This document shows positions 1 to 64,000 of a stretch of 64,000 nt of DNA, piece by piece (the stretch's first letter is position 1; each line of letters starts with the position of its first letter). A model generated the notes under the pieces. It made no database searches, was not told the origin of the DNA, and saw only the letters and a list, made by a program, of their open reading frames with translations. The stretch comes from Rhizobium sp. CC-YZS058 (GTDB lineage Bacteria > Pseudomonadota > Alphaproteobacteria > Rhizobiales > Rhizobiaceae). Location: assembly GCF_034720595.1 (NCBI RefSeq), contig NZ_JAYESJ010000001.1, positions 2,444,001 through 2,508,000 on the forward strand. The letters are read 5' to 3'. The translations under genes and the position numbers were made by a program.

Positions 1-1
1 C

Positions 2-196
2 TGGAGCAACAACTGGCTGTCGGGGCGCCTGCGCACCGGCGATGTCGCGGATATGGACTGGTACAGCAACGAGGGCAATTGCGTGGTGCCCTTCCGCGTC
101 AGCTGGGACGGCTACGGTGCCGACGACTTCAAGCTCGACTGGTGCAAGGGCGTCAGCAATATCTACATGAAGGACAAAGGCTTTTCCTGGGATTGA
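2..196 (+). CDS. C-terminal part of a small exported-type protein (5' end outside window)
   Basis: An open frame enters from the left edge and ends at a TGA at 194-196. The 64 visible residues are rich in Trp, Asp and Gly, contain two Cys (in the segments EGNCVV and DWCKG) and end in GFSWD. The composition recalls small secreted alphaproteobacterial proteins of unknown role, but that is an impression and not an identification. The start, any signal peptide and most of the domain lie outside the window, so no function is assigned. Confidence 0.6.
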   Translation, partial: WSNNWLSGRLRTGDVADMDWYSNEGNCVVPFRVSWDGYGADDFKLDWCKGVSNIYMKDKGFSWD

Positions 197-267
197 CAGG
201 AGAGAAGAACAAGACCCACGCCTGCGACCCGGTGGCGCTGTCGCGCTCGCCGGGTCGCAGCAGCCGG

Positions 268-1059
268 CTAGAAGAGCGAGAGCTGATCGCCCGCCGCTGC
301 CTTGTTCGCCGCTCCCTTTTCCAGCGCTGCCTTCACGGCGGGAATTGCCGAAGCCCCTGGCGCGATCGGGTCCTGGAGCGAGGGATGGCTGTTGGCCACC
401 TTGTTCACCCGGTCGGAAACCGGGATCGCCTCGAACAGGTCGTCCGGTGCCGGCCGCATCAGGTCCATGACCTCGCGCGGCTCCTGCGTCTTGCAGTCGA
501 GCCACCGGTCCCGATCCTCTGGAGCAATCACCACCGGCATGCGTGAGTGGATCGGCGAAAGCGTGGCATTGGCTCCGGTCGTCAGCACGGCTGCCGTATC
601 GAGCTCCGACCCTTCTGCCGACGCCCAGGTTTCCATCAAACCGGCGAAACTGACGATCCCGCCCTGTTTCGGGCGGATCCAATAGGCCTGCGGCCGCGCG
701 CCGCTTTCCTTCGGCGGCCGATGCCATTCGTAGAATCCCGAGGCCGGGATGAGCACGCGCCGGTGGCGCAGCGCGGCGCGGAAGGAGGATTTGTCATGCG
801 CGGTCTCGGCGCGGGCATTGATCAGCAGCGGAAACTCTTTCGGATCCTCGGCCCATGCGGGCAGGAAACCCCAGCGGACGAGGAGCGGCCGGCGGGTCGG
901 CTGGTTGCTGCCGGGCTCTGGACGCTCGGCCGCGGTGACGATCAGCATGGGCTGCGTCGGCGCGATGTTGTAGCGCGGCGGGAAGGCTTCGAGGAAGGCG
1001 AGCGCCATGGATTCGGCTACCTCTTCCGGCATTGCAGTCAGCGCATAGCGTCCGCACAT
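268..1059 (-). CDS. yedK: SOS response-associated peptidase of the SRAP/YedK (HMCES) family
   Basis: This family forms a covalent thiazolidine crosslink to abasic sites in single-stranded DNA through Cys2 and so protects the lesion. The 263-residue protein starts MCGRYAL, which puts Cys2 directly after the initiator Met; this fixes the start at 1059 although the frame stays open further upstream. The other conserved residues are visible: Asn81 (INARAET), Glu111 (SGFYEW) and His171 (SPIHSRMPV). The length is slightly above the usual 220-240, through a charged tail ending in LSLF. It is transcribed towards the window edge and is divergent from the NUDIX gene. The family call is firm; SOS control was not tested, and no LexA box was identified. 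Confidence 0.93.
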   Translation of the reverse strand: MCGRYALTAMPEEVAESMALAFLEAFPPRYNIAPTQPMLIVTAAERPEPGSNQPTRRPLLVRWGFLPAWAEDPKEFPLLINARAETAHDKSSFRAALRHRRVLIPASGFYEWHRPPKESGARPQAYWIRPKQGGIVSFAGLMETWASAEGSELDTAAVLTTGANATLSPIHSRMPVVIAPEDRDRWLDCKTQEPREVMDLMRPAPDDLFEAIPVSDRVNKVANSHPSLQDPIAPGASAIPAVKAALEKGAANKAAAGDQLSLF

Positions 1060-1188
1060 GGCGATGGCTCCGTCTTCAGTTCGTCTGGCATCGACCCGGC
1101 ACGGCGGCAGGGACGGCTCTCGCGTGAGCCTGCGCTCGACTGCTATGTAAGAACGAATCGCGCGAAAAACCACAGTGAGAGCCCCCGT

Positions 1189-1620
1189 GTGACCCTGCCT
1201 TCCTCCGCCTCGCCTTCGCTTGCCTCCTCCGCCATCGTCGAGCGCGAAGGGCGCTATCTGCTCGTGCGCCGCTCCCGTCCGCCATCCGCCGCCATGTATG
1301 CCTTTCCCGGCGGGCGGGCCGAACCGGGCGAGACGCCGGCCGAAACGGCGCTGCGCGAATTGAAGGAGGAGACCGGACTGACCGGCCGGGACGCGACCCT
1401 CTTTGCCAGCTATGACCTGCCGCCGCTGACCATCGACGGGCCGACGACGCGGCATTTCTTTCTCTCCGTCTTCCGCGTCGTCGTGGATGGCGACGACCCC
1501 GCTGTGGCCGCCGACGACGCCGAAAGCCTTGGCTGGTTTACCGCCGCCGAAATCGCCAACCTACCCGCGCCCGACAGTGTGCGCGACTGTGTTGCCCGCC
1601 TCGAGGCGCTCTCCGCATGA
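1189..1620 (+). CDS. NUDIX hydrolase
   Basis: A small 143-residue NUDIX enzyme expected to hydrolyse a nucleoside diphosphate linked to another moiety. The Nudix box GX5EX7REUXEEXGU is complete at residues 42-64 (GRAEPGE, then RELKEETGL). The start is taken as the GTG at 1189, because the long upstream extension of the frame is only the shadow of the YedK gene and no in-frame ATG lies before the domain. Its TGA overlaps the ATG of the next gene (ATGA at 1617-1620), so the two are probably co-translated. The substrate cannot be read from sequence. Confidence 0.88.
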   Translation: MTLPSSASPSLASSAIVEREGRYLLVRRSRPPSAAMYAFPGGRAEPGETPAETALRELKEETGLTGRDATLFASYDLPPLTIDGPTTRHFFLSVFRVVVDGDDPAVAADDAESLGWFTAAEIANLPAPDSVRDCVARLEALSA

Positions 1621-2096
1621 GGATCTCCCCGCTTCACCCCTTCCAAACGCTGCGTGTCGCGACCGCAGTCCTGTCCACCTGTCTCATCCTGGCATCCGGC
1701 CCGGCACTCGCGCAGAAAGGCGCCGCCTCGGCGCCGGCCAAGGCCACTGTGCCTTCGCAGGACACATCCGCGGCCCCGCCGCCATCGCCGGCCGCACCCT
1801 ATGACGACCGTCTGATGCGGCTTTCGGAGATCCTGGGCTCCGTGGCCTATCTGCGCAGCCTGTGCGGCGCATCGGACAAGGACGCCTGGCGCGAGGCCAC
1901 GCAGCGCCTGATCGACCGGGAAACCAGCGCCGAAGCCGACCGAAAGGCCAAGCTTACAGCTGCCTTCAACCGCGGGTTCCGCAGCTTCGCCTCGGTCTAC
2001 ACCTCATGCACGGCATCGGCCGCGCTGGCGGATGAGCGCTATCGTGCCGAAGGCGCAACACTGACGGCGGAAATTGTGGCACGCTTCGGAAATTAA
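1617..2096 (+). CDS. TIGR02301-like exported protein
   Basis: A 159-residue protein with an N-terminal signal peptide (hydrophobic stretch about residues 14-32, ending ALAQ), then a Pro/Ala-rich linker to about residue 60. The helical domain carries features I associate with the alphaproteobacterial family TIGR02301: LRSLCG near residue 80 and FNRGFRSFA..Y..C near residue 125. Two Cys in the mature part could form a disulfide. The function of the family is unknown. It overlaps the NUDIX gene by four bases, as is common for this pair in rhizobia. A periplasmic location is inferred. Confidence 0.75.
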   Translation: MRISPLHPFQTLRVATAVLSTCLILASGPALAQKGAASAPAKATVPSQDTSAAPPPSPAAPYDDRLMRLSEILGSVAYLRSLCGASDKDAWREATQRLIDRETSAEADRKAKLTAAFNRGFRSFASVYTSCTASAALADERYRAEGATLTAEIVARFGN

Positions 2097-2239
2097 GCCT
2101 TAATTAACCTCTTTTCGCATGACGCCGTGTCGTTTCGGGAAAAGGCTGATAAAGTTGTTAAGACCGTGGTAAGAAGTGTCGCCCGCGATTCCAGACGCGG
2201 TGCCCATTTGTGAAAGCGTTATGTGGCATGGAAAGATCG

Positions 2240-2497
2240 ATGGAACAGAGCCTCAACGAAATCGACGACATGATCGTCCATGAGAAGATGCAGGCGGCTC
2301 TCGAACATCAGAACGAGGCCTGGGCGGACGGCATGGCGGACGGCATCGAGCCGGAAATCATCGCCGATGCAGCCATTGCGCTTGCCATGCGCGAGACCAT
2401 TCGCCTGCATGGCGAGGACAGCGCCGAGGCGCTGCTCAATGCGCTGCGCGAACGCATGCTCGCCGGCGAGTTTTCTCCCGAGCGGACGCTTCAATAG
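2240..2497 (+). CDS. Small conserved-type hypothetical protein (85 aa)
   Basis: An acidic, helical 85-residue protein beginning MEQSLNEIDDM, with no signal peptide or membrane segment. Alternative starts are a GTG at 2210 and an ATG at 2228. I prefer the ATG at 2240 because GGAAAG lies about six bases before it. The gene precedes the exported protein at 2509 by 11 bases and probably forms an operon with it. No domain is recognised and no role is proposed. Confidence 0.65.
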   Translation: MEQSLNEIDDMIVHEKMQAALEHQNEAWADGMADGIEPEIIADAAIALAMRETIRLHGEDSAEALLNALRERMLAGEFSPERTLQ

Positions 2498-2508
2498 GAC
2501 GAGGCGCA

Positions 2509-3231
2509 ATGACATCGACGAGCACAAGCCGGCCCCTGGCCGAACGATGGTCCGCGCTCGCCGTTGCAGCCTTCCTGGCGCTCGTCGCCGTTGAGCCGGC
2601 CTTCGCATTAAGCGAGTTGCGGACGATTCCTGGCGCTGAGGCGCCTGATGACCGCAAGAAGCCGGTGCAGGCGCCGGATGCGCCGTCCATCCCCCTGCCC
2701 GATCCTTTGGTCAACAAGCCCGTGCAGCCCGATCCGGACGCCGAGGCAGCGGACGAGCGCACGACGCCGGCCGAGGTACTGACCGACATCTCCAAGATCC
2801 CCGAGCCGGTCCGGCGCATGCGCCAGCTCATCGTCGAGGCGGCCGCCTCCGGCGATGTCGAGCGGCTGCGCCCGCTGTTCGGCAAGGGGGAGACCGCCAC
2901 CCAGGTCGGCGACGGATCCGACGAGGATCCGATCACCGCCATCAAGGAGCTTTCCGGCGATGGCGAGGGCCTGGAGACCATGGCGATCATGCTCGACGTC
3001 CTGTCCACGGGCTTCGTGCGGCTGGAGCCGGGCACGCCGGACGAACTCTATGTCTGGCCCTATTTCGTCGCCCGTCCGCTCGACCAGCTGAGCCCGCCGG
3101 AAAAGGTCGATCTTCTGCGCCTGATGACCGCCGGCGATTTCGCGAACATGCAGGAATTCGGCAGCTACAATTTCTACCGCATCGGCATCTCGCCGGATGG
3201 TCAATGGAAGTTCCTGGCCGGCGGCGACTGA
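2509..3231 (+). CDS. Exported hypothetical protein (240 aa)
   Basis: The N-terminus has a clear signal peptide (hydrophobic residues about 16-33, ending FALS). A Pro/Asp-rich linker to about residue 85 leads to a globular domain containing LRPLFGKGE, a conserved-looking YVWPYFVARPL segment and a C-terminal YRIGISPDGQWKFL. The C-terminal part resembles SH3-like or stress-response proteins of rhizobia, but no family can be named with confidence. It is probably periplasmic, and is transcribed with the small gene just upstream (11-base gap). The start ATG at 2509 follows GGACGAGGCGCA, a plausible ribosome site. Confidence 0.75.
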   Translation: MTSTSTSRPLAERWSALAVAAFLALVAVEPAFALSELRTIPGAEAPDDRKKPVQAPDAPSIPLPDPLVNKPVQPDPDAEAADERTTPAEVLTDISKIPEPVRRMRQLIVEAAASGDVERLRPLFGKGETATQVGDGSDEDPITAIKELSGDGEGLETMAIMLDVLSTGFVRLEPGTPDELYVWPYFVARPLDQLSPPEKVDLLRLMTAGDFANMQEFGSYNFYRIGISPDGQWKFLAGGD

Positions 3232-3313
3232 GCCTCTCTGGCCGGCCCCTCCTTATCTTGCGCCCTTCGAGCGGCGGGCCTATCTCTCACGGGCAACAGA
3301 GGATGGACCGATC

Positions 3314-4156
3314 ATGAGTCTTGCAGCCTTGCCCGACCGCGCGCTTCTCGCCGTCACCGGTGCCGATGCCGAGGATTTTCTACAGGGGCTGATCACCACC
3401 GATCTCGGCGCCCTCACCGTGGACGAAGTGCGGCCGGGCGCGCTGCTGACACCACAGGGCAAGATCCTCTTCGCCTTTCTCATCAGTCGCATCGATGGCG
3501 GCTTTCGGCTGGACACGACCGCCGATCAGGCACCCGCGCTCCTCAAGCGCCTGACCCTCTACAAGCTCCGAGCGGCGGTGACGCTGGCGCAGCTTGCGCC
3601 GACGCCGGTCGGCGTGAGCGCCGAGCCGAGGCCCGGCGCCCTGCGCGACGTCCGCTTCGAAACGGCCGGCACCCCGCTCTTTCGGCTCTATGGCGAAGAC
3701 GCCGCGGGCGATGCGGCGGCCTATGACGCCCATCGGATCGCGCTCGGCATTGCCGAGCCGGGCGCGGATTATGCGCTGCAGGACACCTTCCCCCATGATG
3801 TGCTGCTCGACAAGAATGGCGGCCTTTCCTTCCGCAAGGGCTGCTATGTCGGGCAGGAGGTGGTGTCGCGCATGCAGCATCGCGGCACGGCGCGGCGCCG
3901 GGTGGTGACGGTGGAAGCGGAAAGCCCGCTGCCCACCTCCGGCACCGAGCTGACGGCCGGCGGCAAGACGATCGGTACGCTCGGCAGCGTGTTGGGCCGC
4001 CGCGGCCTTGCCATCGTCCGCGTCGACAAGGTGGGCGATGCGCTGGCCACCGGCCTGCCGGTTCTTGCGGGGGAGCTGCCCGTGACGCTGGCTCTGCCTG
4101 CCTGGACGGGCCTGAGCTTCCCGACGGACAGCGCGGACGAGGCGCAGGGCGGATGA
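3314..4156 (+). CDS. ygfZ: YgfZ/GcvT-type folate-binding protein (Fe-S cluster maintenance)
   Basis: YgfZ proteins use tetrahydrofolate to support assembly or repair of certain iron-sulfur enzymes. The signature K-G-C-Y-x-G-Q-E is present as RKGCYVGQEVVSRMQ near residue 180, inside a GcvT-like fold that begins LPDRALLAVTGADAEDFLQG. The length of 280 residues fits the family. The ATG at 3314 is chosen because the domain begins at once after it; the longer frame from 3197 runs through the end of the previous gene. The stop overlaps the next start (ATGA at 4153-4156), which begins a tightly packed three-gene unit. Confidence 0.9.
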   Translation: MSLAALPDRALLAVTGADAEDFLQGLITTDLGALTVDEVRPGALLTPQGKILFAFLISRIDGGFRLDTTADQAPALLKRLTLYKLRAAVTLAQLAPTPVGVSAEPRPGALRDVRFETAGTPLFRLYGEDAAGDAAAYDAHRIALGIAEPGADYALQDTFPHDVLLDKNGGLSFRKGCYVGQEVVSRMQHRGTARRRVVTVEAESPLPTSGTELTAGGKTIGTLGSVLGRRGLAIVRVDKVGDALATGLPVLAGELPVTLALPAWTGLSFPTDSADEAQGG

Positions 4157-4758
4157 CGGCGCGCGCCTGGCAACGCATGCTTTCCGGCCGCAGGCTCGAC
4201 CTGCTCGACCCCTCGCCGCTCGATGTGGAACTCTCCGACATCGCGCATGGCCTTGCCCGCGTGGCCCGCTGGAACGGCCAGACTCGCGGCGACCATGCCT
4301 TTTCCGTCGCCCAGCACTCGCTGATCGTCGAGGATATCGTCCGCCGCCTCTATGACCCCGGCCCCGAGGCTTGCCTGCTGGCGCTGCTGCACGATGCGCC
4401 GGAATATGTGATCGGCGACATGATCTCGCCCTTCAAGGCGGTGGTCGGCGGCGGCTACAAAGGGGTGGAGAAACGGCTGGAGGCAGCCATTCACCTGCGC
4501 TTCGGCCTGCCCGCCACCATGCCGGCTGCCATCAAGGAGCGGATCAAGAAGGCAGATCAGGTGGCCGCCTATTTCGAGGCGACCCTGCTGGCCGGCTTCA
4601 CGCTGGAAGAGGGCCGCAAGCTGTTCGGCACGCCGCGCGGGATCAGCCGCGAGACGATCGCGATCGACCCGCTGCCGACGGCGGCGGCGCAATCGGCTTT
4701 TTCGGCACGGTTTGCGGCTTTGGAGGCGGAGCGGGCGGCGCTCGCCGCCGTGCCATGA
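4153..4758 (+). CDS. HD-domain hydrolase (YfbR-like)
   Basis: A 201-residue HD phosphohydrolase. Metal-binding motifs are visible as H55 (VAQHSLIV) and the HD pair 80-81 (LLHDAPEYVIGDM), followed by a downstream Asp in KKADQVAAYFE. The architecture resembles the 5'-nucleotidase YfbR group and the HD proteins that often sit beside YgfZ in alphaproteobacteria. It overlaps both neighbours by four bases (ATGA junctions at 4153 and 4755), so translation of the three proteins is probably coupled. The substrate is not known; nucleotide monophosphates are the family precedent. Confidence 0.85.
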   Translation: MTARAWQRMLSGRRLDLLDPSPLDVELSDIAHGLARVARWNGQTRGDHAFSVAQHSLIVEDIVRRLYDPGPEACLLALLHDAPEYVIGDMISPFKAVVGGGYKGVEKRLEAAIHLRFGLPATMPAAIKERIKKADQVAAYFEATLLAGFTLEEGRKLFGTPRGISRETIAIDPLPTAAAQSAFSARFAALEAERAALAAVP

Positions 4759-5273
4759 GCCTGATCGTCGTTTCGCCGCTGACGCGGATCGCCGAAATGG
4801 CCGTTCGGCACCAGTGCCGCGACATGCTGAGCCTAATGGCCGACGGCCATGATTTCCACCGGCCCGGGCTTATCCGGCCTGACCGCCATAAGACGATTCG
4901 TCTCAACGACATCGCTGCCGCGGCTGAAGGACTGGTTGAGCCGGCCGAGGTCCATGTCGAGGCCATTCTGGACGTCGCGCGCGCCTGGCAGCGGGAGCGG
5001 CCCCTGCTCGTTCACTGCTGGATGGGCGTCTCCCGTTCGCCAGCCGCCGCCCTTCTCGTCGCACTCGACGTCGCGCCCGACCAGGATGACCGCGCACTGG
5101 TGCAGCGTCTGCGCGCTGCCTCGCCCTTTGCCACACCCAATCCGCGCCTGGTCGAAATCGGCGACGCCCGGCTGAAGCGCGGCGGCCGGCTGATTGCCGC
5201 GGTCAAGGAGATCGGCCGGGGAGCGGATGCGGATGGTGACACGCCCTTCGTCTTCTCCGCCGTGCCGCTGTGA
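4755..5273 (+). CDS. Tyrosine-phosphatase-like protein
   Basis: A 172-residue protein with the Cys-based phosphatase loop C-x5-R at Cys88-Arg94 (LVHCWMGVSRSPAA). This is the P-loop of protein tyrosine and dual-specificity phosphatases. The upstream segment (HRPGLIRPDRHKTIRLND) could hold the general acid Asp, which I cannot assign with confidence. It is the third gene of the overlapping ygfZ-HD unit. Conserved relatives occur in rhizobia at the same place. The substrate is unknown. The start ATG at 4755 is set by the four-base overlap with the HD gene. Confidence 0.8.
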   Translation: MSLIVVSPLTRIAEMAVRHQCRDMLSLMADGHDFHRPGLIRPDRHKTIRLNDIAAAAEGLVEPAEVHVEAILDVARAWQRERPLLVHCWMGVSRSPAAALLVALDVAPDQDDRALVQRLRAASPFATPNPRLVEIGDARLKRGGRLIAAVKEIGRGADADGDTPFVFSAVPL

Positions 5274-5286
5274 CGGGGCGCGCGCC

Positions 5287-6240
5287 ATGACGGTCGAGAT
5301 CGGACTGAATGCCGCCATCGTTTCGGTGGCGGAGCGAAGCCCGCGCATTCTGGTCGCAACCGGGGAGGATCTGCGCGACGCCCTGCCCTTCGGACCCTTC
5401 GACACGGCCCGTCACCGCACGTTCGAGACCAGCCTGCGCGCCCATGTCGAGGATCAGACCGCGCTCGATCTCGGCTATATCGAGCAGCTTTACACCTTCG
5501 GCGATCGCGGCCGGCATGGACCGGAGACGCAGGCGGACCGGCATATCGTCTCCGTCGGCTATCTGGCGCTGACTCGCGCCGACCCTGACGCCGCGCTTCG
5601 TCTCTCCGGCGCCGGCGTGTTGTGGCGCGACTGGTATGTCTATCTGCCTTGGGAAGACTGGCGGGCCGGGCGGCCGTCTCTGATCGACCGGGTAATCTTG
5701 CCGGCGCTGATGCGCTGGGCAAGCACGGGCGGCGCGCCGATCACCGCACAACGCCGGTCCCGCCTGCGCCTCGCCTTCGGCACGGATGATTTTCCCTGGG
5801 ACGAAGAGCGCGTTCTGGAGCGCTACGAGCTTCTCTACGAGGCGGGCCTCGTTGCGGAAGCCATGATCGACCGAGGCTCCGCAGATGCCTCCGCTGCCGG
5901 TGAGGGCCCCCTGCAGACCGGCAGCGGGCGCGCCATGCAGCATGATCATCGCCGGATCGTCGCCACCGCCATTGCGCGGCTGCGCGGCAAGATCAAATAC
6001 CGCCCGGTCATTTTCGAGCTGATGCCGCCCGAATTCACCCTGACCGATCTGCAGGCCACGGTGGAGGCGATTTCCGGCCGCCACCTGCACAAGCAGAATT
6101 TTCGCCGGCTGGTCGAGGGGGCCGAGCTGGTAGAGCCGACGGGCATGAGCACGGCGGCCACTGGCGGTCGGCCGGCGGCCTTGTTCCGCTTCCGCCGGCA
6201 GATCCTCGACGAACGTCCCGCCCCGGGCCTCAAGGTCTGA
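5287..6240 (+). CDS. nadQ: NadQ-type transcriptional regulator of NAD biosynthesis (Nudix-like + winged helix)
   Basis: The 317-residue protein has an N-terminal Nudix-like fold without a functional Nudix box. A C-terminal region (about 235-290) has KYRPVIFELMP, FTLTDLQATVEAISG and KQNFRRLVE, the typical winged-helix end of NrtR-like regulators. This matches the COG4111/NadQ group, which comparative genomics links to repression of nadA-nadB-nadC in Rhizobiales. The nad genes lie only 4-9 kb away, and a dyad site sits in front of nadA (14812-14826). I am fairly sure of the family; direct control of nadA is inferred. The start ATG at 5287 leaves a 13-base gap to the phosphatase-like gene. Confidence 0.8.
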   Translation: MTVEIGLNAAIVSVAERSPRILVATGEDLRDALPFGPFDTARHRTFETSLRAHVEDQTALDLGYIEQLYTFGDRGRHGPETQADRHIVSVGYLALTRADPDAALRLSGAGVLWRDWYVYLPWEDWRAGRPSLIDRVILPALMRWASTGGAPITAQRRSRLRLAFGTDDFPWDEERVLERYELLYEAGLVAEAMIDRGSADASAAGEGPLQTGSGRAMQHDHRRIVATAIARLRGKIKYRPVIFELMPPEFTLTDLQATVEAISGRHLHKQNFRRLVEGAELVEPTGMSTAATGGRPAALFRFRRQILDERPAPGLKV

Positions 6241-6278
6241 GCGTTCAAACCGGCTCGCCGCCCACTCCGTCCGAAGGC

Positions 6279-6304
6279 GACACCGGAGGCTGCCCTCCGG
6301 TGTC
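6279..6304. terminator. Stem-loop between convergent nadQ and ABC exporter genes
   Basis: A perfect 11-bp stem (GACACCGGAGG / CCTCCGGTGTC) closes a four-base CTGC loop. It lies between the stop of nadQ (plus) and the stop of the ABC gene (minus), so it can serve both directions. There is no T-tract on either side, so it may act as a Rho-independent terminator only weakly. Confidence 0.6.
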
Positions 6305-6310
6305 CCGTCA

Positions 6311-8101
6311 TCATGCCACGATGCCCTTCGTCAGCTCCAGCGCCTGGCGCTCGAACAGGCGGCGATAGATGCCGCCGTTCATCCGGACGAGCGCCTGGTG
6401 CGTGCCCTCCTCCACGATCCGGCCCTTGTCGAAGACGAGAAGCCGGTCGAGCGCGCGGACGGTCGACAGACGGTGGGCGATCACCAGCGTCGTGCGGCCT
6501 TTCATCAGCCGCTCCATCGCCTCCTGGATCTGCTGCTCGCTCTCGCTGTCGAGACTGGAGGTCGCCTCGTCGAAGATCAGCACGGGTGTGTCCGCCAGGA
6601 AGGCCCGGGCGATGGACACGCGCTGGCGCTCGCCCCCCGAGAGCTTCACCCCGCGTTCGCCGACCAGCGTCTCGTATCCCCTCGGCAAGCCGAGAATGAA
6701 GTCGTGCACGCTTGCCTGCCGCGCCGCCTCCTCGATCTCCAGCCGCGATGCGCCGGGACGGGCATAGGCGATGTTTTCCGCCAGCGTCCGGTGGAACAGG
6801 ATCGGATCCTGCTGGACGATGGCGATCTGCCGCCTCAGGCTTGCCTGCGTGACGCCGGCAATATCCTGCCCATCGATGCGGATCGCCCCGGCATCGACGT
6901 CGTAGAGCCGCTGGATCAGCTTGACGAAGGTTGTCTTGCCGGACCCGGAATGCCCCACCAGACCGACCCGCTCGCCCGGCCGGATGGTGACCGAGAAGTC
7001 CTCATAGAGCGGCGACGGATGGACTCCATAGCGGAAGGTGACGCGATCGAAGACGATGCCGCCACCGTCGATTGCGATCGCTTCGGCCCCCGGTCTGTCT
7101 TCGACATCGAGCGTCAGCTGCGCAATCTCGACCAGTTCCTCCATATCGTTGACGGCGCGCTGCAGATCCCGGAAGTTCTGCCCGACCGAGCGCAGATGGC
7201 CCTGCAGAACGAAGAACATCGCCAGCACGAAGGTAATGTCGCCCGGCGTGGCCGAGCCGCTCTTCCACAGGAGGAGGCCGGTGCCGAGGATGCTCGTCTG
7301 CATCGCCACCATCAGGCCATGCTGGCTCGTTCCGTTGACCAACCCGCGATTCCACGTTCGAACGGTGCGGCGCTTCCATTTCGACAGGACCTTTTCCAGC
7401 CGCGCATCCTCGCGCGCCTCCGCGCCGAAGGCCTTCACCACGGCATTGCAGCTGATCGCATCCGCCAGCGCGCCGCCGACCTTCGTGTCCCATTCGTTCG
7501 AGAGCTTAGCGGCCGGCGAAACATAGCCGGTCGAAAGCAGCACCGTCACCGCGATGTAGGAGATGGCGCCGAGAGCCACGATCAGCCCCATGACCGGCCA
7601 GCGGCTGCCCAGCACCAGGGTGGCACCCAGCAGGCAGAAGAGCGACGGAATCATCGCAACGAGCAGCACTTCGTTCAAGGCGTCGACCGCCCACATGCCG
7701 CGGCTGATCTTGCGGACGGTCGAGCCGGCAAAGCTGTTGGCATGCCACTCGGCGGACAAACGCTGGACCTTCTGAAAGCCGTCCTGCGCCACATCGACCA
7801 TCATGACGATGCTCAGCGTGATCAGTCCCTGGATCGAGGCCCAGGTCAGAATGACGGCGGCGATGCTCAACGCAATGGCGAAGAGGAAGGCATGGACGGC
7901 GTCATCGGCGGTGCCACCGCCCGCAATCGCATCGATGATGTGGCCGGAAAAGATCGGTACGAAGACCTCCGCCAGAGTACCGGCACCGATCGCCAGGATC
8001 GTGGCGCCAACCATCACGCGATGCTGCGTCCAGCGGTGAAAGAGAAAGCCGAAGACTTTCCTGTAAGCGTCCGTGCGAAAATTGAATTTCCTGCGAGCCA
8101 T
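6311..8101 (-). CDS. ABC exporter, fused membrane and ATP-binding domains
   Basis: A 596-residue half-transporter of the MsbA/MDR type, expected to work as a homodimer in the inner membrane. The N-terminal half holds about six transmembrane helices. The ATPase half shows Walker A (GHSGSGKTT), signature LSGGERQRVSIARAF, Walker B (VLIFDEATSSLD) and the switch His (VIAHRLSTV). The start is set at the ATG at 8101 (MARRKFNF), since the frame further upstream has no family-like sequence. The substrate is unknown. A small ORF with a strong ribosome site lies about 137 bases upstream on the same strand. Confidence 0.9.
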   Translation of the reverse strand: MARRKFNFRTDAYRKVFGFLFHRWTQHRVMVGATILAIGAGTLAEVFVPIFSGHIIDAIAGGGTADDAVHAFLFAIALSIAAVILTWASIQGLITLSIVMMVDVAQDGFQKVQRLSAEWHANSFAGSTVRKISRGMWAVDALNEVLLVAMIPSLFCLLGATLVLGSRWPVMGLIVALGAISYIAVTVLLSTGYVSPAAKLSNEWDTKVGGALADAISCNAVVKAFGAEAREDARLEKVLSKWKRRTVRTWNRGLVNGTSQHGLMVAMQTSILGTGLLLWKSGSATPGDITFVLAMFFVLQGHLRSVGQNFRDLQRAVNDMEELVEIAQLTLDVEDRPGAEAIAIDGGGIVFDRVTFRYGVHPSPLYEDFSVTIRPGERVGLVGHSGSGKTTFVKLIQRLYDVDAGAIRIDGQDIAGVTQASLRRQIAIVQQDPILFHRTLAENIAYARPGASRLEIEEAARQASVHDFILGLPRGYETLVGERGVKLSGGERQRVSIARAFLADTPVLIFDEATSSLDSESEQQIQEAMERLMKGRTTLVIAHRLSTVRALDRLLVFDKGRIVEEGTHQALVRMNGGIYRRLFERQALELTKGIVA

Positions 8102-8237
8102 GAGACACTGTCCGGCACGCGCGCAACGGCGGCCGGTCCCTTGGTTGAGGGTGAAAAACGGATGGCCGGATGGCGCGGACATCTCTGTCCGGCCGGGCCA
8201 GGTCAAAGCATTGGGAAGAGACTGCGTGAGCGAGACC

Positions 8238-8342
8238 TCAGGCGGCCGCGCGCATAATGACCGGTCGGGCGGCCATCCCCTGAAGGCGGGAAACAGGAGC
8301 GACGATTCCCATGCGGAGGATGCCGGTGAATGCTTGTGTCAT
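8238..8342 (-). CDS. Possible 34-residue small protein or leader peptide upstream of the ABC exporter
   Basis: The minus strand reads GCAGGAGGCGTGC directly before an ATG at 8342, an almost ideal Shine-Dalgarno with good spacing. The 34-codon frame begins MTQAFTGILRMGIVAP and ends ...VIMRAAA at a TGA at 8238-8240. It is basic and amphipathic without acidic residues. It could be a membrane-associated microprotein or a translated leader for the exporter. Support is only the ribosome site and the open frame; conservation is not known. Confidence 0.45.
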   Translation of the reverse strand: MTQAFTGILRMGIVAPVSRLQGMAARPVIMRAAA

Positions 8343-8502
8343 GCACGCCTCCTGCGCTGGTGGGGAACGATGGTGCCTGTGTAGCGAAGATTCGCGGAGG
8401 CGCCAAGCCTCTCTTTAGGACTTCCTAAGATTCATGCAGAAATGCCACAACCATCGTCGGCCGGTGGCCGACCTTCCTGCAGCGGCGGTCGTCAGAACGC
8501 GG

Positions 8503-8538
8503 GAACGACCGCCACAGGCTAGCCTGTAGCGGTCGTTC
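8503..8538. repeat. 36-bp near-perfect inverted repeat downstream of sodC
   Basis: GAACGACCGC at 8503-8512 pairs with GCGGTCGTTC at 8529-8538, and the inner CACAGGCT / AGCCTGTA pairs with one mismatch, leaving almost no loop. It lies about 60 bases after the sodC stop on the minus strand. It probably folds as a long hairpin ending the sodC transcript, though no T-run follows. Confidence 0.6.
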
Positions 8539-8598
8539 GGAGATCCGTTTGTCGTAAATCGTTCATCGCGCCTACAGAGGGTGCCGAACGCTCAAGCC

Positions 8599-9114
8599 TC
8601 ATTCAATCACGGCGCAGGCAAGCCGTTCGCCGGCATCGCCCGCGGGCTGGCTGCGATTGTCGTCCGATTTGGCATGGATCATCAGGGCGCGGCCACGAAT
8701 TCCGGTCGCATTGTCGTCCAGCTTCACCATGCTGTTGAACACCTGGGCGCGCAAGACGCCATCGGCGCTGACATATTGATTGGGCATATCGCCGGCATGC
8801 GGTCCGTTGGCGGCGAGGAAACCATGTTCGGTATCGCCCGGGTTGAAATGGCCGCCCGCCGATTCATGGCCGCCGGGGCCATCGCATTTGCCGGTTTCGT
8901 GCACGTGGAAGGCGACCCAGGTTCCGGCCGGCATGCCGCTCACTTCAAGCTCGATCAGCACGCCGTTCTTGCCGGCCGTCAGCATCGCCCGTCCGGTTTC
9001 CTTGCCGTCCTTGCCGACGAAGTTGGCCATGGCGGTCTGGCTTGTCTGCTGCGCCAATGCCGGTGCAGCAGCGGTTCCAAGTGCCAGCGCGGCGGCGAGA
9101 CAGGTCTTCAGCAT
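8599..9114 (-). CDS. sodC: Periplasmic Cu/Zn superoxide dismutase
   Basis: The enzyme dismutes superoxide in the periplasm. The 171-residue precursor has a signal peptide ending ALAQQ. The metal ligands are visible: His70 and His72 (FHVHETGKC), His89 and His97 region (GGHFNPGDTEHG), His106 and Asp109 (HAGDMPN) and His147 (MIHAKSDD). Cys77 and Cys167 can form the conserved disulfide. The start ATG at 9114 is preceded on its strand by AGGAGGATGGACC, an excellent ribosome site. The gene stands alone between the ABC exporter and a palindromic repeat element. Confidence 0.95.
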   Translation of the reverse strand: MLKTCLAAALALGTAAAPALAQQTSQTAMANFVGKDGKETGRAMLTAGKNGVLIELEVSGMPAGTWVAFHVHETGKCDGPGGHESAGGHFNPGDTEHGFLAANGPHAGDMPNQYVSADGVLRAQVFNSMVKLDDNATGIRGRALMIHAKSDDNRSQPAGDAGERLACAVIE

Positions 9115-9216
9115 GGTCCATCCTCCTGAGTGAGCGTCAGAACGGCAACGCCGCGCCCTCGCCCATGTTCCCCCACGAGCGCGTGAACAGGGCGTGAAGC
9201 GCGGCAGGCGCCTCTT

Positions 9217-9316
9217 GAGCATTTCCAGCCGAAGCGTGATCGCTTCGGCGTCGGACAATGCGGCCGAACAAGAACATAGAGCATTGGAGGTGATCCCGTG
9301 ATCGCCGGAAATGCTC
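9217..9316. repeat. 100-bp palindromic repeat element (MITE/RIME-like)
   Basis: Ten-base ends GAGCATTTCC (9217-9226) and GGAAATGCTC (9307-9316) are perfect inverted repeats. Inside the left end is a second hairpin, CCGAAGCG-TGAT-CGCTTCGG (9229-9248). The ends resemble the small dispersed palindromic repeats common in rhizobial and Brucella intergenic regions. The right end touches the stop codon of the TauE gene (CTA at 9316-9318), so the element supplies or abuts its 3' end. Confidence 0.6.
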
Positions 9317-10044
9317 TAGAAAAGCCGGAAGAGCGAGGTGGCGATGATGATCATCGACACGGCGATCATCAGCGGGCGCACAGGAATATGCTTGACGATA
9401 TAGGCGCCGATGGGGGCGGCAATGACCCCGCCGATTACCAGCCCGATGGCGCTGTCGAGCTCGGACCAGCCAAGGGTGAGGATGAAGGTTGCCGAGATGG
9501 TGACTGTCACGGCAAATTCGGTGAGGCTGGTCGAGCCGATGACCTTCTTCGGATCATGGCCGCGGCCGATCAGCGAGGTGGTGACAATCGGCCCCCAGCC
9601 GCCGCCGCCTGCCGCATCGAGACCACCGCCCGCCAGGCCGACGAAGGGCACGGTCCAGTCGTCGACATCACGCTTGAACTGCGGTCGGAAGGCCTTGAAC
9701 AGGATGTAGAGGCCGATGGCGATCAGGTAGAGCGAGATGAAGGGCTCGATCACCTTGCCGTCGATATTGGAAAGGAGATAGGCGCCGATCGCCCCGCCCA
9801 CCATGCCGGCCGGCGCCAGCCTTGCGACGAGCTTCCAGCTGATATTGCGGTTCCAGACATGGGAGGCTCCCGAAGCGCCGGTGGTGAAAATCTCGGCCAC
9901 ATGCGTCATGGCGCTGGCGGTGGCCGGCGGCACGCCGAAGGCAAGCAGGCTGGTGGTCGAGAGCACGCCGAAAGCCATGCCGAGCGCACCATCGACGATC
10001 TGGGCGAAGAAGCCGATGACGATAAACACCCAGAGATCACCCAT
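9316..10044 (-). CDS. TauE/SafE-family membrane permease
   Basis: A 242-residue integral membrane protein with about seven or eight hydrophobic helices. The N-terminal motif QIVDGALGMAFG and the repeated ASAMTHVAEIFTTGASG pattern are typical of the TauE/SafE (DUF81) family, often linked to export or uptake of sulfonates, sulfite or organic anions. It lies 57 bases downstream of nadC on the same strand and may be carried on the nadB-nadC transcript, although a link to NAD is not evident. Its stop codon falls within the end of the palindromic repeat at 9217-9316. Confidence 0.85.
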   Translation of the reverse strand: MGDLWVFIVIGFFAQIVDGALGMAFGVLSTTSLLAFGVPPATASAMTHVAEIFTTGASGASHVWNRNISWKLVARLAPAGMVGGAIGAYLLSNIDGKVIEPFISLYLIAIGLYILFKAFRPQFKRDVDDWTVPFVGLAGGGLDAAGGGGWGPIVTTSLIGRGHDPKKVIGSTSLTEFAVTVTISATFILTLGWSELDSAIGLVIGGVIAAPIGAYIVKHIPVRPLMIAVSMIIIATSLFRLF

Positions 10045-10101
10045 GCGCCCCTGCCCTCTCTCTTGTTCCGTTCGATCTTACCGGCGGCACGCGGTCCGGT
10101 T

Positions 10102-11052
10102 TCAGGCCCCGCCCATGCCGTTCTCGATGTCCGGGCCGTTCTCGATGTCCGGGCCGATCTCGATGTCGAGGCCGATGTCGAGCGTCGGCGCGGACATGGT
10201 GATCTTGGAGGTGGAGATGTAATCGACGCCGGTTTCGGCAATGGCTCCAATGGTGGAAAGCGCGACATTTCCCGAAGCTTCGAGCTGCGCCCGGCGGCGG
10301 TCGCCGGCATAGGCGTCGCCGGAGAGGCCCGCATGGGCCGCGTTCAGCGCCACGGCCTCGCGCAGCATGTCCGGCCCCATATTGTCCAGCAGGATCACGT
10401 CGGGTTTGGCCTCGAGCGCCGCGCGCATCTGGTCGAGCCGGTCCACCTCCACCTCGATGCGGACGAGATGTCCGGCATAGGCCTGGGCCGCGCGGATCGC
10501 CTGCGCCACGCCGCCGGCAACCGCGATGTGGTTGTCCTTGATCAGCACCGCATCGTCGAGGCCGAAGCGGTGGTTCGAGCCGCCGCCGAGCCGGACCGCA
10601 TATTTTTCCAGCGCCCGCAGTCCGGGCAGCGTCTTGCGGGTGCAGGTGACCCGCGCCGCGGTGTGCGCGATCGCCTCTGCATAGCGCGCGGTGAGGGTCG
10701 CGACGCCGGAGAGATGCATGAGAAAGTTCAGGGCAACCCGCTCGGCCGAAAGGAGCCCGCGCGCCGGACCGGCGATCCGTGCGATCGCCGTTCCCGGTGT
10801 CACCCGGTCGCCATCGGCAACCAGGGCGGTGAAGACGAGCGCCGGATCGACCAGGCGGAAGGCCATGCGCGCCAGATCAAGCCCAACCACGACGCCCGCC
10901 TCGCGCACCGCCAGAACGGCCATGGCGGAGAGATGCGGGGCGATCGTCGCCGCCGTGGTGATATCGCCGGCGCGGCCGAGATCCTCGGCGAGCGCAAGGC
11001 GGACCGGTTCCTCGATCAGAAGGTCTGGCAGAAAAGGTCTAAGGGCAGTCAT
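10102..11052 (-). CDS. nadC: Quinolinate phosphoribosyltransferase (carboxylating)
   Basis: NadC converts quinolinate and PRPP to nicotinate mononucleotide, CO2 and pyrophosphate. Family blocks are clear: [11 protein letters not shown] near the start, [15 protein letters not shown], the substrate-binding [35 protein letters not shown], and EVEVDRLDQ. The start ATG at 11052 (MTALRPF) is chosen over the upstream extension. The protein normally ends near [12 protein letters not shown]; here about twelve extra residues follow, built from repeated GPDIEN units made by an 18-bp tandem repeat. It follows nadB by 85 bases on the same strand. Confidence 0.95.
10121..10174. repeat. 18-bp tandem repeat, three copies, in the 3' end of nadC
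   Basis: Two identical 18-bp units (TTCTCGATGTCCGGGCCG) occupy 10121-10138 and 10139-10156, followed by a third diverged unit at 10157-10174. The unit is a multiple of three, so the nadC frame is kept and each copy adds the hexapeptide GPDIEN or a variant to the NadC C-terminus. Confidence 0.85.
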
Positions 11053-11137
11053 GAGATGTCCTTGGCAATTTCGGGCTTCATGCGGCAACACGCGCTCCGC
11101 CACAAGGCGAGGCAGATGGGGCGGCGAACCGTGCGGC

Positions 11138-12736
11138 TCACGCGGCCCGGCTTTCGGCAGCATCGGCAAGGATGGTTTCCGCCTCGGCCAGCGTCAGGAG
11201 GCTGCGGTGCTGCCAAGCGGCGCGCGGTTCCGGGCAGTCGCTGCGGTAGTGGCCGCCACGGCTCTCCTCGCGCGCCAGCGCAGCGGCGGCCATCATCTTC
11301 GCCGTGGTGAGGATGTTGGCGAAACGCAGCCGCGGCGTGCGGCGCTCCAGCGCCTGGAGCGCGCGGATGGCGGAGATGAGCCCGTCCTTGTTGCGGATGA
11401 CCCCGACATGCGCGCTCATCAGCTGGCGCAGGGTGCCAAGCGCGGTGCTGTCGACGGGGGTAACGGGATCGTCGCTCTCGCCGGCCGGCCAGCCAGGGCC
11501 GCGCGCCGACGGCGCGGGCAGCGTGCCGGACAGGGCGTCGGCGATGCGCGCCGCAAAGACCACGGCTTCGAGCAGGGAGTTGGAGGCCAGCCGGTTTGCC
11601 CCATGCACGCCGGTGGACGCCACCTCGCCCGCCGCCCACAGGCCGTCGACCGAGGTGCGGCCGGACGCATCGGTCAAAACGCCGCCCATGTGATAATGCG
11701 CCGCCGGAACGACCGGGATCGGCATGGTGGCGGGATCGAGCCCGGCCGAAAGGCAGGAGGCATGCACGGTCGGGAAAAGATCGGCGAAATGCGCCCCGAT
11801 CGCCGTCCGGCAATCGAGAAAGGCACCGCGCCCGGCGGCGACTTCGGCAAAGACACCGCGCGCCACGACATCGCGCGGGGCGAGCTCGCCGTCGGGATGC
11901 AGGTCCAGCATGAAGCGGTGACCGTCGCGATTGATCAACTGGGCTCCGTCGCCGCGCAGGGCCTCGGTGGCGAGCGGCGCCGGATCGCGACCGAGATCGA
12001 TGGCAGTGGGATGAAACTGGACGAATTCGGGATCGGCGATGATGGCGCCGGCGCGGGCCGCCATGCCGACGCCCTGGCCGCAGGCCTCGTGCGGATTGGT
12101 GGTGACCGCATAGAGATGGCCGACGCCGCCGGAGCAGAGCACCACCGCCCGCGCCGCAAAAGCGACCCGCACCTTCGCCCGCCCGCCATGTGCCCGGGCG
12201 ACCACGCCGGTGATCGAAGGCCCCTCGCGCAAGAGGTCCTCCACGGCATAGCCCTCAAGCACGCGGATCGAGGGCGTGGCCCGTACCGCGGCGATCAGCG
12301 CCTCCATGATCGCCCGGCCCGCCATATCGCCACGCACCCGCACGATCCGACGCTCGGAATGGGCGGCCTCGCGGGACAGCAAGAGCTTGCCTTCGAGATC
12401 CCGATCGAAGGGGACGCCGTAACGCAGCAGATCCTCGATGCGCGCCGGTCCCTCGGCCACCATCATCCGGGCCATCGCCTCATCGACGATGCCGGCACCG
12501 GCGGCCAGCGTATCGGCCACATGCCTGTCCACCGTATCGCCCGGGCTCATCGCGGCGGCGATGCCGCCCTGCGCCCAGGCCGAGGACGCCCCCTGCCCGA
12601 TCGGCGCGGCCGCCAGCACGGTCACCGGCCGCGGCGCCAGCTTCAGCGCACAAAACAACCCCGCCAACCCACCCCCGACAATGAGAATGTCATCGACGCC
12701 GTTGAAAGACTGGGAGCGGAAGGGGTCGGTCGGCAT
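11138..12736 (-). CDS. nadB: L-aspartate oxidase
   Basis: NadB is the FAD enzyme that oxidises L-aspartate to iminoaspartate, the first step of de novo NAD synthesis. The FAD-binding GGGLAGL lies at residues 21-27; further family blocks are [18 protein letters not shown], the PTAIDLG active-site region and HYHMGG. The 532-residue start at ATG 12736 (MPTDPF) is supported by GAAGGAAAG just upstream; a TTG at 12757 would place the ribosome site inside the coding sequence. nadC follows on the same strand. nadA is separated from it by an unrelated divergent gene, so nadB needs its own promoter. Confidence 0.95.
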
Positions 12737-12842
12737 GGCTTTCTTTCCTTCAGTCAACGAGCGGAGAACCGACAGAACGATTGAATATCAGAATGTTTTC
12801 ATGTGATGCTCGACGCGGTGTCATGATGGGGAAGTGCGACCC

Positions 12843-13574
12843 ATGCTCGAACATTTTCTGGCCGACATGGATCGGCTCATCGCGTCGACCACTGCTCTCT
12901 TCCGCTTCCCTGACACGCACACCGACGCGACGATCCTCGCGTTGATCGTCACGGCGATCATCGCGATGCTGCGGTATCTTCTCAAAGGCGTGATCAGTGC
13001 AGCCGTGACGCTCTGGATGGATCACCGCAAGCGCCGATCGGCGATCATCCGGTTCCACAACGATGTCGAACTCTGGCGAAGTGGATTCGACATGCACTTC
13101 GACGACGCGCATATCAGGATCTACATGGACATGGTCTCGAATGGGCCGGATGATTTCCGCTTCTTCGTGGGCCATTCCGAGAGGCTCGATATCGACGAGA
13201 TCAAGCCGTTTCTTCATCGGCTGAGCTCCAGCGAGCTTCGATGTGTCCGCGGGTACACGGCGAACAGCGAACTGTACGAGCGAATGACCCTGTTTCTCGG
13301 TACCGACGACTTCGCGACGATGACGAAGGCGCGGAAGCTCAAAACGCTGCTGCAGTGGCATAAAATCGGATTGACCACGCGGCTCTTCGCAGAACTTGCT
13401 GCCTCGGAAATCGCCAAGCGCCACCACTTCGTAAAGCGGGATGCCGCTCTGAGCGAGATGATCAGACAGAAGCAGGAGGTGCTTGCGACGAAGCTCAGCG
13501 CGCTCAGCGTCCGAGACGACGTCTCAAGCCGCGGTGGCACGCTGGCCGAACCCGCCGATGGCAGGAGCGCATGA
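12843..13574 (+). CDS. Unrecognised membrane-anchored protein inserted between nadB and nadA
   Basis: A 243-residue protein with one or two N-terminal hydrophobic segments (about residues 28-57, ATILALIVTAIIAML and following). A mainly helical, charged cytoplasmic part of about 180 residues ends in a coiled-coil-like EMIRQKQEVLATKLSAL. The ATG at 12843 is preferred to the GTG at 12834 because GGGGAA lies about nine bases before it. It runs opposite to the nad genes on both sides and splits what is usually a contiguous nadABC set. I recognise no family. A role as an accessory or defence-type membrane protein is only a guess from its layout. Confidence 0.7.
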   Translation: MLEHFLADMDRLIASTTALFRFPDTHTDATILALIVTAIIAMLRYLLKGVISAAVTLWMDHRKRRSAIIRFHNDVELWRSGFDMHFDDAHIRIYMDMVSNGPDDFRFFVGHSERLDIDEIKPFLHRLSSSELRCVRGYTANSELYERMTLFLGTDDFATMTKARKLKTLLQWHKIGLTTRLFAELAASEIAKRHHFVKRDAALSEMIRQKQEVLATKLSALSVRDDVSSRGGTLAEPADGRSA

Positions 13575-13662
13575 CCTTTAGAGGAGCGGCGGCAATGGAC
13601 CTGACATGGAGGTTCCCCTTTCGACGCGAAATCTAGACGAATATCACCCATCGCTCAACCAC

Positions 13663-14778
13663 CTATCGGCTCAGCGCCACCATCCGCTCCACCGCGAGCC
13701 GGGCGCGGTCGGCGATGGTGGGGTCGATCGTGACCTCTTCCGTCAGCGTCAACAGGCTGTCGAGGATCTTGGGCAGGGTGATGCGCTTCATGTGCGGGCA
13801 GAGATTGCAGGGCTTGATGAACGCGACACCCTCCACCTCCGCCTGGATGTTGGACGCCATCGAGCACTCGGTCACGAGCAGAACCTTCGCCGGCCGGTTG
13901 TCCTTGACGTAGTTGATCATGCCGGCCGTCGAGCCCGCGAAATCGCACACCGCGATCACATCCGGGTGACATTCCGGATGGCCGATGATCTCGAGACCGG
14001 GATGGGCCTCCTTGAAGGCGAGCAGTTCTTGAGCGGTGAAGCGCTCATGCACCTCGCAATGACCCTTCCAGGTCAGGATCTTCTTGCGCGTCTGCCGCGC
14101 GACGTTCATCGCCAGATATTCGTCCGGAATGCAGAGCACCGTGTCGCTTTCCAGGCTCTCAACCACGGAGAGAACGTTGGAGGAGGTGCAGCAGATATCG
14201 GTTTCGGCCTTCACCTCGGCGGAGGTGTTGACATAGGTGACGACGGGAACGCCGGGGTAGCGCGCTTTCAGCAGCCGGACGTCGGCACCCGTGATCGACT
14301 CCGACAGCGAACAGCCGGCCTTGCCGTCCGGGATCAGCACGGTCTTGTGGGGATTGAGCAGCTTCGAGGTCTCGGCCATGAAGTGCACGCCGCACTGGAC
14401 GATGATCTCGGCATCGACCCTGGTTGCATCCCGCGCGAGCTGGAGCGAATCCCCGACGATATCGGCGACGCAATGGAAGATTTCCGGCGTCTGGTAGTTG
14501 TGCGCGAGGATCACGGCATTCCGCTCGCGCTTCAGCCGGTTGATGGCCGCGATGTAGGGTGCGTAGACCGGCCATTCGACGGCGGGGATGAACTCCTTGA
14601 CGCGCTGGTAAAGCGGCTCGGTCTCGCGCGCCACCTCCGGCGTAAAGGTCAGATCGGGCCGCGGCAGAACACCAAAACGCGTCGCTGCGCTCGCAGGTTC
14701 GGACGGGACGATTTCCGATCCGGGCGGAAAGGCAGCGGCCTGAACCGGCCTGGTCATCGTCACGCTCGTCATCGCCAT
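13663..14778 (-). CDS. nadA: Quinolinate synthase, 4Fe-4S enzyme
   Basis: NadA condenses iminoaspartate with dihydroxyacetone phosphate to quinolinate, using a [4Fe-4S] cluster. The 371-residue protein shows [11 protein letters not shown] (about 90-100), [14 protein letters not shown] with Cys129, the CCTSSN block (Cys196/197) and CNLCPHMK (Cys324, Cys327), which together give the three cluster Cys. An N-terminal extension of about 40 residues precedes the core. The first ATG at 14778 is used, but ATGs at 14772 and 14757 are also possible. A dyad operator lies 34-48 bases upstream, so expression is probably under NadQ. Confidence 0.95.
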
Positions 14779-14811
14779 CCACTCCCGTCCAAGACTTGCC
14801 GCCCCATTATT

Positions 14812-14826
14812 TGCTCACTTTGAGCA
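14812..14826. promoter_or_regulatory. Dyad operator upstream of nadA, candidate NadQ site
   Basis: TGCTCA-CTT-TGAGCA is a perfect 6+3+6 inverted repeat at 14812-14826, with A/T flanks (TT before, TAA after). It is placed as expected for a repressor site overlapping the nadA promoter. A NadQ-type gene lies at 5287-6240 in the same window. No copy was seen in front of nadB. Confidence 0.6.
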
Positions 14827-14837
14827 TAAGTGGGACC

Positions 14838-14860
14838 AAAGAAAACCGGCAGGGCCGGTT
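14838..14860 (-). terminator. Intrinsic terminator after the MFS gene
   Basis: Read on the minus strand, AACCGGC-CCT-GCCGGTT is followed by TTCTTT. This gives a seven-bp GC-rich stem with a T-rich tail 65 bases after the MFS stop. It also insulates nadA from read-through. Confidence 0.65.
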
Positions 14861-14924
14861 GACTTGATTTAGAAGGTTTTGTGACGGGATTCAAGCGGAC
14901 CTCGCTTGAAATCGTCGCCAGCCG

Positions 14925-16175
14925 TCAGGCAATGGCTGCGACCTGCGGACGAGCCACCGGCTTCTCCTCGATCGGCCAATGAACGAGCGCCGCAACAAGA
15001 CCGAGTGCCACGCCGATCCACCAGACCGGGTCGTAGGAACCGAAGTGGTCGTAGAGATAGCCGCCAAGCCAGACGCCCAGGAAGGAGCCGATCTGGTGCG
15101 AGAGGAAGACCACGCCGCCGAGCAGACCCAGATGCCGCGTGCCGAACATGATGGCGACGAGGCCGTTGGTCGGCGGCACGGTGGACAGCCACAGAAGCCC
15201 CATCAGAACGGCGAAGAGCACCACCGTCGTCGGCGAGGCCGGCACCAACAGGAAGCCGGACACGACGATCGAGCGGGCGATATAGATGAAGGCGAGGAAC
15301 TTGGGCTTGGAATAGTGCTGGCCGATGATGCCGGAGGACAGTGAGCCGATGATGTTGAAGAAGCCGATCAGCGCCAGCGCGATGACCGCATAGCGCGCAT
15401 CGATGCCGAGATCGCCGATATAGGCTGGGAAATGAGCAGTGATGAAGGCGACCTGATAACCGCAGACGAAGAAGCCGAGAACCAGCAGCACATAGCTTTT
15501 ATGCCCGAGCGCCTCCTTCAGCGCCTCGCCGATCGACTGTTTGTAGGCCGCCTCGCTCTGGCTGCCGGAATTGGCATTGCCCCGCAGGGGAATGGCGATG
15601 ACCGGGATCAGCAGCATCAGCGCGCCGAGCACGACGAGGCTGTCCGACCAGCCGAGCGCGGAGATGAGGCCCTGGCTCAGCGGCGCGAACAGGAACATGC
15701 CGGCCGAGCCGGCCGCCGTGCCGATGCCGAAGGCCATGGAGCGCTGCTGCGGCGTGACATTGCGGGCAAAGGCCGAAAGGATGATGCCGAAGGACCCCGC
15801 GCCGACCGCCAGCCCCACCAGGATGCCGCCGCCGACATGCAGCCAGATCGGCGCGGTGGCGAAAGCCATGATCAGCAGCCCGGCTGCGTAAAGCAGGCTC
15901 GAGAGCAGCAGCACCCGCCAGGTGCCGAAACGGTCCGCCACGGCGCCGAAGATCGGCTGGCTGACACCCCAGGCGAGATTTTGCAGCGCCATGGCCAGGC
16001 CGAAGGTGGTGCGGTCCCAACCGAGCTCGCCGAGCATCGGCAACTGGAAGAAGCCCATGGCCGAACGCGGGCCGAAGGTGAGCAGCGCCACCAGCGCGCC
16101 CGCGGTGATGATCAGCCAGGGCAGGCCGCGCGGCTCGGCGCGGCGCGGCAGGACTGCCGATGAGGAAACGGACAT
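14925..16175 (-). CDS. Major facilitator superfamily transporter
   Basis: A 416-residue protein with about twelve transmembrane helices in two halves. The typical MFS loop 2-3 signature is visible as GAVADRFGTWRVLL after helix 2. The central loop (NANSGSQSEAAYKQSIGEAL) separates the halves. The ATG at 16175 (MSVSSS) is preferred over the TTG at 16187. The overall pattern resembles oxalate/formate or monocarboxylate transporters, but the substrate is not evident. It follows the MOSC gene by 90 bases on the same strand and ends at the hairpin 14838-14860. Confidence 0.88.
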   Translation of the reverse strand: MSVSSSAVLPRRAEPRGLPWLIITAGALVALLTFGPRSAMGFFQLPMLGELGWDRTTFGLAMALQNLAWGVSQPIFGAVADRFGTWRVLLLSSLLYAAGLLIMAFATAPIWLHVGGGILVGLAVGAGSFGIILSAFARNVTPQQRSMAFGIGTAAGSAGMFLFAPLSQGLISALGWSDSLVVLGALMLLIPVIAIPLRGNANSGSQSEAAYKQSIGEALKEALGHKSYVLLVLGFFVCGYQVAFITAHFPAYIGDLGIDARYAVIALALIGFFNIIGSLSSGIIGQHYSKPKFLAFIYIARSIVVSGFLLVPASPTTVVLFAVLMGLLWLSTVPPTNGLVAIMFGTRHLGLLGGVVFLSHQIGSFLGVWLGGYLYDHFGSYDPVWWIGVALGLVAALVHWPIEEKPVARPQVAAIA

Positions 16176-16265
16176 GAAGGCCCCCAATGTCGATGTCTTA
16201 CCCGTAAGGCGTCGCCGACACTAAGAGAAACGAATTTTGGTTGCCGGAGCATCAGCGCTGTTGAT

Positions 16266-17129
16266 TCATGGGCCTTCGCGGCGCTGGCCGGGCTGGCGCA
16301 TCGGCCAGGCTTCGGCCCGGCGGGAAAGCACCCGTACCGGTTCGCCGACCGACAGCCTCCCCTCGCCGCGCGGCACGGCGTTCCAGCCGAACAGCACGCC
16401 GACCACGCGCCGGTCGCCCGACATGCGGGTGCGCGACAGGGCGGGAATGGGATTGCCACCCGTCCGCGCGCCGGTTTCCTGGTCCTGCGTGGTGACGATG
16501 CAGCGCGTGCAGGGCTTGACGAGGTCGATGCGCACGCCGCCGATTTCGACCGCCTCCCACAGATCCTCGTCCCAGGGCACATCGTGCGCGATGAGCAGAT
16601 TGGTGCGGAAGCGATCCATGCCGACCGCGGGCTCGCCCCTTTCCGCCAGCGTGGCGTTGAGCGCAGCGAGCGAGCCGGTGGTGGTCACAAGCAGCGGATA
16701 CTCATCGGCAAAGCCGACCGGAACCGGTGCGCCCGCCCAGTCGCCGCCCGCCAGGCGCGCCGCCTGCCCATCCATCTGCACCAGCCGCAGGGACTGGCTG
16801 AACCAGCCCGACAGTGTCGCATTCACCGCCTCCGGCGCCAAGGCCGCATCGACAGGGCTCGACCAGACGGTGACGGAGAGACGGCGCGTGGGCTCGAAGG
16901 ATGCAGAAACCTGGTTCCCGCCGAAGTGCAGGGTCGCCTGATCGCCTTCCACCGAGGCGACGACGGCAGCGAGCGCCGGCAGATCACGCTGCGTCACGCC
17001 CTGCCCCTTGTCATCGACCAGCATGAGACGGCGATCGCCGCTCATCCCGTCCAGCCGGATATCGGCGGCCTGGCGCGCAATGGCACGGCCGCTCTTCAGC
17101 GGATACTGGAACAGGCCGGCAAGATACAT
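16266..17129 (-). CDS. MOSC-domain protein (YcbX-like)
   Basis: A 287-residue protein with the N-terminal MOSC beta-barrel (LFQYPLKSGRAI, then DRRLMLVDDKGQGVTQR) and the C-terminal MOSC core with VKPCTRCIVTTQDQETG. The conserved Cys (KPCTRC) and the preceding NLLI are where YcbX/mARC proteins bind molybdenum cofactor for reduction of N-hydroxylated compounds. No ferredoxin domain is fused. The start ATG at 17129 (MYLAGLF) has AGAGG about seven bases upstream; an ATG at 17153 is less likely. Confidence 0.88.
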   Translation of the reverse strand: MYLAGLFQYPLKSGRAIARQAADIRLDGMSGDRRLMLVDDKGQGVTQRDLPALAAVVASVEGDQATLHFGGNQVSASFEPTRRLSVTVWSSPVDAALAPEAVNATLSGWFSQSLRLVQMDGQAARLAGGDWAGAPVPVGFADEYPLLVTTTGSLAALNATLAERGEPAVGMDRFRTNLLIAHDVPWDEDLWEAVEIGGVRIDLVKPCTRCIVTTQDQETGARTGGNPIPALSRTRMSGDRRVVGVLFGWNAVPRGEGRLSVGEPVRVLSRRAEAWPMRQPGQRREGP

Positions 17130-17207
17130 GGGAAACCTCTGAATCTGAGTCATGACGGTGAGAAAGAAAGCGAGCCGGGCGGCGCAAACCACCGCCAATG
17201 CTTTATT

Positions 17208-20207
17208 TTATGCGTTTTCGGCAGGCGATTTGGAGCCAGTCAGGATCTTCTGGTAGACGAGGCCGATGCCGATCAGCACGGCGCCGAGGCCGATGAAGGA
17301 CAGCGCCCGCAACAGGCCTTCCAGGTTCGACATGTCGATCAGGAACACCTTCAGGACCGTCAACACCACGAGCACGGCAGAGGCGATACGCAGGCCTGCC
17401 GAGCGGAAGCGGCTGCTGAGCGCCAGGAGCGCCACGCCGAGCAACAGCCAGACCACGGAATAGGTATAGGTCTCGCCGGGAAGGAAGCCCTTCCAGTCGG
17501 CAATGCCCTGCCCCTGCCAGGCGCGACGCACGCTGAGCGTCGCCCAGGCAAAGCCGAGCAGCCCCGACCCGATGCCGAGCGCAACGATGAAGGCCCTGGG
17601 ACGCCGACCCTGCGCAAACCGCGCCAGGCCCGCATAGGCAAGTGCCGGCAGGAGATAGCCGATCAGCAGCAGGTCGACGACGGGGAAGCGGCCGAGCGGT
17701 TCGCCTGACCAATAGGGGTTGAGGCCGATGAGATGGGCGGACAGAACCGAAAGCAGCGAGGCGATGCCGAGCCCGAGGCTGCCCAGGCGCAGCACCGAAC
17801 TCGGCTGGCTGAGATCGAGCCGCATCATGATGCCGGAGGCACCGATCAGCAGCAGCGTATAGATCGACTGCTCGCCAAGCGACGGCGGGCCGCCCGAAAG
17901 CTGGCCGCCATTCATGGCGTGGCGGGCGAGGATCGCCAGTGTCAGCAGCGCGAGCAGGCTTGCCAGCCCCTGCAGCACATTGCGCAGCCTTCGATCGGCG
18001 CTGTGGCGATAGGCCCAGGCGGCGCCGAGCGCCACCAGCGCCGGCACGCCATAGCCAGGCAGCAGGGCATTGAGGATGGGCGTTCGCCCGAGCGCGCTTT
18101 GCCCCACCACCGTCGGCTCGATGGCGATGCGGCCGAGAATGGCGAGCAGGCCGAGCGCGGTCATCCAGGGCAGGCCCGGCCAGGCCAGCCGCCGGCCGGC
18201 GAGCGCAAAGAGCGCCGCGACGGCCGAGATGACCAGCGCCGTGACCAGCCCTTCGGTCAGCGCATGGGCGGCGAGCACGAGCTGCGCGAGAGCCCCGGCC
18301 AGCAGCCAGACCTGGGCGGCACCCGCCGCCGGCCCCGCCAGCGCGGCGAGCCCGAGGAGAGCAGCCGCCATGGCAAGCGCCGCGCCGCCATGGACGAGAT
18401 CCAGGCCGAACAGGCCGATCATCAGGAAGGTGATGGAGGGGCTTGCCAAGGTGACGAGCGCCGTCAGCGCCGACCAGTAGGTCAGCGCCGCACCGGGCTG
18501 CAAGCGCCGGCGGCGGACGACCAAGCCGCAGAGGAGAAGAAAGATCGCCGAAAGGCCGAAGGCGATCGGGCGCGCCGCTTCACCGGAGGGCTCCAGAGGA
18601 CCCCCGGGGGCGATGGTGAGGTCGACCGGCAGGTTCAAGGCCGGCGTGGAGGCGGCGACGAGCGTGGCAGCGACCGCGCCGAAGCCGGCAAGCCCCCCTG
18701 CCCAGGCCGCCCCGCTGCGCCAGGCGGAAAGCCCTGCCAGCGTCGCGATCAGGAGAACCGCATCCAGCGTCGGGTCCCGTTCGGCAAGGAGATCCGGCGT
18801 GAGATAGCCGAGCGCCACCATGAGCACCACGAGCGCACCGGACAGGACCACCCAGCCATGCCGGGGCAGCAGCAGCCGCCGCCAGGGACCCGGCTGGCGA
18901 GGCGGACGGGCGGAGCGATCGCCGCCCATGAACAGGCGCGAGAAGCCCGAACCCGGAACGGGCGCCTCGCGCGCCGCATCGACCGCCGGCTCCGCAGCCG
19001 GCTCGGCCGGGCGACCCACCTCGTCCGCGCCGGCCGGCCAGATGAAGCCGAGCCCGGCGACCACGACGAGGAAGGCAAGCGTCAAGGGCGTCGGCGCGAC
19101 GACATCGGCCGTCACCAGCGTCGCCAGCGCCCAGAGGCCGAGCCCCAGATTGCCGAGAACGGGAACGATCCGCCAGCGGCCGAGCCGCGCAGCCACCAGC
19201 GATGCCAGCCAGGCGAGCGTCAGGAAGCCGAACAGCGTTTCGACGCTCGGATCCTCGGTGGAAATCAAAGCCGGCGTCAGGAGGGAGGCCGCAAGACCGA
19301 GGCCGGCGAGCGCCTGCCCATGCAGCAGCGACAGCGCCAGCGTGGCAAAGGACACGGCCGCCATGGCGACGAAGGCGAGGCCGGGACCAATGAACCCATA
19401 GATGCCATGAGCGGCATAGGCAGCGCCCAGCAGAGTGACCGCACCCGCCGCCGTCAGAACGCCTGGAATGAGCCCGGAGGTCGCCACGGGCGTCATGGCG
19501 CGCCACCGGCGCGACGCCGACGCGTCTGCTCGCGAGAGCGCGTCGTCCGCACCCTGAGAAACGCTGCGGCCTGCAGGGTCCGCGGCCGTCTCACCCGGCA
19601 AAGTCGCCGATGCGGAGCGCCGCCGCACGATCTCGCCCGCCCCGAAGAGCATGAGGCCGAAGAGACTGGCCAGAATCAAGCGCGGGCCGGGCCCGAGCAG
19701 TCCGGCATCGATCGACACCTTGACCAGAAACACGCCGCCGAGCGCCAGCGCCACGCCACCGACCCAGACGGCCCAGCGGCCGCCCATCAGGCTTTCAAGC
19801 GACAGCGCTCCCTTCGGCGCGGTGGATGCGGCTTGAAGCTCAGGAGAAATCGAGGCCGCTTCCCCTACCCCACCATCACGATCCGCCTGCGGCGACACTG
19901 CGGCCAGAACCGCCGACGGAGCTTCAATCGACGTCGCGGCGGCACGGCCCGCCTCCGATCCGGGTAGCGCCTCGGGCGTGGTTTCGCCCTGGTCCTGAGG
20001 GTCAGCCGGCACTGCAGTCGCCGCGGCACCTTGCCCCTCCGGCACGAGGACCCTCGGCGCACCGCCGACACCGCCTGCCGCCCGAAGGGCTGCGACCTCT
20101 TCCTTCAGCGCCAGAAGCTCCCGCTCCACCCGCTCCGTCGCCCGCCGGGCGCGCACGAAAGCGTTGAGCGACAGAATGAAGGCGGCAAGAACGAGAAGTT
20201 CGATCAT
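17208..20207 (-). CDS. Very large DUF2339-type membrane protein
   Basis: A 999-residue protein that begins with one hydrophobic helix and a short coiled coil (residues about 20-45, RATERVERELLALKEEVAAL). A Pro/Ala-rich linker with LMGGRWAVWVGG follows at about 140. The rest is a long series of hydrophobic helices, probably more than twenty. This order (coiled coil, low-complexity linker, GGRWA.W.GG, many helices) is that of the DUF2339 family. Its function is unknown; a cell-envelope role is assumed from structure only. The start ATG at 20207 (MIELLVLAAF) opens directly on the first helix. The MOSC gene follows on the same strand after 78 bases. Confidence 0.85.
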   Translation of the reverse strand: MIELLVLAAFILSLNAFVRARRATERVERELLALKEEVAALRAAGGVGGAPRVLVPEGQGAAATAVPADPQDQGETTPEALPGSEAGRAAATSIEAPSAVLAAVSPQADRDGGVGEAASISPELQAASTAPKGALSLESLMGGRWAVWVGGVALALGGVFLVKVSIDAGLLGPGPRLILASLFGLMLFGAGEIVRRRSASATLPGETAADPAGRSVSQGADDALSRADASASRRWRAMTPVATSGLIPGVLTAAGAVTLLGAAYAAHGIYGFIGPGLAFVAMAAVSFATLALSLLHGQALAGLGLAASLLTPALISTEDPSVETLFGFLTLAWLASLVAARLGRWRIVPVLGNLGLGLWALATLVTADVVAPTPLTLAFLVVVAGLGFIWPAGADEVGRPAEPAAEPAVDAAREAPVPGSGFSRLFMGGDRSARPPRQPGPWRRLLLPRHGWVVLSGALVVLMVALGYLTPDLLAERDPTLDAVLLIATLAGLSAWRSGAAWAGGLAGFGAVAATLVAASTPALNLPVDLTIAPGGPLEPSGEAARPIAFGLSAIFLLLCGLVVRRRRLQPGAALTYWSALTALVTLASPSITFLMIGLFGLDLVHGGAALAMAAALLGLAALAGPAAGAAQVWLLAGALAQLVLAAHALTEGLVTALVISAVAALFALAGRRLAWPGLPWMTALGLLAILGRIAIEPTVVGQSALGRTPILNALLPGYGVPALVALGAAWAYRHSADRRLRNVLQGLASLLALLTLAILARHAMNGGQLSGGPPSLGEQSIYTLLLIGASGIMMRLDLSQPSSVLRLGSLGLGIASLLSVLSAHLIGLNPYWSGEPLGRFPVVDLLLIGYLLPALAYAGLARFAQGRRPRAFIVALGIGSGLLGFAWATLSVRRAWQGQGIADWKGFLPGETYTYSVVWLLLGVALLALSSRFRSAGLRIASAVLVVLTVLKVFLIDMSNLEGLLRALSFIGLGAVLIGIGLVYQKILTGSKSPAENA

Positions 20208-20454
20208 CAGGGTTCCATGATGCGAGGGCGCGCCGGGCACGCCGCGTCAAGGCCAGTCTCTGACCCCTCCCCGCTCTATCGCAGGTTTCACCACGCCCCT
20301 GCAACCCGGGAGGAGGAACGCAAGAGGATGAGTGCCGAGGAAGACGCAGGCTCGGAGAACGCAAATGCGGCGCGGTCCGCTGCTCCCATTCCGAAAGCGG
20401 CCGCTGTTTCCCGCCGAGAAGCCGGTTGTCGAGGACAGCCGGAACGACAACAGC

Positions 20455-21237
20455 TCATCCGAGCGGTTCGTTCTCCTTGGCAACAGGCGCGGCAGGGTCC
20501 GGCTTGGGAAGAGCGGTCAGCGCCTTCAAGGCCGCCTGGACGAAGCCGTCCCGCGCCGGGGAGACGGCAAGACCGCGGGGTTCGTAGACATGGCGATGCA
20601 GGAAGAAGTCGGTCATGCGGAACGCTTCCGCCAGGCTCGCCGCATCGGCGGCGCGGCCGGGGCCGCGCAGGAAGGCCGGCAGGAAGAACAGGCGATCGCG
20701 ATAGGGCTCGCCGGCGACGCGGCTGACCGCCCGGCCGGACTTCGGCGACACGAAAGCCAGGTCCTCTTCCGCCCCCGTCGCCGCGCAGCGCGACAGATCG
20801 AGCCCGAAGCCGAGGTCGTCGAGGACGGCGATCTCGAAGCGGAGCACCAGCTCGCCCGCATCGCTCGGATCGTGCAGATTTTCGAGAATGACGGCCAGCG
20901 CGTCATAGAGATGCGGGTGCGGATCCCGCTCCGGCAGCAGGCGCAGAAGGGCTGCCATGGCCTGAACGCCATAGACGGCGGTGGCCGTTTCCATCAGCCG
21001 TGCGGCACGCAGCGCCACGGGCTCGATGCGAAACTCGCCGAGATGCTCGTCGAGCCGGGCCCGCCAGGTAACCTCAACCTCGTTGCCCGGCTGGAGCACC
21101 GGCTGCATCTTGCGAGACCGCCCGCCCCGCACCAGCCCCAGATGCCGCCCGCGCGCCTGCGTCATCACCTCGGCAATCACCGATGTCTCGCCATGCCGCT
21201 TGACGCCGAGAATGATGGCCTGATCGGTCCATTGCAT
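20455..21237 (-). CDS. recO: DNA repair protein RecO
   Basis: RecO loads RecA on SSB-coated DNA with RecR in the RecFOR pathway. The 260-residue protein has the N-terminal OB fold ([36 protein letters not shown]) and the helical C-terminal domain with [26 protein letters not shown], whose Cys is the usual partly conserved zinc-site region. The ATG at 21237 begins exactly at the family start; the upstream frame is the tail of the neighbouring region. It lies 40 bases downstream of an unknown polysaccharide-linked gene. No era/rnc neighbours are visible here, unlike many alphaproteobacteria. Confidence 0.92.
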
Positions 21238-21277
21238 GCGTGTGTCCTGCCTGGTCGACGCCGGTCGCGTCTCAGCC

Positions 21278-22033
21278 TTAATTAGGAAGGGAGAGCTGTT
21301 CGCACCACAGGCCGGGCCCTTCCTTTCGGCCTGTCTGATCGTTTCGCCGCACCTTTGCGACCGGCTTGGTCTGGACCGTCTGCTTGGTCCGCTGCGCCTG
21401 GGCGTCAAGGAAACGCTCGAGCGAGGCACTCGCCTTGGGCAATTTGATCATGAAGTCGGGCGAGCGGCAGATGACCTTCAGGTCTGCCAGGAGAACAGGC
21501 GTAGAGCGAGAGAGTTCAGTGATCGGCAACCGGTTCCAGACAGCGAATCGCCCTCCGAGAACCTTCTGCTCCGCCGGTGCGAAGCGGTGAGAGCGCTCCA
21601 TGTCCGCGCGCACCAGCTCCGGGTTTCGACCCTCTGCCAGCGAAATCATCGCCCGTCGGAGCCAAAGGTTGCCGTCTGCCGGAGTACAGGCCAAGGCGTG
21701 GTCGACATAGGCGCGTGTCTGCGCCAAAGCTTCGAAGAACGCCGGCGCTTGCGCCTTCGGATCCAGCGTATCGAGCCGTTTCAGCAGGATCGTTAAGCCG
21801 GCTTTCACGGTTTGCGACGCGCACCGCCCGTCCTGCGGAAAGGCGAGAACCGTGTCGGCCAGGTCTATGACATAGTTCGGATCGACCGTCTTGCCGCTTT
21901 CGATACGTTGCGCCAGCGAGACGAAGGGTTCCGCCTCCACCTCCTCCCGGAGCACCATCCAGGCCAAAAGCACGATACACAGTGCCATGGCCTGGATAAG
22001 GAGAATGCTCAGCCTGCGAAGCGCCCCATGCAC
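21278..22033 (-). CDS. Unknown single-pass membrane protein coupled to Wzc paralogue 1
   Basis: A 251-residue protein with an N-terminal membrane anchor (about residues 8-27). The helical periplasmic-type domain has repeat-like segments ([31 protein letters not shown]) that recall TPR helices, and a basic tail. Four Cys are spread through the domain. It starts three bases after the stop of the Wzc-type gene on the same strand, so the two are almost certainly co-translated. No family is recognised. From its position it is probably an accessory factor for polymerisation or export of the polysaccharide. Confidence 0.72.
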
Positions 22034-22036
22034 CGT

Positions 22037-24346
22037 TTACTTGCCGTCCTGATAATAGCTCATATAGCGTGACTGGTAGAATTCGGTGGAGCCGTAAGTG
22101 CGATACAGCTTCATCTTCTCCTGGTCGACCTTATTGAGAACGACACCCAGGCATTTCTCACGAATAATCGGATCGACATCGAGCAGATGCTTGACGACGC
22201 GACGCGCCGTCTTGCCCCATTCGGTCACGAAGAGGAAGCCATCGAGCCGCGGCGCAATCGCCCGTGCATCGACGACCGGACCAAGCGGCGGCAGGTCGAC
22301 GATGATGTAATCGGTGAAGCCGCTGACATCGGTTAAGAGTTTCCGCATCGCCGCTGAACCCAAGAGTTCGGAGGAGTGGGGCACACGATGCTTGATCACC
22401 GCCGGCAGGAAGCGAAGCCCGGTTGCGGGATTATGCAAGACCACGTTCTTCACGTCGGTCTGCTCGAGCAGAACCTCCATCAGGCCTTCGTTCGCATGTT
22501 GGCCCATGGCGCGCGTCGCACCCGGATTGCGAAGGTCGGCATCAATCAGCAGCGTGCGCGATCCCTGAGAGGCCAGGAGCTCGGCAAGATTGATCGACAC
22601 GGTCGACTTGCCTTCGCCCGGCAGGGCCGAGATGACGCCGATGATCTTGCAGTCCTTGCCGGGGAAGGACAGGTCCGCGGCAATCTTCACGCTTCGCAAG
22701 GTCTCCGCGAAGGAAGAGAGCGGATGCTCGGTCGTGTAGCTGTAGATGCTCGAGATCTTGCGCACCGCTCTCGGATCGCCATCCACGACCTTCGGCGGAG
22801 CGAGATCCTTGCTCGGCACGAGCGGAGCCGTGCCCAGAAACTCCAGTTCGAGGCTGTCGCGGACCTGCTCGCCGGTCCGGAAGAAGCGATCGCGAAACTC
22901 GCGGAAGGCGCCTGCCAAGCTGCCGGCGGCGATGCCCAGAATGATGAACAGAGCCAAAGCCAACGGCTTCTTCGGGTGGCTGGGAATGGTCGGCTGCGTT
23001 GCGGCCGTAATCACACGCGCCTCGGTGATCGGGAAAGACTGCTGCTGGACGGTTGCCTGATAGCGTTCCAGGAAGGTCTGGTAGAGATTCTTGTAGGTTT
23101 CCGCTTCCCGCTCGAGTTCGCGAAGCTGGACCTGGGTCTCGCTGGCCAGAGCGCTGACGCCCGTTGCCGACGAGACGCTCTCCGCCAGGCTCCGCTCCTG
23201 CGCCTCGGCGACGTCGAGGTCGCTCTTGTAGCTCTGACCGATCCGGTTCAGCTCTTCGAACAGAAGGCGACGGTATTCGCTCATTTCGCTGCGGAGGCGG
23301 ACGGCCTGTTCGTGGTTGGGGCCAAGTCTGGCCGAGATCTCGGCTTCCCGCTTCGACGCTTCCAGATATTTCTGGCGAAGATCATTCGAGACGGAGCTGC
23401 CCAGAACGTCGGTGACGATCGCCTCCATCCGGCCGGAGGCGATGATCGCCTGGACGCTTTCGTAGCGGGCGCGCATGCGCGCCGTCTGGCCCTGAGCCTC
23501 GATGAGCGCACTGTTCAGTTCCGAGAGCTTCTGGTCGGAGATGAGCGTGCTCGTCGTCCCCGTCCCCATCGAGACGAGCCCGTTCGCGGAGCGAAATTTC
23601 TGGACGGCCAGGTCCGTCTCTAGCGCTTTCTGGCGCAGTTCGGCAATCCGGTCCTGCAGCCAAGTGCCCGCCCGCCGCGTCGCTTCATATTTCGCGTTCA
23701 GCTTGTCGACCAGATAGGCATCGCTGAAGGCGTTGACGACGCGTGCGGAAAGCGCGGACGACGGAGAGGTGTAGCTGACCTCAAGCACATAGGTCCGACC
23801 GACGCGCATGACGCCGAGATTGGCCTGCAAACTGGCTGCGACGCCCTGGCGAAGCTGCTCCCGATCGACGGCCCCTTCCTGTCGCGGAATGACCAGCGAG
23901 ATTGCCGACCGGATCATCGAGCGGACCGCCGAAAGCGCGGAGGCCTTGGGCGCTGTGAACAGCGGTTCATTGGTCAGATCGAGCTTGTCGACCACGGACA
24001 AGGCGATGCTGTCCGACTTCAGAAGCTCGACCTCGCTGAGAACGGTGGCCTCGTCTTCGCCCAGCATGCTCGGGGCAGTCAGTTGTTCGATCACCTCCCG
24101 GTTTCCACGGTCGATCAGAATACTCGTGCTCGCCGTGTAGAGCGGAACGGCGGTGAAGATGTAGATCAGCCCGACGACGGCGCCTGCTGCGAGACCGAGT
24201 GCCACCAGCATCCACTGCCTGCGCGCGACCCTGAGGATCGAGTCGAGATCGATCAGTTCCGCCGTGGATTCGGACCCACGACGGTCCTCCTGCGTGCTTG
24301 ACAACAAGTCGCGCTGTAACAGCTGCAAAGGCGGTCTCCACTTCAT
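22037..24346 (-). CDS. Wzc/ExoP-type polysaccharide co-polymerase and tyrosine kinase (paralogue 1)
   Basis: These inner-membrane proteins set chain length and couple polymerisation to export. The 769-residue protein has a Wzz domain (first helix about residues 50-70), a long periplasmic coiled-coil region, and a second helix near 475 preceded by the Pro-rich PTIPSHPKKP. A C-terminal BY-kinase domain follows with Walker A GEGKST near residue 575, LLIDADLRNPG and IIVDLPPLGPVVDARA. The last 20 residues are Tyr-rich (LYRTYGSTEFYQSRYMSYY), fitting an autophosphorylated tail. It is clearly paralogous to 49674-51968. A TGCANTGCA palindrome lies 237 bases upstream. Confidence 0.93.
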   Translation of the reverse strand: MKWRPPLQLLQRDLLSSTQEDRRGSESTAELIDLDSILRVARRQWMLVALGLAAGAVVGLIYIFTAVPLYTASTSILIDRGNREVIEQLTAPSMLGEDEATVLSEVELLKSDSIALSVVDKLDLTNEPLFTAPKASALSAVRSMIRSAISLVIPRQEGAVDREQLRQGVAASLQANLGVMRVGRTYVLEVSYTSPSSALSARVVNAFSDAYLVDKLNAKYEATRRAGTWLQDRIAELRQKALETDLAVQKFRSANGLVSMGTGTTSTLISDQKLSELNSALIEAQGQTARMRARYESVQAIIASGRMEAIVTDVLGSSVSNDLRQKYLEASKREAEISARLGPNHEQAVRLRSEMSEYRRLLFEELNRIGQSYKSDLDVAEAQERSLAESVSSATGVSALASETQVQLRELEREAETYKNLYQTFLERYQATVQQQSFPITEARVITAATQPTIPSHPKKPLALALFIILGIAAGSLAGAFREFRDRFFRTGEQVRDSLELEFLGTAPLVPSKDLAPPKVVDGDPRAVRKISSIYSYTTEHPLSSFAETLRSVKIAADLSFPGKDCKIIGVISALPGEGKSTVSINLAELLASQGSRTLLIDADLRNPGATRAMGQHANEGLMEVLLEQTDVKNVVLHNPATGLRFLPAVIKHRVPHSSELLGSAAMRKLLTDVSGFTDYIIVDLPPLGPVVDARAIAPRLDGFLFVTEWGKTARRVVKHLLDVDPIIREKCLGVVLNKVDQEKMKLYRTYGSTEFYQSRYMSYYQDGK

Positions 24347-24582
24347 CGGCGATGCGGAAGACTGTGCGAACGCCCAGTTTCTCCGCCATCGCGAGTGTCA
24401 AATGGTACCAGTCGCGTCGAATCGGGCTTGCGTCCGTGCGAACCCGCTGGCGTTCGGGTGATTATCTACGATTTCTGCGACTTCACCAAGCGGCTCGGAC
24501 CTACGCTCACCGCGGAGTGCATCATCATCCAAGTGTCTGAGGGGTTATGCCACAACACTTGATCAGGAATCCAACATTTTTT

Positions 24583-24591
24583 TGCAGTGCA
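24583..24591. promoter_or_regulatory. TGCANTGCA palindrome, site 1
   Basis: TGCAGTGCA sits in TTTTTTTGCAGTGCAGCATT, between the polymerase stop (24596) and the Wzc start (24346). The context is shared with the site at 45858 over about 18 bases with one difference. Confidence 0.5.
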
Positions 24592-24595
24592 GCAT

Positions 24596-26017
24596 TCACG
24601 TCGACGCCGACCCGTCCATGTCTTCTCGTTTGGCGGCTCCGCCGCCGGTCGATATGGTAACCAGACAGCCTAAAATTGTAGCAAAATAAAGGGCGTAGCC
24701 TGGGATCTGGATGGAAAAGTCCAGAGCGGAGTGGAGAACGACCAGAAGCAGGACCGCCAAGCCCAGTTGCGGAGCGAAGCGGTAGCGCCGCCGTGTCTTC
24801 ATCCCGAGCACGAAGATCCTGGAGAGGGTATAAAGGGCGCAAAGGAGTACGACAGGGAAGAGCAGGCCCAGCGAGAGCAGCCCTTCCAGATAAACATTGT
24901 GCGCCATGTCCCAGACGAACGCGATGCCGCAGGATGCGTCGCGATAGGCCGGAAAGACGGTGCGGAAGCTGGCCAGCCCCGAACCGGCCGGGAGATGGTC
25001 GAGGACGGCCCTGGCGATCGCGGGGATCACGCAGAACCTTGGGTCGGTCGTGCTGGCCGTTTGCGCCCTGAGCAGGACCTGACCGAAGACGAGGTTGATG
25101 GAGAACAGCACGGCAATCAGTGCCAGTCCGACACCCGCGCGCCGTCGCCAGATCTGAACGGGCGTCGTACCGGACGCTGCTCCATGCTTGCGGGATCCGA
25201 ACGTCCGGATCAGCATCAGGACACCGAGGGCGACGACGAAGCATCCGATCCCCGCCCGCGACTTGGTCAGCACGAGCGCGACCAGCAGCACCAAGGTGAG
25301 GAACAGGCTGAAGCCCGCGCGAAGCAGCGCCGAACGGGCGACCGGCGAGAGAGGCCCGACAGTGTTCCACGCGACAGTCAGAGCCGCAACAGGAATGCGT
25401 TTCAGCGTTCTGAGCGTCAGGGCAATCGAAGCGAGCAACGCCGTCGCAAAAAAAGTCGCGGCAGTGTTTCTGTTCACGAAGAAGCCGGTAAAACTATCGC
25501 GGTAGAAACGTTTTTCTACGAACAGCAAGCTCCCGGGGTCTTCGAAAAATTGAGCCAGCGCCACGGCCGCAAGGATGGCAGCGCCGAGCACGAGCAGTCT
25601 CAGGAAGCCCAACGCCCGTTCATCCGTGTCGAACAGGATGAGGGTCACGAGGAAGCCCGCGAAGGGCAGCAGCACCTTCAGCAGGGCGGCGAGATCATCG
25701 CCTGGTGAGAGCGAGATCACCCCGGCCGCAGGTTCCGCCAGCTCCCGCCATGCGTCGTCGCTCATGAATTTCGCAGGCAGCGGCGTCGTCTGCGCCACGA
25801 CCCAGACTGTAACAGCAGCGGCGATCCCCACCGTAACTAGAATGGCCGATTTGGGCTTTGCCGGAAGGCCGAAGAGGCTGACGCCGGCGAGGAGAATGCC
25901 CCCCATCACCAGTGTCAGGGAGAGATAGGTCGCAGGCTCGACCGCGCCATAGATCGTGAGCGCGAGCAGGATCACGAAAGAAGCCGCAACCGACAAAATC
26001 CGCCGAACAAGAATCAT
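24596..26017 (-). CDS. O-antigen ligase/polymerase family protein (Wzy-like)
   Basis: A 473-residue membrane protein with about eleven hydrophobic helices. The larger periplasmic loop before the last helices carries GSGLASFRTVFPAYR and AHNVYLEGLLSLGL, the Wzy_C pattern of O-antigen ligases and polymerases (Arg and His in the loop, then NxYLE). It probably links repeat units in the periplasm, or ligates chains. A second protein of the same class is at 42895-44334, so which is the main polymerase is open. It lies 250 bases upstream of the Wzc gene on the same strand and 100 bases downstream of the epimerase gene. Confidence 0.85.
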   Translation of the reverse strand: MILVRRILSVAASFVILLALTIYGAVEPATYLSLTLVMGGILLAGVSLFGLPAKPKSAILVTVGIAAAVTVWVVAQTTPLPAKFMSDDAWRELAEPAAGVISLSPGDDLAALLKVLLPFAGFLVTLILFDTDERALGFLRLLVLGAAILAAVALAQFFEDPGSLLFVEKRFYRDSFTGFFVNRNTAATFFATALLASIALTLRTLKRIPVAALTVAWNTVGPLSPVARSALLRAGFSLFLTLVLLVALVLTKSRAGIGCFVVALGVLMLIRTFGSRKHGAASGTTPVQIWRRRAGVGLALIAVLFSINLVFGQVLLRAQTASTTDPRFCVIPAIARAVLDHLPAGSGLASFRTVFPAYRDASCGIAFVWDMAHNVYLEGLLSLGLLFPVVLLCALYTLSRIFVLGMKTRRRYRFAPQLGLAVLLLVVLHSALDFSIQIPGYALYFATILGCLVTISTGGGAAKREDMDGSAST

Positions 26018-26117
26018 CAGGACCTACACAGGGTGCGCGCGCCGGATTGCAGAACGCGCAAGGCCCGCCCTCTCCGGCGCGCATGGTATCGGGCAGACTT
26101 AAAGGAATCGATATCCG

Positions 26118-27131
26118 TTAGAAGCCGTCCTGATACGTGGCAAGATGCCACGCGACGAAGCGACGAACGCCTTCTTCGATATCGATCTGGGGTCGGAAGC
26201 CGGTCAGAGCCTGCATCAAGTCCGGAGAGGCAAATGTATGCGGAACGTCTCCCTGCTGCATCGGCAGGAGATGCCGCACGGCGCGCCGTCCGAGGCAGGT
26301 TTCGATGATGTCGATGAAGCGGAAGAGTTCGACCGGACGGCCGCCACCGATATTGACGACCCGGAACGGCGCCTGGGGAGACAGGCTGTCCTGCTCAGTC
26401 GATGGTGACGAAACGGCGGTGTTTGGAGGAAGCGCCGCAAGCCGCAGGATGCCTTCGACGATATCATCGATATAGGTGAAATCGCGCGTCATCTTCCCTT
26501 CGCCATAGACGTCGATGGGCATACCCTTGCGGATCGCCTCGACGAAGCGGAAGAGCGCCATATCCGGACGGCCCCAGGGGCCGTACACCGTGAAGAACCG
26601 GAACGCGGTCGTCGGAACGCGGTAGAGATGGGCATGGCTATGCGCCATCAGCTCGGACGATTTTTTTGTCGCCGCATAGATCGTCAGCGGCTCGTCGGCT
26701 TTATCCCCTTCGGAGAAAGGAACCTTGGTGTTCGCACCGTAGATCGACGAGGTCGACGCCATCAGGAGATGGCCCGGTCGCACCTGTCTTGCCAGCTCGA
26801 GGATGTTAAAGGTGCCGATCAGGTTCGACGAGACGTAGCTTTCGGGGTCCTGCAGACTGTAGCGCACACCGGCCTGCGCTGCGAGGTGGAGGATGACATC
26901 CGGCGCCGATCCCGCGACCGCTCGGAGAAGCGCGTCGCGATCCTCCAGGCGTCCGATCACCGGCGTGAAGGCCGCGAACTGGCTCAAGTCCTGATGCCGG
27001 CGCCTCTTGAGCTCGACGTCGTAGTAGGGAGTCAGCCCGTCGAAGCCGACGACATGATGCCCTTCCTGCAGAAGCCGACGGCTGAGGTGGTAGCCGATGA
27101 AGCCTGCTGAGCCGGTGACAAGATAGTGCAT
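26118..27131 (-). CDS. NAD-dependent nucleotide-sugar epimerase (UDP-glucuronate 4-epimerase-like)
   Basis: A 337-residue extended SDR enzyme with the NAD-binding GSAGFIGYH at residues 7-15. It has the catalytic Ser/Tyr/Lys: STSSIYG, then YAATKKSSE (YxxxK). The segments [29 protein letters not shown] and [16 protein letters not shown] are typical of UDP-glucuronate 4-epimerases, which supply UDP-galacturonate for exopolysaccharide. The start ATG at 27131 is preceded by CGGAGCG on its strand. It probably feeds the polysaccharide locus. The exact sugar is inferred from similarity. Confidence 0.9.
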
Positions 27132-27548
27132 GGACGCTCCGAGGCGGGCAATGAACGGCGGTCGGCCGACCTCGCGATCCGTCGGCAGGGCGGCTTTAGC
27201 CTGCAAATCCTCGGATGTCGACCACAGGAGATGTCGGAATGGCCGAGTATACGGGGCGGTATCCGCCCAGCCAGTCGTTGCAGCGAGAATTGGAGAAGGG
27301 AGCACGGTGAGGAGGTGACGCGTTCGAGCAAGACGGAGATCCTTCAAGGTCTGCGTGGTTCATTTCGTGGCGCTTCCGAACGAGCGGACGCTTTCAGATC
27401 CCGCAGTCAAGCCCTGCCGGCTGCCGAACCCATCCAGGTCAGCCGTTTTTTCTGAGATTCGAACAGGTCGTTAAAATCTTCAGCTTCGGCATTTCGGTCC
27501 GTTAGAACTCCGCCGCCATCTTGGGCTCTACCAAGCAGGGGCATCAGA
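27132..27548. other. Intergenic region between divergent epimerase and RTX glycosidase genes
   Basis: This 417-base gap separates genes that diverge from it, so it must hold promoters for both. I see a ribosome site (GCAGGGG) before 27549 but no convincing -35/-10 pair and no TGCANTGCA site. Open frames crossing it are extensions or shadows of the neighbours. Confidence 0.5.
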
Positions 27549-29309
27549 ATGACGACGATCAAGATCAGCAGCATGGCATCCACCGAGGCGTTCATCGCGT
27601 CCATCGGCGTCAACGGCCACGTCGAACAAGCTGGGTCTGCCTATGCCAATCCAAACAGCACTGTCTCCGCGATGAATTATCTCGGTGTCAGCTACCTGCG
27701 CAACCATTACGCCGAGACCAGTCTTGGGTTGAACAATATCAATGCTTTGGCAAATGCGGGCATCAAGTTCGATTTCGTTCCGATTCCTCACTGGATCGAA
27801 AAGACCGTGGATGTCGCAGCGTTCATCAAGGGCCTCGAAAAATTCGAGAAAGCGCACCCAGGCTCGATCGCCGCGATCGAAGGACCGAACGAGGTCAATA
27901 TCTACGCCGTGAATGTCAAGGGCGTGAAAACCATTGCCTCGGGCGCCGAGGTCCAGAAGCAGCTCTATGCTGCGATCAACAAGTCGTCTCTCTTGAAAGA
28001 CAAGGACATCTACAACGTCAGCCTCGGTTCGACCGATGCCAATCAATACAAGCAGTTGGGCAATCTCTCCGGTCACACCGACTTCGCCAACGCACATGCT
28101 TACGTGATGTCGACGACTACGATCTCGGCAGGGCTCGACTATCTCATCGGCTTTGCCAAAATCTCCGCGCCGAACAAGCCCGTGGTCATTACCGAGGCTG
28201 GATATACGACCCTCGACAATTACTGGTACAACGGTGTTTCCCACATCGTTCAGGCAAAATACACCTTGAACACGCTCGCCTCGGCCTTCGACAAGGGCGT
28301 TAGCAAGACCTATCTCTACGAGCTCTTCGATTTTCGGCCGGACCTCACTCCGGGCAGCGCGAACAGCCATTTCGGGTTGTTCAATGCCGATGGCACCCCC
28401 AAGCTCGCCGCGACCGCCATCCACAACATGACGACGATCCTCGCCAATGACAGCTCGCTAAAGGCTCCGGTGACGAATGCCTCGTTCACCTACTCGCTGA
28501 AGGGGATGCCGCTTAAAGGTCAGGACATGGTTCTGTCGAAAGGGAACGGGTCGGTCGATCTCATCGTCTGGTCGGAACCGACTCTCTGGAACCAGAACAC
28601 CAAGACAGGCGTGCTTGCTCCCACGACGACGGTCACTGTTACCTTCGGATCGGTCGAGAGCATCGTGTCCGTCTATGATCCGCTGCTCGGCAAGAACGCG
28701 ATCAAGACTTATTTCGGTGTGCGCGAGATCAAGGTCGATATATCCGACCATCCCCTGATCATTGAAACGACCGGCAAAAGCGCTGTCCCTGATAAGGCTG
28801 CCAGCGTCGGCGGGCATCTGGTGGGCGGCACGAGCGCTGATGTCATTCGCGGCCAGTCGTCTAAGGACGTCATCGTTGGCAATGACGGCTCGGACAAGCT
28901 CTACGGTGGGAACGGGAACGATATGATCTACGGCAACGCCGGGAAGGACCTTCTGCACGGCGGCATGGGCGCGGATAAGCTCTTCGGGGGTGCAGACGCC
29001 GATACCTTCCTCTTCAAGAACATCAAGGAAAGCACCGTCGCAGCCAGCGGTCGCGATACGATCTACGACTTCGAAAAGGGCGACCATATCGACCTGCGTG
29101 CGATCGATGCGAACTCGAAGGCTTCTGGCGATCAGGCCTTTGCTTTCATCGGGGACAAGGACTTCTCGGGCAAGCACGGGCAGCTGCGGTACGAAGCGGA
29201 CTCTTCGGGCGTCCAGGTCTACGGCGACGTCAATGGCGACGGAAAGGCCGATTTTGCCATCTATCTCAAGGATGTCGCCAAACTGGTCAGCGGGGATTTC
29301 TACCTCTGA
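27549..29309 (+). CDS. Glycoside hydrolase (clan GH-A type) with C-terminal RTX calcium-binding repeats
   Basis: A 586-residue predicted secreted glycosidase. The N-terminal barrel has the acid/base Glu115 (IEGPNE) and nucleophile Glu216 (VITEAGY) of GH39/GH5-like clan A enzymes. Residues about 420-490 hold RTX nonapeptides (GNDGSDKLYGGNGNDMIYG, GGMGADKLFGG), followed by a serralysin-type C-terminal region. There is no N-terminal signal peptide, so type I secretion through the C-terminus is expected, but no type I exporter is in the window. It is paralogous to 29926-31242. It probably trims the polysaccharide made here, as locus-encoded glycanases do. Confidence 0.85.
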   Translation: MTTIKISSMASTEAFIASIGVNGHVEQAGSAYANPNSTVSAMNYLGVSYLRNHYAETSLGLNNINALANAGIKFDFVPIPHWIEKTVDVAAFIKGLEKFEKAHPGSIAAIEGPNEVNIYAVNVKGVKTIASGAEVQKQLYAAINKSSLLKDKDIYNVSLGSTDANQYKQLGNLSGHTDFANAHAYVMSTTTISAGLDYLIGFAKISAPNKPVVITEAGYTTLDNYWYNGVSHIVQAKYTLNTLASAFDKGVSKTYLYELFDFRPDLTPGSANSHFGLFNADGTPKLAATAIHNMTTILANDSSLKAPVTNASFTYSLKGMPLKGQDMVLSKGNGSVDLIVWSEPTLWNQNTKTGVLAPTTTVTVTFGSVESIVSVYDPLLGKNAIKTYFGVREIKVDISDHPLIIETTGKSAVPDKAASVGGHLVGGTSADVIRGQSSKDVIVGNDGSDKLYGGNGNDMIYGNAGKDLLHGGMGADKLFGGADADTFLFKNIKESTVAASGRDTIYDFEKGDHIDLRAIDANSKASGDQAFAFIGDKDFSGKHGQLRYEADSSGVQVYGDVNGDGKADFAIYLKDVAKLVSGDFYL

Positions 29310-29427
29310 CGATGACGGATCCGGAGGCGGTGCATCAACGTGTCGTGGTGCCGTCATAGCGCGGCCCGCGACGGGCCGGAGGTGTTCGGCGAGCAGTCCC
29401 ATCGGCCTGCCGCGAAGCCGCCTCCCA

Positions 29428-29820
29428 TCAAGGTGACCCAGGCGACAGGTGACCCAGGCGACACAGGCCGCCACCGACGTGGCTGCCGCGTTCTATCGCA
29501 AAGCCTATTCCACCCTCCGACAATCGGTGCCCAGCTCGATTTGCCCCGATGATTTCGATGAGGCTTTCACCTCGTCGCCGACCGTCTGCCAGCGTCCGCC
29601 CCTCCATGACGAGCGCATGCCGGGCGACGCGTGAGGCGAGGAGTTCGGCCACCAGGACCGCGACTTTTCCCGTCCCTCTGCCTGACCGAGAACGATCTCC
29701 GCGTTCGGAGGGTTTACATGAGCCATCCCGGATGCTCTATGTCGTCGGCGATGTCGCGAAAATCGAGCCATGGCAGAGATGCGCGATGACCGAGTTCTGG
29801 GTGCGGCGTCAGGCGGCAAT
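29428..29820 (-). pseudogene. Possible decayed BY-kinase/P-loop fragment
   Basis: The 616-base gap between the two glycosidase genes has no intact gene. On the minus strand, two frames together give AEIVLGQAEG and, after a shift of one base, GTGKVAVLVAELLASRVA followed by HALVMEGRTL. This resembles the Walker-A region of the Wzc kinases (GEGKST...LAELLAS...LLIDADLR), but the GKST is altered and the frame is broken. A 16-bp tandem repeat at 29432-29463 lies at its end. I suggest a frameshifted remnant of a chain-length kinase; the evidence is short and could be chance. Confidence 0.3.
29432..29463. repeat. 16-bp tandem duplication
   Basis: GGTGACCCAGGCGACA occurs twice head to tail at 29432-29447 and 29448-29463, in the non-coding gap between the two glycosidase genes. 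It looks like a replication-slippage duplication. Confidence 0.8.
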
Positions 29821-29925
29821 TGGCCGCGTTCGACGGTCGCGCGACGAGATCGTTAGGATCGACAAGGCCGCTGCCCGAGCCTGGAATCGCGGCACGACAC
29901 TCCGTAGTCCGAAGGAGACTGTTCC

Positions 29926-31242
29926 ATTTCCGGTTTCAGTAGACGTCAACTCCTGACAACTGTGCCCGCTGCGATTGCAGCGACCACTCTGGCGCTTCGG
30001 CCAGTGGCGACACAGGCTCAGGAGGTTCGGTTAAGTGCTTCGGCCTTCGTCGATAGCGTCGGCATTTGCACGCATCTGTCGCAGGAGCAGACCCCGGGCG
30101 CTCGCAGCTTCGATCGCGTCTTCGAGCTGATGAAGGAGTTGGGTATCCGCCGTCTCCGGGACGAGGCGGGCTTGAGCGTGCGTTCGAGCCGAAATGCTCC
30201 CACTTTCAAGCGAATCCGCCAATGTGTGGCGTCAGGCTTTTCCTTCAGCCTGATCTGTTTCGATGCCAACAGCCCCTATTCCTATACGCCGCCGAGCATG
30301 CTGGAGGCGATCTATGACTGGTGCGACGGCGGCGTCGACATGTTTGAGGGCAGCAACGAACCGAATCTTGCTACGGCATCGTGGCGCCAGCCGCTCATTT
30401 CAAAAGAGCACCAGATGATGCTGTTCGAGCGGATCAAGGGGAGCGAGCGACTGCGACATATCCCTCTGGCTGGAGCAAGCTACGTCCAGGGCAATATCGG
30501 ACTGGCTTTGGAGCAGTCCGCCTATTGCGACTACGCCAATATTCACCCCTATGCGGGGATGGAACATCCCGAGACAAAGCGGAACGGCAGCCTGGCCAGA
30601 GCCGTCGGCGCGTCTCGTCGAATCTTTCGAGACAAGCCGGCCGTCGTGACGGAAATCGGCTATCATATCGCCACGAGCACGACGGGAAGCTTCTTCCCTG
30701 TCTCGCAGGACATCAAAACGCGATATCTGCCGCGCACTTTGCTGTGGTCTTTCAAATCGGGAATCGTGCGAACCTACCTTTACGAGTTCGTGTCGAGCTT
30801 CCCCTCCGATCCGGCGAATCCGGAAGCGTCCTTCGGGCTCATCACCAACGAGCTGGAGGTGACGCCTGCGTTCAGGGCAACCAAGGCTCTGCTCGACCTC
30901 TGCCGCGGCAGCGCATCGACATCCGGGTCGCGGCAGCCTTATGAAGGGGCCGTCGATTTCCTCGATCCGGACAGCGACCGCCAGAGCCTCAGGCTGGAGC
31001 GCGCCGATGGCACGACCTTGGTTCCGGTCTGGCTGGGAATACCGGCGTGGCGTTGGCCCGGTGGCGTGGAACGCCCGCCGGAAGACCGCACGCTTCGTTT
31101 CCGCCTCGCGGACGCGGACCGCCCGGTCTCAGTTCACAGGTTTCGAGACAATGGAACTGTCGAGGTCACAAAAATCTCGGCAGCCACCGGACACTATACA
31201 GCCGTCGTCAGCGATCAGATGAGCGTCATCGAGATCGGATGA
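29926..31242 (+). CDS. Tat-exported glycoside hydrolase, likely AUU start
   Basis: Translated from 29926 the protein begins (M)SGFSRRQLLTTVPAAIAATT, a textbook twin-arginine signal ending near ATQAQE. Within the open frame (last upstream stop at 29905-29907) the only codons before GTG 29962 that could start it are ATT 29926 and CTG 29953. AAGGAG at 29912-29917 has ideal spacing for the ATT. The GTG start would delete the twin Arg. The 438-residue product is a paralogue of the RTX enzyme upstream: acid/base Glu145 (FEGSNEPN), nucleophile Glu243 (VVTEIGY), shared RTYLYEF block. A periplasmic role on polysaccharide is inferred. Confidence 0.75.
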   Translation: MSGFSRRQLLTTVPAAIAATTLALRPVATQAQEVRLSASAFVDSVGICTHLSQEQTPGARSFDRVFELMKELGIRRLRDEAGLSVRSSRNAPTFKRIRQCVASGFSFSLICFDANSPYSYTPPSMLEAIYDWCDGGVDMFEGSNEPNLATASWRQPLISKEHQMMLFERIKGSERLRHIPLAGASYVQGNIGLALEQSAYCDYANIHPYAGMEHPETKRNGSLARAVGASRRIFRDKPAVVTEIGYHIATSTTGSFFPVSQDIKTRYLPRTLLWSFKSGIVRTYLYEFVSSFPSDPANPEASFGLITNELEVTPAFRATKALLDLCRGSASTSGSRQPYEGAVDFLDPDSDRQSLRLERADGTTLVPVWLGIPAWRWPGGVERPPEDRTLRFRLADADRPVSVHRFRDNGTVEVTKISAATGHYTAVVSDQMSVIEIG

Positions 31243-31314
31243 CGCGTCTCGTCATGGCAGGCTCGCCGGCTGCGCTGCGACGGGTTCTTTCCACCTAGAC
31301 ATGCGGGATTTCCG

Positions 31315-32433
31315 ATGACCGTTACATCTCAAGTCCAGCCGCCGTCGCGCGCTTCGAGACTCGAAAGCATCCAACTTCTTCGTGCCATCGCTGCAACGAT
31401 GGTTGTCATTCTACACGCCTCGATCGTCGTCTATCCGGAGGGCGGACTGCCCTTCATTCCGCGCTTCGGCGTGGGGGTCGACCTCTTCTTCGTCATCTCC
31501 GGCTTCGTCATCGTCTATTCGGCGCGGTCCCTGTTCGAGAAGCCCGGCGGCTGGCGGCGATTCCTCCTGCTTCGCATCATTCGCGTCGTCCCGCTCTACT
31601 GGATGGCATTGACGCTGCGCCTCGCCATGCTGGCAGCCGGTGCGCTTGCGGGGGTCAAGGCGTTTCCCGACGCCGTGGACATCCTGACCTCATATTTCTT
31701 CATTCCGCACGACAGCATGGGATACGGAGACGCCTACCCCTTCCCTATCCTCGACCTCGGCTGGTCGCTCAATTTCGAGATGTTCTTCTACCTCGTCTTC
31801 GCGTTCTTTCTAGCCCTGCCCATGCGGCGCGCGGTCTTCGCCTGCGGCCTTGTCATGGCGCTCGGAGTCGGCCTGGCGTTCGTCTTCCCTTTGCCCCTTC
31901 CCTTCGGGTTCTGGCTCCAGCCGATCATCCTCGAATTCGTTTCCGGGATGGCGCTTGCTCTGATTTACATGAGCGGCGTGCGGATCTCTCCTTGGGTCAG
32001 CGTTCTGCTTGTTGCCGCGGCCCTGTACATCTGGTTCGGTAACACCTTCAGCCAGTATGCTTCAGGCGAGGGACCGGGGTACTACGCCTTCCCAAGGTTC
32101 ATCGTCCTAGGAGGGGGCGCGATATGCCTCATGGCCGCAGCAACGCTCACCCGCGACCTCGACCTTCCCAAGCCGCTTCTGTCTCTCTCAACCCTTGGCG
32201 ACTCCTCTTACGCCTTGTACTTGCTGCATCCTTTCGTTCTGCTCGCCTTCAAGGCCATTCATGAGTACTTGCCGACGATTCCGACCTTGCAGCCGCTGAT
32301 CCTTGCTGCGATGGTGCTGGCAACGATCAGCTGTGCCCACGCATTTCACGTCCTCATCGAACGTCGTATCAACGCTAAGCTACGTGGTCTCACGGCTGTG
32401 CGCCAACCGTCCGCGGCGATGAAACAGTCCTAG
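31315..32433 (+). CDS. Membrane acyltransferase 3 family (ExoZ/OafA-like), copy 1
   Basis: A 372-residue protein with about ten transmembrane helices that is expected to add acetyl or another acyl group to the polysaccharide. The family start is clear: SIQLLRAIAATMVVILHAS with the catalytic-type His, then GVDLFFVISGFVIVYS. RIIRVVPLYWMAL and the C-terminal GDSSYALYLLHPF are also typical; LGWSLNFEMFFY resembles ExoZ. It follows the Tat glycosidase by 72 bases on the same strand, and ends a plus-strand group (two glycosidases and this gene). Confidence 0.9.
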   Translation: MTVTSQVQPPSRASRLESIQLLRAIAATMVVILHASIVVYPEGGLPFIPRFGVGVDLFFVISGFVIVYSARSLFEKPGGWRRFLLLRIIRVVPLYWMALTLRLAMLAAGALAGVKAFPDAVDILTSYFFIPHDSMGYGDAYPFPILDLGWSLNFEMFFYLVFAFFLALPMRRAVFACGLVMALGVGLAFVFPLPLPFGFWLQPIILEFVSGMALALIYMSGVRISPWVSVLLVAAALYIWFGNTFSQYASGEGPGYYAFPRFIVLGGGAICLMAAATLTRDLDLPKPLLSLSTLGDSSYALYLLHPFVLLAFKAIHEYLPTIPTLQPLILAAMVLATISCAHAFHVLIERRINAKLRGLTAVRQPSAAMKQS

Positions 32434-32901
32434 GGCAAACCCCCGCGCTGTCGCGACAGACCTGCTGGCAGCGCATCCAAGTCAACACACCCGCCCTGAC
32501 CGAATCCTTGTCCGCTGCCGAGAACACGATGGTACGTCGAGGCTGGCCCCATGTTGGCCGCGTTGTGACGCAGGCATCGTCGATTCTGCACAACCGAGCG
32601 GGACACAAAACGCTGTAACCCTCTGTGCGGCCCCTGCGTCATTGATCGGCAACCGTCACGAAGCATAGACGCAGTAAGCCTTGCCGGTCACGATCACCGA
32701 GCTCGAGGTTCGACAAATTCGGCGAGATTTGGCTCCGTTCGTAATCCTACCACGGGCCGCATCCGATAGCATTCGCTGCGCTGCAAGGGCCGCGATCCAA
32801 GGCTCTCCTCTGCTTCGGATGACAGCATCTCGGGACCTGACAAATCGACCCACGACCCTGCCTAAACGGGCTTTAAATGAGCAGGCACTTAGCCTATGCC
32901 G

Positions 32902-32924
32902 AAATTTAAGAGTTTACTAAATTT
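32902..32924. promoter_or_regulatory. AT-rich inverted repeat, possible operator
   Basis: AAATTTA (32902-32908) and TAAATTT (32918-32924) form a perfect seven-bp inverted repeat with a nine-base spacer, about 170 bases before the sorting-signal protein gene. AT-rich dyads of this kind are bound by Ros/MucR-type regulators in rhizobia, but the binder here is unknown. Confidence 0.4.
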
Positions 32925-32975
32925 CTAGCGAATGTTAGTGATACGCTTGGAATTTTTTCCGCACCCGCGAAAGAG

Positions 32976-33062
32976 CGGTTGTTTCAGAGTCAAAATTCTG
33001 TTACTGCTCGCTTAATTGGTGTATCTTTCTGAGGAGAGAGTGCGCCGAGACGGTTGTTTCAG
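32976..33062 (+). repeat. Direct repeat CGGTTGTTTCAG, two copies 75 bp apart
   Basis: CGGTTGTTTCAG is found at 32976-32987 and again at 33051-33062, the second copy ending 28 bases before the ATG of the sorting-signal protein. Both copies are preceded by a GA-rich stretch (GAAAGAG, GCCGAGA). They may be activator half-sites or an RNA-level element in the 5' leader. Confidence 0.5.
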
Positions 33063-33090
33063 TATTTATTGCAGACAAGAGGAACAGGAA

Positions 33091-33378
33091 ATGTCTCTTC
33101 CCACCTTCCAGGCATTCTATCAGTCCGTTAAGGCTGGCTTCGCCTCCTTCGGCACCACCGTTACCGGCTTCACCTTCATCGGTGGCGGCACGTCTGTTGC
33201 CGTCATGTACAATGTCGGCGCCGGCCCGGTTCAGTCGTCGACCTTCTACCAGAACGTCAACTATGTCGGCGTTCCCGGTCCGGAACTTGCTGCCGGTCTA
33301 CCGATTCTTGCCGCTGCCATTGCCTACGGTTCTTACCGTGCAATCCGCAACGCGCGCTCAGCCAACAACGCTGCTTGA
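33091..33378 (+). CDS. Small exosortase substrate with VPGPE C-terminal sorting signal
   Basis: A 95-residue protein starting at ATG 33091, with AAGAGGAACAGG just upstream; the longer frame from 33016 lacks this. The C-terminus has the tripartite layout of PEP-CTERM-like sorting signals: VPGPE at residues 61-65, a hydrophobic helix at 66-82 (LAAGLPILAAAIAYG...) and an Arg-rich end (R83, R86, R89). The N-terminal 60 residues are Gly/Thr/Phe-rich with a hydrophobic stretch at about 16-40 that could be the export signal. The exosortase gene follows after 12 bases. It is expected to be cut near the motif and released or attached at the surface; its function is unknown. Confidence 0.8.
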   Translation: MSLPTFQAFYQSVKAGFASFGTTVTGFTFIGGGTSVAVMYNVGAGPVQSSTFYQNVNYVGVPGPELAAGLPILAAAIAYGSYRAIRNARSANNAA

Positions 33379-33390
33379 CGATTGCCGGGC

Positions 33391-34227
33391 ATGAGTTTGC
33401 TCTTGCCTTGGTTGAAGTCGTGGAAACGGTCGGAAGCAATTTCGGCCGTTTTCTTTCTGTGCTTCATGAATGGCGTCGCCACCCGGGCGTCTGCCTACGT
33501 GCATGAATTCGGCCTTTCTCCGGCGTTCATGAGCCTTTTCGGGATTAGCGCGCTCGTCCTCATCGCTTTCTATCTGGCGCTGCGCAATGTGCTGGCGGCA
33601 ACCCCACAGCCTCTGACAAGATCCGATCTCATCATCTTCTCCGCTATTCTCGCGCTGAACCTGATCGCGACACCGATTATCAGCTGGCTTTCGCTTACGT
33701 TTGTTGCGGCTCGCGAATATCTGCGGAGCAATCAGGATCCGCTTCTCAAGCGCGGCGCTGCCCTGATGATCGGCGCCACGGTGCCGATGTTCTGGGGGCG
33801 GCTCGTCTTCAGCCTGGCGAGCAGTGTTATTCTGAAAGCCGATGCGACTTTGGTTTCGCTGGTGACCGGAACAGCCAGGACGGGAAATGTCGTTGCTTTG
33901 CCGAACGGCGGCGGCTTTCTGTGGATTGCAGACGCCTGCTCCTCGTTCGGGAACATTTCCTTGGCGATGTTGTGCTGGCTGATGTTCATGGAGTATCGGG
34001 GCAGGCGCGAGCGCACACCCGCAGATTATATCACCTGTTTCTACGCCTGCCTGAATGTCGTCGTGATCAACATCACACGGATCTCGATCATCGCCGTCCG
34101 GCCCGACCTTTACAATCTCGTTCATGGTCCGTGGGGTGCCATGGTCGCGGGCTACCTTACCACTTTCGTCGTCATCCTGATTTGCTCATCCGGTATCAAG
34201 CGTGAACAACACCAACTCGCTGTCTAA
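33391..34227 (+). CDS. Exosortase (membrane transpeptidase for the adjacent CTERM protein)
   Basis: A 278-residue protein with about seven or eight transmembrane helices. The family catalytic residues are in place: Cys183 in IADACSSFGNIS (compare AEACSG), Arg230 in NVVVINITRISII (the NxxR helix) and His245 in LVHGPWGAM. Together these mark exosortases/archaeosortases, which cleave C-terminal sorting signals in the cytoplasmic membrane. It lacks a fused EpsI or protease domain. The start ATG at 33391 lies 12 bases after its presumed substrate, and its end overlaps the next gene by 26 bases. The subclass cannot be named from memory. Confidence 0.85.
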   Translation: MSLLLPWLKSWKRSEAISAVFFLCFMNGVATRASAYVHEFGLSPAFMSLFGISALVLIAFYLALRNVLAATPQPLTRSDLIIFSAILALNLIATPIISWLSLTFVAAREYLRSNQDPLLKRGAALMIGATVPMFWGRLVFSLASSVILKADATLVSLVTGTARTGNVVALPNGGGFLWIADACSSFGNISLAMLCWLMFMEYRGRRERTPADYITCFYACLNVVVINITRISIIAVRPDLYNLVHGPWGAMVAGYLTTFVVILICSSGIKREQHQLAV

Positions 34228-34672
34228 GATTGCAGTGGTTCTGCTGATAACCTTCGGGCTCGTCGCGCTGCGATGGCGCCCTGTGGAGGCCAACATCCAC
34301 TCGACGGAAGAGATTCACTCGACGGTGAAGCCGTTTCTCGACAAAAACGGCTTCACAATCACCCAGCAGACACAGGACCAGGTGACGGCGTCGAGCGGAT
34401 CGTGTGATGTCATCATCAAGGAGGTTGCGCCGGAGGGGTGGAACGAGTCGCAGATGATGGTGATGGCGGCGGGTCGCAATCTTCTTTTTGTGACGCGCGG
34501 ACAAGTCTATCCGGGCCAACAACCCGTGTGGAGGACTTGGTCCTATCTCCAATACTATCGTGTGATGACGAAGATAGGAATGCCGGTGTCCAAGGCCTTC
34601 GTCTTCGGCGTATCACCTTCCACGGGGTGTAACGCCGTCAACATCGACTGGGCTCAACTGACACCCGCTTAA
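34202..34672 (+). CDS. Exosortase-linked accessory membrane protein
   Basis: A 156-residue protein whose GTG start at 34202 lies 26 bases inside the exosortase gene, implying translational coupling. An N-terminal anchor (about residues 8-24) is followed by a periplasmic domain with two Cys (SGSCDVII and STGCNAV) that may form a disulfide, and the segments VTRGQVYPGQ and WSYLQYYRVM. It occupies the place of EpsI-type partners in other exosortase operons, but it lacks the HSPxxCLPG motif of EpsI, so I do not assign it to that family. A hairpin at 34672-34698 directly follows its stop. Confidence 0.7.
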   Translation: MNNTNSLSKIAVVLLITFGLVALRWRPVEANIHSTEEIHSTVKPFLDKNGFTITQQTQDQVTASSGSCDVIIKEVAPEGWNESQMMVMAAGRNLLFVTRGQVYPGQQPVWRTWSYLQYYRVMTKIGMPVSKAFVFGVSPSTGCNAVNIDWAQLTPA

Positions 34673-34698
34673 AAGCGCCCCTCCCCCGCCGGCGCTTT
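34672..34698 (+). terminator. Hairpin ending the exosortase operon
   Basis: AAAGCGCC (34672-34679) pairs with GGCGCTTT (34691-34698) across an 11-base C-rich loop, starting within the TAA of the accessory gene. No T-run follows, so termination efficiency is uncertain. Confidence 0.5.
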
Positions 34699-35104
34699 GC
34701 CCTATCCTGATGCTTTTGTCGCTGGTGCGGATGAACCAGGCACGCACGATGCTTCAGCCGGACGGACAGCCTCGAAGCGTTCCTCGCGTCGATCCTTTCA
34801 TCCTGTTTGCCGATCGAACCGCGGAAAGACACCGTCTCGGGTGGCCGTCGCCGACGAACTGCAGCACGGAGGAATGGCCCTTGATCGGCTTTTCGGGCAC
34901 CTTCCCTAGGCGCGAAACCGCACATGCGCCTCGCACGGGGACGAGATGAGAACAATCGAGACAGGCGCGGGAATGCATCCATAGGCAACTAAACCGCCAT
35001 GGATCGCGGTTTAGTCGATCTGAGGTGCTGTCTGTTCTCTCGCTACGGCTTTGGTAGGCTACTCGTCTCTTTCCTGTTCAACACGCTCGTCGGTCAGAAA
35101 GACC
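34699..35104. other. Gap between convergent exosortase operon and pyruvyl transferase
   Basis: About 400 bases without a supported gene. Short frames on both strands lack ribosome sites and have shadow-like composition. No repeat or strong terminator was seen apart from the hairpin at 34672-34698. Confidence 0.45.
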
Positions 35105-36046
35105 TTAAACGAATTGGCCTTTCCAGGTCGCGATTGCCTCAAGAGGCAGCGTGATGACCGGTACCGGGCTGCCATCGATCCACTCCCGCATGCGCTTGAA
35201 GTCTTTCCGATCCATAGTGGGTAGACCAGTATCTTTGGAAATTTCCGTTGCCCGGTTGTCCACCTTGACGATCAGCGCGCGACGAAACTTCTGCATCGCG
35301 CGGATACCACCATGCAGCCGTGTCCCCACAAAGTCGATATTATTCTTGTCGAGGAAGTCGTTGTAGGCGGCGAGCGTCGGGTTGATCTGCAAGATGCCCG
35401 GAATGCTCAGCTTCTGAAAGTACTCCATATCGGCGTGCTGCTGTGGCCAGAAGTAGACCCTCTCATAGCGCTCTTTGAGGATCCGCAGCATCTCACCATC
35501 TTCTTCCGGGCGGTTCAGATAATGCGTGAGCGTCGTGACGACGGCCGGCGCCTTGGTCGTCGGTATCTTAGCACAATGTTCAGGGTTGAGCTTCCACATC
35601 GTCGGGCAGGAGGTGTTGACCACCCTCTTGCCAAAGGAGCGCAGCTTTTCTTCGGTGTAGCTATCCCGAACCGAGTGGATCACCTCGGAGGAAAGGACTT
35701 TCTTCAAGAGCCAAGCCGAATATTTGTTCGGAGCCTTCATATAGTTCATCCAGCCGCAGCCGAGCAGGACTGCGTTGTTGAAGCTGTATGCGTCCCATGG
35801 GTAGAGCTTCCAGAGAACGCGTGCCTCCATGTTCGAGGCGAGAATGTTCGTTCCCGCGACAAACGCATACTGGCTTTTCTGGAGAAGGCTTTTCGATGCC
35901 TTCGTCATGTATTCATGCGTTGCGACGGTGTAGGGATATGCGTCGGGAAGGACCTCCAGGAGGACATCCTTGACGGCATCAACAATGATCTGGTCGCCGA
36001 GATTGTCCGAGGCTACCGTCGTATCCATAAGGGTGATTGTCTTCAT
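35105..36046 (-). CDS. Polysaccharide pyruvyl transferase family protein
   Basis: A 313-residue enzyme expected to add a pyruvate ketal from phosphoenolpyruvate to a sugar of the repeat unit. The N-terminus has the usual ASDNLGDQIIVDAV motif; the C-terminal half has FVGTRLHGGIRAMQ, the conserved RLHG block of WcaK/CsaB proteins, followed by ALIVKVDNRATEI. The ATG at 36046 opens the domain; the much longer frame upstream is the shadow of the flippase. It lies 14 bases after the flippase stop on the same strand. The pyruvylated sugar is unknown. Confidence 0.88.
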   Translation of the reverse strand: MKTITLMDTTVASDNLGDQIIVDAVKDVLLEVLPDAYPYTVATHEYMTKASKSLLQKSQYAFVAGTNILASNMEARVLWKLYPWDAYSFNNAVLLGCGWMNYMKAPNKYSAWLLKKVLSSEVIHSVRDSYTEEKLRSFGKRVVNTSCPTMWKLNPEHCAKIPTTKAPAVVTTLTHYLNRPEEDGEMLRILKERYERVYFWPQQHADMEYFQKLSIPGILQINPTLAAYNDFLDKNNIDFVGTRLHGGIRAMQKFRRALIVKVDNRATEISKDTGLPTMDRKDFKRMREWIDGSPVPVITLPLEAIATWKGQFV

Positions 36047-36060
36047 AATGCTATCCCCAA

Positions 36061-37536
36061 TTAAAGCGTCTTCGGTTTCAGTATTTTGAGAGCTTCGCTC
36101 GAGACACTGCGGACGATGTCCGGCATGAAGAGAAAGCTCCCACCAAGATAAACGATACCGCCGCTTGCGAGCAGGACGACGCAAAGGGCTGGATCCGGGA
36201 TTCGTCCTGCAACGGTCAGGTAGATGCCGTACACGATGGCGGCCATGCCCAGCGAGAGAAGAAGCGGCGGGCCAATCGCCGAGAAGATCCGCGAAGTGGA
36301 GACACCGGCGTCCGTGCGCATGATGCGGAGCGTCATAGGCCAGACGAGGTAGGTCCGCAACAGATGCGAGAATGTGACGGCGTAAAGTCCGAACGGCGCC
36401 GCCATCAGGCTGAGCGTTGTCCCGACCCCGACCTGGACCAACGAGATGTAGAAGTTCTGATCTGCGCGCTTGATGGCGGCCATCAGCGGCCACATGAAGG
36501 AACTGACCACGAAGGGGACCGCGGTCAGGCAGAGCAATTGCAGAACTGGCACAGCATCCGCCCAGTTCGGCCCGAAAACAACGGGAACCATCACCGGCGC
36601 AATGGCCGCCATCCCGAAGAAGCAGGGAAAGGCCAGAACTGATGAGAGGCGGATGAAGCCGAGATAGGCCTCGTCGACCCGACCGCCTTCCGCACCCGTT
36701 CGCGCGAAACTCGCCATAGCGACAGCGCCCAGCGGAATGACAGCAAGCTGGCTGACCAGATCGATGCAGCGCCAGGAAAGGCGAATATAGCCAACGGCGG
36801 CCGGTGTGAGAAACGCTGCCGCAATCAGCTCTTGTAGACGGACATTCAACCCGATCAGCAGATTGGCGCCGAAGACGCGGGAACCGAAGGTCCACTGGTC
36901 CTTTGCTAAGGCAGGCACGAACCGCATCTTGGGAACCCAGCCGAGGGTCACCCAGTTGAGGATGGCGGTTGCCAGGCTTGCAAGGACGCGCTGAGCGACC
37001 ATTGCCCAAACCCCCCATCCATAGACCGCAAGCAGAACCGAAATCCCGCCCGCAACGATATTTGCCGCGATCGCGCGCATTGCAAGCTGCTTGAAGGCGA
37101 AACTGCGCTGTAGCCGCGCCTCGTGAACCGCGCCAACCCCGCCGAAGACGAGCACCAGCGACAGGGTCATGAGCACCGGCCCAAGCTCCGGCATGGAAAA
37201 CAACTGGGCGATCGGCAGGGCGAGAAGGACGAGGATGATGCAGAGAAGGAACCCTCCTCCGGTCGACAGCCAGAACGCGGTATCGGCGAATTCCTCCTCG
37301 AGGACAGGACGTTGAATTACAGCCTCCGGAAGCCCGCCGCGCGAGACGATTAGAATGATATCGACGAAGACGCTGGCGACTGCGACGATGCCGAACTCGT
37401 CCGGCGTTAGAAGTCTTGCCAGCACCAGAAAGACAAGAAACGACAGGATAACGTTCCCGTACGTGCTGACCGCGCTCCAGAATGCTCCCACGACGGAGCG
37501 ACGCTCTAGCGGTGCGAATTTTCGATCGTTGCTCAA
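36061..37536 (-). CDS. Wzx-type lipid-linked oligosaccharide flippase
   Basis: A 491-residue protein with about fourteen hydrophobic helices of the polysaccharide transporter (PST/MOP) family. The signature start is VVGAFWSAVSTYGNVILSFLVFLVLARLLTPDEFGIVAVA, followed by GGLPEAVIQR. It flips undecaprenyl-diphosphate repeat units to the periplasm. The best start is a TTG at 37536 (encoding the Met before SNDRK), because no ATG lies near the beginning of the domain; this makes the N-terminus less certain. The pyruvyl transferase follows after 14 bases. It is the only flippase seen in the locus. Confidence 0.88.
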   Translation of the reverse strand: MSNDRKFAPLERRSVVGAFWSAVSTYGNVILSFLVFLVLARLLTPDEFGIVAVASVFVDIILIVSRGGLPEAVIQRPVLEEEFADTAFWLSTGGGFLLCIILVLLALPIAQLFSMPELGPVLMTLSLVLVFGGVGAVHEARLQRSFAFKQLAMRAIAANIVAGGISVLLAVYGWGVWAMVAQRVLASLATAILNWVTLGWVPKMRFVPALAKDQWTFGSRVFGANLLIGLNVRLQELIAAAFLTPAAVGYIRLSWRCIDLVSQLAVIPLGAVAMASFARTGAEGGRVDEAYLGFIRLSSVLAFPCFFGMAAIAPVMVPVVFGPNWADAVPVLQLLCLTAVPFVVSSFMWPLMAAIKRADQNFYISLVQVGVGTTLSLMAAPFGLYAVTFSHLLRTYLVWPMTLRIMRTDAGVSTSRIFSAIGPPLLLSLGMAAIVYGIYLTVAGRIPDPALCVVLLASGGIVYLGGSFLFMPDIVRSVSSEALKILKPKTL

Positions 37537-37735
37537 AGTGAACCCCGGCGTTGACCCATGGTGGGCTGGAAGGCGACGGACTGCGAAGACGCGGCCCATC
37601 GCCTCGCAATGTACGGTGAAGGGTGCGAAACCCGCATAAACCTTCGCTCGCGCGGCGAAAGGGACGGGCACCTTCCGCGACCAGTGTCGATCACCGCCGC
37701 GGTCACAGCTGATGCGCGTTCTACACAGACGTCCG

Positions 37736-38821
37736 TCATAGTGATCGCACCATGTGCGCTGTCTTCTGCGACGGCAAGCCGGTCGATGCGATGCCAAGCA
37801 AAGACCCGATGCGCAACCGTTGAGCAATAATGACAACGACGGACGGAACGAGCACGCCCGTTACAGTCAGCAGAACAAGCAGGACACCCGCCTGGTCGAT
37901 ATGAAACAGCCGTACGAGGACCGCTCGCGTGAAGCCGATGACCAGGATGTGCAGAACGAAGATACCCATGGAGCAAGCCCCGAGCATCTGAAGCCAGAAG
38001 TGAAGGCGTTCGAAAGAGCTTCGCTCGATGAGTGCGCCGGTGGCAAGGAACGCAGCTAATCCCAAGAAGGCGGCCGGCAGGGGCAGACGTTCGGGAACGC
38101 TCAACATAAAGCATCCGATCGCACCCCCCACATAGCACAGCATGAACGGCATCCACAGGCGGCCTGCCATCGAGATCAATCTTCTCACTCCGGCAAGACC
38201 GGTGACGCATCCGAGAAGGAAATAGAAGATGGCGTAGGTGACATCGTTCAAAACAGGAAGGTTCGGGAAGCGGAAACTCAGGAGAAACGCGGCAAAGCTC
38301 AGCGCGAGCGCGACCAGCATTCCCGCCCGACGAGGTGTGATCGAGCGGATGACGTAAGCGAACAGGTTTGCGAAGAACAGCGCATACAGGAACCAGAATG
38401 GAGAGAGCGGCGACCAGAGGATTTCGCCGAGCCTTGCCCAGGTCATACCACCATTCGTTGCGCCCGTACCAGAAATCATGACCTGGACGCTGCCTTGCAG
38501 GACCGACCATAAGAGATAGGGATAGACGATAGTCTTGGCACGCCCACTCCAGAACTTACCCGCACCCTTCTTCAAAGACTGCTCGAAGAACAGGCCGGAC
38601 AGGAAGAAGAAAACAGGCATGTGAGCGGCATAGATGACATAGTCGATCACGAAAAGGGGACTGCCAGCAGGGATCATCGCGGCGTTCACCAATCCTCTGA
38701 ACGCATGGCCGTAGACAACCAGCACGATGGCCAGCCCTTTGACGACATCGATGAATTCAACGCGGCGTTGACCTGCCAATGATGGTTGACGGGAAGCCTC
38801 TGTCGTGTTGGTCGACGACAT
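37736..38821 (-). CDS. Membrane acyltransferase 3 family, copy 2
   Basis: A 361-residue integral membrane protein with about ten helices. RRVEFIDVVKGLAIVLVVYGHAF has the family His; AAHMPVFFFLSGLFF and YPYLLWSVLQG follow the usual order. It resembles the smaller acetyltransferases that decorate exopolysaccharide. The ATG at 38821 (MSSTNTT) is preferred over an upstream start at 38863. It lies 199 bases upstream of the flippase on the same strand. The acyl group and acceptor are unknown. Confidence 0.88.
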   Translation of the reverse strand: MSSTNTTEASRQPSLAGQRRVEFIDVVKGLAIVLVVYGHAFRGLVNAAMIPAGSPLFVIDYVIYAAHMPVFFFLSGLFFEQSLKKGAGKFWSGRAKTIVYPYLLWSVLQGSVQVMISGTGATNGGMTWARLGEILWSPLSPFWFLYALFFANLFAYVIRSITPRRAGMLVALALSFAAFLLSFRFPNLPVLNDVTYAIFYFLLGCVTGLAGVRRLISMAGRLWMPFMLCYVGGAIGCFMLSVPERLPLPAAFLGLAAFLATGALIERSSFERLHFWLQMLGACSMGIFVLHILVIGFTRAVLVRLFHIDQAGVLLVLLTVTGVLVPSVVVIIAQRLRIGSLLGIASTGLPSQKTAHMVRSL

Positions 38822-39206
38822 CTTAGCTGCCCTCCCCAAGGGGAGCCGATCCACTGGCGTCATACGAGAGCACGTATGGCATCTCGTTCGATCTCATGGC
38901 GTCCGACACCTGATTTTTTCCACGTCTCGTCACGTTCTCGCTTTCCGGAATGGACAACCTTGCGCAGCAACCGCGTCAAACGCTGGCATCCGGAATGGGT
39001 CCAGCAAGGTTTGCCTGCAACCAACGAACATTGCCGAGCCTCTCAGATCGGCCTCTTCCGATAGTAATGCTCCGAGAGAGGCACTGCCCAGCACCTGCCG
39101 TCGGAACGGCTTGCGCCTGTCAACCGGAGACCGGCCTTCGTCATAAGACCGCATGAACAGTACCCGCACCATGATGCGTTGTGCCCCCAATCGCTTTGTT
39201 CGCGAG
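38822..39206. other. Non-coding gap between two acyltransferase genes
   Basis: The 385 bases between the stop of the gene at 39207 and the start of the gene at 38821 contain only shadow frames. No repeat, terminator or TGCANTGCA site was seen. A promoter for the acyltransferase-flippase-pyruvyl transferase group may be here. Confidence 0.45.
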
Positions 39207-40283
39207 TCACGCTGTCTGGCGTCGATCGGCAATACCGCGATCCGAAAGCCTTCTGCCCAGTGCGATCGCGGGTGCTTCGACGAAGCGATAGGTCAGTGCC
39301 GCCATGATGATCGAGAATACCATGGCCAGCAGGATGAAGAGGTGGATCGGAATTCTTTCGACCGCGGAGCCCAGCAGGATGTTGGCCAGTTCCTGACCGA
39401 TAGGGCCGAAGAGATAGAGCGAGTAACTGATGGTTCCGAGATAGATCAGCACGGGATGGGTAAGCCGGATCCGCGCAGTGAACAGGACGAACAGCGCCAT
39501 CGCGGCATAATAGCTGATCAGGTATCGGTACCAGGTCTCTCCGAACCCCGTATCGAAGTTGTAGGCCAGGACGCAGAGCGGCGGCAGCACAACGGCAATC
39601 GCCGCGGTGACCATAATGAACAGTCGACGGACATTCTCGCGCTGCTCGAGCGTGTAGCGCCACAGGAGCCCCCAGAACATCACCGTCAGGCCCAGAGGGA
39701 TCGCTACCGGCAGGCTCTTGCCCGTCCAATAGCGAAGCGCTGCCGCAAGCAGAGCCGCTCCGAGAAAGAGAAGAGTGGTCGCTGCCACCATCCTGGCTTT
39801 GCCGAGCCAGCCGATTACGAAGAGCCCTGCGCTGATAGCGTAGAAGATGAGTTCGATCTGCAGGGTCCAGTAGACTCCGATGATGTTCGGGAATCCGAGG
39901 AACTGCTGGACCATTGTCAAATTCGCCAGCACCATCGGCAGGGTAAACGGCCGATTCAGCATGACGAAAAGGACGAGAAGCCCGACGGGAATGGATAGCC
40001 AGAACGCCGGATAGAGACGGAAAAAGCGACTGATGACGAAATGCTTCAGAGGCTGTTCCCGCGGCTTCAAAATCGAATAGGGGATGACGAAACCTGAAAT
40101 CGCGAAGAAGACGGCGACGGCAATCTTTCCGAGATCTGCCCACTCGGTCAACAGCGCGAACAAGGCGTGTTCGGCGCCGAAGGAGACCTTGCCCGTCTTG
40201 AGCGCGAACTCTGCAACGTGGTAATAGATTACGCTGAGAGCGGCCAGTCCGCGCAAGGAATCAAGGTGGGCGAGACGGTTCAT
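39207..40283 (-). CDS. Membrane acyltransferase 3 family (OafA-like), copy 3
   Basis: A 358-residue acyltransferase with about ten helices. The pattern LAHLDSLRGLAALSVIYYHVAEF includes the family His, followed by KIAVAVFFAISGFVIPYS, FFRLYPAFWLSI and GVYWTLQIELIFY, and a C-terminal ISYSLYLFGP. Its start overlaps the stop of the upstream glycosyltransferase by four bases (40280-40283), so it is translated with it. It therefore probably acylates a sugar that the neighbouring transferases add. The copy is more OafA-like than copy 2. Confidence 0.88.
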   Translation of the reverse strand: MNRLAHLDSLRGLAALSVIYYHVAEFALKTGKVSFGAEHALFALLTEWADLGKIAVAVFFAISGFVIPYSILKPREQPLKHFVISRFFRLYPAFWLSIPVGLLVLFVMLNRPFTLPMVLANLTMVQQFLGFPNIIGVYWTLQIELIFYAISAGLFVIGWLGKARMVAATTLLFLGAALLAAALRYWTGKSLPVAIPLGLTVMFWGLLWRYTLEQRENVRRLFIMVTAAIAVVLPPLCVLAYNFDTGFGETWYRYLISYYAAMALFVLFTARIRLTHPVLIYLGTISYSLYLFGPIGQELANILLGSAVERIPIHLFILLAMVFSIIMAALTYRFVEAPAIALGRRLSDRGIADRRQTA

Positions 40284-41527
40284 CGCGCGACACTCCGGAT
40301 CGGCGAAACGAAGGACTTTCCTGCCGACGCCATGACGTCCTGATAGAGGCGGTCGTAATTCTCACCAACCCGACGCGAGGTCGATTCCTCGACCACGTTC
40401 CCGAAGTCGTATTCGGTAACGATCTCTTCGCGAGATTTCGTAAGGAGACGACGGATCCTGTCAGCCAGCTCATTCACGTTGCCAGGCTCGAAGAGATAAT
40501 CGGGTTGATGCTCGCCGATCAGTTCGGGGATGCCGCCAGATTTCGCACCGATGCAAGGCACGCCCATGAAGAAGGCCTCGTAGATCGTGCGTGGCGATGG
40601 CTCGGCCCAGATCGACGGGACGATCAGCACGTCGACCTGATCATAGAGATCCTTTGGTTTCGTAAAGCCCAGGAACTCAATCGGCAGGTCGCCGGCCTCG
40701 GCCTTGAACCGTTCGACGGAATCGTCCAGCGCCTTCCCGGCCACCAGACATTTCCAATTACCCTGGCCAATCTGCTTGAAGGCCTCGACCATCGTTCCAA
40801 CACCCTTTTCGGTATTGATCCGGCCGATATAGCCGAAGGTCAGGGGGCGACCGCTGCGATCGATCTGCGCGCGCGCGACCGGATCACCATCCGGCACGGA
40901 GCAGGAATAATAGATGACCCGTCGAAGCCGCTCCGGAATATGGTGAAAGAAGCCGTTGTCCGTGTGAATTCTCAGGGTCTCATGGCTGACGCTGGCAACG
41001 CCGGCAATATGCCGCTGCGTAAATTTCTTCGAGAAGTTGACGACTTTGCAACCCATGTGGATATGGTTACAGTTCTCGCCGCGGCGGAACATCGCCGCGT
41101 TGCCGCAGATCAGATCATATTCGCAGATCGTATGAACGATCGGAATCTTCCGGCGGGCCGCGGCACGCCAGACCAGGGTCGGAACGTCGAGCAGAGAATG
41201 GGTGTTCAGCAGGTCCGGCTTGAAGTCGTCGAGAACCTGCTCGAACTGCCTCTCGACGTTGAAATTCCACTGCTGCTTGATCTTCTGCATCCGTCGCTCA
41301 TGCGACGAATGGCCGGCTCCATCCTCGATCCAGAAATCGTTGTTGTGGAACATCCGATAAACAGTGACGCCATTGATGACGGTCTTCGGTTCCGCCTGAC
41401 GCTCGATGCAGGCTGCACCAACGGTATGACCCATCTGGACCTGCTCCTCCGCAAGATCGCGAACAGACAGTTCGCAACCGCCGAGAACATGGGGAGGGTA
41501 TAGTGAAAGGAGATGAAGGATTCGCAT
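40280..41527 (-). CDS. GT4-family glycosyltransferase A
   Basis: A 415-residue GT-B enzyme acting on the cytoplasmic face. The N-terminal domain begins MRILHLLSLYPPHVLGGCELSVRDLAEEQ; the C-terminal domain has TFGYIGRINTEKGVGTMVEAF and the retaining GT4 motif EPSPRTIYEAFFMGVPCIGAKSGGIPELI (E-x7-E). It starts three bases downstream of glycosyltransferase B, with which it shares N-terminal sequence (VRILHV...GG.E), and overlaps the next acyltransferase gene. The cysteine-rich CEYDLICGNAAMFRRGENCNHIHMGC segment might bind metal. The donor sugar is unknown. Confidence 0.9.
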   Translation of the reverse strand: MRILHLLSLYPPHVLGGCELSVRDLAEEQVQMGHTVGAACIERQAEPKTVINGVTVYRMFHNNDFWIEDGAGHSSHERRMQKIKQQWNFNVERQFEQVLDDFKPDLLNTHSLLDVPTLVWRAAARRKIPIVHTICEYDLICGNAAMFRRGENCNHIHMGCKVVNFSKKFTQRHIAGVASVSHETLRIHTDNGFFHHIPERLRRVIYYSCSVPDGDPVARAQIDRSGRPLTFGYIGRINTEKGVGTMVEAFKQIGQGNWKCLVAGKALDDSVERFKAEAGDLPIEFLGFTKPKDLYDQVDVLIVPSIWAEPSPRTIYEAFFMGVPCIGAKSGGIPELIGEHQPDYLFEPGNVNELADRIRRLLTKSREEIVTEYDFGNVVEESTSRRVGENYDRLYQDVMASAGKSFVSPIRSVAR

Positions 41528-41530
41528 CGT

Positions 41531-42754
41531 TCAAGAGTCCATTCTGACGTCCGCGCGCGAGCCGGCGGCCAGCGACGTGTAAAGGTCAAGATAGTCTGCG
41601 GCAACGCGGTCGGGATCAACCCGCGCCGCGATCGCCGACTGGCGGTTCACAGCCTGCAGAAGGCGAGTTCGATCATCCATGACGGATCGCATCGCTGCGG
41701 CAAGCTCCATGACGTTTCCGGGCTCGAAAACGAAACCCGCGCCGGATGCGGCGATCTGCTCGGCGACGCCGGCAAGATCCGAGCCGATGACTGGAATCCC
41801 CCGCAGCAAAGCCTCCGTTACCGTCCGGCCAAATGCTTCCGGCCAGAGAGGCGGCACGACGAGGCAGTCAATTTGTTCGAAGAACTGGTCGGCGTCCACA
41901 TAGCCTGGGAACGTCACAGGATGATGAGCAGCCTTCCGGCGATATTGATCCAGCCCATCCGGGGCCTTTCCGGCCATGATCAGAGACCAACCTTCCGCAG
42001 GCAGAAGGCCAAGGGCTTCGAGCAGAACATCCGCCCCCTTGGGGGCTTCCAAGCGGCCAAGATAGCCGAACACGACGGGTTCGCCCAACGGGGGCGGCTG
42101 ACGCTTGCGGGCCTCCGTCGGAGCATCGATGGCATTCCAAATGACCTTGCGATTCTGCACCGGCACGTCCGCGAAAAACCCGGCTCTGACATGCCGTTCG
42201 AGAATGTCACTGCCAACGCCGACCGCGGCCTTGACGGTTCGCTGTTGCCGGCGATGGTACTTCGTCATTAACCGGCACTTGATCGAACTGCCGTCGCAGA
42301 TATGCCCGTCGTGAAACAGGGAGCCGTTGGAGCACATGCTGGTAAAATCGTGCAGCGTGTGGACGACAGGAACACCACAGCGCGCGATCATCGGCCAGAT
42401 GGTTGGGGTCAGTTCCGAAAGCGAATGCGTGTTCACCACGTCCGGTCGAAAGTCGCGTATCGCGGCCTCAAGCCGGCCAACGACCGCGCCTTTCCGCTGA
42501 ACCGCAATTTTATAGAGCTTCTGCTTCCAGCCGGGCTGGTTCGGCCAATCCAACACGAAGAACGGGGTGTCGTGGCCGAGGGAATAGAGTGTGGCGTCAC
42601 CCTGACGGCGGGGCGGCTCGACTCTGCGCGTCACCGCTGCCACGGCAACCTCGTGTCCCAATATTCTCTGCTGGGACACCAGATTTTCCACGAACAACTC
42701 GGCACCACCGACTCGGTCGGGCGCGAACAGTGATGTCACATGGAGGATACGCAT
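41531..42754 (-). CDS. GT4-family glycosyltransferase B
   Basis: A 407-residue GT-B enzyme, start ATG 42754 with AGGAG five bases upstream. It opens MRILHVTSLFAPDRVGGAELFVENL and has the C-terminal FGYLGRLEAPKGADVLLEAL and the GT4 motif PEAFGRTVTEALLRGIPVIGSDLAGVAEQI. It is a clear paralogue of glycosyltransferase A three bases downstream, including a Cys-containing central segment. The gene is first in a compact minus-strand operon (two transferases and an acyltransferase). A TGCANTGCA palindrome lies 72-80 bases before its start. Confidence 0.9.
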   Translation of the reverse strand: MRILHVTSLFAPDRVGGAELFVENLVSQQRILGHEVAVAAVTRRVEPPRRQGDATLYSLGHDTPFFVLDWPNQPGWKQKLYKIAVQRKGAVVGRLEAAIRDFRPDVVNTHSLSELTPTIWPMIARCGVPVVHTLHDFTSMCSNGSLFHDGHICDGSSIKCRLMTKYHRRQQRTVKAAVGVGSDILERHVRAGFFADVPVQNRKVIWNAIDAPTEARKRQPPPLGEPVVFGYLGRLEAPKGADVLLEALGLLPAEGWSLIMAGKAPDGLDQYRRKAAHHPVTFPGYVDADQFFEQIDCLVVPPLWPEAFGRTVTEALLRGIPVIGSDLAGVAEQIAASGAGFVFEPGNVMELAAAMRSVMDDRTRLLQAVNRQSAIAARVDPDRVAADYLDLYTSLAAGSRADVRMDS

Positions 42755-42825
42755 TGGACTCCTGGATCTATGCGACGCATGATCGAATGCTCACGAACGC
42801 GATTGTGCAGCACAGCAGGTTATGG

Positions 42826-42834
42826 TGCACTGCA
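42826..42834. promoter_or_regulatory. TGCANTGCA palindrome, site 2
   Basis: TGCACTGCA lies upstream of glycosyltransferase B. On the minus strand the context is ATTTTGCAGTGCACCATA, agreeing with the 18-base context of sites 1 and 3 at 15 positions. Confidence 0.5.
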
Positions 42835-42894
42835 AAATGGGTAGCATCGTTTATTTGCGGTTTCTAGGCCGCGAGGATGTTTTTTTCAAAATCT

Positions 42895-44334
42895 TTAGCG
42901 AGGGGCGGGCGCAGCGGAAAACGGACCGCCCGGACGTGCACCTGAATCTCTCCCGTGAAGCGCGTCCCCCGCCAACCGCTTCCGGCTCGAGCGCAGCCTC
43001 AAGACAGCTCCTGCCCGCGCCAGTCGGAAATCAAGATCGAGTGCGACATACGAGATCATCAATGCGACGAATGCCATCATACATGGATTATAGCTTAGCT
43101 CTTCAAACATATAGACTGTAACCAGCGCAGCGGCCGCATAGGCGAAAAAGCCGATCTTACGGCGGCGAACCGCAAGGTACAATATGGTCGTCACCAGCAG
43201 AACGACGTAAACAAGTCCATTGGCGAATGCCGTAGCAAGAAACCCGTTGTGAGGCGAACCAATCCCTCCGATGGCTTGCATCAGATTGTAGCGGGCGGTG
43301 TAGCCGATCCCGAACGGATACTGGAACATTACCTCGAACCCGTGGCCGAGCGAACTGAAGCGCTCACTCGCATTGTTGCTGACATTCGAATCTTCGAGAA
43401 ATCGTTTCGAAATCGCCGAATCGACGAAGTCGAAAACACCGAACGGCAAAACAACGATCACTCCTATCGCAACGGCGATGATCGTAAAGAATGAGCGTTT
43501 CAATGTCGCCATCGACAGTCGGCGTATATAGAGAACGAGCCCAACGAGGATGACGGCGATCAGACCAGAGCGGTTCTGCGTCAGGGTGAAGGTCGACAGA
43601 TAGATGGACGTAAAGCGAGTGAAGATCCAAAAATTCTGTTTTTTCTCTGCGAGGTAGGCAGCAGCCGCGGCGGCAAGCGCAAAAACGGGACCTGCCTCGT
43701 TCCCATGGGCCCAGATGCCCCCAGCCTTCTCAAGACGCAGTGCACTGGTAATTTCACCACGGGCCAGTGCTTCGGCGACAGCAGCAGGATCGAACACGAA
43801 AGCTAGCCCGATCGAGGAGAGCTGATCGTGAAGCACAAGATCAAGGCCCAACAGCATGGCAGCCGCTGAAAAACCGTAGAAGATGCCCCAGCAGAACGGC
43901 GTAAGAAGCCTTTCTTTAAAGAGCATATAGGTGAACGGCAGGAAAAAGAGCGTGTAGAGATAGGTGAAGATGGATGTGTAGAACTCTCCTTCCCCACGCT
44001 CATGAAAAAGCATGACAGAGAGCAGGAAGGAGAAGCTTAGAACAACCAGATGCAGAATAAGCGGACCCGATGCGAGCAGCCGCACGTAAACGACGTAAAG
44101 GACCGGCAAGCCGACTAGCACGATCAGGTCACTGATATGCAGGAGGCGAAGGCCGATCGAGTTCGTGATGACATTGCATTGAAGGAGGAAGCCCACTCCG
44201 AAAGCGAAAAGAGCGAGGAATTTTGCAGGAATCGGCAGGATCTTCGGCGGATACATCGGCATCGCTGCAACGAAATCCGGAACGACGAGATCCGCTTCAC
44301 CCGTGCCTGCCGCTTTACGACGCAGTTGATTCAT
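42895..44334 (-). CDS. Second O-antigen polymerase/ligase-like membrane protein
   Basis: A 479-residue protein with about eleven helices. NEAGPVFALAAAAAAYLAEKK, the TLTQNRSGLIAVIL helix (Arg after NR) and the periplasmic GIGYTARYNLMQAIGGIGSPHNGFLATAFANGL have the Arg and HN-G layout of Wzy-type proteins. It has a Gly/Arg/Pro-rich cytoplasmic tail. It is only distantly related to the polymerase at 24596 and lies among glycosyltransferase genes, which makes it the better candidate for the repeat-unit polymerase. Start ATG 44334 follows a GAGGACC ribosome site. Confidence 0.82.
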   Translation of the reverse strand: MNQLRRKAAGTGEADLVVPDFVAAMPMYPPKILPIPAKFLALFAFGVGFLLQCNVITNSIGLRLLHISDLIVLVGLPVLYVVYVRLLASGPLILHLVVLSFSFLLSVMLFHERGEGEFYTSIFTYLYTLFFLPFTYMLFKERLLTPFCWGIFYGFSAAAMLLGLDLVLHDQLSSIGLAFVFDPAAVAEALARGEITSALRLEKAGGIWAHGNEAGPVFALAAAAAAYLAEKKQNFWIFTRFTSIYLSTFTLTQNRSGLIAVILVGLVLYIRRLSMATLKRSFFTIIAVAIGVIVVLPFGVFDFVDSAISKRFLEDSNVSNNASERFSSLGHGFEVMFQYPFGIGYTARYNLMQAIGGIGSPHNGFLATAFANGLVYVVLLVTTILYLAVRRRKIGFFAYAAAALVTVYMFEELSYNPCMMAFVALMISYVALDLDFRLARAGAVLRLRSSRKRLAGDALHGRDSGARPGGPFSAAPAPR

Positions 44335-44446
44335 CCTCGGTCCTCATGGAGTGGACCCGACGGCTCCGCCGTGAAGCCCGGGCGTTTAAAGTCTGCCCCA
44401 GCGCCGACCGCCCTGCGGTCATCACCAGGCGAGGCAGCGCTCGGTC

Positions 44447-45820
44447 CTACAGGGCACCCATTGGCAAGGAGCCTTCGACCACGATGATTTTCTGGACCAG
44501 CAGAGGTTCGTTGGTGGTCGGCGCATGCAGGTCGAAAGCTGGAAAGAGCGAAATGCCGGTATTCTGATCGGTGGCCGCATTGGCGTCAACCTTGATCCCC
44601 GCTGCGACCAACCACATCCACCCGTCCCTGCAGTTCAACAGATCGCCGATGACGATGGATTTAACCGCGCCGCCTGTCGGGATCACGAGCGACCCGAAAG
44701 GGCGCGGTTGCGAGGCCGATCCCTTTGCAAGCACGGCAAGGCTGATCGTCTTGCCGGCTAGTCTTCGGCGTTCATCTTCCGTCATCGGCCTGAAGAGACC
44801 GGCTCTCGTGTTTCCGTTGGGCCTGAGCGACAGCGCATAATCAAAGCCCGGAAAGGCACCTGCGCTGTCCTTGGCGGCGCTTGCCCCGGCGAGCGGCCTG
44901 TACCCTGCTGGAGAATCCTGGCTCCAATCGAGGAAATCTCCGTTGGCGATCTCGTTGCGAGCCCGCAATCGCGGCCAGCTTGGCGTCGCGAAGGAGGCCG
45001 CTGCCGCCTGATCGTAGGAGGACAGAAGGGCCGACGCGACGAGCTCTGCTCCATCGGAGTTCCTCGCCGTATCGCTCGGGTGAATACTGTCCCGAAAGAG
45101 AGACTTCGCCTTGCCGGCGTCGATGAAGGCAGCGTGGCTGTCCACCAGCGTCAGGCCGGGGTGGCTGCGGGCAACATCGAGGATCGACGCATAGACCTTG
45201 TCGAAGGATGTGCTATCCTGCCAGGGATTTTGTGTCGTCAGCACTTGAGGGACGCCCGGCCATTTCAGTTCTGTCAGTCCCAACGGACCGAAGAAGAGAC
45301 CCCGGCCCGTAGACATATCCTCCGGATCGATTTGATGGAACGACTGCATATTGTGGCCGTGATGCAGAATGCAGAGATCCGGGGTCGGGATCGCGTCGAT
45401 GGCAGCGCCGCGTCGCGATCCATCGAACATGGCCCCGGCAACCTGTCCCGGCAGACTGGCAAGATAGACGGTCAAGGTTGGACCAGAACCACGCCGCAAT
45501 GTGACAGGAGCCGCATAGGCCTTGGGACCGGACGGCGCGGATCCCACCCATTCGCCCCAACGGTGCAGAACGACCGTCGCGTCGCACCGCTCTCCGATGC
45601 GGGCTGCCATCTTGTAGAACGGACCGTGCTCGGAGAAGCCGGTGCTGTCCGCATTGACGAAGATGACGCCGTTTTGCCCGCTGGCGAGACGCCGCTTGAT
45701 GGGCGAAAAGGCAGAGGCGTTGATGGATGTCGCCGCACAGGCAGCCTTGGCGAGCGGCACACCGAGCCCCAGCGCCAAAAGCGTTCGTCGCGACAGGGAC
45801 AGGGAGGGCACGGTCGTCAT
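44447..45820 (-). CDS. Tat-exported SGNH/GDSL-hydrolase-like protein
   Basis: A 457-residue protein with a twin-arginine signal (LSLSRRTLLALGLGVPLA, Arg11-Arg12). The N-terminal part has an SGNH-like set: VNADSTGFSEHG with a candidate nucleophile Ser59 in place of GDS, LHHGHNM as a variant of the GxND block, and DSIHPSDT (D-x-x-H) near residue 245. A C-terminal beta-rich domain of about 190 residues could bind carbohydrate. A periplasmic O-acyl esterase or acyltransferase acting on the polysaccharide is a fair guess, since three acyltransferases are in the locus. A TGCANTGCA site lies 38-46 bases upstream of the start. Confidence 0.72.
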   Translation of the reverse strand: MTTVPSLSLSRRTLLALGLGVPLAKAACAATSINASAFSPIKRRLASGQNGVIFVNADSTGFSEHGPFYKMAARIGERCDATVVLHRWGEWVGSAPSGPKAYAAPVTLRRGSGPTLTVYLASLPGQVAGAMFDGSRRGAAIDAIPTPDLCILHHGHNMQSFHQIDPEDMSTGRGLFFGPLGLTELKWPGVPQVLTTQNPWQDSTSFDKVYASILDVARSHPGLTLVDSHAAFIDAGKAKSLFRDSIHPSDTARNSDGAELVASALLSSYDQAAAASFATPSWPRLRARNEIANGDFLDWSQDSPAGYRPLAGASAAKDSAGAFPGFDYALSLRPNGNTRAGLFRPMTEDERRRLAGKTISLAVLAKGSASQPRPFGSLVIPTGGAVKSIVIGDLLNCRDGWMWLVAAGIKVDANAATDQNTGISLFPAFDLHAPTTNEPLLVQKIIVVEGSLPMGAL

Positions 45821-45857
45821 CGGGCTTTGCCTTTACACTTCAGCTCGTATGCGTTTT

Positions 45858-45866
45858 TGCATTGCA
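45858..45866. promoter_or_regulatory. TGCANTGCA palindrome, site 3
   Basis: TGCATTGCA in the context TTTTTGCATTGCAGCATT, 38 bases upstream of the SGNH-like gene. The surrounding 18 bases match site 1 except for the central base. Confidence 0.55.
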
Positions 45867-46085
45867 GCATTTTCTTGTTGTTTTGGCCGGCGGGGCATAT
45901 AAGATACCGATTGATCTCACAGCGGTTCGATGGCGCGTGCGAGAAAAGCAAAGTCGGCTGCACCAGGGTGGGCGGTGTCTACACCGTAATCTTTGACAAA
46001 AATGCGTCAAGAATAACGCCTAGTCAGTGATGAAGCTCTTCGAGCCACCACCGTCTAAAGTTCAGAGTTCTCTTATGGGGCGCAC

Positions 46086-47243
46086 ATGGCGAAGATCCTC
46101 GTTGTAAGCAAATATTACTACCCGTTCAGCGGCGGCATCGAGGAAAGCGTCAAGTTCGTGGCGGAATATGCAGCGCGGTTCCATGACGTGACCGTGGTTG
46201 CCAGCAATCATGAGCCGGGAAACAAGGTCGAGACGCTCAACGGTGTGCGCGTCGTGCGACGCCATGTCCAGTGGCAGTTCAAGGGACAACCGATCTGCCT
46301 GCGCCTCTTCTCCGGCATCCGGTTCGGCGATTACGACATGATTCATTTTCACTCGCCCAACCCGCTCGCCAACGTCCAGTTACTGTTGAGAAGCCTGCTG
46401 TCGCCGAAGACGCCGGTGGTGGTCACCCACCATATGGACATTTTCGGCCGCAAGCTCTTGCGCATGATCTCCTTGCCGTTCCTGCGGCACCTGATCCGCA
46501 GTGCGGTAACGACGATTGTCACCTCCCGCAAGAATCTGACCATCTCCAAGGATCTTCCGCACGACGCCAATTATGTCGTTGTGCCGCTGGCCATCACCCC
46601 TCAGGATTACCAGATCGATGCCGACCTCAGACAAGAGGCTGCCGCCTGGCGGGAGGGGTTGAGCGGCACGGCGCCGGTGGTTGGCTTCGTGGGGCGCCAT
46701 GCGCGGTACAAGGGATTGACGGTCTTGATGGAGGCGCTTGCCCAACTCGATGGTGTTCACGGATATATCGGCGGCGACGGTCCCTACAGGGCCGAAGCGC
46801 AGGCGCGCGCCGAGGCACTGGGAATTGCGGACAGGGTTCATTTCCTCGGCCGCCTCAGCCATCGCGAAAAACTGCGGTTGCTGGCCTCTCTCGATGTTTT
46901 CGCCTTCCCCTCGACCGAGATCACTGAAGCTTTCGGCATCTCCCAGTTGGAGGCGATGATCTGCGGCGCGCCGGTGGTGGCGTCGAACCTGCAAACCGGC
47001 GTTACCGACGTGTCGATCGGCGACAAGACCGCGCTTTTGGCGACGCCGGGAGATGCGGACTCCCTGGCCCAGCAGTTGCTCCGGCTGATCGAGGACAAGG
47101 AGCTCGCCGCGCGTCTGTCGAAGGCGGCGCTGGCCCATGTCAACGAAAACATGACGCATGACATTGTGTCCAAGAAAACGTTGGGAATTTTCGAAGGTGC
47201 GATCGCGACCAAGGCAATCGGGGCACAGGTCAGCGCCACATGA
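46086..47243 (+). CDS. GT4-family glycosyltransferase C
   Basis: A 385-residue GT-B enzyme. It starts MAKILVVSKYYYPFSGGIEESVKFVAEYAA, has the central VVGFVGRHARYKGLTVLMEAL, and the retaining motif STEITEAFGISQLEAMICGAPVVASNLQTGV (E-x7-E), close to mannosyl- or glucosyltransferases of exopolysaccharide clusters. The start ATG at 46086 follows GGGGCG. Its stop overlaps the next start (ATGA at 47240-47243). It is first of a three-gene plus-strand operon, divergent from the SGNH gene; a TTGACA near 45995 may belong to its promoter. Confidence 0.9.
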   Translation: MAKILVVSKYYYPFSGGIEESVKFVAEYAARFHDVTVVASNHEPGNKVETLNGVRVVRRHVQWQFKGQPICLRLFSGIRFGDYDMIHFHSPNPLANVQLLLRSLLSPKTPVVVTHHMDIFGRKLLRMISLPFLRHLIRSAVTTIVTSRKNLTISKDLPHDANYVVVPLAITPQDYQIDADLRQEAAAWREGLSGTAPVVGFVGRHARYKGLTVLMEALAQLDGVHGYIGGDGPYRAEAQARAEALGIADRVHFLGRLSHREKLRLLASLDVFAFPSTEITEAFGISQLEAMICGAPVVASNLQTGVTDVSIGDKTALLATPGDADSLAQQLLRLIEDKELAARLSKAALAHVNENMTHDIVSKKTLGIFEGAIATKAIGAQVSAT

Positions 47244-48394
47244 CATCCGCACTGTTCGTCAGTCACACCGCCAAGATTGGCGGGGCAGAACTGTTCCTTG
47301 TTGATCTTCTTGAGGGCGGTCCGCCGGAGTGGAGAGCCTGCTTCCTTGGACAGGGAGCCGCAGCCGACCGCCTCACCGCATCCGGACGCCCTCCGATCGT
47401 TCTGCAGGCCGGCGCCCGAATGCTGGCCATTCGCCGCGAATCCTCTCTGCCGACCCTGGCGGCGGGCGCCGCAGACGTGTTTGCTGTGGCCCGCCAGTTG
47501 GCGCGGCAGGCGCGCAGCTTCGACGTGATCTGCGCCAACTCTCAAAAGGCCTTGTTCGTCTGCAGCCTGGCTTCGAAGCTATCGCGGCGTCCAATGGTCT
47601 GGTTCCTGCACGACATCATCACCGATCCGGCGTTCAGTTCGGTCAACCGTCGCGCGGCTTTATACTTCGCGCGGCATTTTGCTACGCGGGTCGCCGTCAA
47701 CTCGCAAGCAAGTGCCGATGCCTTCATCAGAGCCGGCGGCCAAGCGGAAAAGGTCGATATCGTCTATAACGGCTTCGATCCGGCAGCCGCGAAACCGCAT
47801 CAGGCCGCTCGGGGGAAGGCCTTACGGGCGGAATTGGGTCTCGACGATCGACCGATCATCGGACTGTTTGGTCGCCTGAGCCCGTGGAAGGGACAGCATG
47901 TCCTTCTCCAGGCGCTTGCCAAATGCCCGGATGTCCAGGCGGTGATCGTCGGCGCAGCAATGTTCGGCGAGGATGCCTATGCACAGTCGATCCGTAGCCT
48001 CGCCGCCGAGCTCGACCTCGAGAACCGGGTTCGCTTTCTCGGCTTCCGAACGGACGTGCCGGACCTGATCGCGGCAACCGATATCGTCGTGCACAGCTCC
48101 ACCGTTCCCGAGCCGTTCGGCCGTGTCGTGGTCGAGGGCATGATGGCCGGACGACCGGTGATCGCAACGGAAGGCGGCGGCGTCAGTGAGATTGTCCGTC
48201 GGGGTGAAACCGGATGGCTGGTCCCACCGGAGGATCCGGCGGCCTTGGTCGAAGTCATCCGAGATGTGCTGGCAGACCCCTTGCGCGCTGCACGTCTGGC
48301 GGACGCAGGTCGTCTGGATGTCTCCCGGCGGTTCTCGCTTGAGGAGACAAGGACATCGATGGCGCGGGTGCTCCATTCGGCAGCACGGTCATAG
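47240..48394 (+). CDS. GT4-family glycosyltransferase D
   Basis: A 384-residue GT-B enzyme. The N-terminal block is LFVSHTAKIGGAELFLVDLLEG; the donor domain has IIGLFGRLSPWKGQHVLLQAL and STVPEPFGRVVVEGMMAGRPVIATEGGGVSEIV, the GT4 E-x7-E motif. It begins four bases inside the end of transferase C, so the two are coupled. The next gene starts 37 bases after its stop, across a 21-bp imperfect tandem repeat. Donor and acceptor sugars are unknown. Confidence 0.9.
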   Translation: MTSALFVSHTAKIGGAELFLVDLLEGGPPEWRACFLGQGAAADRLTASGRPPIVLQAGARMLAIRRESSLPTLAAGAADVFAVARQLARQARSFDVICANSQKALFVCSLASKLSRRPMVWFLHDIITDPAFSSVNRRAALYFARHFATRVAVNSQASADAFIRAGGQAEKVDIVYNGFDPAAAKPHQAARGKALRAELGLDDRPIIGLFGRLSPWKGQHVLLQALAKCPDVQAVIVGAAMFGEDAYAQSIRSLAAELDLENRVRFLGFRTDVPDLIAATDIVVHSSTVPEPFGRVVVEGMMAGRPVIATEGGGVSEIVRRGETGWLVPPEDPAALVEVIRDVLADPLRAARLADAGRLDVSRRFSLEETRTSMARVLHSAARS

Positions 48395-48427
48395 GAACAA
48401 GAAGCGCGGTCATAGGGACAAGGCGTC
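48386..48427. repeat. 21-bp imperfect tandem duplication across the transferase D stop
   Basis: CGGTCATAGGAACAAGAAGCG (48386-48406) is followed by CGGTCATAGGGACAAGGCGTC (48407-48427). The duplication carries the TAG stop of transferase D in the first copy and an AGGGACAAGG stretch before the next start in the second, so it also duplicates the possible ribosome site. Confidence 0.7.
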
Positions 48428-48431
48428 ATTC

Positions 48432-49517
48432 ATGCGAATTTTGGTCAATATGCCAAGCCAGTTTGGCGGCCGTCCATCCGGCGTGGCGCGCGTCACCTTC
48501 TGCCTGCTGGAGCAACTCCTCGAACAGACATCTCATGATTACGTGCTTCGTTCGCCCTGGACACGGGAGCAATTGCCCGCGGCCCTGCGCAATTCGCGCC
48601 TCGCGCTCGAAGTGACCCCTAGACCGGGCTTTATCATCTTCGATGTCTTCCGACAGGCTCTGACGATGCCGCGCCTGTGCCGCAGGTTGGGCATCGATGC
48701 CATCCTCAATGCCGACCCGTTTGGAACGCCGACTGGCTCGAAACGGCGTGTGACCATCGTCCACGACCTCTATTTCAAGACGATACCCGAGCAGATCGGC
48801 CGTCGCGCCGTTTTCACCATCAACGTCATCTTCCAGATGGTCCTGTCTGGCTCGCATCATGTCGTTTCGGTTTCCGAGGCCACGCAGCGCGACCTCGCGA
48901 AGTGGTACCCCTCGACTGCAGGGAAAGCCACGACGATCCATTCCGCAAGCACCCTGGATGTTACTCCATCGGAAGAGACGGGCCAGCCTCCGGTGGATGG
49001 GCACTATCTGCTCGCCGTTGGAAACGCTACATGGAACAAGAACTTCGCGGTTCTGGCGGATGCGTTCGCCAAACTGAGCAAGCGCCACCCGGACCTGTGT
49101 CTCGTCCATGTGGGGAAGGATGATGACGAGGAGATCAGGACAGCGATCCAAGACCCCACGGTCAAGGAGCGCGTGATCAGGCTTCAGGGAATCGACGACG
49201 TTCAGCTCGGTGCCCTGTATCGCCATGCCCGCGCTTTGGTCATCCCGTCACTCTATGAAGGCTTTTGCCTTCCTGTGCTAGAGGCTCAGGAAAGAGATTG
49301 CCCTGTCGTCTGTTCCAACCTATCGGCAACGCCCGAGATCGCGGGAAAAGGGGCAATCACCTTCGATCCGCGCAATGCCGACGATGCGGCCCGAGCGATC
49401 GAAGCCATTCTCACAGATGAGACTGCCGCCGCCCGTCTGCGCGCGCTCGGCAAAGTGAATGCCGCCCAGTTCTCGTGGAAGACGGCCGCGAAAGCCTACA
49501 GCGCCCTGTTTGCTTAG
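48432..49517 (+). CDS. GT4-family glycosyltransferase E
   Basis: A 361-residue GT-B enzyme starting at ATG 48432 (MRILVNMPSQFGGRPSGVARVTF). The long frame upstream is the shadow of transferase D. The donor domain shows LLAVGNATWNKNFAVLADAFAKL and ALVIPSLYEGFCLPVLEAQERDCPVVCSNLSATPEIAG, typical of GT4 mannosyltransferases (LYEGFGLP-type). It is last in the three-transferase operon. A sixth glycosyl-transfer step is the priming reaction at 62382-63086. Confidence 0.9.
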   Translation: MRILVNMPSQFGGRPSGVARVTFCLLEQLLEQTSHDYVLRSPWTREQLPAALRNSRLALEVTPRPGFIIFDVFRQALTMPRLCRRLGIDAILNADPFGTPTGSKRRVTIVHDLYFKTIPEQIGRRAVFTINVIFQMVLSGSHHVVSVSEATQRDLAKWYPSTAGKATTIHSASTLDVTPSEETGQPPVDGHYLLAVGNATWNKNFAVLADAFAKLSKRHPDLCLVHVGKDDDEEIRTAIQDPTVKERVIRLQGIDDVQLGALYRHARALVIPSLYEGFCLPVLEAQERDCPVVCSNLSATPEIAGKGAITFDPRNADDAARAIEAILTDETAAARLRALGKVNAAQFSWKTAAKAYSALFA

Positions 49518-49673
49518 TCGCCAGCCGGGACTCTCATCAGAGCGCCATCATCGAGACCACCCTTTTGTGTCGGGCTGCGCCATGACGTTTAGAGGGCGAT
49601 CGCTAAAGGAGCGCCGCAGCGCGAATACGATCCACCATCAATGCAGAGCACCGAGGTGAACGCCTCGCCCAGC

Positions 49674-51968
49674 TCACAGCGAGTCGTTCTCATGGTAGTA
49701 TTGGGCGAACCTCGCACCGTAATACTCGGTCGATCCATGGGTCTGGTAAAGCTTCATCTTTTTCTGATCCACCTTGTTCAGGATCACGCCGATGCATTTT
49801 TCGAAAATCTGCGGCTCGCCATCGAGGATCTGTCGGGCGGCGCGGCGGGTGATTTTGCCCCATTCCACAACCATGATGAATCCATCGATGCGGTGCGCGA
49901 TAGCACGGGCGTCCACCACCGGCCCGAGCGGCGGGAGATCAAGGACGATATAGTCGAAGTCCTTGCTGAGTTCCGCCAGCAGATTGCGCATGACCGGCGA
50001 CGACAGCAGTTCCGACGAATGCGCCACTCGATGTTTGGAAACCAGAGGCAGGAAGGATAGCTTTGTCTTGAGATTGCGCATCAACAGACTGCGCACATTC
50101 CTGCCTTCGATCAGCGCTTCCAGGATCCCGCTTTCGGCATGCGCCGCGAGGGCCCGCGTTGCGCCGGGATTGCGGAAATCGGCATCGACCAGCACGGTCC
50201 TGACACCCTGACTTGCCAGCAGTTCGGCGAAGTTGATCGATACCGTCGACTTGCCCTCGCCCGGCAAGCCGGAAACCACGCCGATGATCTTGCACTCCTT
50301 GCCGGGGATGGTCAGATCGATGGCGATCTTGGCGCTGCGGAGCGTCTCGGCGAAGGCCGAGAGCGGATGATCGACGACATAATTCGTGATGGCGGATGTC
50401 TTGTGTATTTGGTGAGGATGGGTGGATTGCGGTTCGGCGCGGGTCCGGCCTGTCTCCTCGATCAAGGGACCGATGCCAAGATATTCCAGTTCCAGCGCAG
50501 ATCGAACATGGTCACCGGTGCGGAAGAAGCGATCACGGAACTCTCGGAAGGCGCCGATCGCGCTGCCGGCTGCTAGGCCGAGAACGATCGACAAGGCTAG
50601 CGTGAGGGACTTGCGCGGCGACGTCGGCAGCCAGACCGGCACTGCCTTGGTGATGATGCGCGCCTCGGTGACCGGGAAAGATTGCTGCTGCACCGCTTCC
50701 TGGTGACGCTGGAGGAAGGTTTGGTAGAGATCGCGATAGGTCTCGGCTTCGCGCTCCAGTTCGCGCATCTGGACCATGGTCTCGCCTGCCACCGCCGTTA
50801 CCTGCGTTGCCGCGGCGACCTTGTCCTGGATTTCCTTCTCCCTGGCTTCCGCCACGCTGAGGTCGCTGCGGTAGCTTTCGGCGATCCGCGAGACCTCCTC
50901 GAACATCAGTCGCTTATACTCCTCCATTTCGGAGCGGACGCGGACAGCCGCAACATGCTGCGGTCCGAGCTTTGCAGCAATCTCGGTCTGGAGCTTGGAA
51001 GCGGCCAGATACTTCCGGCGAAGATCTTCGGAGATCGAGCTCTTCAACACATCGCTGACGATGGCGTCAGATTGGCCCGACGAGACGATCTTCTCGATCT
51101 GCTCGAGGCGCGCCCGCGCGCGGGCCGTCTCGGCCTGCGCCAAGACCAGCCCGCTCGCAAACTCCGACAGCTGTTGATCGGAAACCAAGGTCTTGCCCGC
51201 CGCGACGAGGCCGTTGGCAGCTTTGAATCTCTGAAGAGCGAGGTCTGTTTCCAGCGACTTCTGTCGCAGTTCGCCAATGCGGTCCTGAAGCCAGAAGCCT
51301 GCGCGCCGGGTTGCATCGTACTTGGAGTTCAGCTTGTCGAAAAGGTAGGCGTCCCCCAGCGCATTTGCGATCTGCGAAGCAAGGACTGGCGACGTCGACA
51401 CGTATTCGATCGCGAGCGCATAGGTTCTGCCGACGCGGGAAACGGTGATGCCCGTTTTCAGCCGGGCGGCCGCCTCCCTCCGTTTTGCTTCAGCGGACGC
51501 CGGCGTCGGGCCGGATGGCGTCGAGAGCCCGAACGCTTCCAGAATCGATCCGGCTTGCGCTTTCACGCTCGATACGAGCGAACCGGTCTTCGCCATGAAC
51601 TGCGGGTTGCTTGACAGATCCAACTTGTCGACGACGGCAAGCGCGATCGTATCGGACTTCAGCAGTTCGACCTGGCTGAGCACATAGGCATCATTGTTGG
51701 TGACCGCGCTGACCAGAGACAGCTGCTCGACGACCTGGCTGTTCCCGCGGTCGATCAGCACCGTCACCTTCGAGGTGAAATAAGGCACGGCGACAACCGT
51801 ATAAGCCATGCCGAGGATCATCGCGACCATCACGCATCCGGCAATGAACAGCCATTGCCGTCTGAGCATGCCACCGAGCGCATCGAAACTGATCGGCTCC
51901 GCTTGTTGCTCGTCCTGATCGAGGTCGATCTTCAGACTGTTGGCAAGATCACGATTGTGGACTTGCAT
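49674..51968 (-). CDS. Wzc/ExoP-type polysaccharide co-polymerase and tyrosine kinase (paralogue 2)
   Basis: A 764-residue protein with the same layout as paralogue 1: Wzz domain with first helix about residues 35-60, periplasmic coiled coil, second helix near 465 after the Pro-rich VWLPTSPRKS, and BY-kinase with Walker A GEGKST, VLVDADFRNPG and IVLDLPPLGPVVDARA. The tail is again Tyr-containing (KLYQTHGSTEYYGARFAQYYH). Much of the kinase domain can be aligned to paralogue 1 by eye. It converges with the three plus-strand transferases, 157 bases away. Two copies in one locus may mean two polysaccharides or distinct length control. Confidence 0.93.
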   Translation of the reverse strand: MQVHNRDLANSLKIDLDQDEQQAEPISFDALGGMLRRQWLFIAGCVMVAMILGMAYTVVAVPYFTSKVTVLIDRGNSQVVEQLSLVSAVTNNDAYVLSQVELLKSDTIALAVVDKLDLSSNPQFMAKTGSLVSSVKAQAGSILEAFGLSTPSGPTPASAEAKRREAAARLKTGITVSRVGRTYALAIEYVSTSPVLASQIANALGDAYLFDKLNSKYDATRRAGFWLQDRIGELRQKSLETDLALQRFKAANGLVAAGKTLVSDQQLSEFASGLVLAQAETARARARLEQIEKIVSSGQSDAIVSDVLKSSISEDLRRKYLAASKLQTEIAAKLGPQHVAAVRVRSEMEEYKRLMFEEVSRIAESYRSDLSVAEAREKEIQDKVAAATQVTAVAGETMVQMRELEREAETYRDLYQTFLQRHQEAVQQQSFPVTEARIITKAVPVWLPTSPRKSLTLALSIVLGLAAGSAIGAFREFRDRFFRTGDHVRSALELEYLGIGPLIEETGRTRAEPQSTHPHQIHKTSAITNYVVDHPLSAFAETLRSAKIAIDLTIPGKECKIIGVVSGLPGEGKSTVSINFAELLASQGVRTVLVDADFRNPGATRALAAHAESGILEALIEGRNVRSLLMRNLKTKLSFLPLVSKHRVAHSSELLSSPVMRNLLAELSKDFDYIVLDLPPLGPVVDARAIAHRIDGFIMVVEWGKITRRAARQILDGEPQIFEKCIGVILNKVDQKKMKLYQTHGSTEYYGARFAQYYHENDSL

Positions 51969-52979
51969 GGATCAACCTCGACCGGGATTTTCGATACGCC
52001 GGTTGGCGCGTTTGGGGGGTCACTGGTAGGCTTGGAAAGCGCCATCCTCTGCAATGGCTGGCGATCGAAGCATGAACGCTCCCTGTATGCGGGTCTGTTC
52101 GCGCGAAAGAGCCTTGCGTTGCGAGATCAGTGCACGAGCCCAAGCTTCAAATGCCCTCTTTCAATCAGACCTTTGTTACCCAGTCCAGCAGCGTAGACAG
52201 GTAGGGAAAATGACTGATCATGGCATCGCTGATTTCGACGGAGACAAACGTGGCTGCCTTGTCCCCGCTGTCACGCACCGTCCCATCATCCTTCAGCCCT
52301 CACCGGGTACCGGAACGCCTAGGAGAAGTCAATGAAGACCCAGCAGAAGACGGACACCTCTCTTAATTAGGGACATCTGCCTTTCCCTGTTGAGACGAGA
52401 CTACGCTCTTATAACTCGACATTCAGATTCACTCCTCGCCAGAAGAGTCCGATCCCATCACTGGCCTGAGCATTCACTCTCGGAAATCGCCGGGGAAGCT
52501 TGATCGACAAGGACATGAACGGGGACGAGTGCAAGACCCCTCGTCTTCGCACTTGCGAAAGGCTCTTGATCGAATATGGTGCAGTGCCATACGATTGCTG
52601 GTGCTGATCCTCTTCTTTGCCACCCAACCCCTTCGAGCAGTGGAGCAGCGTCTGACATGACTCGTTATTGCAGGACCACATTGCCGTATCGATGGGTCCA
52701 TCGCCTCATTCAAACGTCCCGGGTGAACGATCGCGCATGTGCTTCCAAGACTCGAGAAACAGAACCCTTTATTTTAGATAGTACTGAATTTAGGATCAGC
52801 AAGCCCTTCAATCGGAGACCTAAAGCCCAGCTTTGCCGTTCTGGAACACCTTCTCTGGGCTTTCCTTCGACTCTCCGGATAGGGAAGGACAAAGCCTTCG
52901 TCATTCCGCTGTTGCTCCGGCCTTTCTGTGCCTCGGAGGCAGCATGAACCATACAACCAGCTAAGTGATCGGACAGCGC
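51969..52979. other. One-kilobase non-coding region upstream of the GDP-mannose genes
   Basis: No gene is supported between the start of Wzc paralogue 2 and ManB. Two short frames with ribosome-like sites (ATG 52210, 41 codons; ATG 52332, 12 codons) are weak. A near copy of the TGCA palindrome, ATGGTGCAGTGCCAT, is at 52577-52591. A hairpin at 52822-52863 precedes ManB. The region is long for this compact genome and may hold a leader or small RNA. Confidence 0.5.
52822..52863 (+). other. Hairpin in the ManB leader, possible attenuator or small-RNA end
   Basis: AAAGCCCAG (52822-52830) pairs with CTGGGCTTT (52855-52863) around a 24-base loop, about 117 bases before ManB. The right arm ends in TTT then CC, so it is a weak terminator candidate. 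Confidence 0.4.
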
Positions 52980-54413
52980 ATGAAATTTGGAACAAGCGGC
53001 CTGCGGGGTCTAGTAACTGATCTTGAGGGTCGTGTGTCGGCCCTCTACGCTACGGCCTTCGCACATCATTTGCTTCGGGAAGGCTTGACGAAACCGGGCG
53101 GCAAGATTCTCGTTGGTCGAGATCTGCGCCCTTCCAGCCCCGATATTGCAGCGGTCTGCATCGGCGCCTTGGAACGTGCGGGCCTATCGCCCATCGATTG
53201 TGGCGCGGTCCCCACGCCAGCCCTCGCCTTTCACGGCATTTCAACCGGGGCAGCGTCCCTGATGGTGACCGGGTCGCATATCCCTGCCGACCGCAACGGG
53301 ATCAAGTTCTATCGGCCCGACGGAGAGATCGACAAGGCCGACGAGGCGGCGATCACCGCCATCGCTGCGGAGATCGAAGCGGCCGAGAAGAGCGGCACCG
53401 CTCTCGACATCGGCCCGGGAACGGCCCCCGATCTCGCGTCCCACGTCATGTCGGCTTTTTCCGCGCGAAATGCAGAGCTGTTGCCCGCCTCGGCCCTGCA
53501 AGGGCTCAAGGTCGGTGTCTACCAGCATTCGACAGTGGCGCGGGATCTCCTCGTCGAGACGCTCCGTTTCTCTGGTGCCGAGGTCCTTGAGCTCGGCCGA
53601 TCCGAAACCTTTATCCCCGTTGATACGGAAGCCGTCTCAGCGGACACGGTGCGTGCGCTGAAGGGATGGAGCAAAGAGCACGGTCTGGACGCGATCGTCT
53701 CTGCCGATGGGGATGGCGACAGGCCGCTCCTGTCCGACGAAACAGGGGAGCCGGTGCGCGGTGATCTTCTCGGCCTCGTCGCAGCCCAGTTCCTGAAGGC
53801 CGATGTCGTCGTCACCCCTATTACATCCAATTCCGGAATCGAAGCCGCTGGATCCTTCCGCGTCATCCGCACCAAAGTCGGCTCTCCTTTCGTCATTGCC
53901 GGTATGGCAGCCGCCCTTGCGGACAAGGCAGTCGGCGTCGTGGGCTTCGAGGCGAACGGCGGAACGCTGACCGCCTCCACCTTTCCAGCCGCCACGGGAG
54001 CGTTCGCCCCGCTGCCGACGCGCGACAGCCTGCTTCCTGTCCTGGCCATGCTGAAGCTGCGCAAGGATCGGCAAGCGCCTCTGTCCAGCATTGTTGCCTC
54101 CTTCGCTCTGCCCGCCGCAGCCGCGGATCGGCTAGAGAATTTTCCGGTGGAAACGAGCGCCGCCTTGATGGCCAGCCTGCGTAGCTCACCAGAGGCATTG
54201 GCAGCGTTTCTCGCCCCGCTCGGCACCGTTTCCGGCCAAAGCGACATCGATGGTCTGCGGGTGACGCTGACCGATGGGCGCATCATTCATCTCAGGCCAT
54301 CAGGCAACGCGCCGGAAATGCGCTGCTATGTTGAAGCAGCCGACGAGGACGCCGCCAAAGCGCTTCTGGAACAAGGCCTCGACTTGATCCGGAACTGGGC
54401 GGCGAACCGTTAA
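52980..54413 (+). CDS. Phosphomannomutase/phosphoglucomutase (ManB/ExoC type)
   Basis: The enzyme interconverts hexose 6- and 1-phosphates for nucleotide-sugar supply. The 477-residue protein has the four expected blocks: MKFGTSGLRGLVTDLEG at the start, the phosphoserine loop MVTGSHIPADRNGIKFY near residue 100, metal loop DGDGDRPLLSDETG, and the C-terminal phosphate loop RPSGNAPEMRCYVE. The sugar loop reads GFEANGG instead of GEMSGH-type, fitting phosphomannomutase. The ATG at 52980 is preferred to GTG 52965 since the domain begins there. ManC follows after 89 bases, making a GDP-mannose pair. Confidence 0.92.
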   Translation: MKFGTSGLRGLVTDLEGRVSALYATAFAHHLLREGLTKPGGKILVGRDLRPSSPDIAAVCIGALERAGLSPIDCGAVPTPALAFHGISTGAASLMVTGSHIPADRNGIKFYRPDGEIDKADEAAITAIAAEIEAAEKSGTALDIGPGTAPDLASHVMSAFSARNAELLPASALQGLKVGVYQHSTVARDLLVETLRFSGAEVLELGRSETFIPVDTEAVSADTVRALKGWSKEHGLDAIVSADGDGDRPLLSDETGEPVRGDLLGLVAAQFLKADVVVTPITSNSGIEAAGSFRVIRTKVGSPFVIAGMAAALADKAVGVVGFEANGGTLTASTFPAATGAFAPLPTRDSLLPVLAMLKLRKDRQAPLSSIVASFALPAAAADRLENFPVETSAALMASLRSSPEALAAFLAPLGTVSGQSDIDGLRVTLTDGRIIHLRPSGNAPEMRCYVEAADEDAAKALLEQGLDLIRNWAANR

Positions 54414-54502
54414 GCGAGAGACAAACCGCAAATCACGCGTCTCGCGACAGCCCCTACGGACCAAGCAGATCATGGGGCGCGCGACGTATCGGAGAGCAGA
54501 GT

Positions 54503-55930
54503 ATGACGAAAAAGATCATCCCCGTGATCATGGCGGGCGGCAAGGGAACGAGATTGTGGCCGCTCTCGCGCGCCTACGCGCCGAAACAATTCATTCAGTT
54601 CGTTGGAGATCGGACACTCTTCCAGGCAACCCTGGCGCGGGTTTCTGACGAGACGCTCTATGCCCCTGCGGTTGTCATCACCAATGAGGATTTCCGGTTC
54701 CTCGCCGCGGAGCAGGCGCGCGAGATGGGCATATCGCTTTCGGCGATCCTCCTGGAGCCGATGGCGCGCAATACGGCTCCGGCCGTCGCCGTGGCGGCTG
54801 CGTTCGTCGCAGACCGGATGGGAGACGACTCCATCCTTCAGGTCCTCGCCTCCGACCACGAGATCGTATCCGACGCGCGTTACGACGATGCGATCCGCAT
54901 CGCGCGCGATACGGCGATTGGTGGCAAGCTGGTGACCTTCGGCATTACACCGAGCGAACCGGCCACGGGCTACGGCTATATCGAAGTGGGATCGCAGCTT
55001 GAAACCGGCGCCCACGCGATCCGGCGCTTCGTGGAAAAACCGGCGCGGGACAAAGCGGAAGCGATGCTTGCGGCCGGAAACTACGTTTGGAACTCGGGAT
55101 TGTTCATGTTCCAGGCGCGTCAGGTGCTGGACGAAATGCGCAGCCATGCGCCGCTGGTGGTCGAAGCGGCCGTCGAAGCCGTGGAACGGGCTGTCGGCGA
55201 TCTCGACTTCCTCCGTCTCGATGCCGAGGCCTTCGCGAAGAGCCCGGACATTTCGGTGGACTACGCGCTGATGGAGAACACGGCAAACGGCGCCGTCGTC
55301 CCCTCCACCTTCACCTGGTCCGATATGGGAAGCTGGGATGCGGTCTGGAAGCTCGGCGAGCAGGACGAGGCCGGCAACGTGCTTTCCGGCAATGCCACAT
55401 CCTTGAACACCACCAACTCGCTGATCATGTCACGACACGGGCATCTGGCTGTTCAGGGTCTGGACGGCGTTGCCGTGATCGCCAGCGAAGACGCCGTCTA
55501 TGTCGGTCGGCTAGACGACAGCCAGAGCGTCGGTCACCTGGTGAAGCAGCTCGCGGCGGGCAAGTCAACGTTCCCGCTGACGCAGACGCACCCTACCTCC
55601 TACCGGCCATGGGGCGGATATACTTCCATCCTCACGGGAGATCGTTTCCAAGTGAAGCGGCTTTTCGTATCGCCGGGCAAGAAGCTGTCGCTGCAGAAGC
55701 ATCACCATCGCGCCGAGCATTGGATCTGCGTCAAGGGCACGGCCGAGGTGACGATCGGCGATGAGGTTTCGACCCTGTGCGAAAACGAGAGCGTCTATAT
55801 TCCGCAGGGTGAAATTCATCGGCTCGCCAACCCCGGCAAGATTCTCCTCGAGATGATCGAGGTGCAGACCGGCTCCTATCTGGGCGAAGATGACATCATC
55901 CGCCTGGTCGACGAGTTCGGCAGGCAATAG
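54503..55930 (+). CDS. Mannose-1-phosphate guanylyltransferase / mannose-6-phosphate isomerase (ManC/AlgA type)
   Basis: A bifunctional 475-residue enzyme that makes GDP-mannose. The N-terminal nucleotidyltransferase shows IMAGGKGTRLWPLSRAYAPKQFI, ILLEPMARNTAPAVAVAA and FVEKPARDKAEAML; the C-terminal cupin isomerase has RPWGGYTSI, FQVKRLFVSPGKKLSLQKHHHRAEHW and QGEIHRLANPG with the metal-binding His. Full length for the family. It follows ManB on the same strand. Presence of both enzymes implies mannose or a mannose-derived sugar (fucose, rhamnose) in the polymer. Confidence 0.94.
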   Translation: MTKKIIPVIMAGGKGTRLWPLSRAYAPKQFIQFVGDRTLFQATLARVSDETLYAPAVVITNEDFRFLAAEQAREMGISLSAILLEPMARNTAPAVAVAAAFVADRMGDDSILQVLASDHEIVSDARYDDAIRIARDTAIGGKLVTFGITPSEPATGYGYIEVGSQLETGAHAIRRFVEKPARDKAEAMLAAGNYVWNSGLFMFQARQVLDEMRSHAPLVVEAAVEAVERAVGDLDFLRLDAEAFAKSPDISVDYALMENTANGAVVPSTFTWSDMGSWDAVWKLGEQDEAGNVLSGNATSLNTTNSLIMSRHGHLAVQGLDGVAVIASEDAVYVGRLDDSQSVGHLVKQLAAGKSTFPLTQTHPTSYRPWGGYTSILTGDRFQVKRLFVSPGKKLSLQKHHHRAEHWICVKGTAEVTIGDEVSTLCENESVYIPQGEIHRLANPGKILLEMIEVQTGSYLGEDDIIRLVDEFGRQ

Positions 55931-56589
55931 CGGCGCCGCCGGATTCCATTGCCTAGCGCCATGCCAATCGCGGCGCCGGACGCTTCCCTCATCGACACCG
56001 GATCCGGGCCATGCCCGGCTCCGGTCTTGCCGCATTCGGCAGGATGATCCGGAGCACGCATGCCTGCGGCGGCAGGAGCGTCGGTCGATCGCCCCCCAGG
56101 CCCCGAACTTGCCCATGGGCAGTGACGACATCGGCGCTTGAGTTACGTTCCCGCTCCCATCAGCAGACGACAGGCGATAACTCCGCCGGGACGGATCATT
56201 CGCTTTTCGAGCGCGACGACGAAGCGCTCCCGCGACATCTCGGCCTCTCCCTGACGTCGCCGTCATCGCGTCGAGCCTGCGCCGGCAGAACGGGACCGGA
56301 TTCCAGAATCGGTCATGCGAGAGCAGGATAAGAAAAACTGCCTGCCTTCGAAGGCAAAGAGACTGCCTTTTGAAAGGCAGCACCGGCAATGCACGCCGCG
56401 CCAGTACCCGGCAGTCTGGCAACCGAGGCTTCCCCTCCTCATGGTGCAGCCTGAAGGCGCGCCGGACACGGTCGGTTTTGGATCACGCAGGCATCGTCAA
56501 AGCCAAGCTGTAAACCCGATTTTCATTCTGTTCTTTCAGCACTTTTTCAAAGCGGCCTGATAGAGCGGAAGGAACGGTCAGGAGCAGCC
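55931..56589. other. Gap after ManC with paired palindromes
   Basis: About 660 bases without a convincing gene; an 81-codon frame at 56315-56560 lacks a ribosome site and runs through the palindromes. The only structured part is 56343-56380. The gap precedes the KTSC gene. Confidence 0.45.
56343..56380. repeat. Two adjacent related palindromes
   Basis: TGCCTTCGAAGGCA (56343-56356) is a perfect 14-base palindrome, and CTGCCTTTTGAAAGGCAG (56363-56380) is a perfect hairpin with a two-base loop, six bases apart. Their arms share TGCCTT/AAGGCA. They may be a double terminator for ManC or paired operator sites. Confidence 0.7.
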
Positions 56590-56799
56590 ATGGAAACGTT
56601 CGACGTCAATTCTCGAATAATCAAGAAGGTTGCCTTCCTGGCGTCAGGCGGACAGCTGTGGATCGAGTTTCGCAACGGTCAGCAGCGGCTCTACCGAAAC
56701 GTTCCTCGAAAAGCCGTCGAGGCGCTGGTGTCGGCACGATCGCCCGGCCAGCATTATCTCGAGCACATCCGAAATCATTTTCCGCGCACGGCCGCCTGA
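56590..56799 (+). CDS. KTSC-domain protein (69 aa)
   Basis: A short protein with the KTSC pattern: VNSRIIKKVAFLASGGQLWIEFRNGQQRLYRNVPRKAVEALVSARSPGQHYLEHIRNHF, which gives the family's V.S..I..., F..G..Y.Y..VP, A.S.G.Y...IR order, though the first Lys-Thr-Ser-Cys residues are not exact. These small domains occur alone or fused to RNA/DNA-linked proteins; the function is unclear. Start ATG 56590 follows CAGGAGCAGCC. Upstream neighbour is ManC at 660 bases, so it is probably a separate unit. Confidence 0.7.
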   Translation: METFDVNSRIIKKVAFLASGGQLWIEFRNGQQRLYRNVPRKAVEALVSARSPGQHYLEHIRNHFPRTAA

Positions 56800-56892
56800 A
56801 CCGAGGCTTTCGTCACAAAAGCGCATCTTCTCCCGTAGCGTAGTCGAACGGTCTGATAGCGCGCGCCGCAGACCCGGTTGTCCAATGTTCGC

Positions 56893-57780
56893 TTAGGGAA
56901 GCGTCGGGCTTACCTGATTGTCGGTCGACCCGCCCGATCCGTCGGTCGAAAAGTATCGCGCGCCGCCGTTGCTGACGGAGAATTCACCGCTGGTGGTCAG
57001 AACGGATTCGTCGCCGAAGTCGCCGGTATTGCTGCCTGCCTGGCCGTCATTGCCGATCGCGGCAGCAGGAGACGCAGAGGCGGCACCGGCCGCGCCGAGC
57101 GCCGCCGTTTCCAGCTGCTGAACGTTTTGAGTTTCGAGCGCCTTGACGAAAGCCTGCATGAAAGCCTCGTCGCCCGTCTTGACCACCTCTTCCTGGATGA
57201 TCGTTCCAAGCTCGTTGCCCACCCGCGAGCAGGAAACCGAGGCCGCAGCCAGACCTTCCGTAATGGCGGCCACCTGCAGCGTCGTCATGTAGGCCGGCGG
57301 CGCCGGGGTCGCAGCCTGCCCTGCAACCGGCGGGGCGACAGCTGGTTGAGAAGGAGCGGCCGCGCCTGCGGCTTCGGGGGATGTGGTCGAGCTGGCCGGC
57401 GGCGTCACCGCGCTGGGCTGCGCGCCCCCTGTGGTCGGTGCCGTGACGGCAGCGCCGGGCGCCGCAGACCCCTTCAGGGTGCGGACATGGGCGAGAATAG
57501 GCGCCAAGGTTCGTACGTCCGAGGCGGCGAGCATACGAACGCGGGTCGACAGAGGCAGCCCCGCCCCCTGGAAACTCGACAGATCCTCGGAAGAACGGCC
57601 GAGGAAACTCACAATATCCGCGTCGGAGAGCTTGAGCGGCGGGAGATAGCAGCTGATGCCCGGAACACCCTTGACTGCGGAAGGCGCAGACTGCGCATGG
57701 GCAGTTTCGGAGAAACCATGGAAACCTGCGATGACACTCCCCAAAAGGAGAAGTTGCCCCAGCGAACGGCGAGAACTCAT
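56893..57780 (-). CDS. Exported Ala/Pro-rich protein of unknown function
   Basis: A 295-residue precursor with a signal peptide (MSSRRSLGQLLLLGSVIAGFHGF, ending TAHAQS); the start at 57780 is supported by CTGGAGATTGTGC just before the ATG. A first domain holds SCYLPPLKLSDADIVSFLGRSSEDL; then comes a Pro/Ala/Thr-rich linker (about 105-165). A second domain with QVAAITEGLAAASVSCSRVG and EAFMQAFVKALETQNVQQLETAAL follows, and a Gly/Ser-rich tail. It resembles small rhizobial secreted proteins near polysaccharide loci. No function is proposed; it diverges from the protease gene at 58063. Confidence 0.72.
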   Translation of the reverse strand: MSSRRSLGQLLLLGSVIAGFHGFSETAHAQSAPSAVKGVPGISCYLPPLKLSDADIVSFLGRSSEDLSSFQGAGLPLSTRVRMLAASDVRTLAPILAHVRTLKGSAAPGAAVTAPTTGGAQPSAVTPPASSTTSPEAAGAAAPSQPAVAPPVAGQAATPAPPAYMTTLQVAAITEGLAAASVSCSRVGNELGTIIQEEVVKTGDEAFMQAFVKALETQNVQQLETAALGAAGAASASPAAAIGNDGQAGSNTGDFGDESVLTTSGEFSVSNGGARYFSTDGSGGSTDNQVSPTLP

Positions 57781-58062
57781 GCACAATCTCCAGAAGACAG
57801 GGTCCAAGACTTTAGACAAGAGCTTTGCCACGATTGCCGTGTCCTATCAAGCAAGCTGAAGGAATTTCCTAAAACATCGCTAACGTGCGCGGGCATCCTG
57901 GGCACCTCGCTTGGGTTCAGCGTCCTCAGCAGGACGACAAGCAGCCAGAAAGCGCGAGTTTTTCGGCGATCGTTAAACTTGTCGCGTTCCACTTAAAGGG
58001 GGCTCCATGAAGGGCTGCTAAACCTCGAGGCACTGGATCAAAGTGTTTGGCAGGGGCTCCTC

Positions 58063-58647
58063 ATGAAGCGCATGACAAAAACCTTCACTCTGGCGGCCTG
58101 CTCCCTGGTTGCCATGGCGACGATGGCGCTCGGTGCCCCTGCCCAGCGCATGATGCCGCCCGGCCTCAAGAGCCCCTATCTAAGCACGGGACGACCTAGC
58201 ATGGCGCCCTTCGCCTTCGTGCGCTTTTGCGTTGCGAATGCGGACGACTGCACGGCCAGCGACGGTGAGGATACGATCGTCATGTCGCCAGAACGGGTGG
58301 CCCAACTCAAATCGATCAATGGTGCCGTCAACCGGGCGATCACGCCCCAGTACGACCAGGTCTCCCTGGACCGCTGGCAGGCCGATGTCACCGCCGGCGA
58401 TTGCGAGGACTATGCGCTGACCAAGCGCCGGCGCCTCATCGGTGCCGGCTTCGCTCCCGCTGCGCTGCGCATTGCCGTGGCGCGCACATGGTCTGGCGAG
58501 GGCCACGCGGTGCTGGTCGTCCGCACCGACCGCGGCGATGTGGTTCTTGATAACCGGTTCGACCAGATCAAGCGCTGGAACGCGACCGATATGCGAATCC
58601 TCAAAATTCAGTCGGGTGCCAACCCCCGTCTCTGGTTCGAACTCTAA
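58063..58647 (+). CDS. Bacterial transglutaminase-like cysteine protease (BTLCP, LapG-related family)
   Basis: A 194-residue precursor with a signal peptide (AACSLVAMATMALGAPA). The catalytic triad of the family is visible: Cys114 in GDCEDYALTKR, His148 in GEGHAVLVVR and Asp163 in VVLDNRF. The family includes LapG, which releases biofilm adhesins in the periplasm under c-di-GMP control, but many rhizobial members have no LapA or LapD partner; none is seen here. Start ATG 58063 follows CAGGGGCTCC. The substrate is unknown. Confidence 0.85.
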   Translation: MKRMTKTFTLAACSLVAMATMALGAPAQRMMPPGLKSPYLSTGRPSMAPFAFVRFCVANADDCTASDGEDTIVMSPERVAQLKSINGAVNRAITPQYDQVSLDRWQADVTAGDCEDYALTKRRRLIGAGFAPAALRIAVARTWSGEGHAVLVVRTDRGDVVLDNRFDQIKRWNATDMRILKIQSGANPRLWFEL

Positions 58648-58826
58648 CGGCGCTGCCCCTGGCGGAGCGCTCCTCACCTAGTGCGGCCGCGGGCTGCGAT
58701 CGGCTCTCTGTCGACATATAGTCCTCCTTGCAGCTCTCTTGTCACGCGCATGAAGATCATCATTTGGCTGGACTCGACAGTCTTCGAAAGCGGCCCATAT
58801 TCCTTTGGCGAACGGTGGAGAGGCTG

Positions 58827-59114
58827 ATGATGAAACAGATATGCATGGCGATAGCCGGGCTTGTAGCGCTTGCGGGTGGCGAAGCGGTGAATGCCGCAGA
58901 TCTCATCGAGGGGTATATGCCGCCGCCGCCCCGGCATCATAAACGGGTCGTCATGCCCGTTGTTACCTATGTCGATTGCAGCCTGCTGCGCGTCGACTAT
59001 CGTCCGCCCAACCCGCCAAGAAGCGAAATCGTGCAGGTTTGCTATCCCCCGCTGAACCTCTCCCCGCGCGCCGACATCAACCGGCGCGGCCAGTTCCGGG
59101 CAGTTGGGTATTAG
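58827..59114 (+). CDS. Small exported protein with two Cys (95 aa)
   Basis: Begins at an ATGATG pair at 58827, with GGAG about ten bases before. A signal peptide (MMKQICMAIAGLVALAGGEAVNA) leads to a Pro/His-rich segment (YMPPPPRHHKR) and a short domain with two Cys (YVDCSLLRVDY, VQVCYPPLNL). The longer frame from 58728 would put the signal peptide inside the protein. Small His/Pro-rich exported proteins like this are common in rhizobia; function is unknown. It follows the protease gene by 179 bases. Confidence 0.65.
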   Translation: MMKQICMAIAGLVALAGGEAVNAADLIEGYMPPPPRHHKRVVMPVVTYVDCSLLRVDYRPPNPPRSEIVQVCYPPLNLSPRADINRRGQFRAVGY

Positions 59115-59344
59115 ACGGCCGTCGACTCGGTACCATCGTCGGCCACGCTCAGCCACCGTTCGAAAGCTCCGCTCCGACGGTGGGCTGGGATATTTGACGC
59201 TTGCAGGCCCAATCAACCCTCACGGAACGACAATAATACCTTGCCGATGAGGCGTGTGGGACCTTCAATAGACAATCGCGGGTCCTCCCCCCTCGCAGCC
59301 CGAATATGGCTCGGCCGGACGGGAACAGACGACGCCTGACCATA

Positions 59345-59384
59345 AGAAAAGCCGCGGGCACAAAGAGTGCGCGCGGCTTCTTTT
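59345..59384 (-). terminator. Intrinsic terminator downstream of the Wza gene
   Basis: On the minus strand AAGCCGCG and CGCGGCTT close a stem whose inner part (GCAC-TCTTT-GTGC) also pairs, followed by TTCTTA. On the plus strand the stem is followed by CTTTTC. It therefore acts for Wza (minus) and may also stop plus-strand transcripts. Confidence 0.75.
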
Positions 59385-59465
59385 CGACGAGGCGAAGAAA
59401 AGGCTCCGGGGGCCTTGTCTTTAAACCGCTGCGCCGCCCTCCACTGAGGATGGCGCAGCGCGACC

Positions 59466-60698
59466 TTAGAGATCCTTGACCGAGTCCCGGGTCGAGATGA
59501 CATCCGACGAGACGCCGGACGCCGAAGAGGTGACCGAGTTGAGGATGTCCAGGAACTTGAGCACTTCCGTCGACTTGGAGTTGGTGACGAAGATGATGTC
59601 CTTGTCCTGCATCGGGAACTTCTGAACCAGGAACATGGTCGAGGGATCGCGCAGGTTGGCGCGGAAGATGACCGGGATCGTTTCGCTCTTGTACCGGCTG
59701 ACATCGACGTTGAGGCCGCGCAGGAATTCACGATTCACGACACGGTAGAGCAGAACCTGGGCCGGATCTGCACGCCCATCGAGCAGGCCGCCGGCCTTGC
59801 CCAGGGCTTCGCCCAGTGTCAGGTTCGAATCCTCGAAGTCGAAGCGTCCGTTCTCGCCCGAAGCGCCGAAGGCCAGGTAGGTACGGCGCTCGCGGTTGAC
59901 GATGATCGTATCGCCGGGAGACACGAAAATGTTTTCCGACGGCGTGTTAATCAGGTGGTCGTAGAGCACGGTTGCTGTACGGCCGCGACGCTGCATCGTG
60001 ACATAGGTTTCGATGCCCGGCGTCTTCAGGCCGCCAGCCTGCGAGATCACGTCGAGCACCCGGTCTCCAGCTTCGGTCAACTCTATCTTGTTAGGCAGGT
60101 TTACGTCACCGAGCACGGCCACCTGCGCCGAGCGGCTGCTGACCTTCGTGATCACCACCTGCGGCTCGATCGCCCGATTGGAGAGAAGCTCTTGGATCTG
60201 CTGCTGCACCTCATCGACCGAACGACCGGAGGCGCGAACGCGGCCGGCATAGGGCACGGTGATCGTGCCGTTCCGATCAACCGTCTGGTTCGGGATGGTG
60301 ACGAAGTTGCCAGCGCGCGATCCGGCATCCGCCGGAATGAAAAGACCGCCGGACTGGGATTCGAAGATCGTCACGCTCACGACATCGCCGATGCCGAGCG
60401 GAAGACTGGGAGAGCCGCCTCCCCCGCCGCGACCACCAAAGCTGCCCTGCAGCGACGGCGTCGTCGCCTGGGCGACATTGGCAATGACGGCTGCGCTGAG
60501 ATCGACCAAGGCGTAGTCTACGCCGGGCGCCATGCGCCGCCCGCTCGATCGCGTGTCGGAGACCTTGATCGCCGCCTGTGCTTCAACGGCGCGGGAATCC
60601 GGACCGGACGCGGGGAGAGACGTGCACGACGTCAAAGCGGTCGCTGCGGAGAGGACCACGAGGGTCAGGCGAAATAGGTTCAAGTCCCCAATCTCCAT
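59466..60698 (-). CDS. Wza/ExoF-type polysaccharide export lipoprotein
   Basis: A 410-residue outer membrane channel protein. The signal peptide ends in a lipobox, LTSC with Cys25, so it is anchored by lipid. The polysaccharide export domain follows (IGDVVSVTIFES, then TVDRNGTITVPYAGRVRASGRSVDEVQQQI). Next come two or three SLBB beta-grasp segments (VLGDVNLPNKIELTEAGDRVLDVISQAGG, VSPGDTIIVNRE, GEALGKAGGLLDG). It should pair with one of the Wzc proteins. The gene is alone on its strand, and ends at the hairpin 59345-59384. A near-match to the TGCA palindrome (TGCACTGCC) lies about 95 bases upstream. Confidence 0.92.
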   Translation of the reverse strand: MEIGDLNLFRLTLVVLSAATALTSCTSLPASGPDSRAVEAQAAIKVSDTRSSGRRMAPGVDYALVDLSAAVIANVAQATTPSLQGSFGGRGGGGGSPSLPLGIGDVVSVTIFESQSGGLFIPADAGSRAGNFVTIPNQTVDRNGTITVPYAGRVRASGRSVDEVQQQIQELLSNRAIEPQVVITKVSSRSAQVAVLGDVNLPNKIELTEAGDRVLDVISQAGGLKTPGIETYVTMQRRGRTATVLYDHLINTPSENIFVSPGDTIIVNRERRTYLAFGASGENGRFDFEDSNLTLGEALGKAGGLLDGRADPAQVLLYRVVNREFLRGLNVDVSRYKSETIPVIFRANLRDPSTMFLVQKFPMQDKDIIFVTNSKSTEVLKFLDILNSVTSSASGVSSDVISTRDSVKDL

Positions 60699-61045
60699 AA
60701 AACATGCCAGTATTCAAACGAGTTCTAGCGATGGACTGCTAGATCCTAGATGACTTTAATGTCGTTCTTTCGCTGAGCAGACGACCAACCGTTGCACTGC
60801 CGCAACAGTCGCGTTTCTGAGCGCTCGTAAAGTCGAGCAAGAGGCTTTAGGATTGAGATCTTGTAAACAGCGGTCCCGCCTTAGGGCATTCATGAGAGTA
60901 TGATGAACTGTGCGTTAAGCCAAGTGCGAGGGAATCGCAAGAGTTGCAACCCGATTTTCCCGGAATATGGTTTACTCCGGCAGGGTCGATCGGTGTCGTG
61001 CGGAGGACGCTTGACAGGCGACCCCAGTCACGCCAAGCCAGCTCC

Positions 61046-61822
61046 ATGAGAGATGGTTCAGGAAGAGATTCAGGTGTCCGGGCACCCTTACCGCGGCGTC
61101 GGGTGGATCTCAGTCAGCTCGATCCGTTCAACACGCTCATCTATGCGATCCCGGACATTCACGGATGTCTCGATGCTCTTCTCGAGGCCGAGCAGCGGAT
61201 CGAGGCCGATCGCCGCGGCAGCGCCGGGCCGACCTACATCGTCTATCTCGGCGACTATGTGGATCGGGGGCCGCAGTCTGCCCAGGTCCTCGAACACCTC
61301 TCCACAACGGAGATCGACGGCGTTCACCGGATCATGCTGTGCGGGAACCATGACGACATGTTTCTGTCCGTGCTGCGCGGGCGTGAGAACGCAAGTGACT
61401 GGCTGACAATTGGCGGAAGGGAAACGCTGATGTCCTACGGCATGTCGCCACTGGAGATTGCACGGCTGGCGCGCAGTCCCCAGCGTCTGCTCGAGGTTCT
61501 GGAGCGCCGGGTTTCGGCCCGTCATATTGCCTTTTTGAACGCACTGCCCGTTTGCGCGCGGCTCTGCCGGGATTATCTGTTCGTCCATGCCGGCGTCTTT
61601 CCGGAACGGGCTCTGGCAGACCAGTCCGACATGCATCTGATGTGGATTCGCGAGCCGTTCCTCAGTCTCGGGCCTCGCCTTCCCTTCACCGTCATTCACG
61701 GCCACACGATCGTTCCCAAGCCGGAATTCGTCAATCGCCGCATCGCGCTCGATACAGGTGCCTATGCCCATGGCACCCTGTCTGTCCTGCGCATTGCAGG
61801 ACGGAAGGCCCGCCTCCTCTGA
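61046..61822 (+). CDS. PPP-family serine/threonine protein phosphatase
   Basis: A 258-residue metallophosphatase with the ordered PPP signature: PDIHGC (Asp37, His39), GDYVDRGPQS near residue 66, CGNHDD, then VHAGVF and HGHT. The domain covers most of the protein, after a basic 25-residue N-terminus. The start is taken at ATG 61046; an in-frame TTG at 60944 exists but has no clear ribosome site. It diverges from Wza. Such phosphatases beside exopolysaccharide genes may act on signalling Ser/Thr or His residues; the target is unknown. Confidence 0.88.
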   Translation: MRDGSGRDSGVRAPLPRRRVDLSQLDPFNTLIYAIPDIHGCLDALLEAEQRIEADRRGSAGPTYIVYLGDYVDRGPQSAQVLEHLSTTEIDGVHRIMLCGNHDDMFLSVLRGRENASDWLTIGGRETLMSYGMSPLEIARLARSPQRLLEVLERRVSARHIAFLNALPVCARLCRDYLFVHAGVFPERALADQSDMHLMWIREPFLSLGPRLPFTVIHGHTIVPKPEFVNRRIALDTGAYAHGTLSVLRIAGRKARLL

Positions 61823-61987
61823 CCGATTGCCGGCAATCGTTCAAATTTGACGGTTTTGACTGACGGACTGCAAAGCATCCCATTGGAAAGACAGGCTGAA
61901 CATCGACAGAGCCGGTCCCAAAGCCTGGTCCGTTAAGCCTTCGGAGAAGGGCCGGCGGTAGCCTCCAATCAATCTTTGGAGGTTCGC

Positions 61988-62167
61988 ATGTCCCTGAGAA
62001 TGAAAAGCCTGTTCGCTGCCTTCGGTGTTTCTCTCGCGCTGTGGGGGATCGTCATCAAGAGTGCGATCATCCTCTACCCCTATGCCACGGGACCAGGCGA
62101 AACCGCACCGATCTGGACCGCGGAGCTCGGCGAGAGCGGACGAACGGCCCCGTCAGTCCTGCGCTGA
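61988..62167 (+). CDS. Small membrane protein (59 aa)
   Basis: Start ATG 61988 with TTGGAGG seven bases upstream. One hydrophobic segment (residues about 8-30, LFAAFGVSLALWGIVIKSAIILY) anchors a short polar tail ending SVLR. Small single-pass proteins are common near envelope genes; the role is unknown. The 46-bp hairpin at 62313 lies 145 bases after its stop. Confidence 0.6.
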   Translation: MSLRMKSLFAAFGVSLALWGIVIKSAIILYPYATGPGETAPIWTAELGESGRTAPSVLR

Positions 62168-62312
62168 GTGCTTGGCGAGAGGTCCTGCGACCTGCCCTGC
62201 CTAGAGCAATGACCGCTCTCCCCTCAACCTTGCGCCGGCAGCAGCGGATGCGCGCGACCGAGCCCCCATGGCGGGCTTCATGGGGCCGGCGGCCAATTCG
62301 AAAGAGGAAGTG

Positions 62313-62358
62313 ATCAACAGCAAAACGGCCGGATCGCTCCGGCCGTTTTGCTGTTGAT
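62313..62358. terminator. Perfect 21-bp-stem hairpin between convergent genes
   Basis: A perfect 21-base inverted repeat with a TCGC loop spans 62313-62358; the core is ACGGCCGGA / TCCGGCCGT flanked by A- and T-rich arms (CAAAA, TTTTG). It sits between the 59-residue protein (plus) and the priming transferase (minus) and can stop transcription from both sides. Confidence 0.8.
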
Positions 62359-62381
62359 GCGCGCCGTCTGGGAAAAGGGCC

Positions 62382-63086
62382 TTAAAACCCCTTGCCGCCG
62401 CGCAGTTCCGTCCAGACCGTCAGGAAGATGATCTTCAGGTCCATCCAGATGGTGAAATTGCGCATGTAGTGCAGGTCGCAGGCGATGCGGGCGCGGGCCT
62501 TGACCGGGTCGGTCGTCGGGCCGCGCAGGCCGCGCACCTGGGCGAGGCCGGTCAGGCCGGGCTTGACCATGTGGCGGTAGTGGTAGTGCGGCACCAGCTC
62601 TTCATAGAGCTTGGAAGCGGCCAGCATGCCGATCGCGTGGCAGCGCGGGCCGACCAGCGACATGTCGCCACGCAGAACGTTGATCAGCTGCGGCAGCTCG
62701 TCGATGCTCGTCTTGCGCAGGATCGCGCCGAGACGCGTGATGCGCGGGTCGTTCTGTGTCGTCTGCTGGACGCCGGTGGTATCGCAAAGATCGGTGCGCA
62801 TCGAGCGGAACTTGAAGATGCGGATCTTCGTGCAGTTCTGCCCCCAGCGAACCTGGCGGAAGAAAGCCGGGCCCGGGCTTTCCAGGCGGATGGCGATGCA
62901 GATGAGAAGGAAGAGCGGCGCCAGTATCAAGAGGGCCGTTCCCGCAACCGTGATGTCCAGCGCGCGCTTGGCGGCGAAATGAAAGGTGCTGCTGGCGATT
63001 TCGCCACGGCGGAACATGTCAATGGCAGGGGTGGGGAAGTTTGCCACCGCGGGCTCACTCGTAAATGTCGCTCGGAACTGCTTCAT
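62382..63086 (-). CDS. Undecaprenyl-phosphate sugar phosphotransferase (ExoY/PssA-like priming enzyme)
   Basis: A 234-residue enzyme that starts the repeat unit by moving a sugar-1-phosphate to undecaprenyl phosphate. One hydrophobic helix (about residues 45-67) precedes the catalytic domain with PGPAFFRQVRWGQN, IRIFKFRSMRTD, RKTSIDELPQLINVLRGDMSLVGPRC and KPGLTGLAQVRG, the bacterial sugar transferase signature. There is no N-terminal CoA-binding extension, as in ExoY/PssA. Start ATG 63086 (MKQFRA) has CGGAGAG upstream on its strand. The upstream region has several candidate control sites. Confidence 0.93.
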   Translation of the reverse strand: MKQFRATFTSEPAVANFPTPAIDMFRRGEIASSTFHFAAKRALDITVAGTALLILAPLFLLICIAIRLESPGPAFFRQVRWGQNCTKIRIFKFRSMRTDLCDTTGVQQTTQNDPRITRLGAILRKTSIDELPQLINVLRGDMSLVGPRCHAIGMLAASKLYEELVPHYHYRHMVKPGLTGLAQVRGLRGPTTDPVKARARIACDLHYMRNFTIWMDLKIIFLTVWTELRGGKGF

Positions 63087-63268
63087 CGGGCTCTCCGGGT
63101 CGTCGTGATTGAGCGTGTCATTTCTTGTGCGACGCAACATGCCAAACTTAGAGGCAAATGTCACCCCCTCGGCTCATAGTCCGTTAACCAGTGCATGCCG
63201 AACAAGGACGGATTCGGAATGCAGAAAACGCGGTGAACAGAGCATTAACGGAGGCTATGCGTCTGTTT

Positions 63269-63287
63269 CATTTCAATATTTAAAATG
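63269..63287. promoter_or_regulatory. AT-rich dyad resembling Ros/RosR boxes
   Basis: CATTTCAATATTTAAAATG is an imperfect dyad (CATTT / AAATG arms) about 185 bases upstream of the priming transferase. The ATTTCAAT core is like that of Ros-type boxes. In R. leguminosarum the related pssA gene is a known RosR target. Confidence 0.35.
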
Positions 63288-63323
63288 ATGATGGGAACCC
63301 AACGCTTGGACGAAAGCGAGCTT

Positions 63324-63360
63324 CATGACTAAATCGTTTCAAATTGGGACATTAGTCATG
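63324..63360. promoter_or_regulatory. CATGACTAA inverted repeat with 19-base spacer
   Basis: CATGACTAA (63324-63332) and TTAGTCATG (63352-63360) are perfect inverted copies, separated by 19 bases, upstream of the priming transferase. Possible operator or RNA hairpin. Confidence 0.45.
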
Positions 63361-63375
63361 CCTTCCGCGCATAGC

Positions 63376-63384
63376 TGCAATGCA
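63376..63384. promoter_or_regulatory. TGCANTGCA palindrome, site 4
   Basis: TGCAATGCA upstream of the priming transferase gene. The minus strand reads GTTTGTTGCATTGCAGCTAT, close to the context of sites 1 and 3. Confidence 0.5.
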
Positions 63385-63415
63385 ACAAACGCGAAAGGCT
63401 GGTTTGAAACGCGGC

Positions 63416-64000
63416 TCACCGCCGCTTCAGCGCCTCGGCCAGCTTCGCCGCCAGCGCGCCGCCGCCTGTGTCCTTCTGGGGCATGGGTGGTCGGGTCGTT
63501 TGGGGCTTGCGGTCGGGCTGGCGGTCGGTGACGTTCCTCCCGCTCGCAGGCGCGGCGTCCTTGCGCATGGAGAGCGCGATGCGCTTGCGCGGAACGTCCA
63601 CATCGGTCACCCGCACCTTCACCACGTCGCCCGCCTTCACCACCTCGTGCGGGTCCTTGACGAAGCGGTCGGCGAGCTGGGAGACATGGACCAGCCCGTC
63701 CTGGTGCACGCCGATATCGACGAAGGCGCCGAAGGCGGCGACGTTGGTCACCGTGCCTTCCAGTATCATGCCGGGCCTGAGGTCCTTGATGTCGTCCACC
63801 CCGTCGGCGAAGGTCGCCGTGCGGAAGCTCGGTCGTGGATCGCGGCCCGGCTTTTCGAGCTCGGCCAGAATGTCGCGCACCGTCGGCAGGCCGAAGCGGT
63901 CGTCGACAAAGGCCTTCGGGTCGAGCGATTTCAAAAGCGCCGTATCCCCCATGATGGCACGCAGATCCCGCCCGCAGGCGGCGACGATCTTCTTGGCGAC
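63416..64000 (-). CDS. tex: Tex transcription accessory protein, C-terminal part (5' end outside window)
   Basis: The frame enters from the right edge and ends at 63416. Residues from VAKKIVAACGRDLRAIMG match the region of Tex before the final domain. The S1 RNA-binding domain follows (DLRPGMILEGTVTNVAAFGAFVDIGVHQDGLVHVSQLADRFVKDPHEVVKAGDVVKVRVTDVDVPRKRIALSM), then a basic, Gln/Pro-rich tail ending ALKRR. Tex is a conserved nucleic-acid-binding protein involved in transcription accuracy and stress. A start at 63952 would be internal. It is unrelated to the polysaccharide locus that it borders. Confidence 0.92.
   Translation of the reverse strand, partial: VAKKIVAACGRDLRAIMGDTALLKSLDPKAFVDDRFGLPTVRDILAELEKPGRDPRPSFRTATFADGVDDIKDLRPGMILEGTVTNVAAFGAFVDIGVHQDGLVHVSQLADRFVKDPHEVVKAGDVVKVRVTDVDVPRKRIALSMRKDAAPASGRNVTDRQPDRKPQTTRPPMPQKDTGGGALAAKLAEALKRR

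Follow-up and report, generated by a model that had tools for sequence, protein, structure and literature searches.

The window, a 64,000-nucleotide stretch of the genome of Rhizobium sp. CC-YZS058, carries three tightly packed forward-strand genes encoding a small candidate sorting substrate (S), a predicted exosortase (X), and a partner protein (Acc), and all three open reading frames were recovered where an earlier note, made from the sequence alone, had placed them. S starts at ATG 33091 and its stop codon ends at 33378; X starts at ATG 33391, leaving a gap of 12 bases with an in-frame TTG at 33382; and Acc starts at GTG 34202, confirming that it overlaps the end of X (34227) by 26 bases. 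The features of the cassette and its nearest context are as follows.

33091..33378, + strand: S, 95-aa candidate substrate with a C-terminal sorting tail (tail aligned with 25 others)
33112..33228, + strand: conserved, weakly hydrophobic N-terminal block of S, residues 8-46 (comparison with P0017 and hydropathy)
33271..33285, + strand: VPGPE motif of S, residues 61-65 (prolines invariant)
33286..33375, + strand: hydrophobic stretch and Arg-containing end of S, residues 66-95 (R83, R86, R89)
33391..34227, + strand: X, predicted exosortase, 278 aa (TIGR04178 score, homologues, structure model)
33937..33939, + strand: Cys183 codon of X, proposed nucleophile (invariant, 21/21)
34078..34080, + strand: Arg230 codon of X (invariant, 21/21)
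34123..34125, + strand: His245 codon of X (invariant, 21/21)
34202..34672, + strand: Acc, 156-aa partner with one N-terminal helix (overlaps X by 26 bases)
31315..32433, + strand: context, acyltransferase (Acyl_transf_3; family scan)
35105..36058, - strand: context, polysaccharide pyruvyl transferase (family scan)
36061..37836, - strand: context, polysaccharide flippase (Polysacc_synt_3; family scan)

Among the 10 neighbors of the cassette that were scanned, nine matched a family and eight were of polysaccharide or acyltransferase kind (a flippase, two Wzy_C proteins, the polysaccharide pyruvyl transferase, three acyltransferases, and a group 1 glycosyltransferase), so the exopolysaccharide (Wzx/Wzy) setting proposed earlier holds by family scan. 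The polysaccharide proteins of the window, some of which were labeled without a family scan, had matches in 11 of the 20 cassette regions examined, compared with three of the 20 controls (Fisher p = 0.019, with regions from related genomes that are not independent), while nine of the 20 cassette regions had no match to them. Matches were also found in five of nine regions from genome contigs, a set without controls. Thus, the association of the cassette with polysaccharide genes was recurrent (11/20 versus 3/20) but not universal. In addition, proteins with RTX calcium-binding repeats were observed near the cassette in the window (27549-29309) and in four of the nine genome-contig regions (L004, L007, L008, and L009), compared with 1 of 20 control regions and none of 20 other cassette regions; they are possibly companions of the cassette in some lineages.

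Properties of the enzyme, the tail, and the partner

Members of the exosortase/archaeosortase superfamily are polytopic proteins of about eight transmembrane helices, with an active site formed by a conserved Cys, Arg, and His/Arg triad. The residues Cys183, Arg230, and His245 that had been picked out in X, together with the ACSSFGN context (residues 182-188), were present, and the three residues were invariant in all 21 aligned exosortases, including P0014, which bears PF09721. A protein search with X yielded 12 proteins including X itself, the most distant of which bears PF09721. The hydropathy profile of X had seven peaks, and the structure model (pLDDT, 91.2) was nearly all helix, with short strands besides.

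Window X matched a single NCBIfam model, the generic exosortase/archaeosortase family TIGR04178, with an E value of 0.001; its score of 19.3 bits is below the curated cut-off of 23. Of the 10 relatives to which cut-offs were applied, 7 attained 23 bits (one of them displayed as exactly 23). X therefore does match an exosortase model, although only just for the window copy, and it is the relatives that make the assignment convincing. At an E value of ≤1, 20 of the 21 aligned members matched TIGR04178, and 2 of the 21 matched PF09721. A search of the Rhizobium genome itself with TIGR04178 returned nothing at an E value of ≤0.001, so the generic model alone would miss X. Moreover, window X had no meaningful family match in Pfam and no named Xrt, Art, or Crt subfamily among its NCBIfam release 20 matches at an E value of ≤10, and none of the 10 relatives came near the cut-off of a named exosortase subfamily (best, 28.3 bits versus 95); subfamily matches of the remaining members are known by counts, without cut-offs. 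Based on the TIGR04178 matches, the invariant Cys, Arg, and His, the homologues, and the helical model, X is, as judged from sequence, an exosortase by descent that belonged, in the tests made, to none of the subfamilies named in NCBIfam release 20.

The C-terminal part of S, comprising a motif, a hydrophobic helix, and a basic end, has a CTERM-type architecture. Both prolines of VPGP (P62 and P64) were unchanged across all 13 small proteins and all 26 tails aligned, and the 26-tail alignment gave a family motif of approximately [AVT]PxPxx[GA]xGL; the VPGPE sorting box noted earlier is thus present in S but is a local form of this wider motif. S matched no NCBIfam family at an E value of ≤10, including TIGR02595, and has a PGP and no PEP motif. 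PEP-CTERM proteins are described as always having an N-terminal signal peptide (PMC3237569). As judged by hydropathy, window S has no clear signal peptide, its first 50 residues being weakly hydrophobic (best 19-residue hydropathy, 1.12, from hydropathy only), while its relatives have, by eye, apparent signal peptides and often Gly-rich middles. Compared with P0017, S was identical at 36 of 39 positions in residues 8-46 and kept 5 of 12 residues in the loop (47-58), 13 of 13 in the motif region (59-71), and 11 of 24 at the end, and this block-wise conservation, in one comparison, suggests that the N-terminal block may be a working part, perhaps an anchor. In P0016, a near-identical S in another record, the frame changes just after VPGPELAA and the tail is lost; mutation, decay, and sequencing error are indistinguishable there.

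Acc was modeled as one N-terminal helix followed by an alpha/beta domain (pLDDT, 89.8), and C68, P77, P108, and C143 were invariant in a 27-member alignment. The statement that Acc lacks the EpsI motif was borne out, since hmmscan gave no EpsI match and hhalign against 11 EpsI (PF11984) sequences gave a probability of 0.3%; a PF11984 match was also absent from the Rhizobium genome. A single open frame of 483 codons holds both X and Acc in Microvirga ossetica, where two tail genes lie close by, and X and Acc are likewise joined in the fragment P0013. A subgroup of Acc proteins (L003, P0027, P0030, P0031, P0033, and P0034), which includes named records of Neorhizobium alkalisoli and Rhizobium puerariae, has no GWH motif and a different middle.

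Conservation of the cassette and number of tails per genome

The scan of genome contigs revealed 10 loci, in each of which X is preceded by a small PxP-tail gene and followed by an Acc gene, in Microvirga (four), Aquabacter (two), Mesorhizobium alhagi, a Falsiroseomonas MAG, an Alphaproteobacteria MAG, and a record titled with the cyanobacterial name Kaiparowitsia. Counting the Rhizobium genome itself and weak or distant matches, the X profile matched 16 of 394 genomes of the family, 17 of 397 of the order, and 9 of 385 of the class, and within the genus X was held by one of seven genomes. The locus survey comprised 47 loci (46 plus the window) after leaving out duplicates (L018, L019, and L029), the window's own copies (L001 and L017), four pieces of the broken X of G210, and the weak matches L048 and L049, and the family was defined as X at ≥180 bits. 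Acc was found in 35 of the 36 loci so defined, and a tail gene lay within 2.5 kb of X in 28 of 36 by profile, or 29 of 36 with L003, whose tail is at a contig edge; the other seven had no tail within 2.5 kb. The 11 loci with X below 180 bits, kept out of the family count, gave a best partner score of 20 bits and a best tail score of 17 bits. Thus, the order S-X-Acc recurs in distant genomes, and both the grouping and the pairing proved to be conserved.

The pairing is not strict. In Rhizobium sp. WL3, X and Acc (WP_147884957.1 and WP_147884958.1, both filed as "hypothetical protein") are flanked by glycosyltransferase and colanic-acid genes, and no recognizable tail was seen nearby there or beside the X and Acc of R. 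gallicum, two plasmid-borne cases that count against strict pairing. At G210:C4:685594-686534, X is broken up by a stop and by changes of frame, and a tail remnant precedes it, indicating that the system decays in some lineages. Tandem tails occur in two genomes (L026 and L027), and L008, L009, and L219 have a second tail gene, encoded on the other strand no more than about 2.6 kb from X. The cassettes of L008 and L009, one in the cyanobacterial-named record and one in an alphaproteobacterial MAG, are nearly identical, suggesting a mis-binned contig. X matches with one internal TGA were reported in the multi-tail genomes G615, G649, and G544 (L040, L041, L050, and L051).

Tails were searched genome-wide with a profile built from 26 tails, mostly ones beside X, so that counts of adjacency are favored. 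In the Rhizobium genome, exactly one tail matched at an E value of ≤0.1, namely, S itself (3.1e-9). At the same threshold, 27 of 28 chosen genomes matched (X holders, distant genomes, and the broken G210 included), as did 95 of 297 genomes in a sample of the order, mostly by partial matches, with up to 26 candidates scored per genome. At an E value of ≤1e-5, with the same number of candidates scored, tails were found in eight genomes of the order sample, all eight with X at ≥180 bits, and the best match beyond them (G457; 6.3e-5) was in a spurious-looking frame. G696 had no tail better than an E value of 0.09.

Counted at an E value of ≤1e-4 in 27 of the 28 chosen genomes (G210 left out), a single tail was found in 13, adjoining X in 12 of these, and two tails in five, both adjoining X in two genomes and one of them in three. 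G110 had four tails, one beside X; G544, G575, G615, and G649 had 20 together, one near an X; and four genomes had none, G1123 being counted as tail-less although a pattern search showed a tail beside its X. Tail proteins away from X were secreted-looking and mostly unlike each other, with the tail at the very C terminus. The description of the cassette as a one-substrate system therefore stands for the Rhizobium genome (one tail at an E value of ≤0.1) but not for the family, in which other genomes have up to six tails at ≤1e-4. The single tail of the Rhizobium genome, the conserved grouping, and the order sample together strongly support the core of the earlier proposal, namely, an exosortase whose dedicated substrate is encoded next to it and whose partner is not EpsI.

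Proposed function and comparison with known systems

S, X, and Acc are a real, conserved, and dedicated system with its own tail, its own partner, and an exosortase family without a name. We put at roughly 0.8 the probability that they form a self-contained, exosortase-type sorting system with their own tail and partner protein, and the best reading of the sequences is that X cleaves, and may transfer, its own substrate. Counting against this reading are the score of window X below the generic cut-off, the seven loci and the genome G696 with no good tail match, the two Rhizobium plasmids with X and Acc alone, the want of a clear signal peptide in S, and the bias of the tail profile toward adjacency. 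S, given the architecture of its tail, would be anchored in the inner membrane through the hydrophobic stretch and basic residues at its C terminus, and X would recognize the PxP motif at the membrane face. Following the exosortase/archaeosortase model, C183, aided by R230 and H245, would attack near PxP, removing the hydrophobic tail and forming a thioester between X and S, and the new C terminus of S might then either be released by hydrolysis or be joined to an amine of an acceptor, which could be an envelope lipid or the local polysaccharide. Acc, with its one-helix anchor and a presumably periplasmic domain, may act in a complex with X, to which it is linked and sometimes fused.

A polysaccharide role of the cassette is plausible, and we infer that the S peptide may be attached to polysaccharide; the earlier note would also allow it to assist in building the polymer. 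An unlikely elaboration would make S a carrier peptide, X exchanging the tail of S for a bond to the growing exopolysaccharide or to the lipid carrier of that polymer while the conserved N-terminal block stays in the membrane and Acc presents the acceptor; if true, this would yield a conjugate of peptide and polysaccharide tethered to the membrane, giving the cell a dedicated hold on its own polymer. Alternatively, the main task of X and Acc could be to help assemble or export polysaccharide, the molecule that they join or release being something other than S, with the tail protein as an optional client or regulator that is lost in some clusters. The polysaccharide clusters on two Rhizobium plasmids that hold X and Acc with no recognizable tail nearby, as well as the enrichment of polysaccharide genes near cassettes over controls, are in line with this, while the tracking of X by tails in the order sample and the nine cassette regions without matching polysaccharide proteins argue against it, and we consider it improbable.

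We give still less credence to the idea that the cassette is, in this genome, a relic or a recent arrival, out of use or not yet in use. The restriction of X to one genome of the genus, the frame-shifted tail of P0016, and the broken X of G210 would fit such a history; the window genes, however, are intact and tightly packed, and S is conserved block by block relative to P0017. That X is some other polytopic membrane protein with a coincidental motif is hardly credible: its score below the generic cut-off and the naming of the homologue P0004 as an antiporter subunit by one source speak for it, but X shares its invariant residues with the PF09721-bearing P0014, most of the relatives scanned with cut-offs reach the generic one, and X is codistributed with a tripartite tail.

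Among described systems, the PEP-CTERM/EpsH-EpsI (XrtA-type) system is similar in its polytopic enzyme, its C-terminal tail of motif, helix, and basic end, and a partner that is adjacent or fused, often amid polysaccharide genes (PMC1569441); EpsI adjoins or is fused to EpsH-type proteins (PMC1569441). The present system differs in having PxP without PEP, a partner without similarity to EpsI, no score near that required for a named subfamily, and one or few substrates in most genomes counted. By analogy, the pairing of Acc with X repeats the EpsI-EpsH plan with another protein, and the finding that Acc is not recognizably EpsI, yet sometimes shares an open frame with the enzyme, suggests repeated acquisition of such partners by exosortases.

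XrtG/Firmicu-CTERM is likewise a dedicated cassette of a tail protein, an exosortase, and associated genes, although these are two glycosyltransferases, in Lactobacillaceae (PMC12854382), and XrtG was not among the matches listed for window X or the relatives shown. Cyanoexosortase B (CrtB) has a partner encoded directly downstream, and a possible connection with polysaccharide secretion has been proposed for it (PMC12188702), but its tail differs from the S-type tail, and none of the Acc sequences scanned matched an NCBIfam family of CrtB-associated-protein kind. Archaeosortase A has an active-site Cys and a proposed transfer to a lipid amine (PMC7157517) but is archaeal, and the relatives of X scored weakly against ArtC, ArtD, and ArtE, far below the cut-offs. 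For rhombosortase/GlyGly-CTERM, enzyme and target are described as adjacent when there is a single target and apart otherwise (PMC3237569); the enzyme is an unrelated rhomboid serine protease, and the parallel is one of genome pattern only.

The triple of enzyme, tail, and partner has no name in NCBIfam release 20, as far as tested. A three-gene system with a 95-residue S as the sole client found in its genome offers a very simple setting in which to ask what bacterial exosortases join their substrates to.
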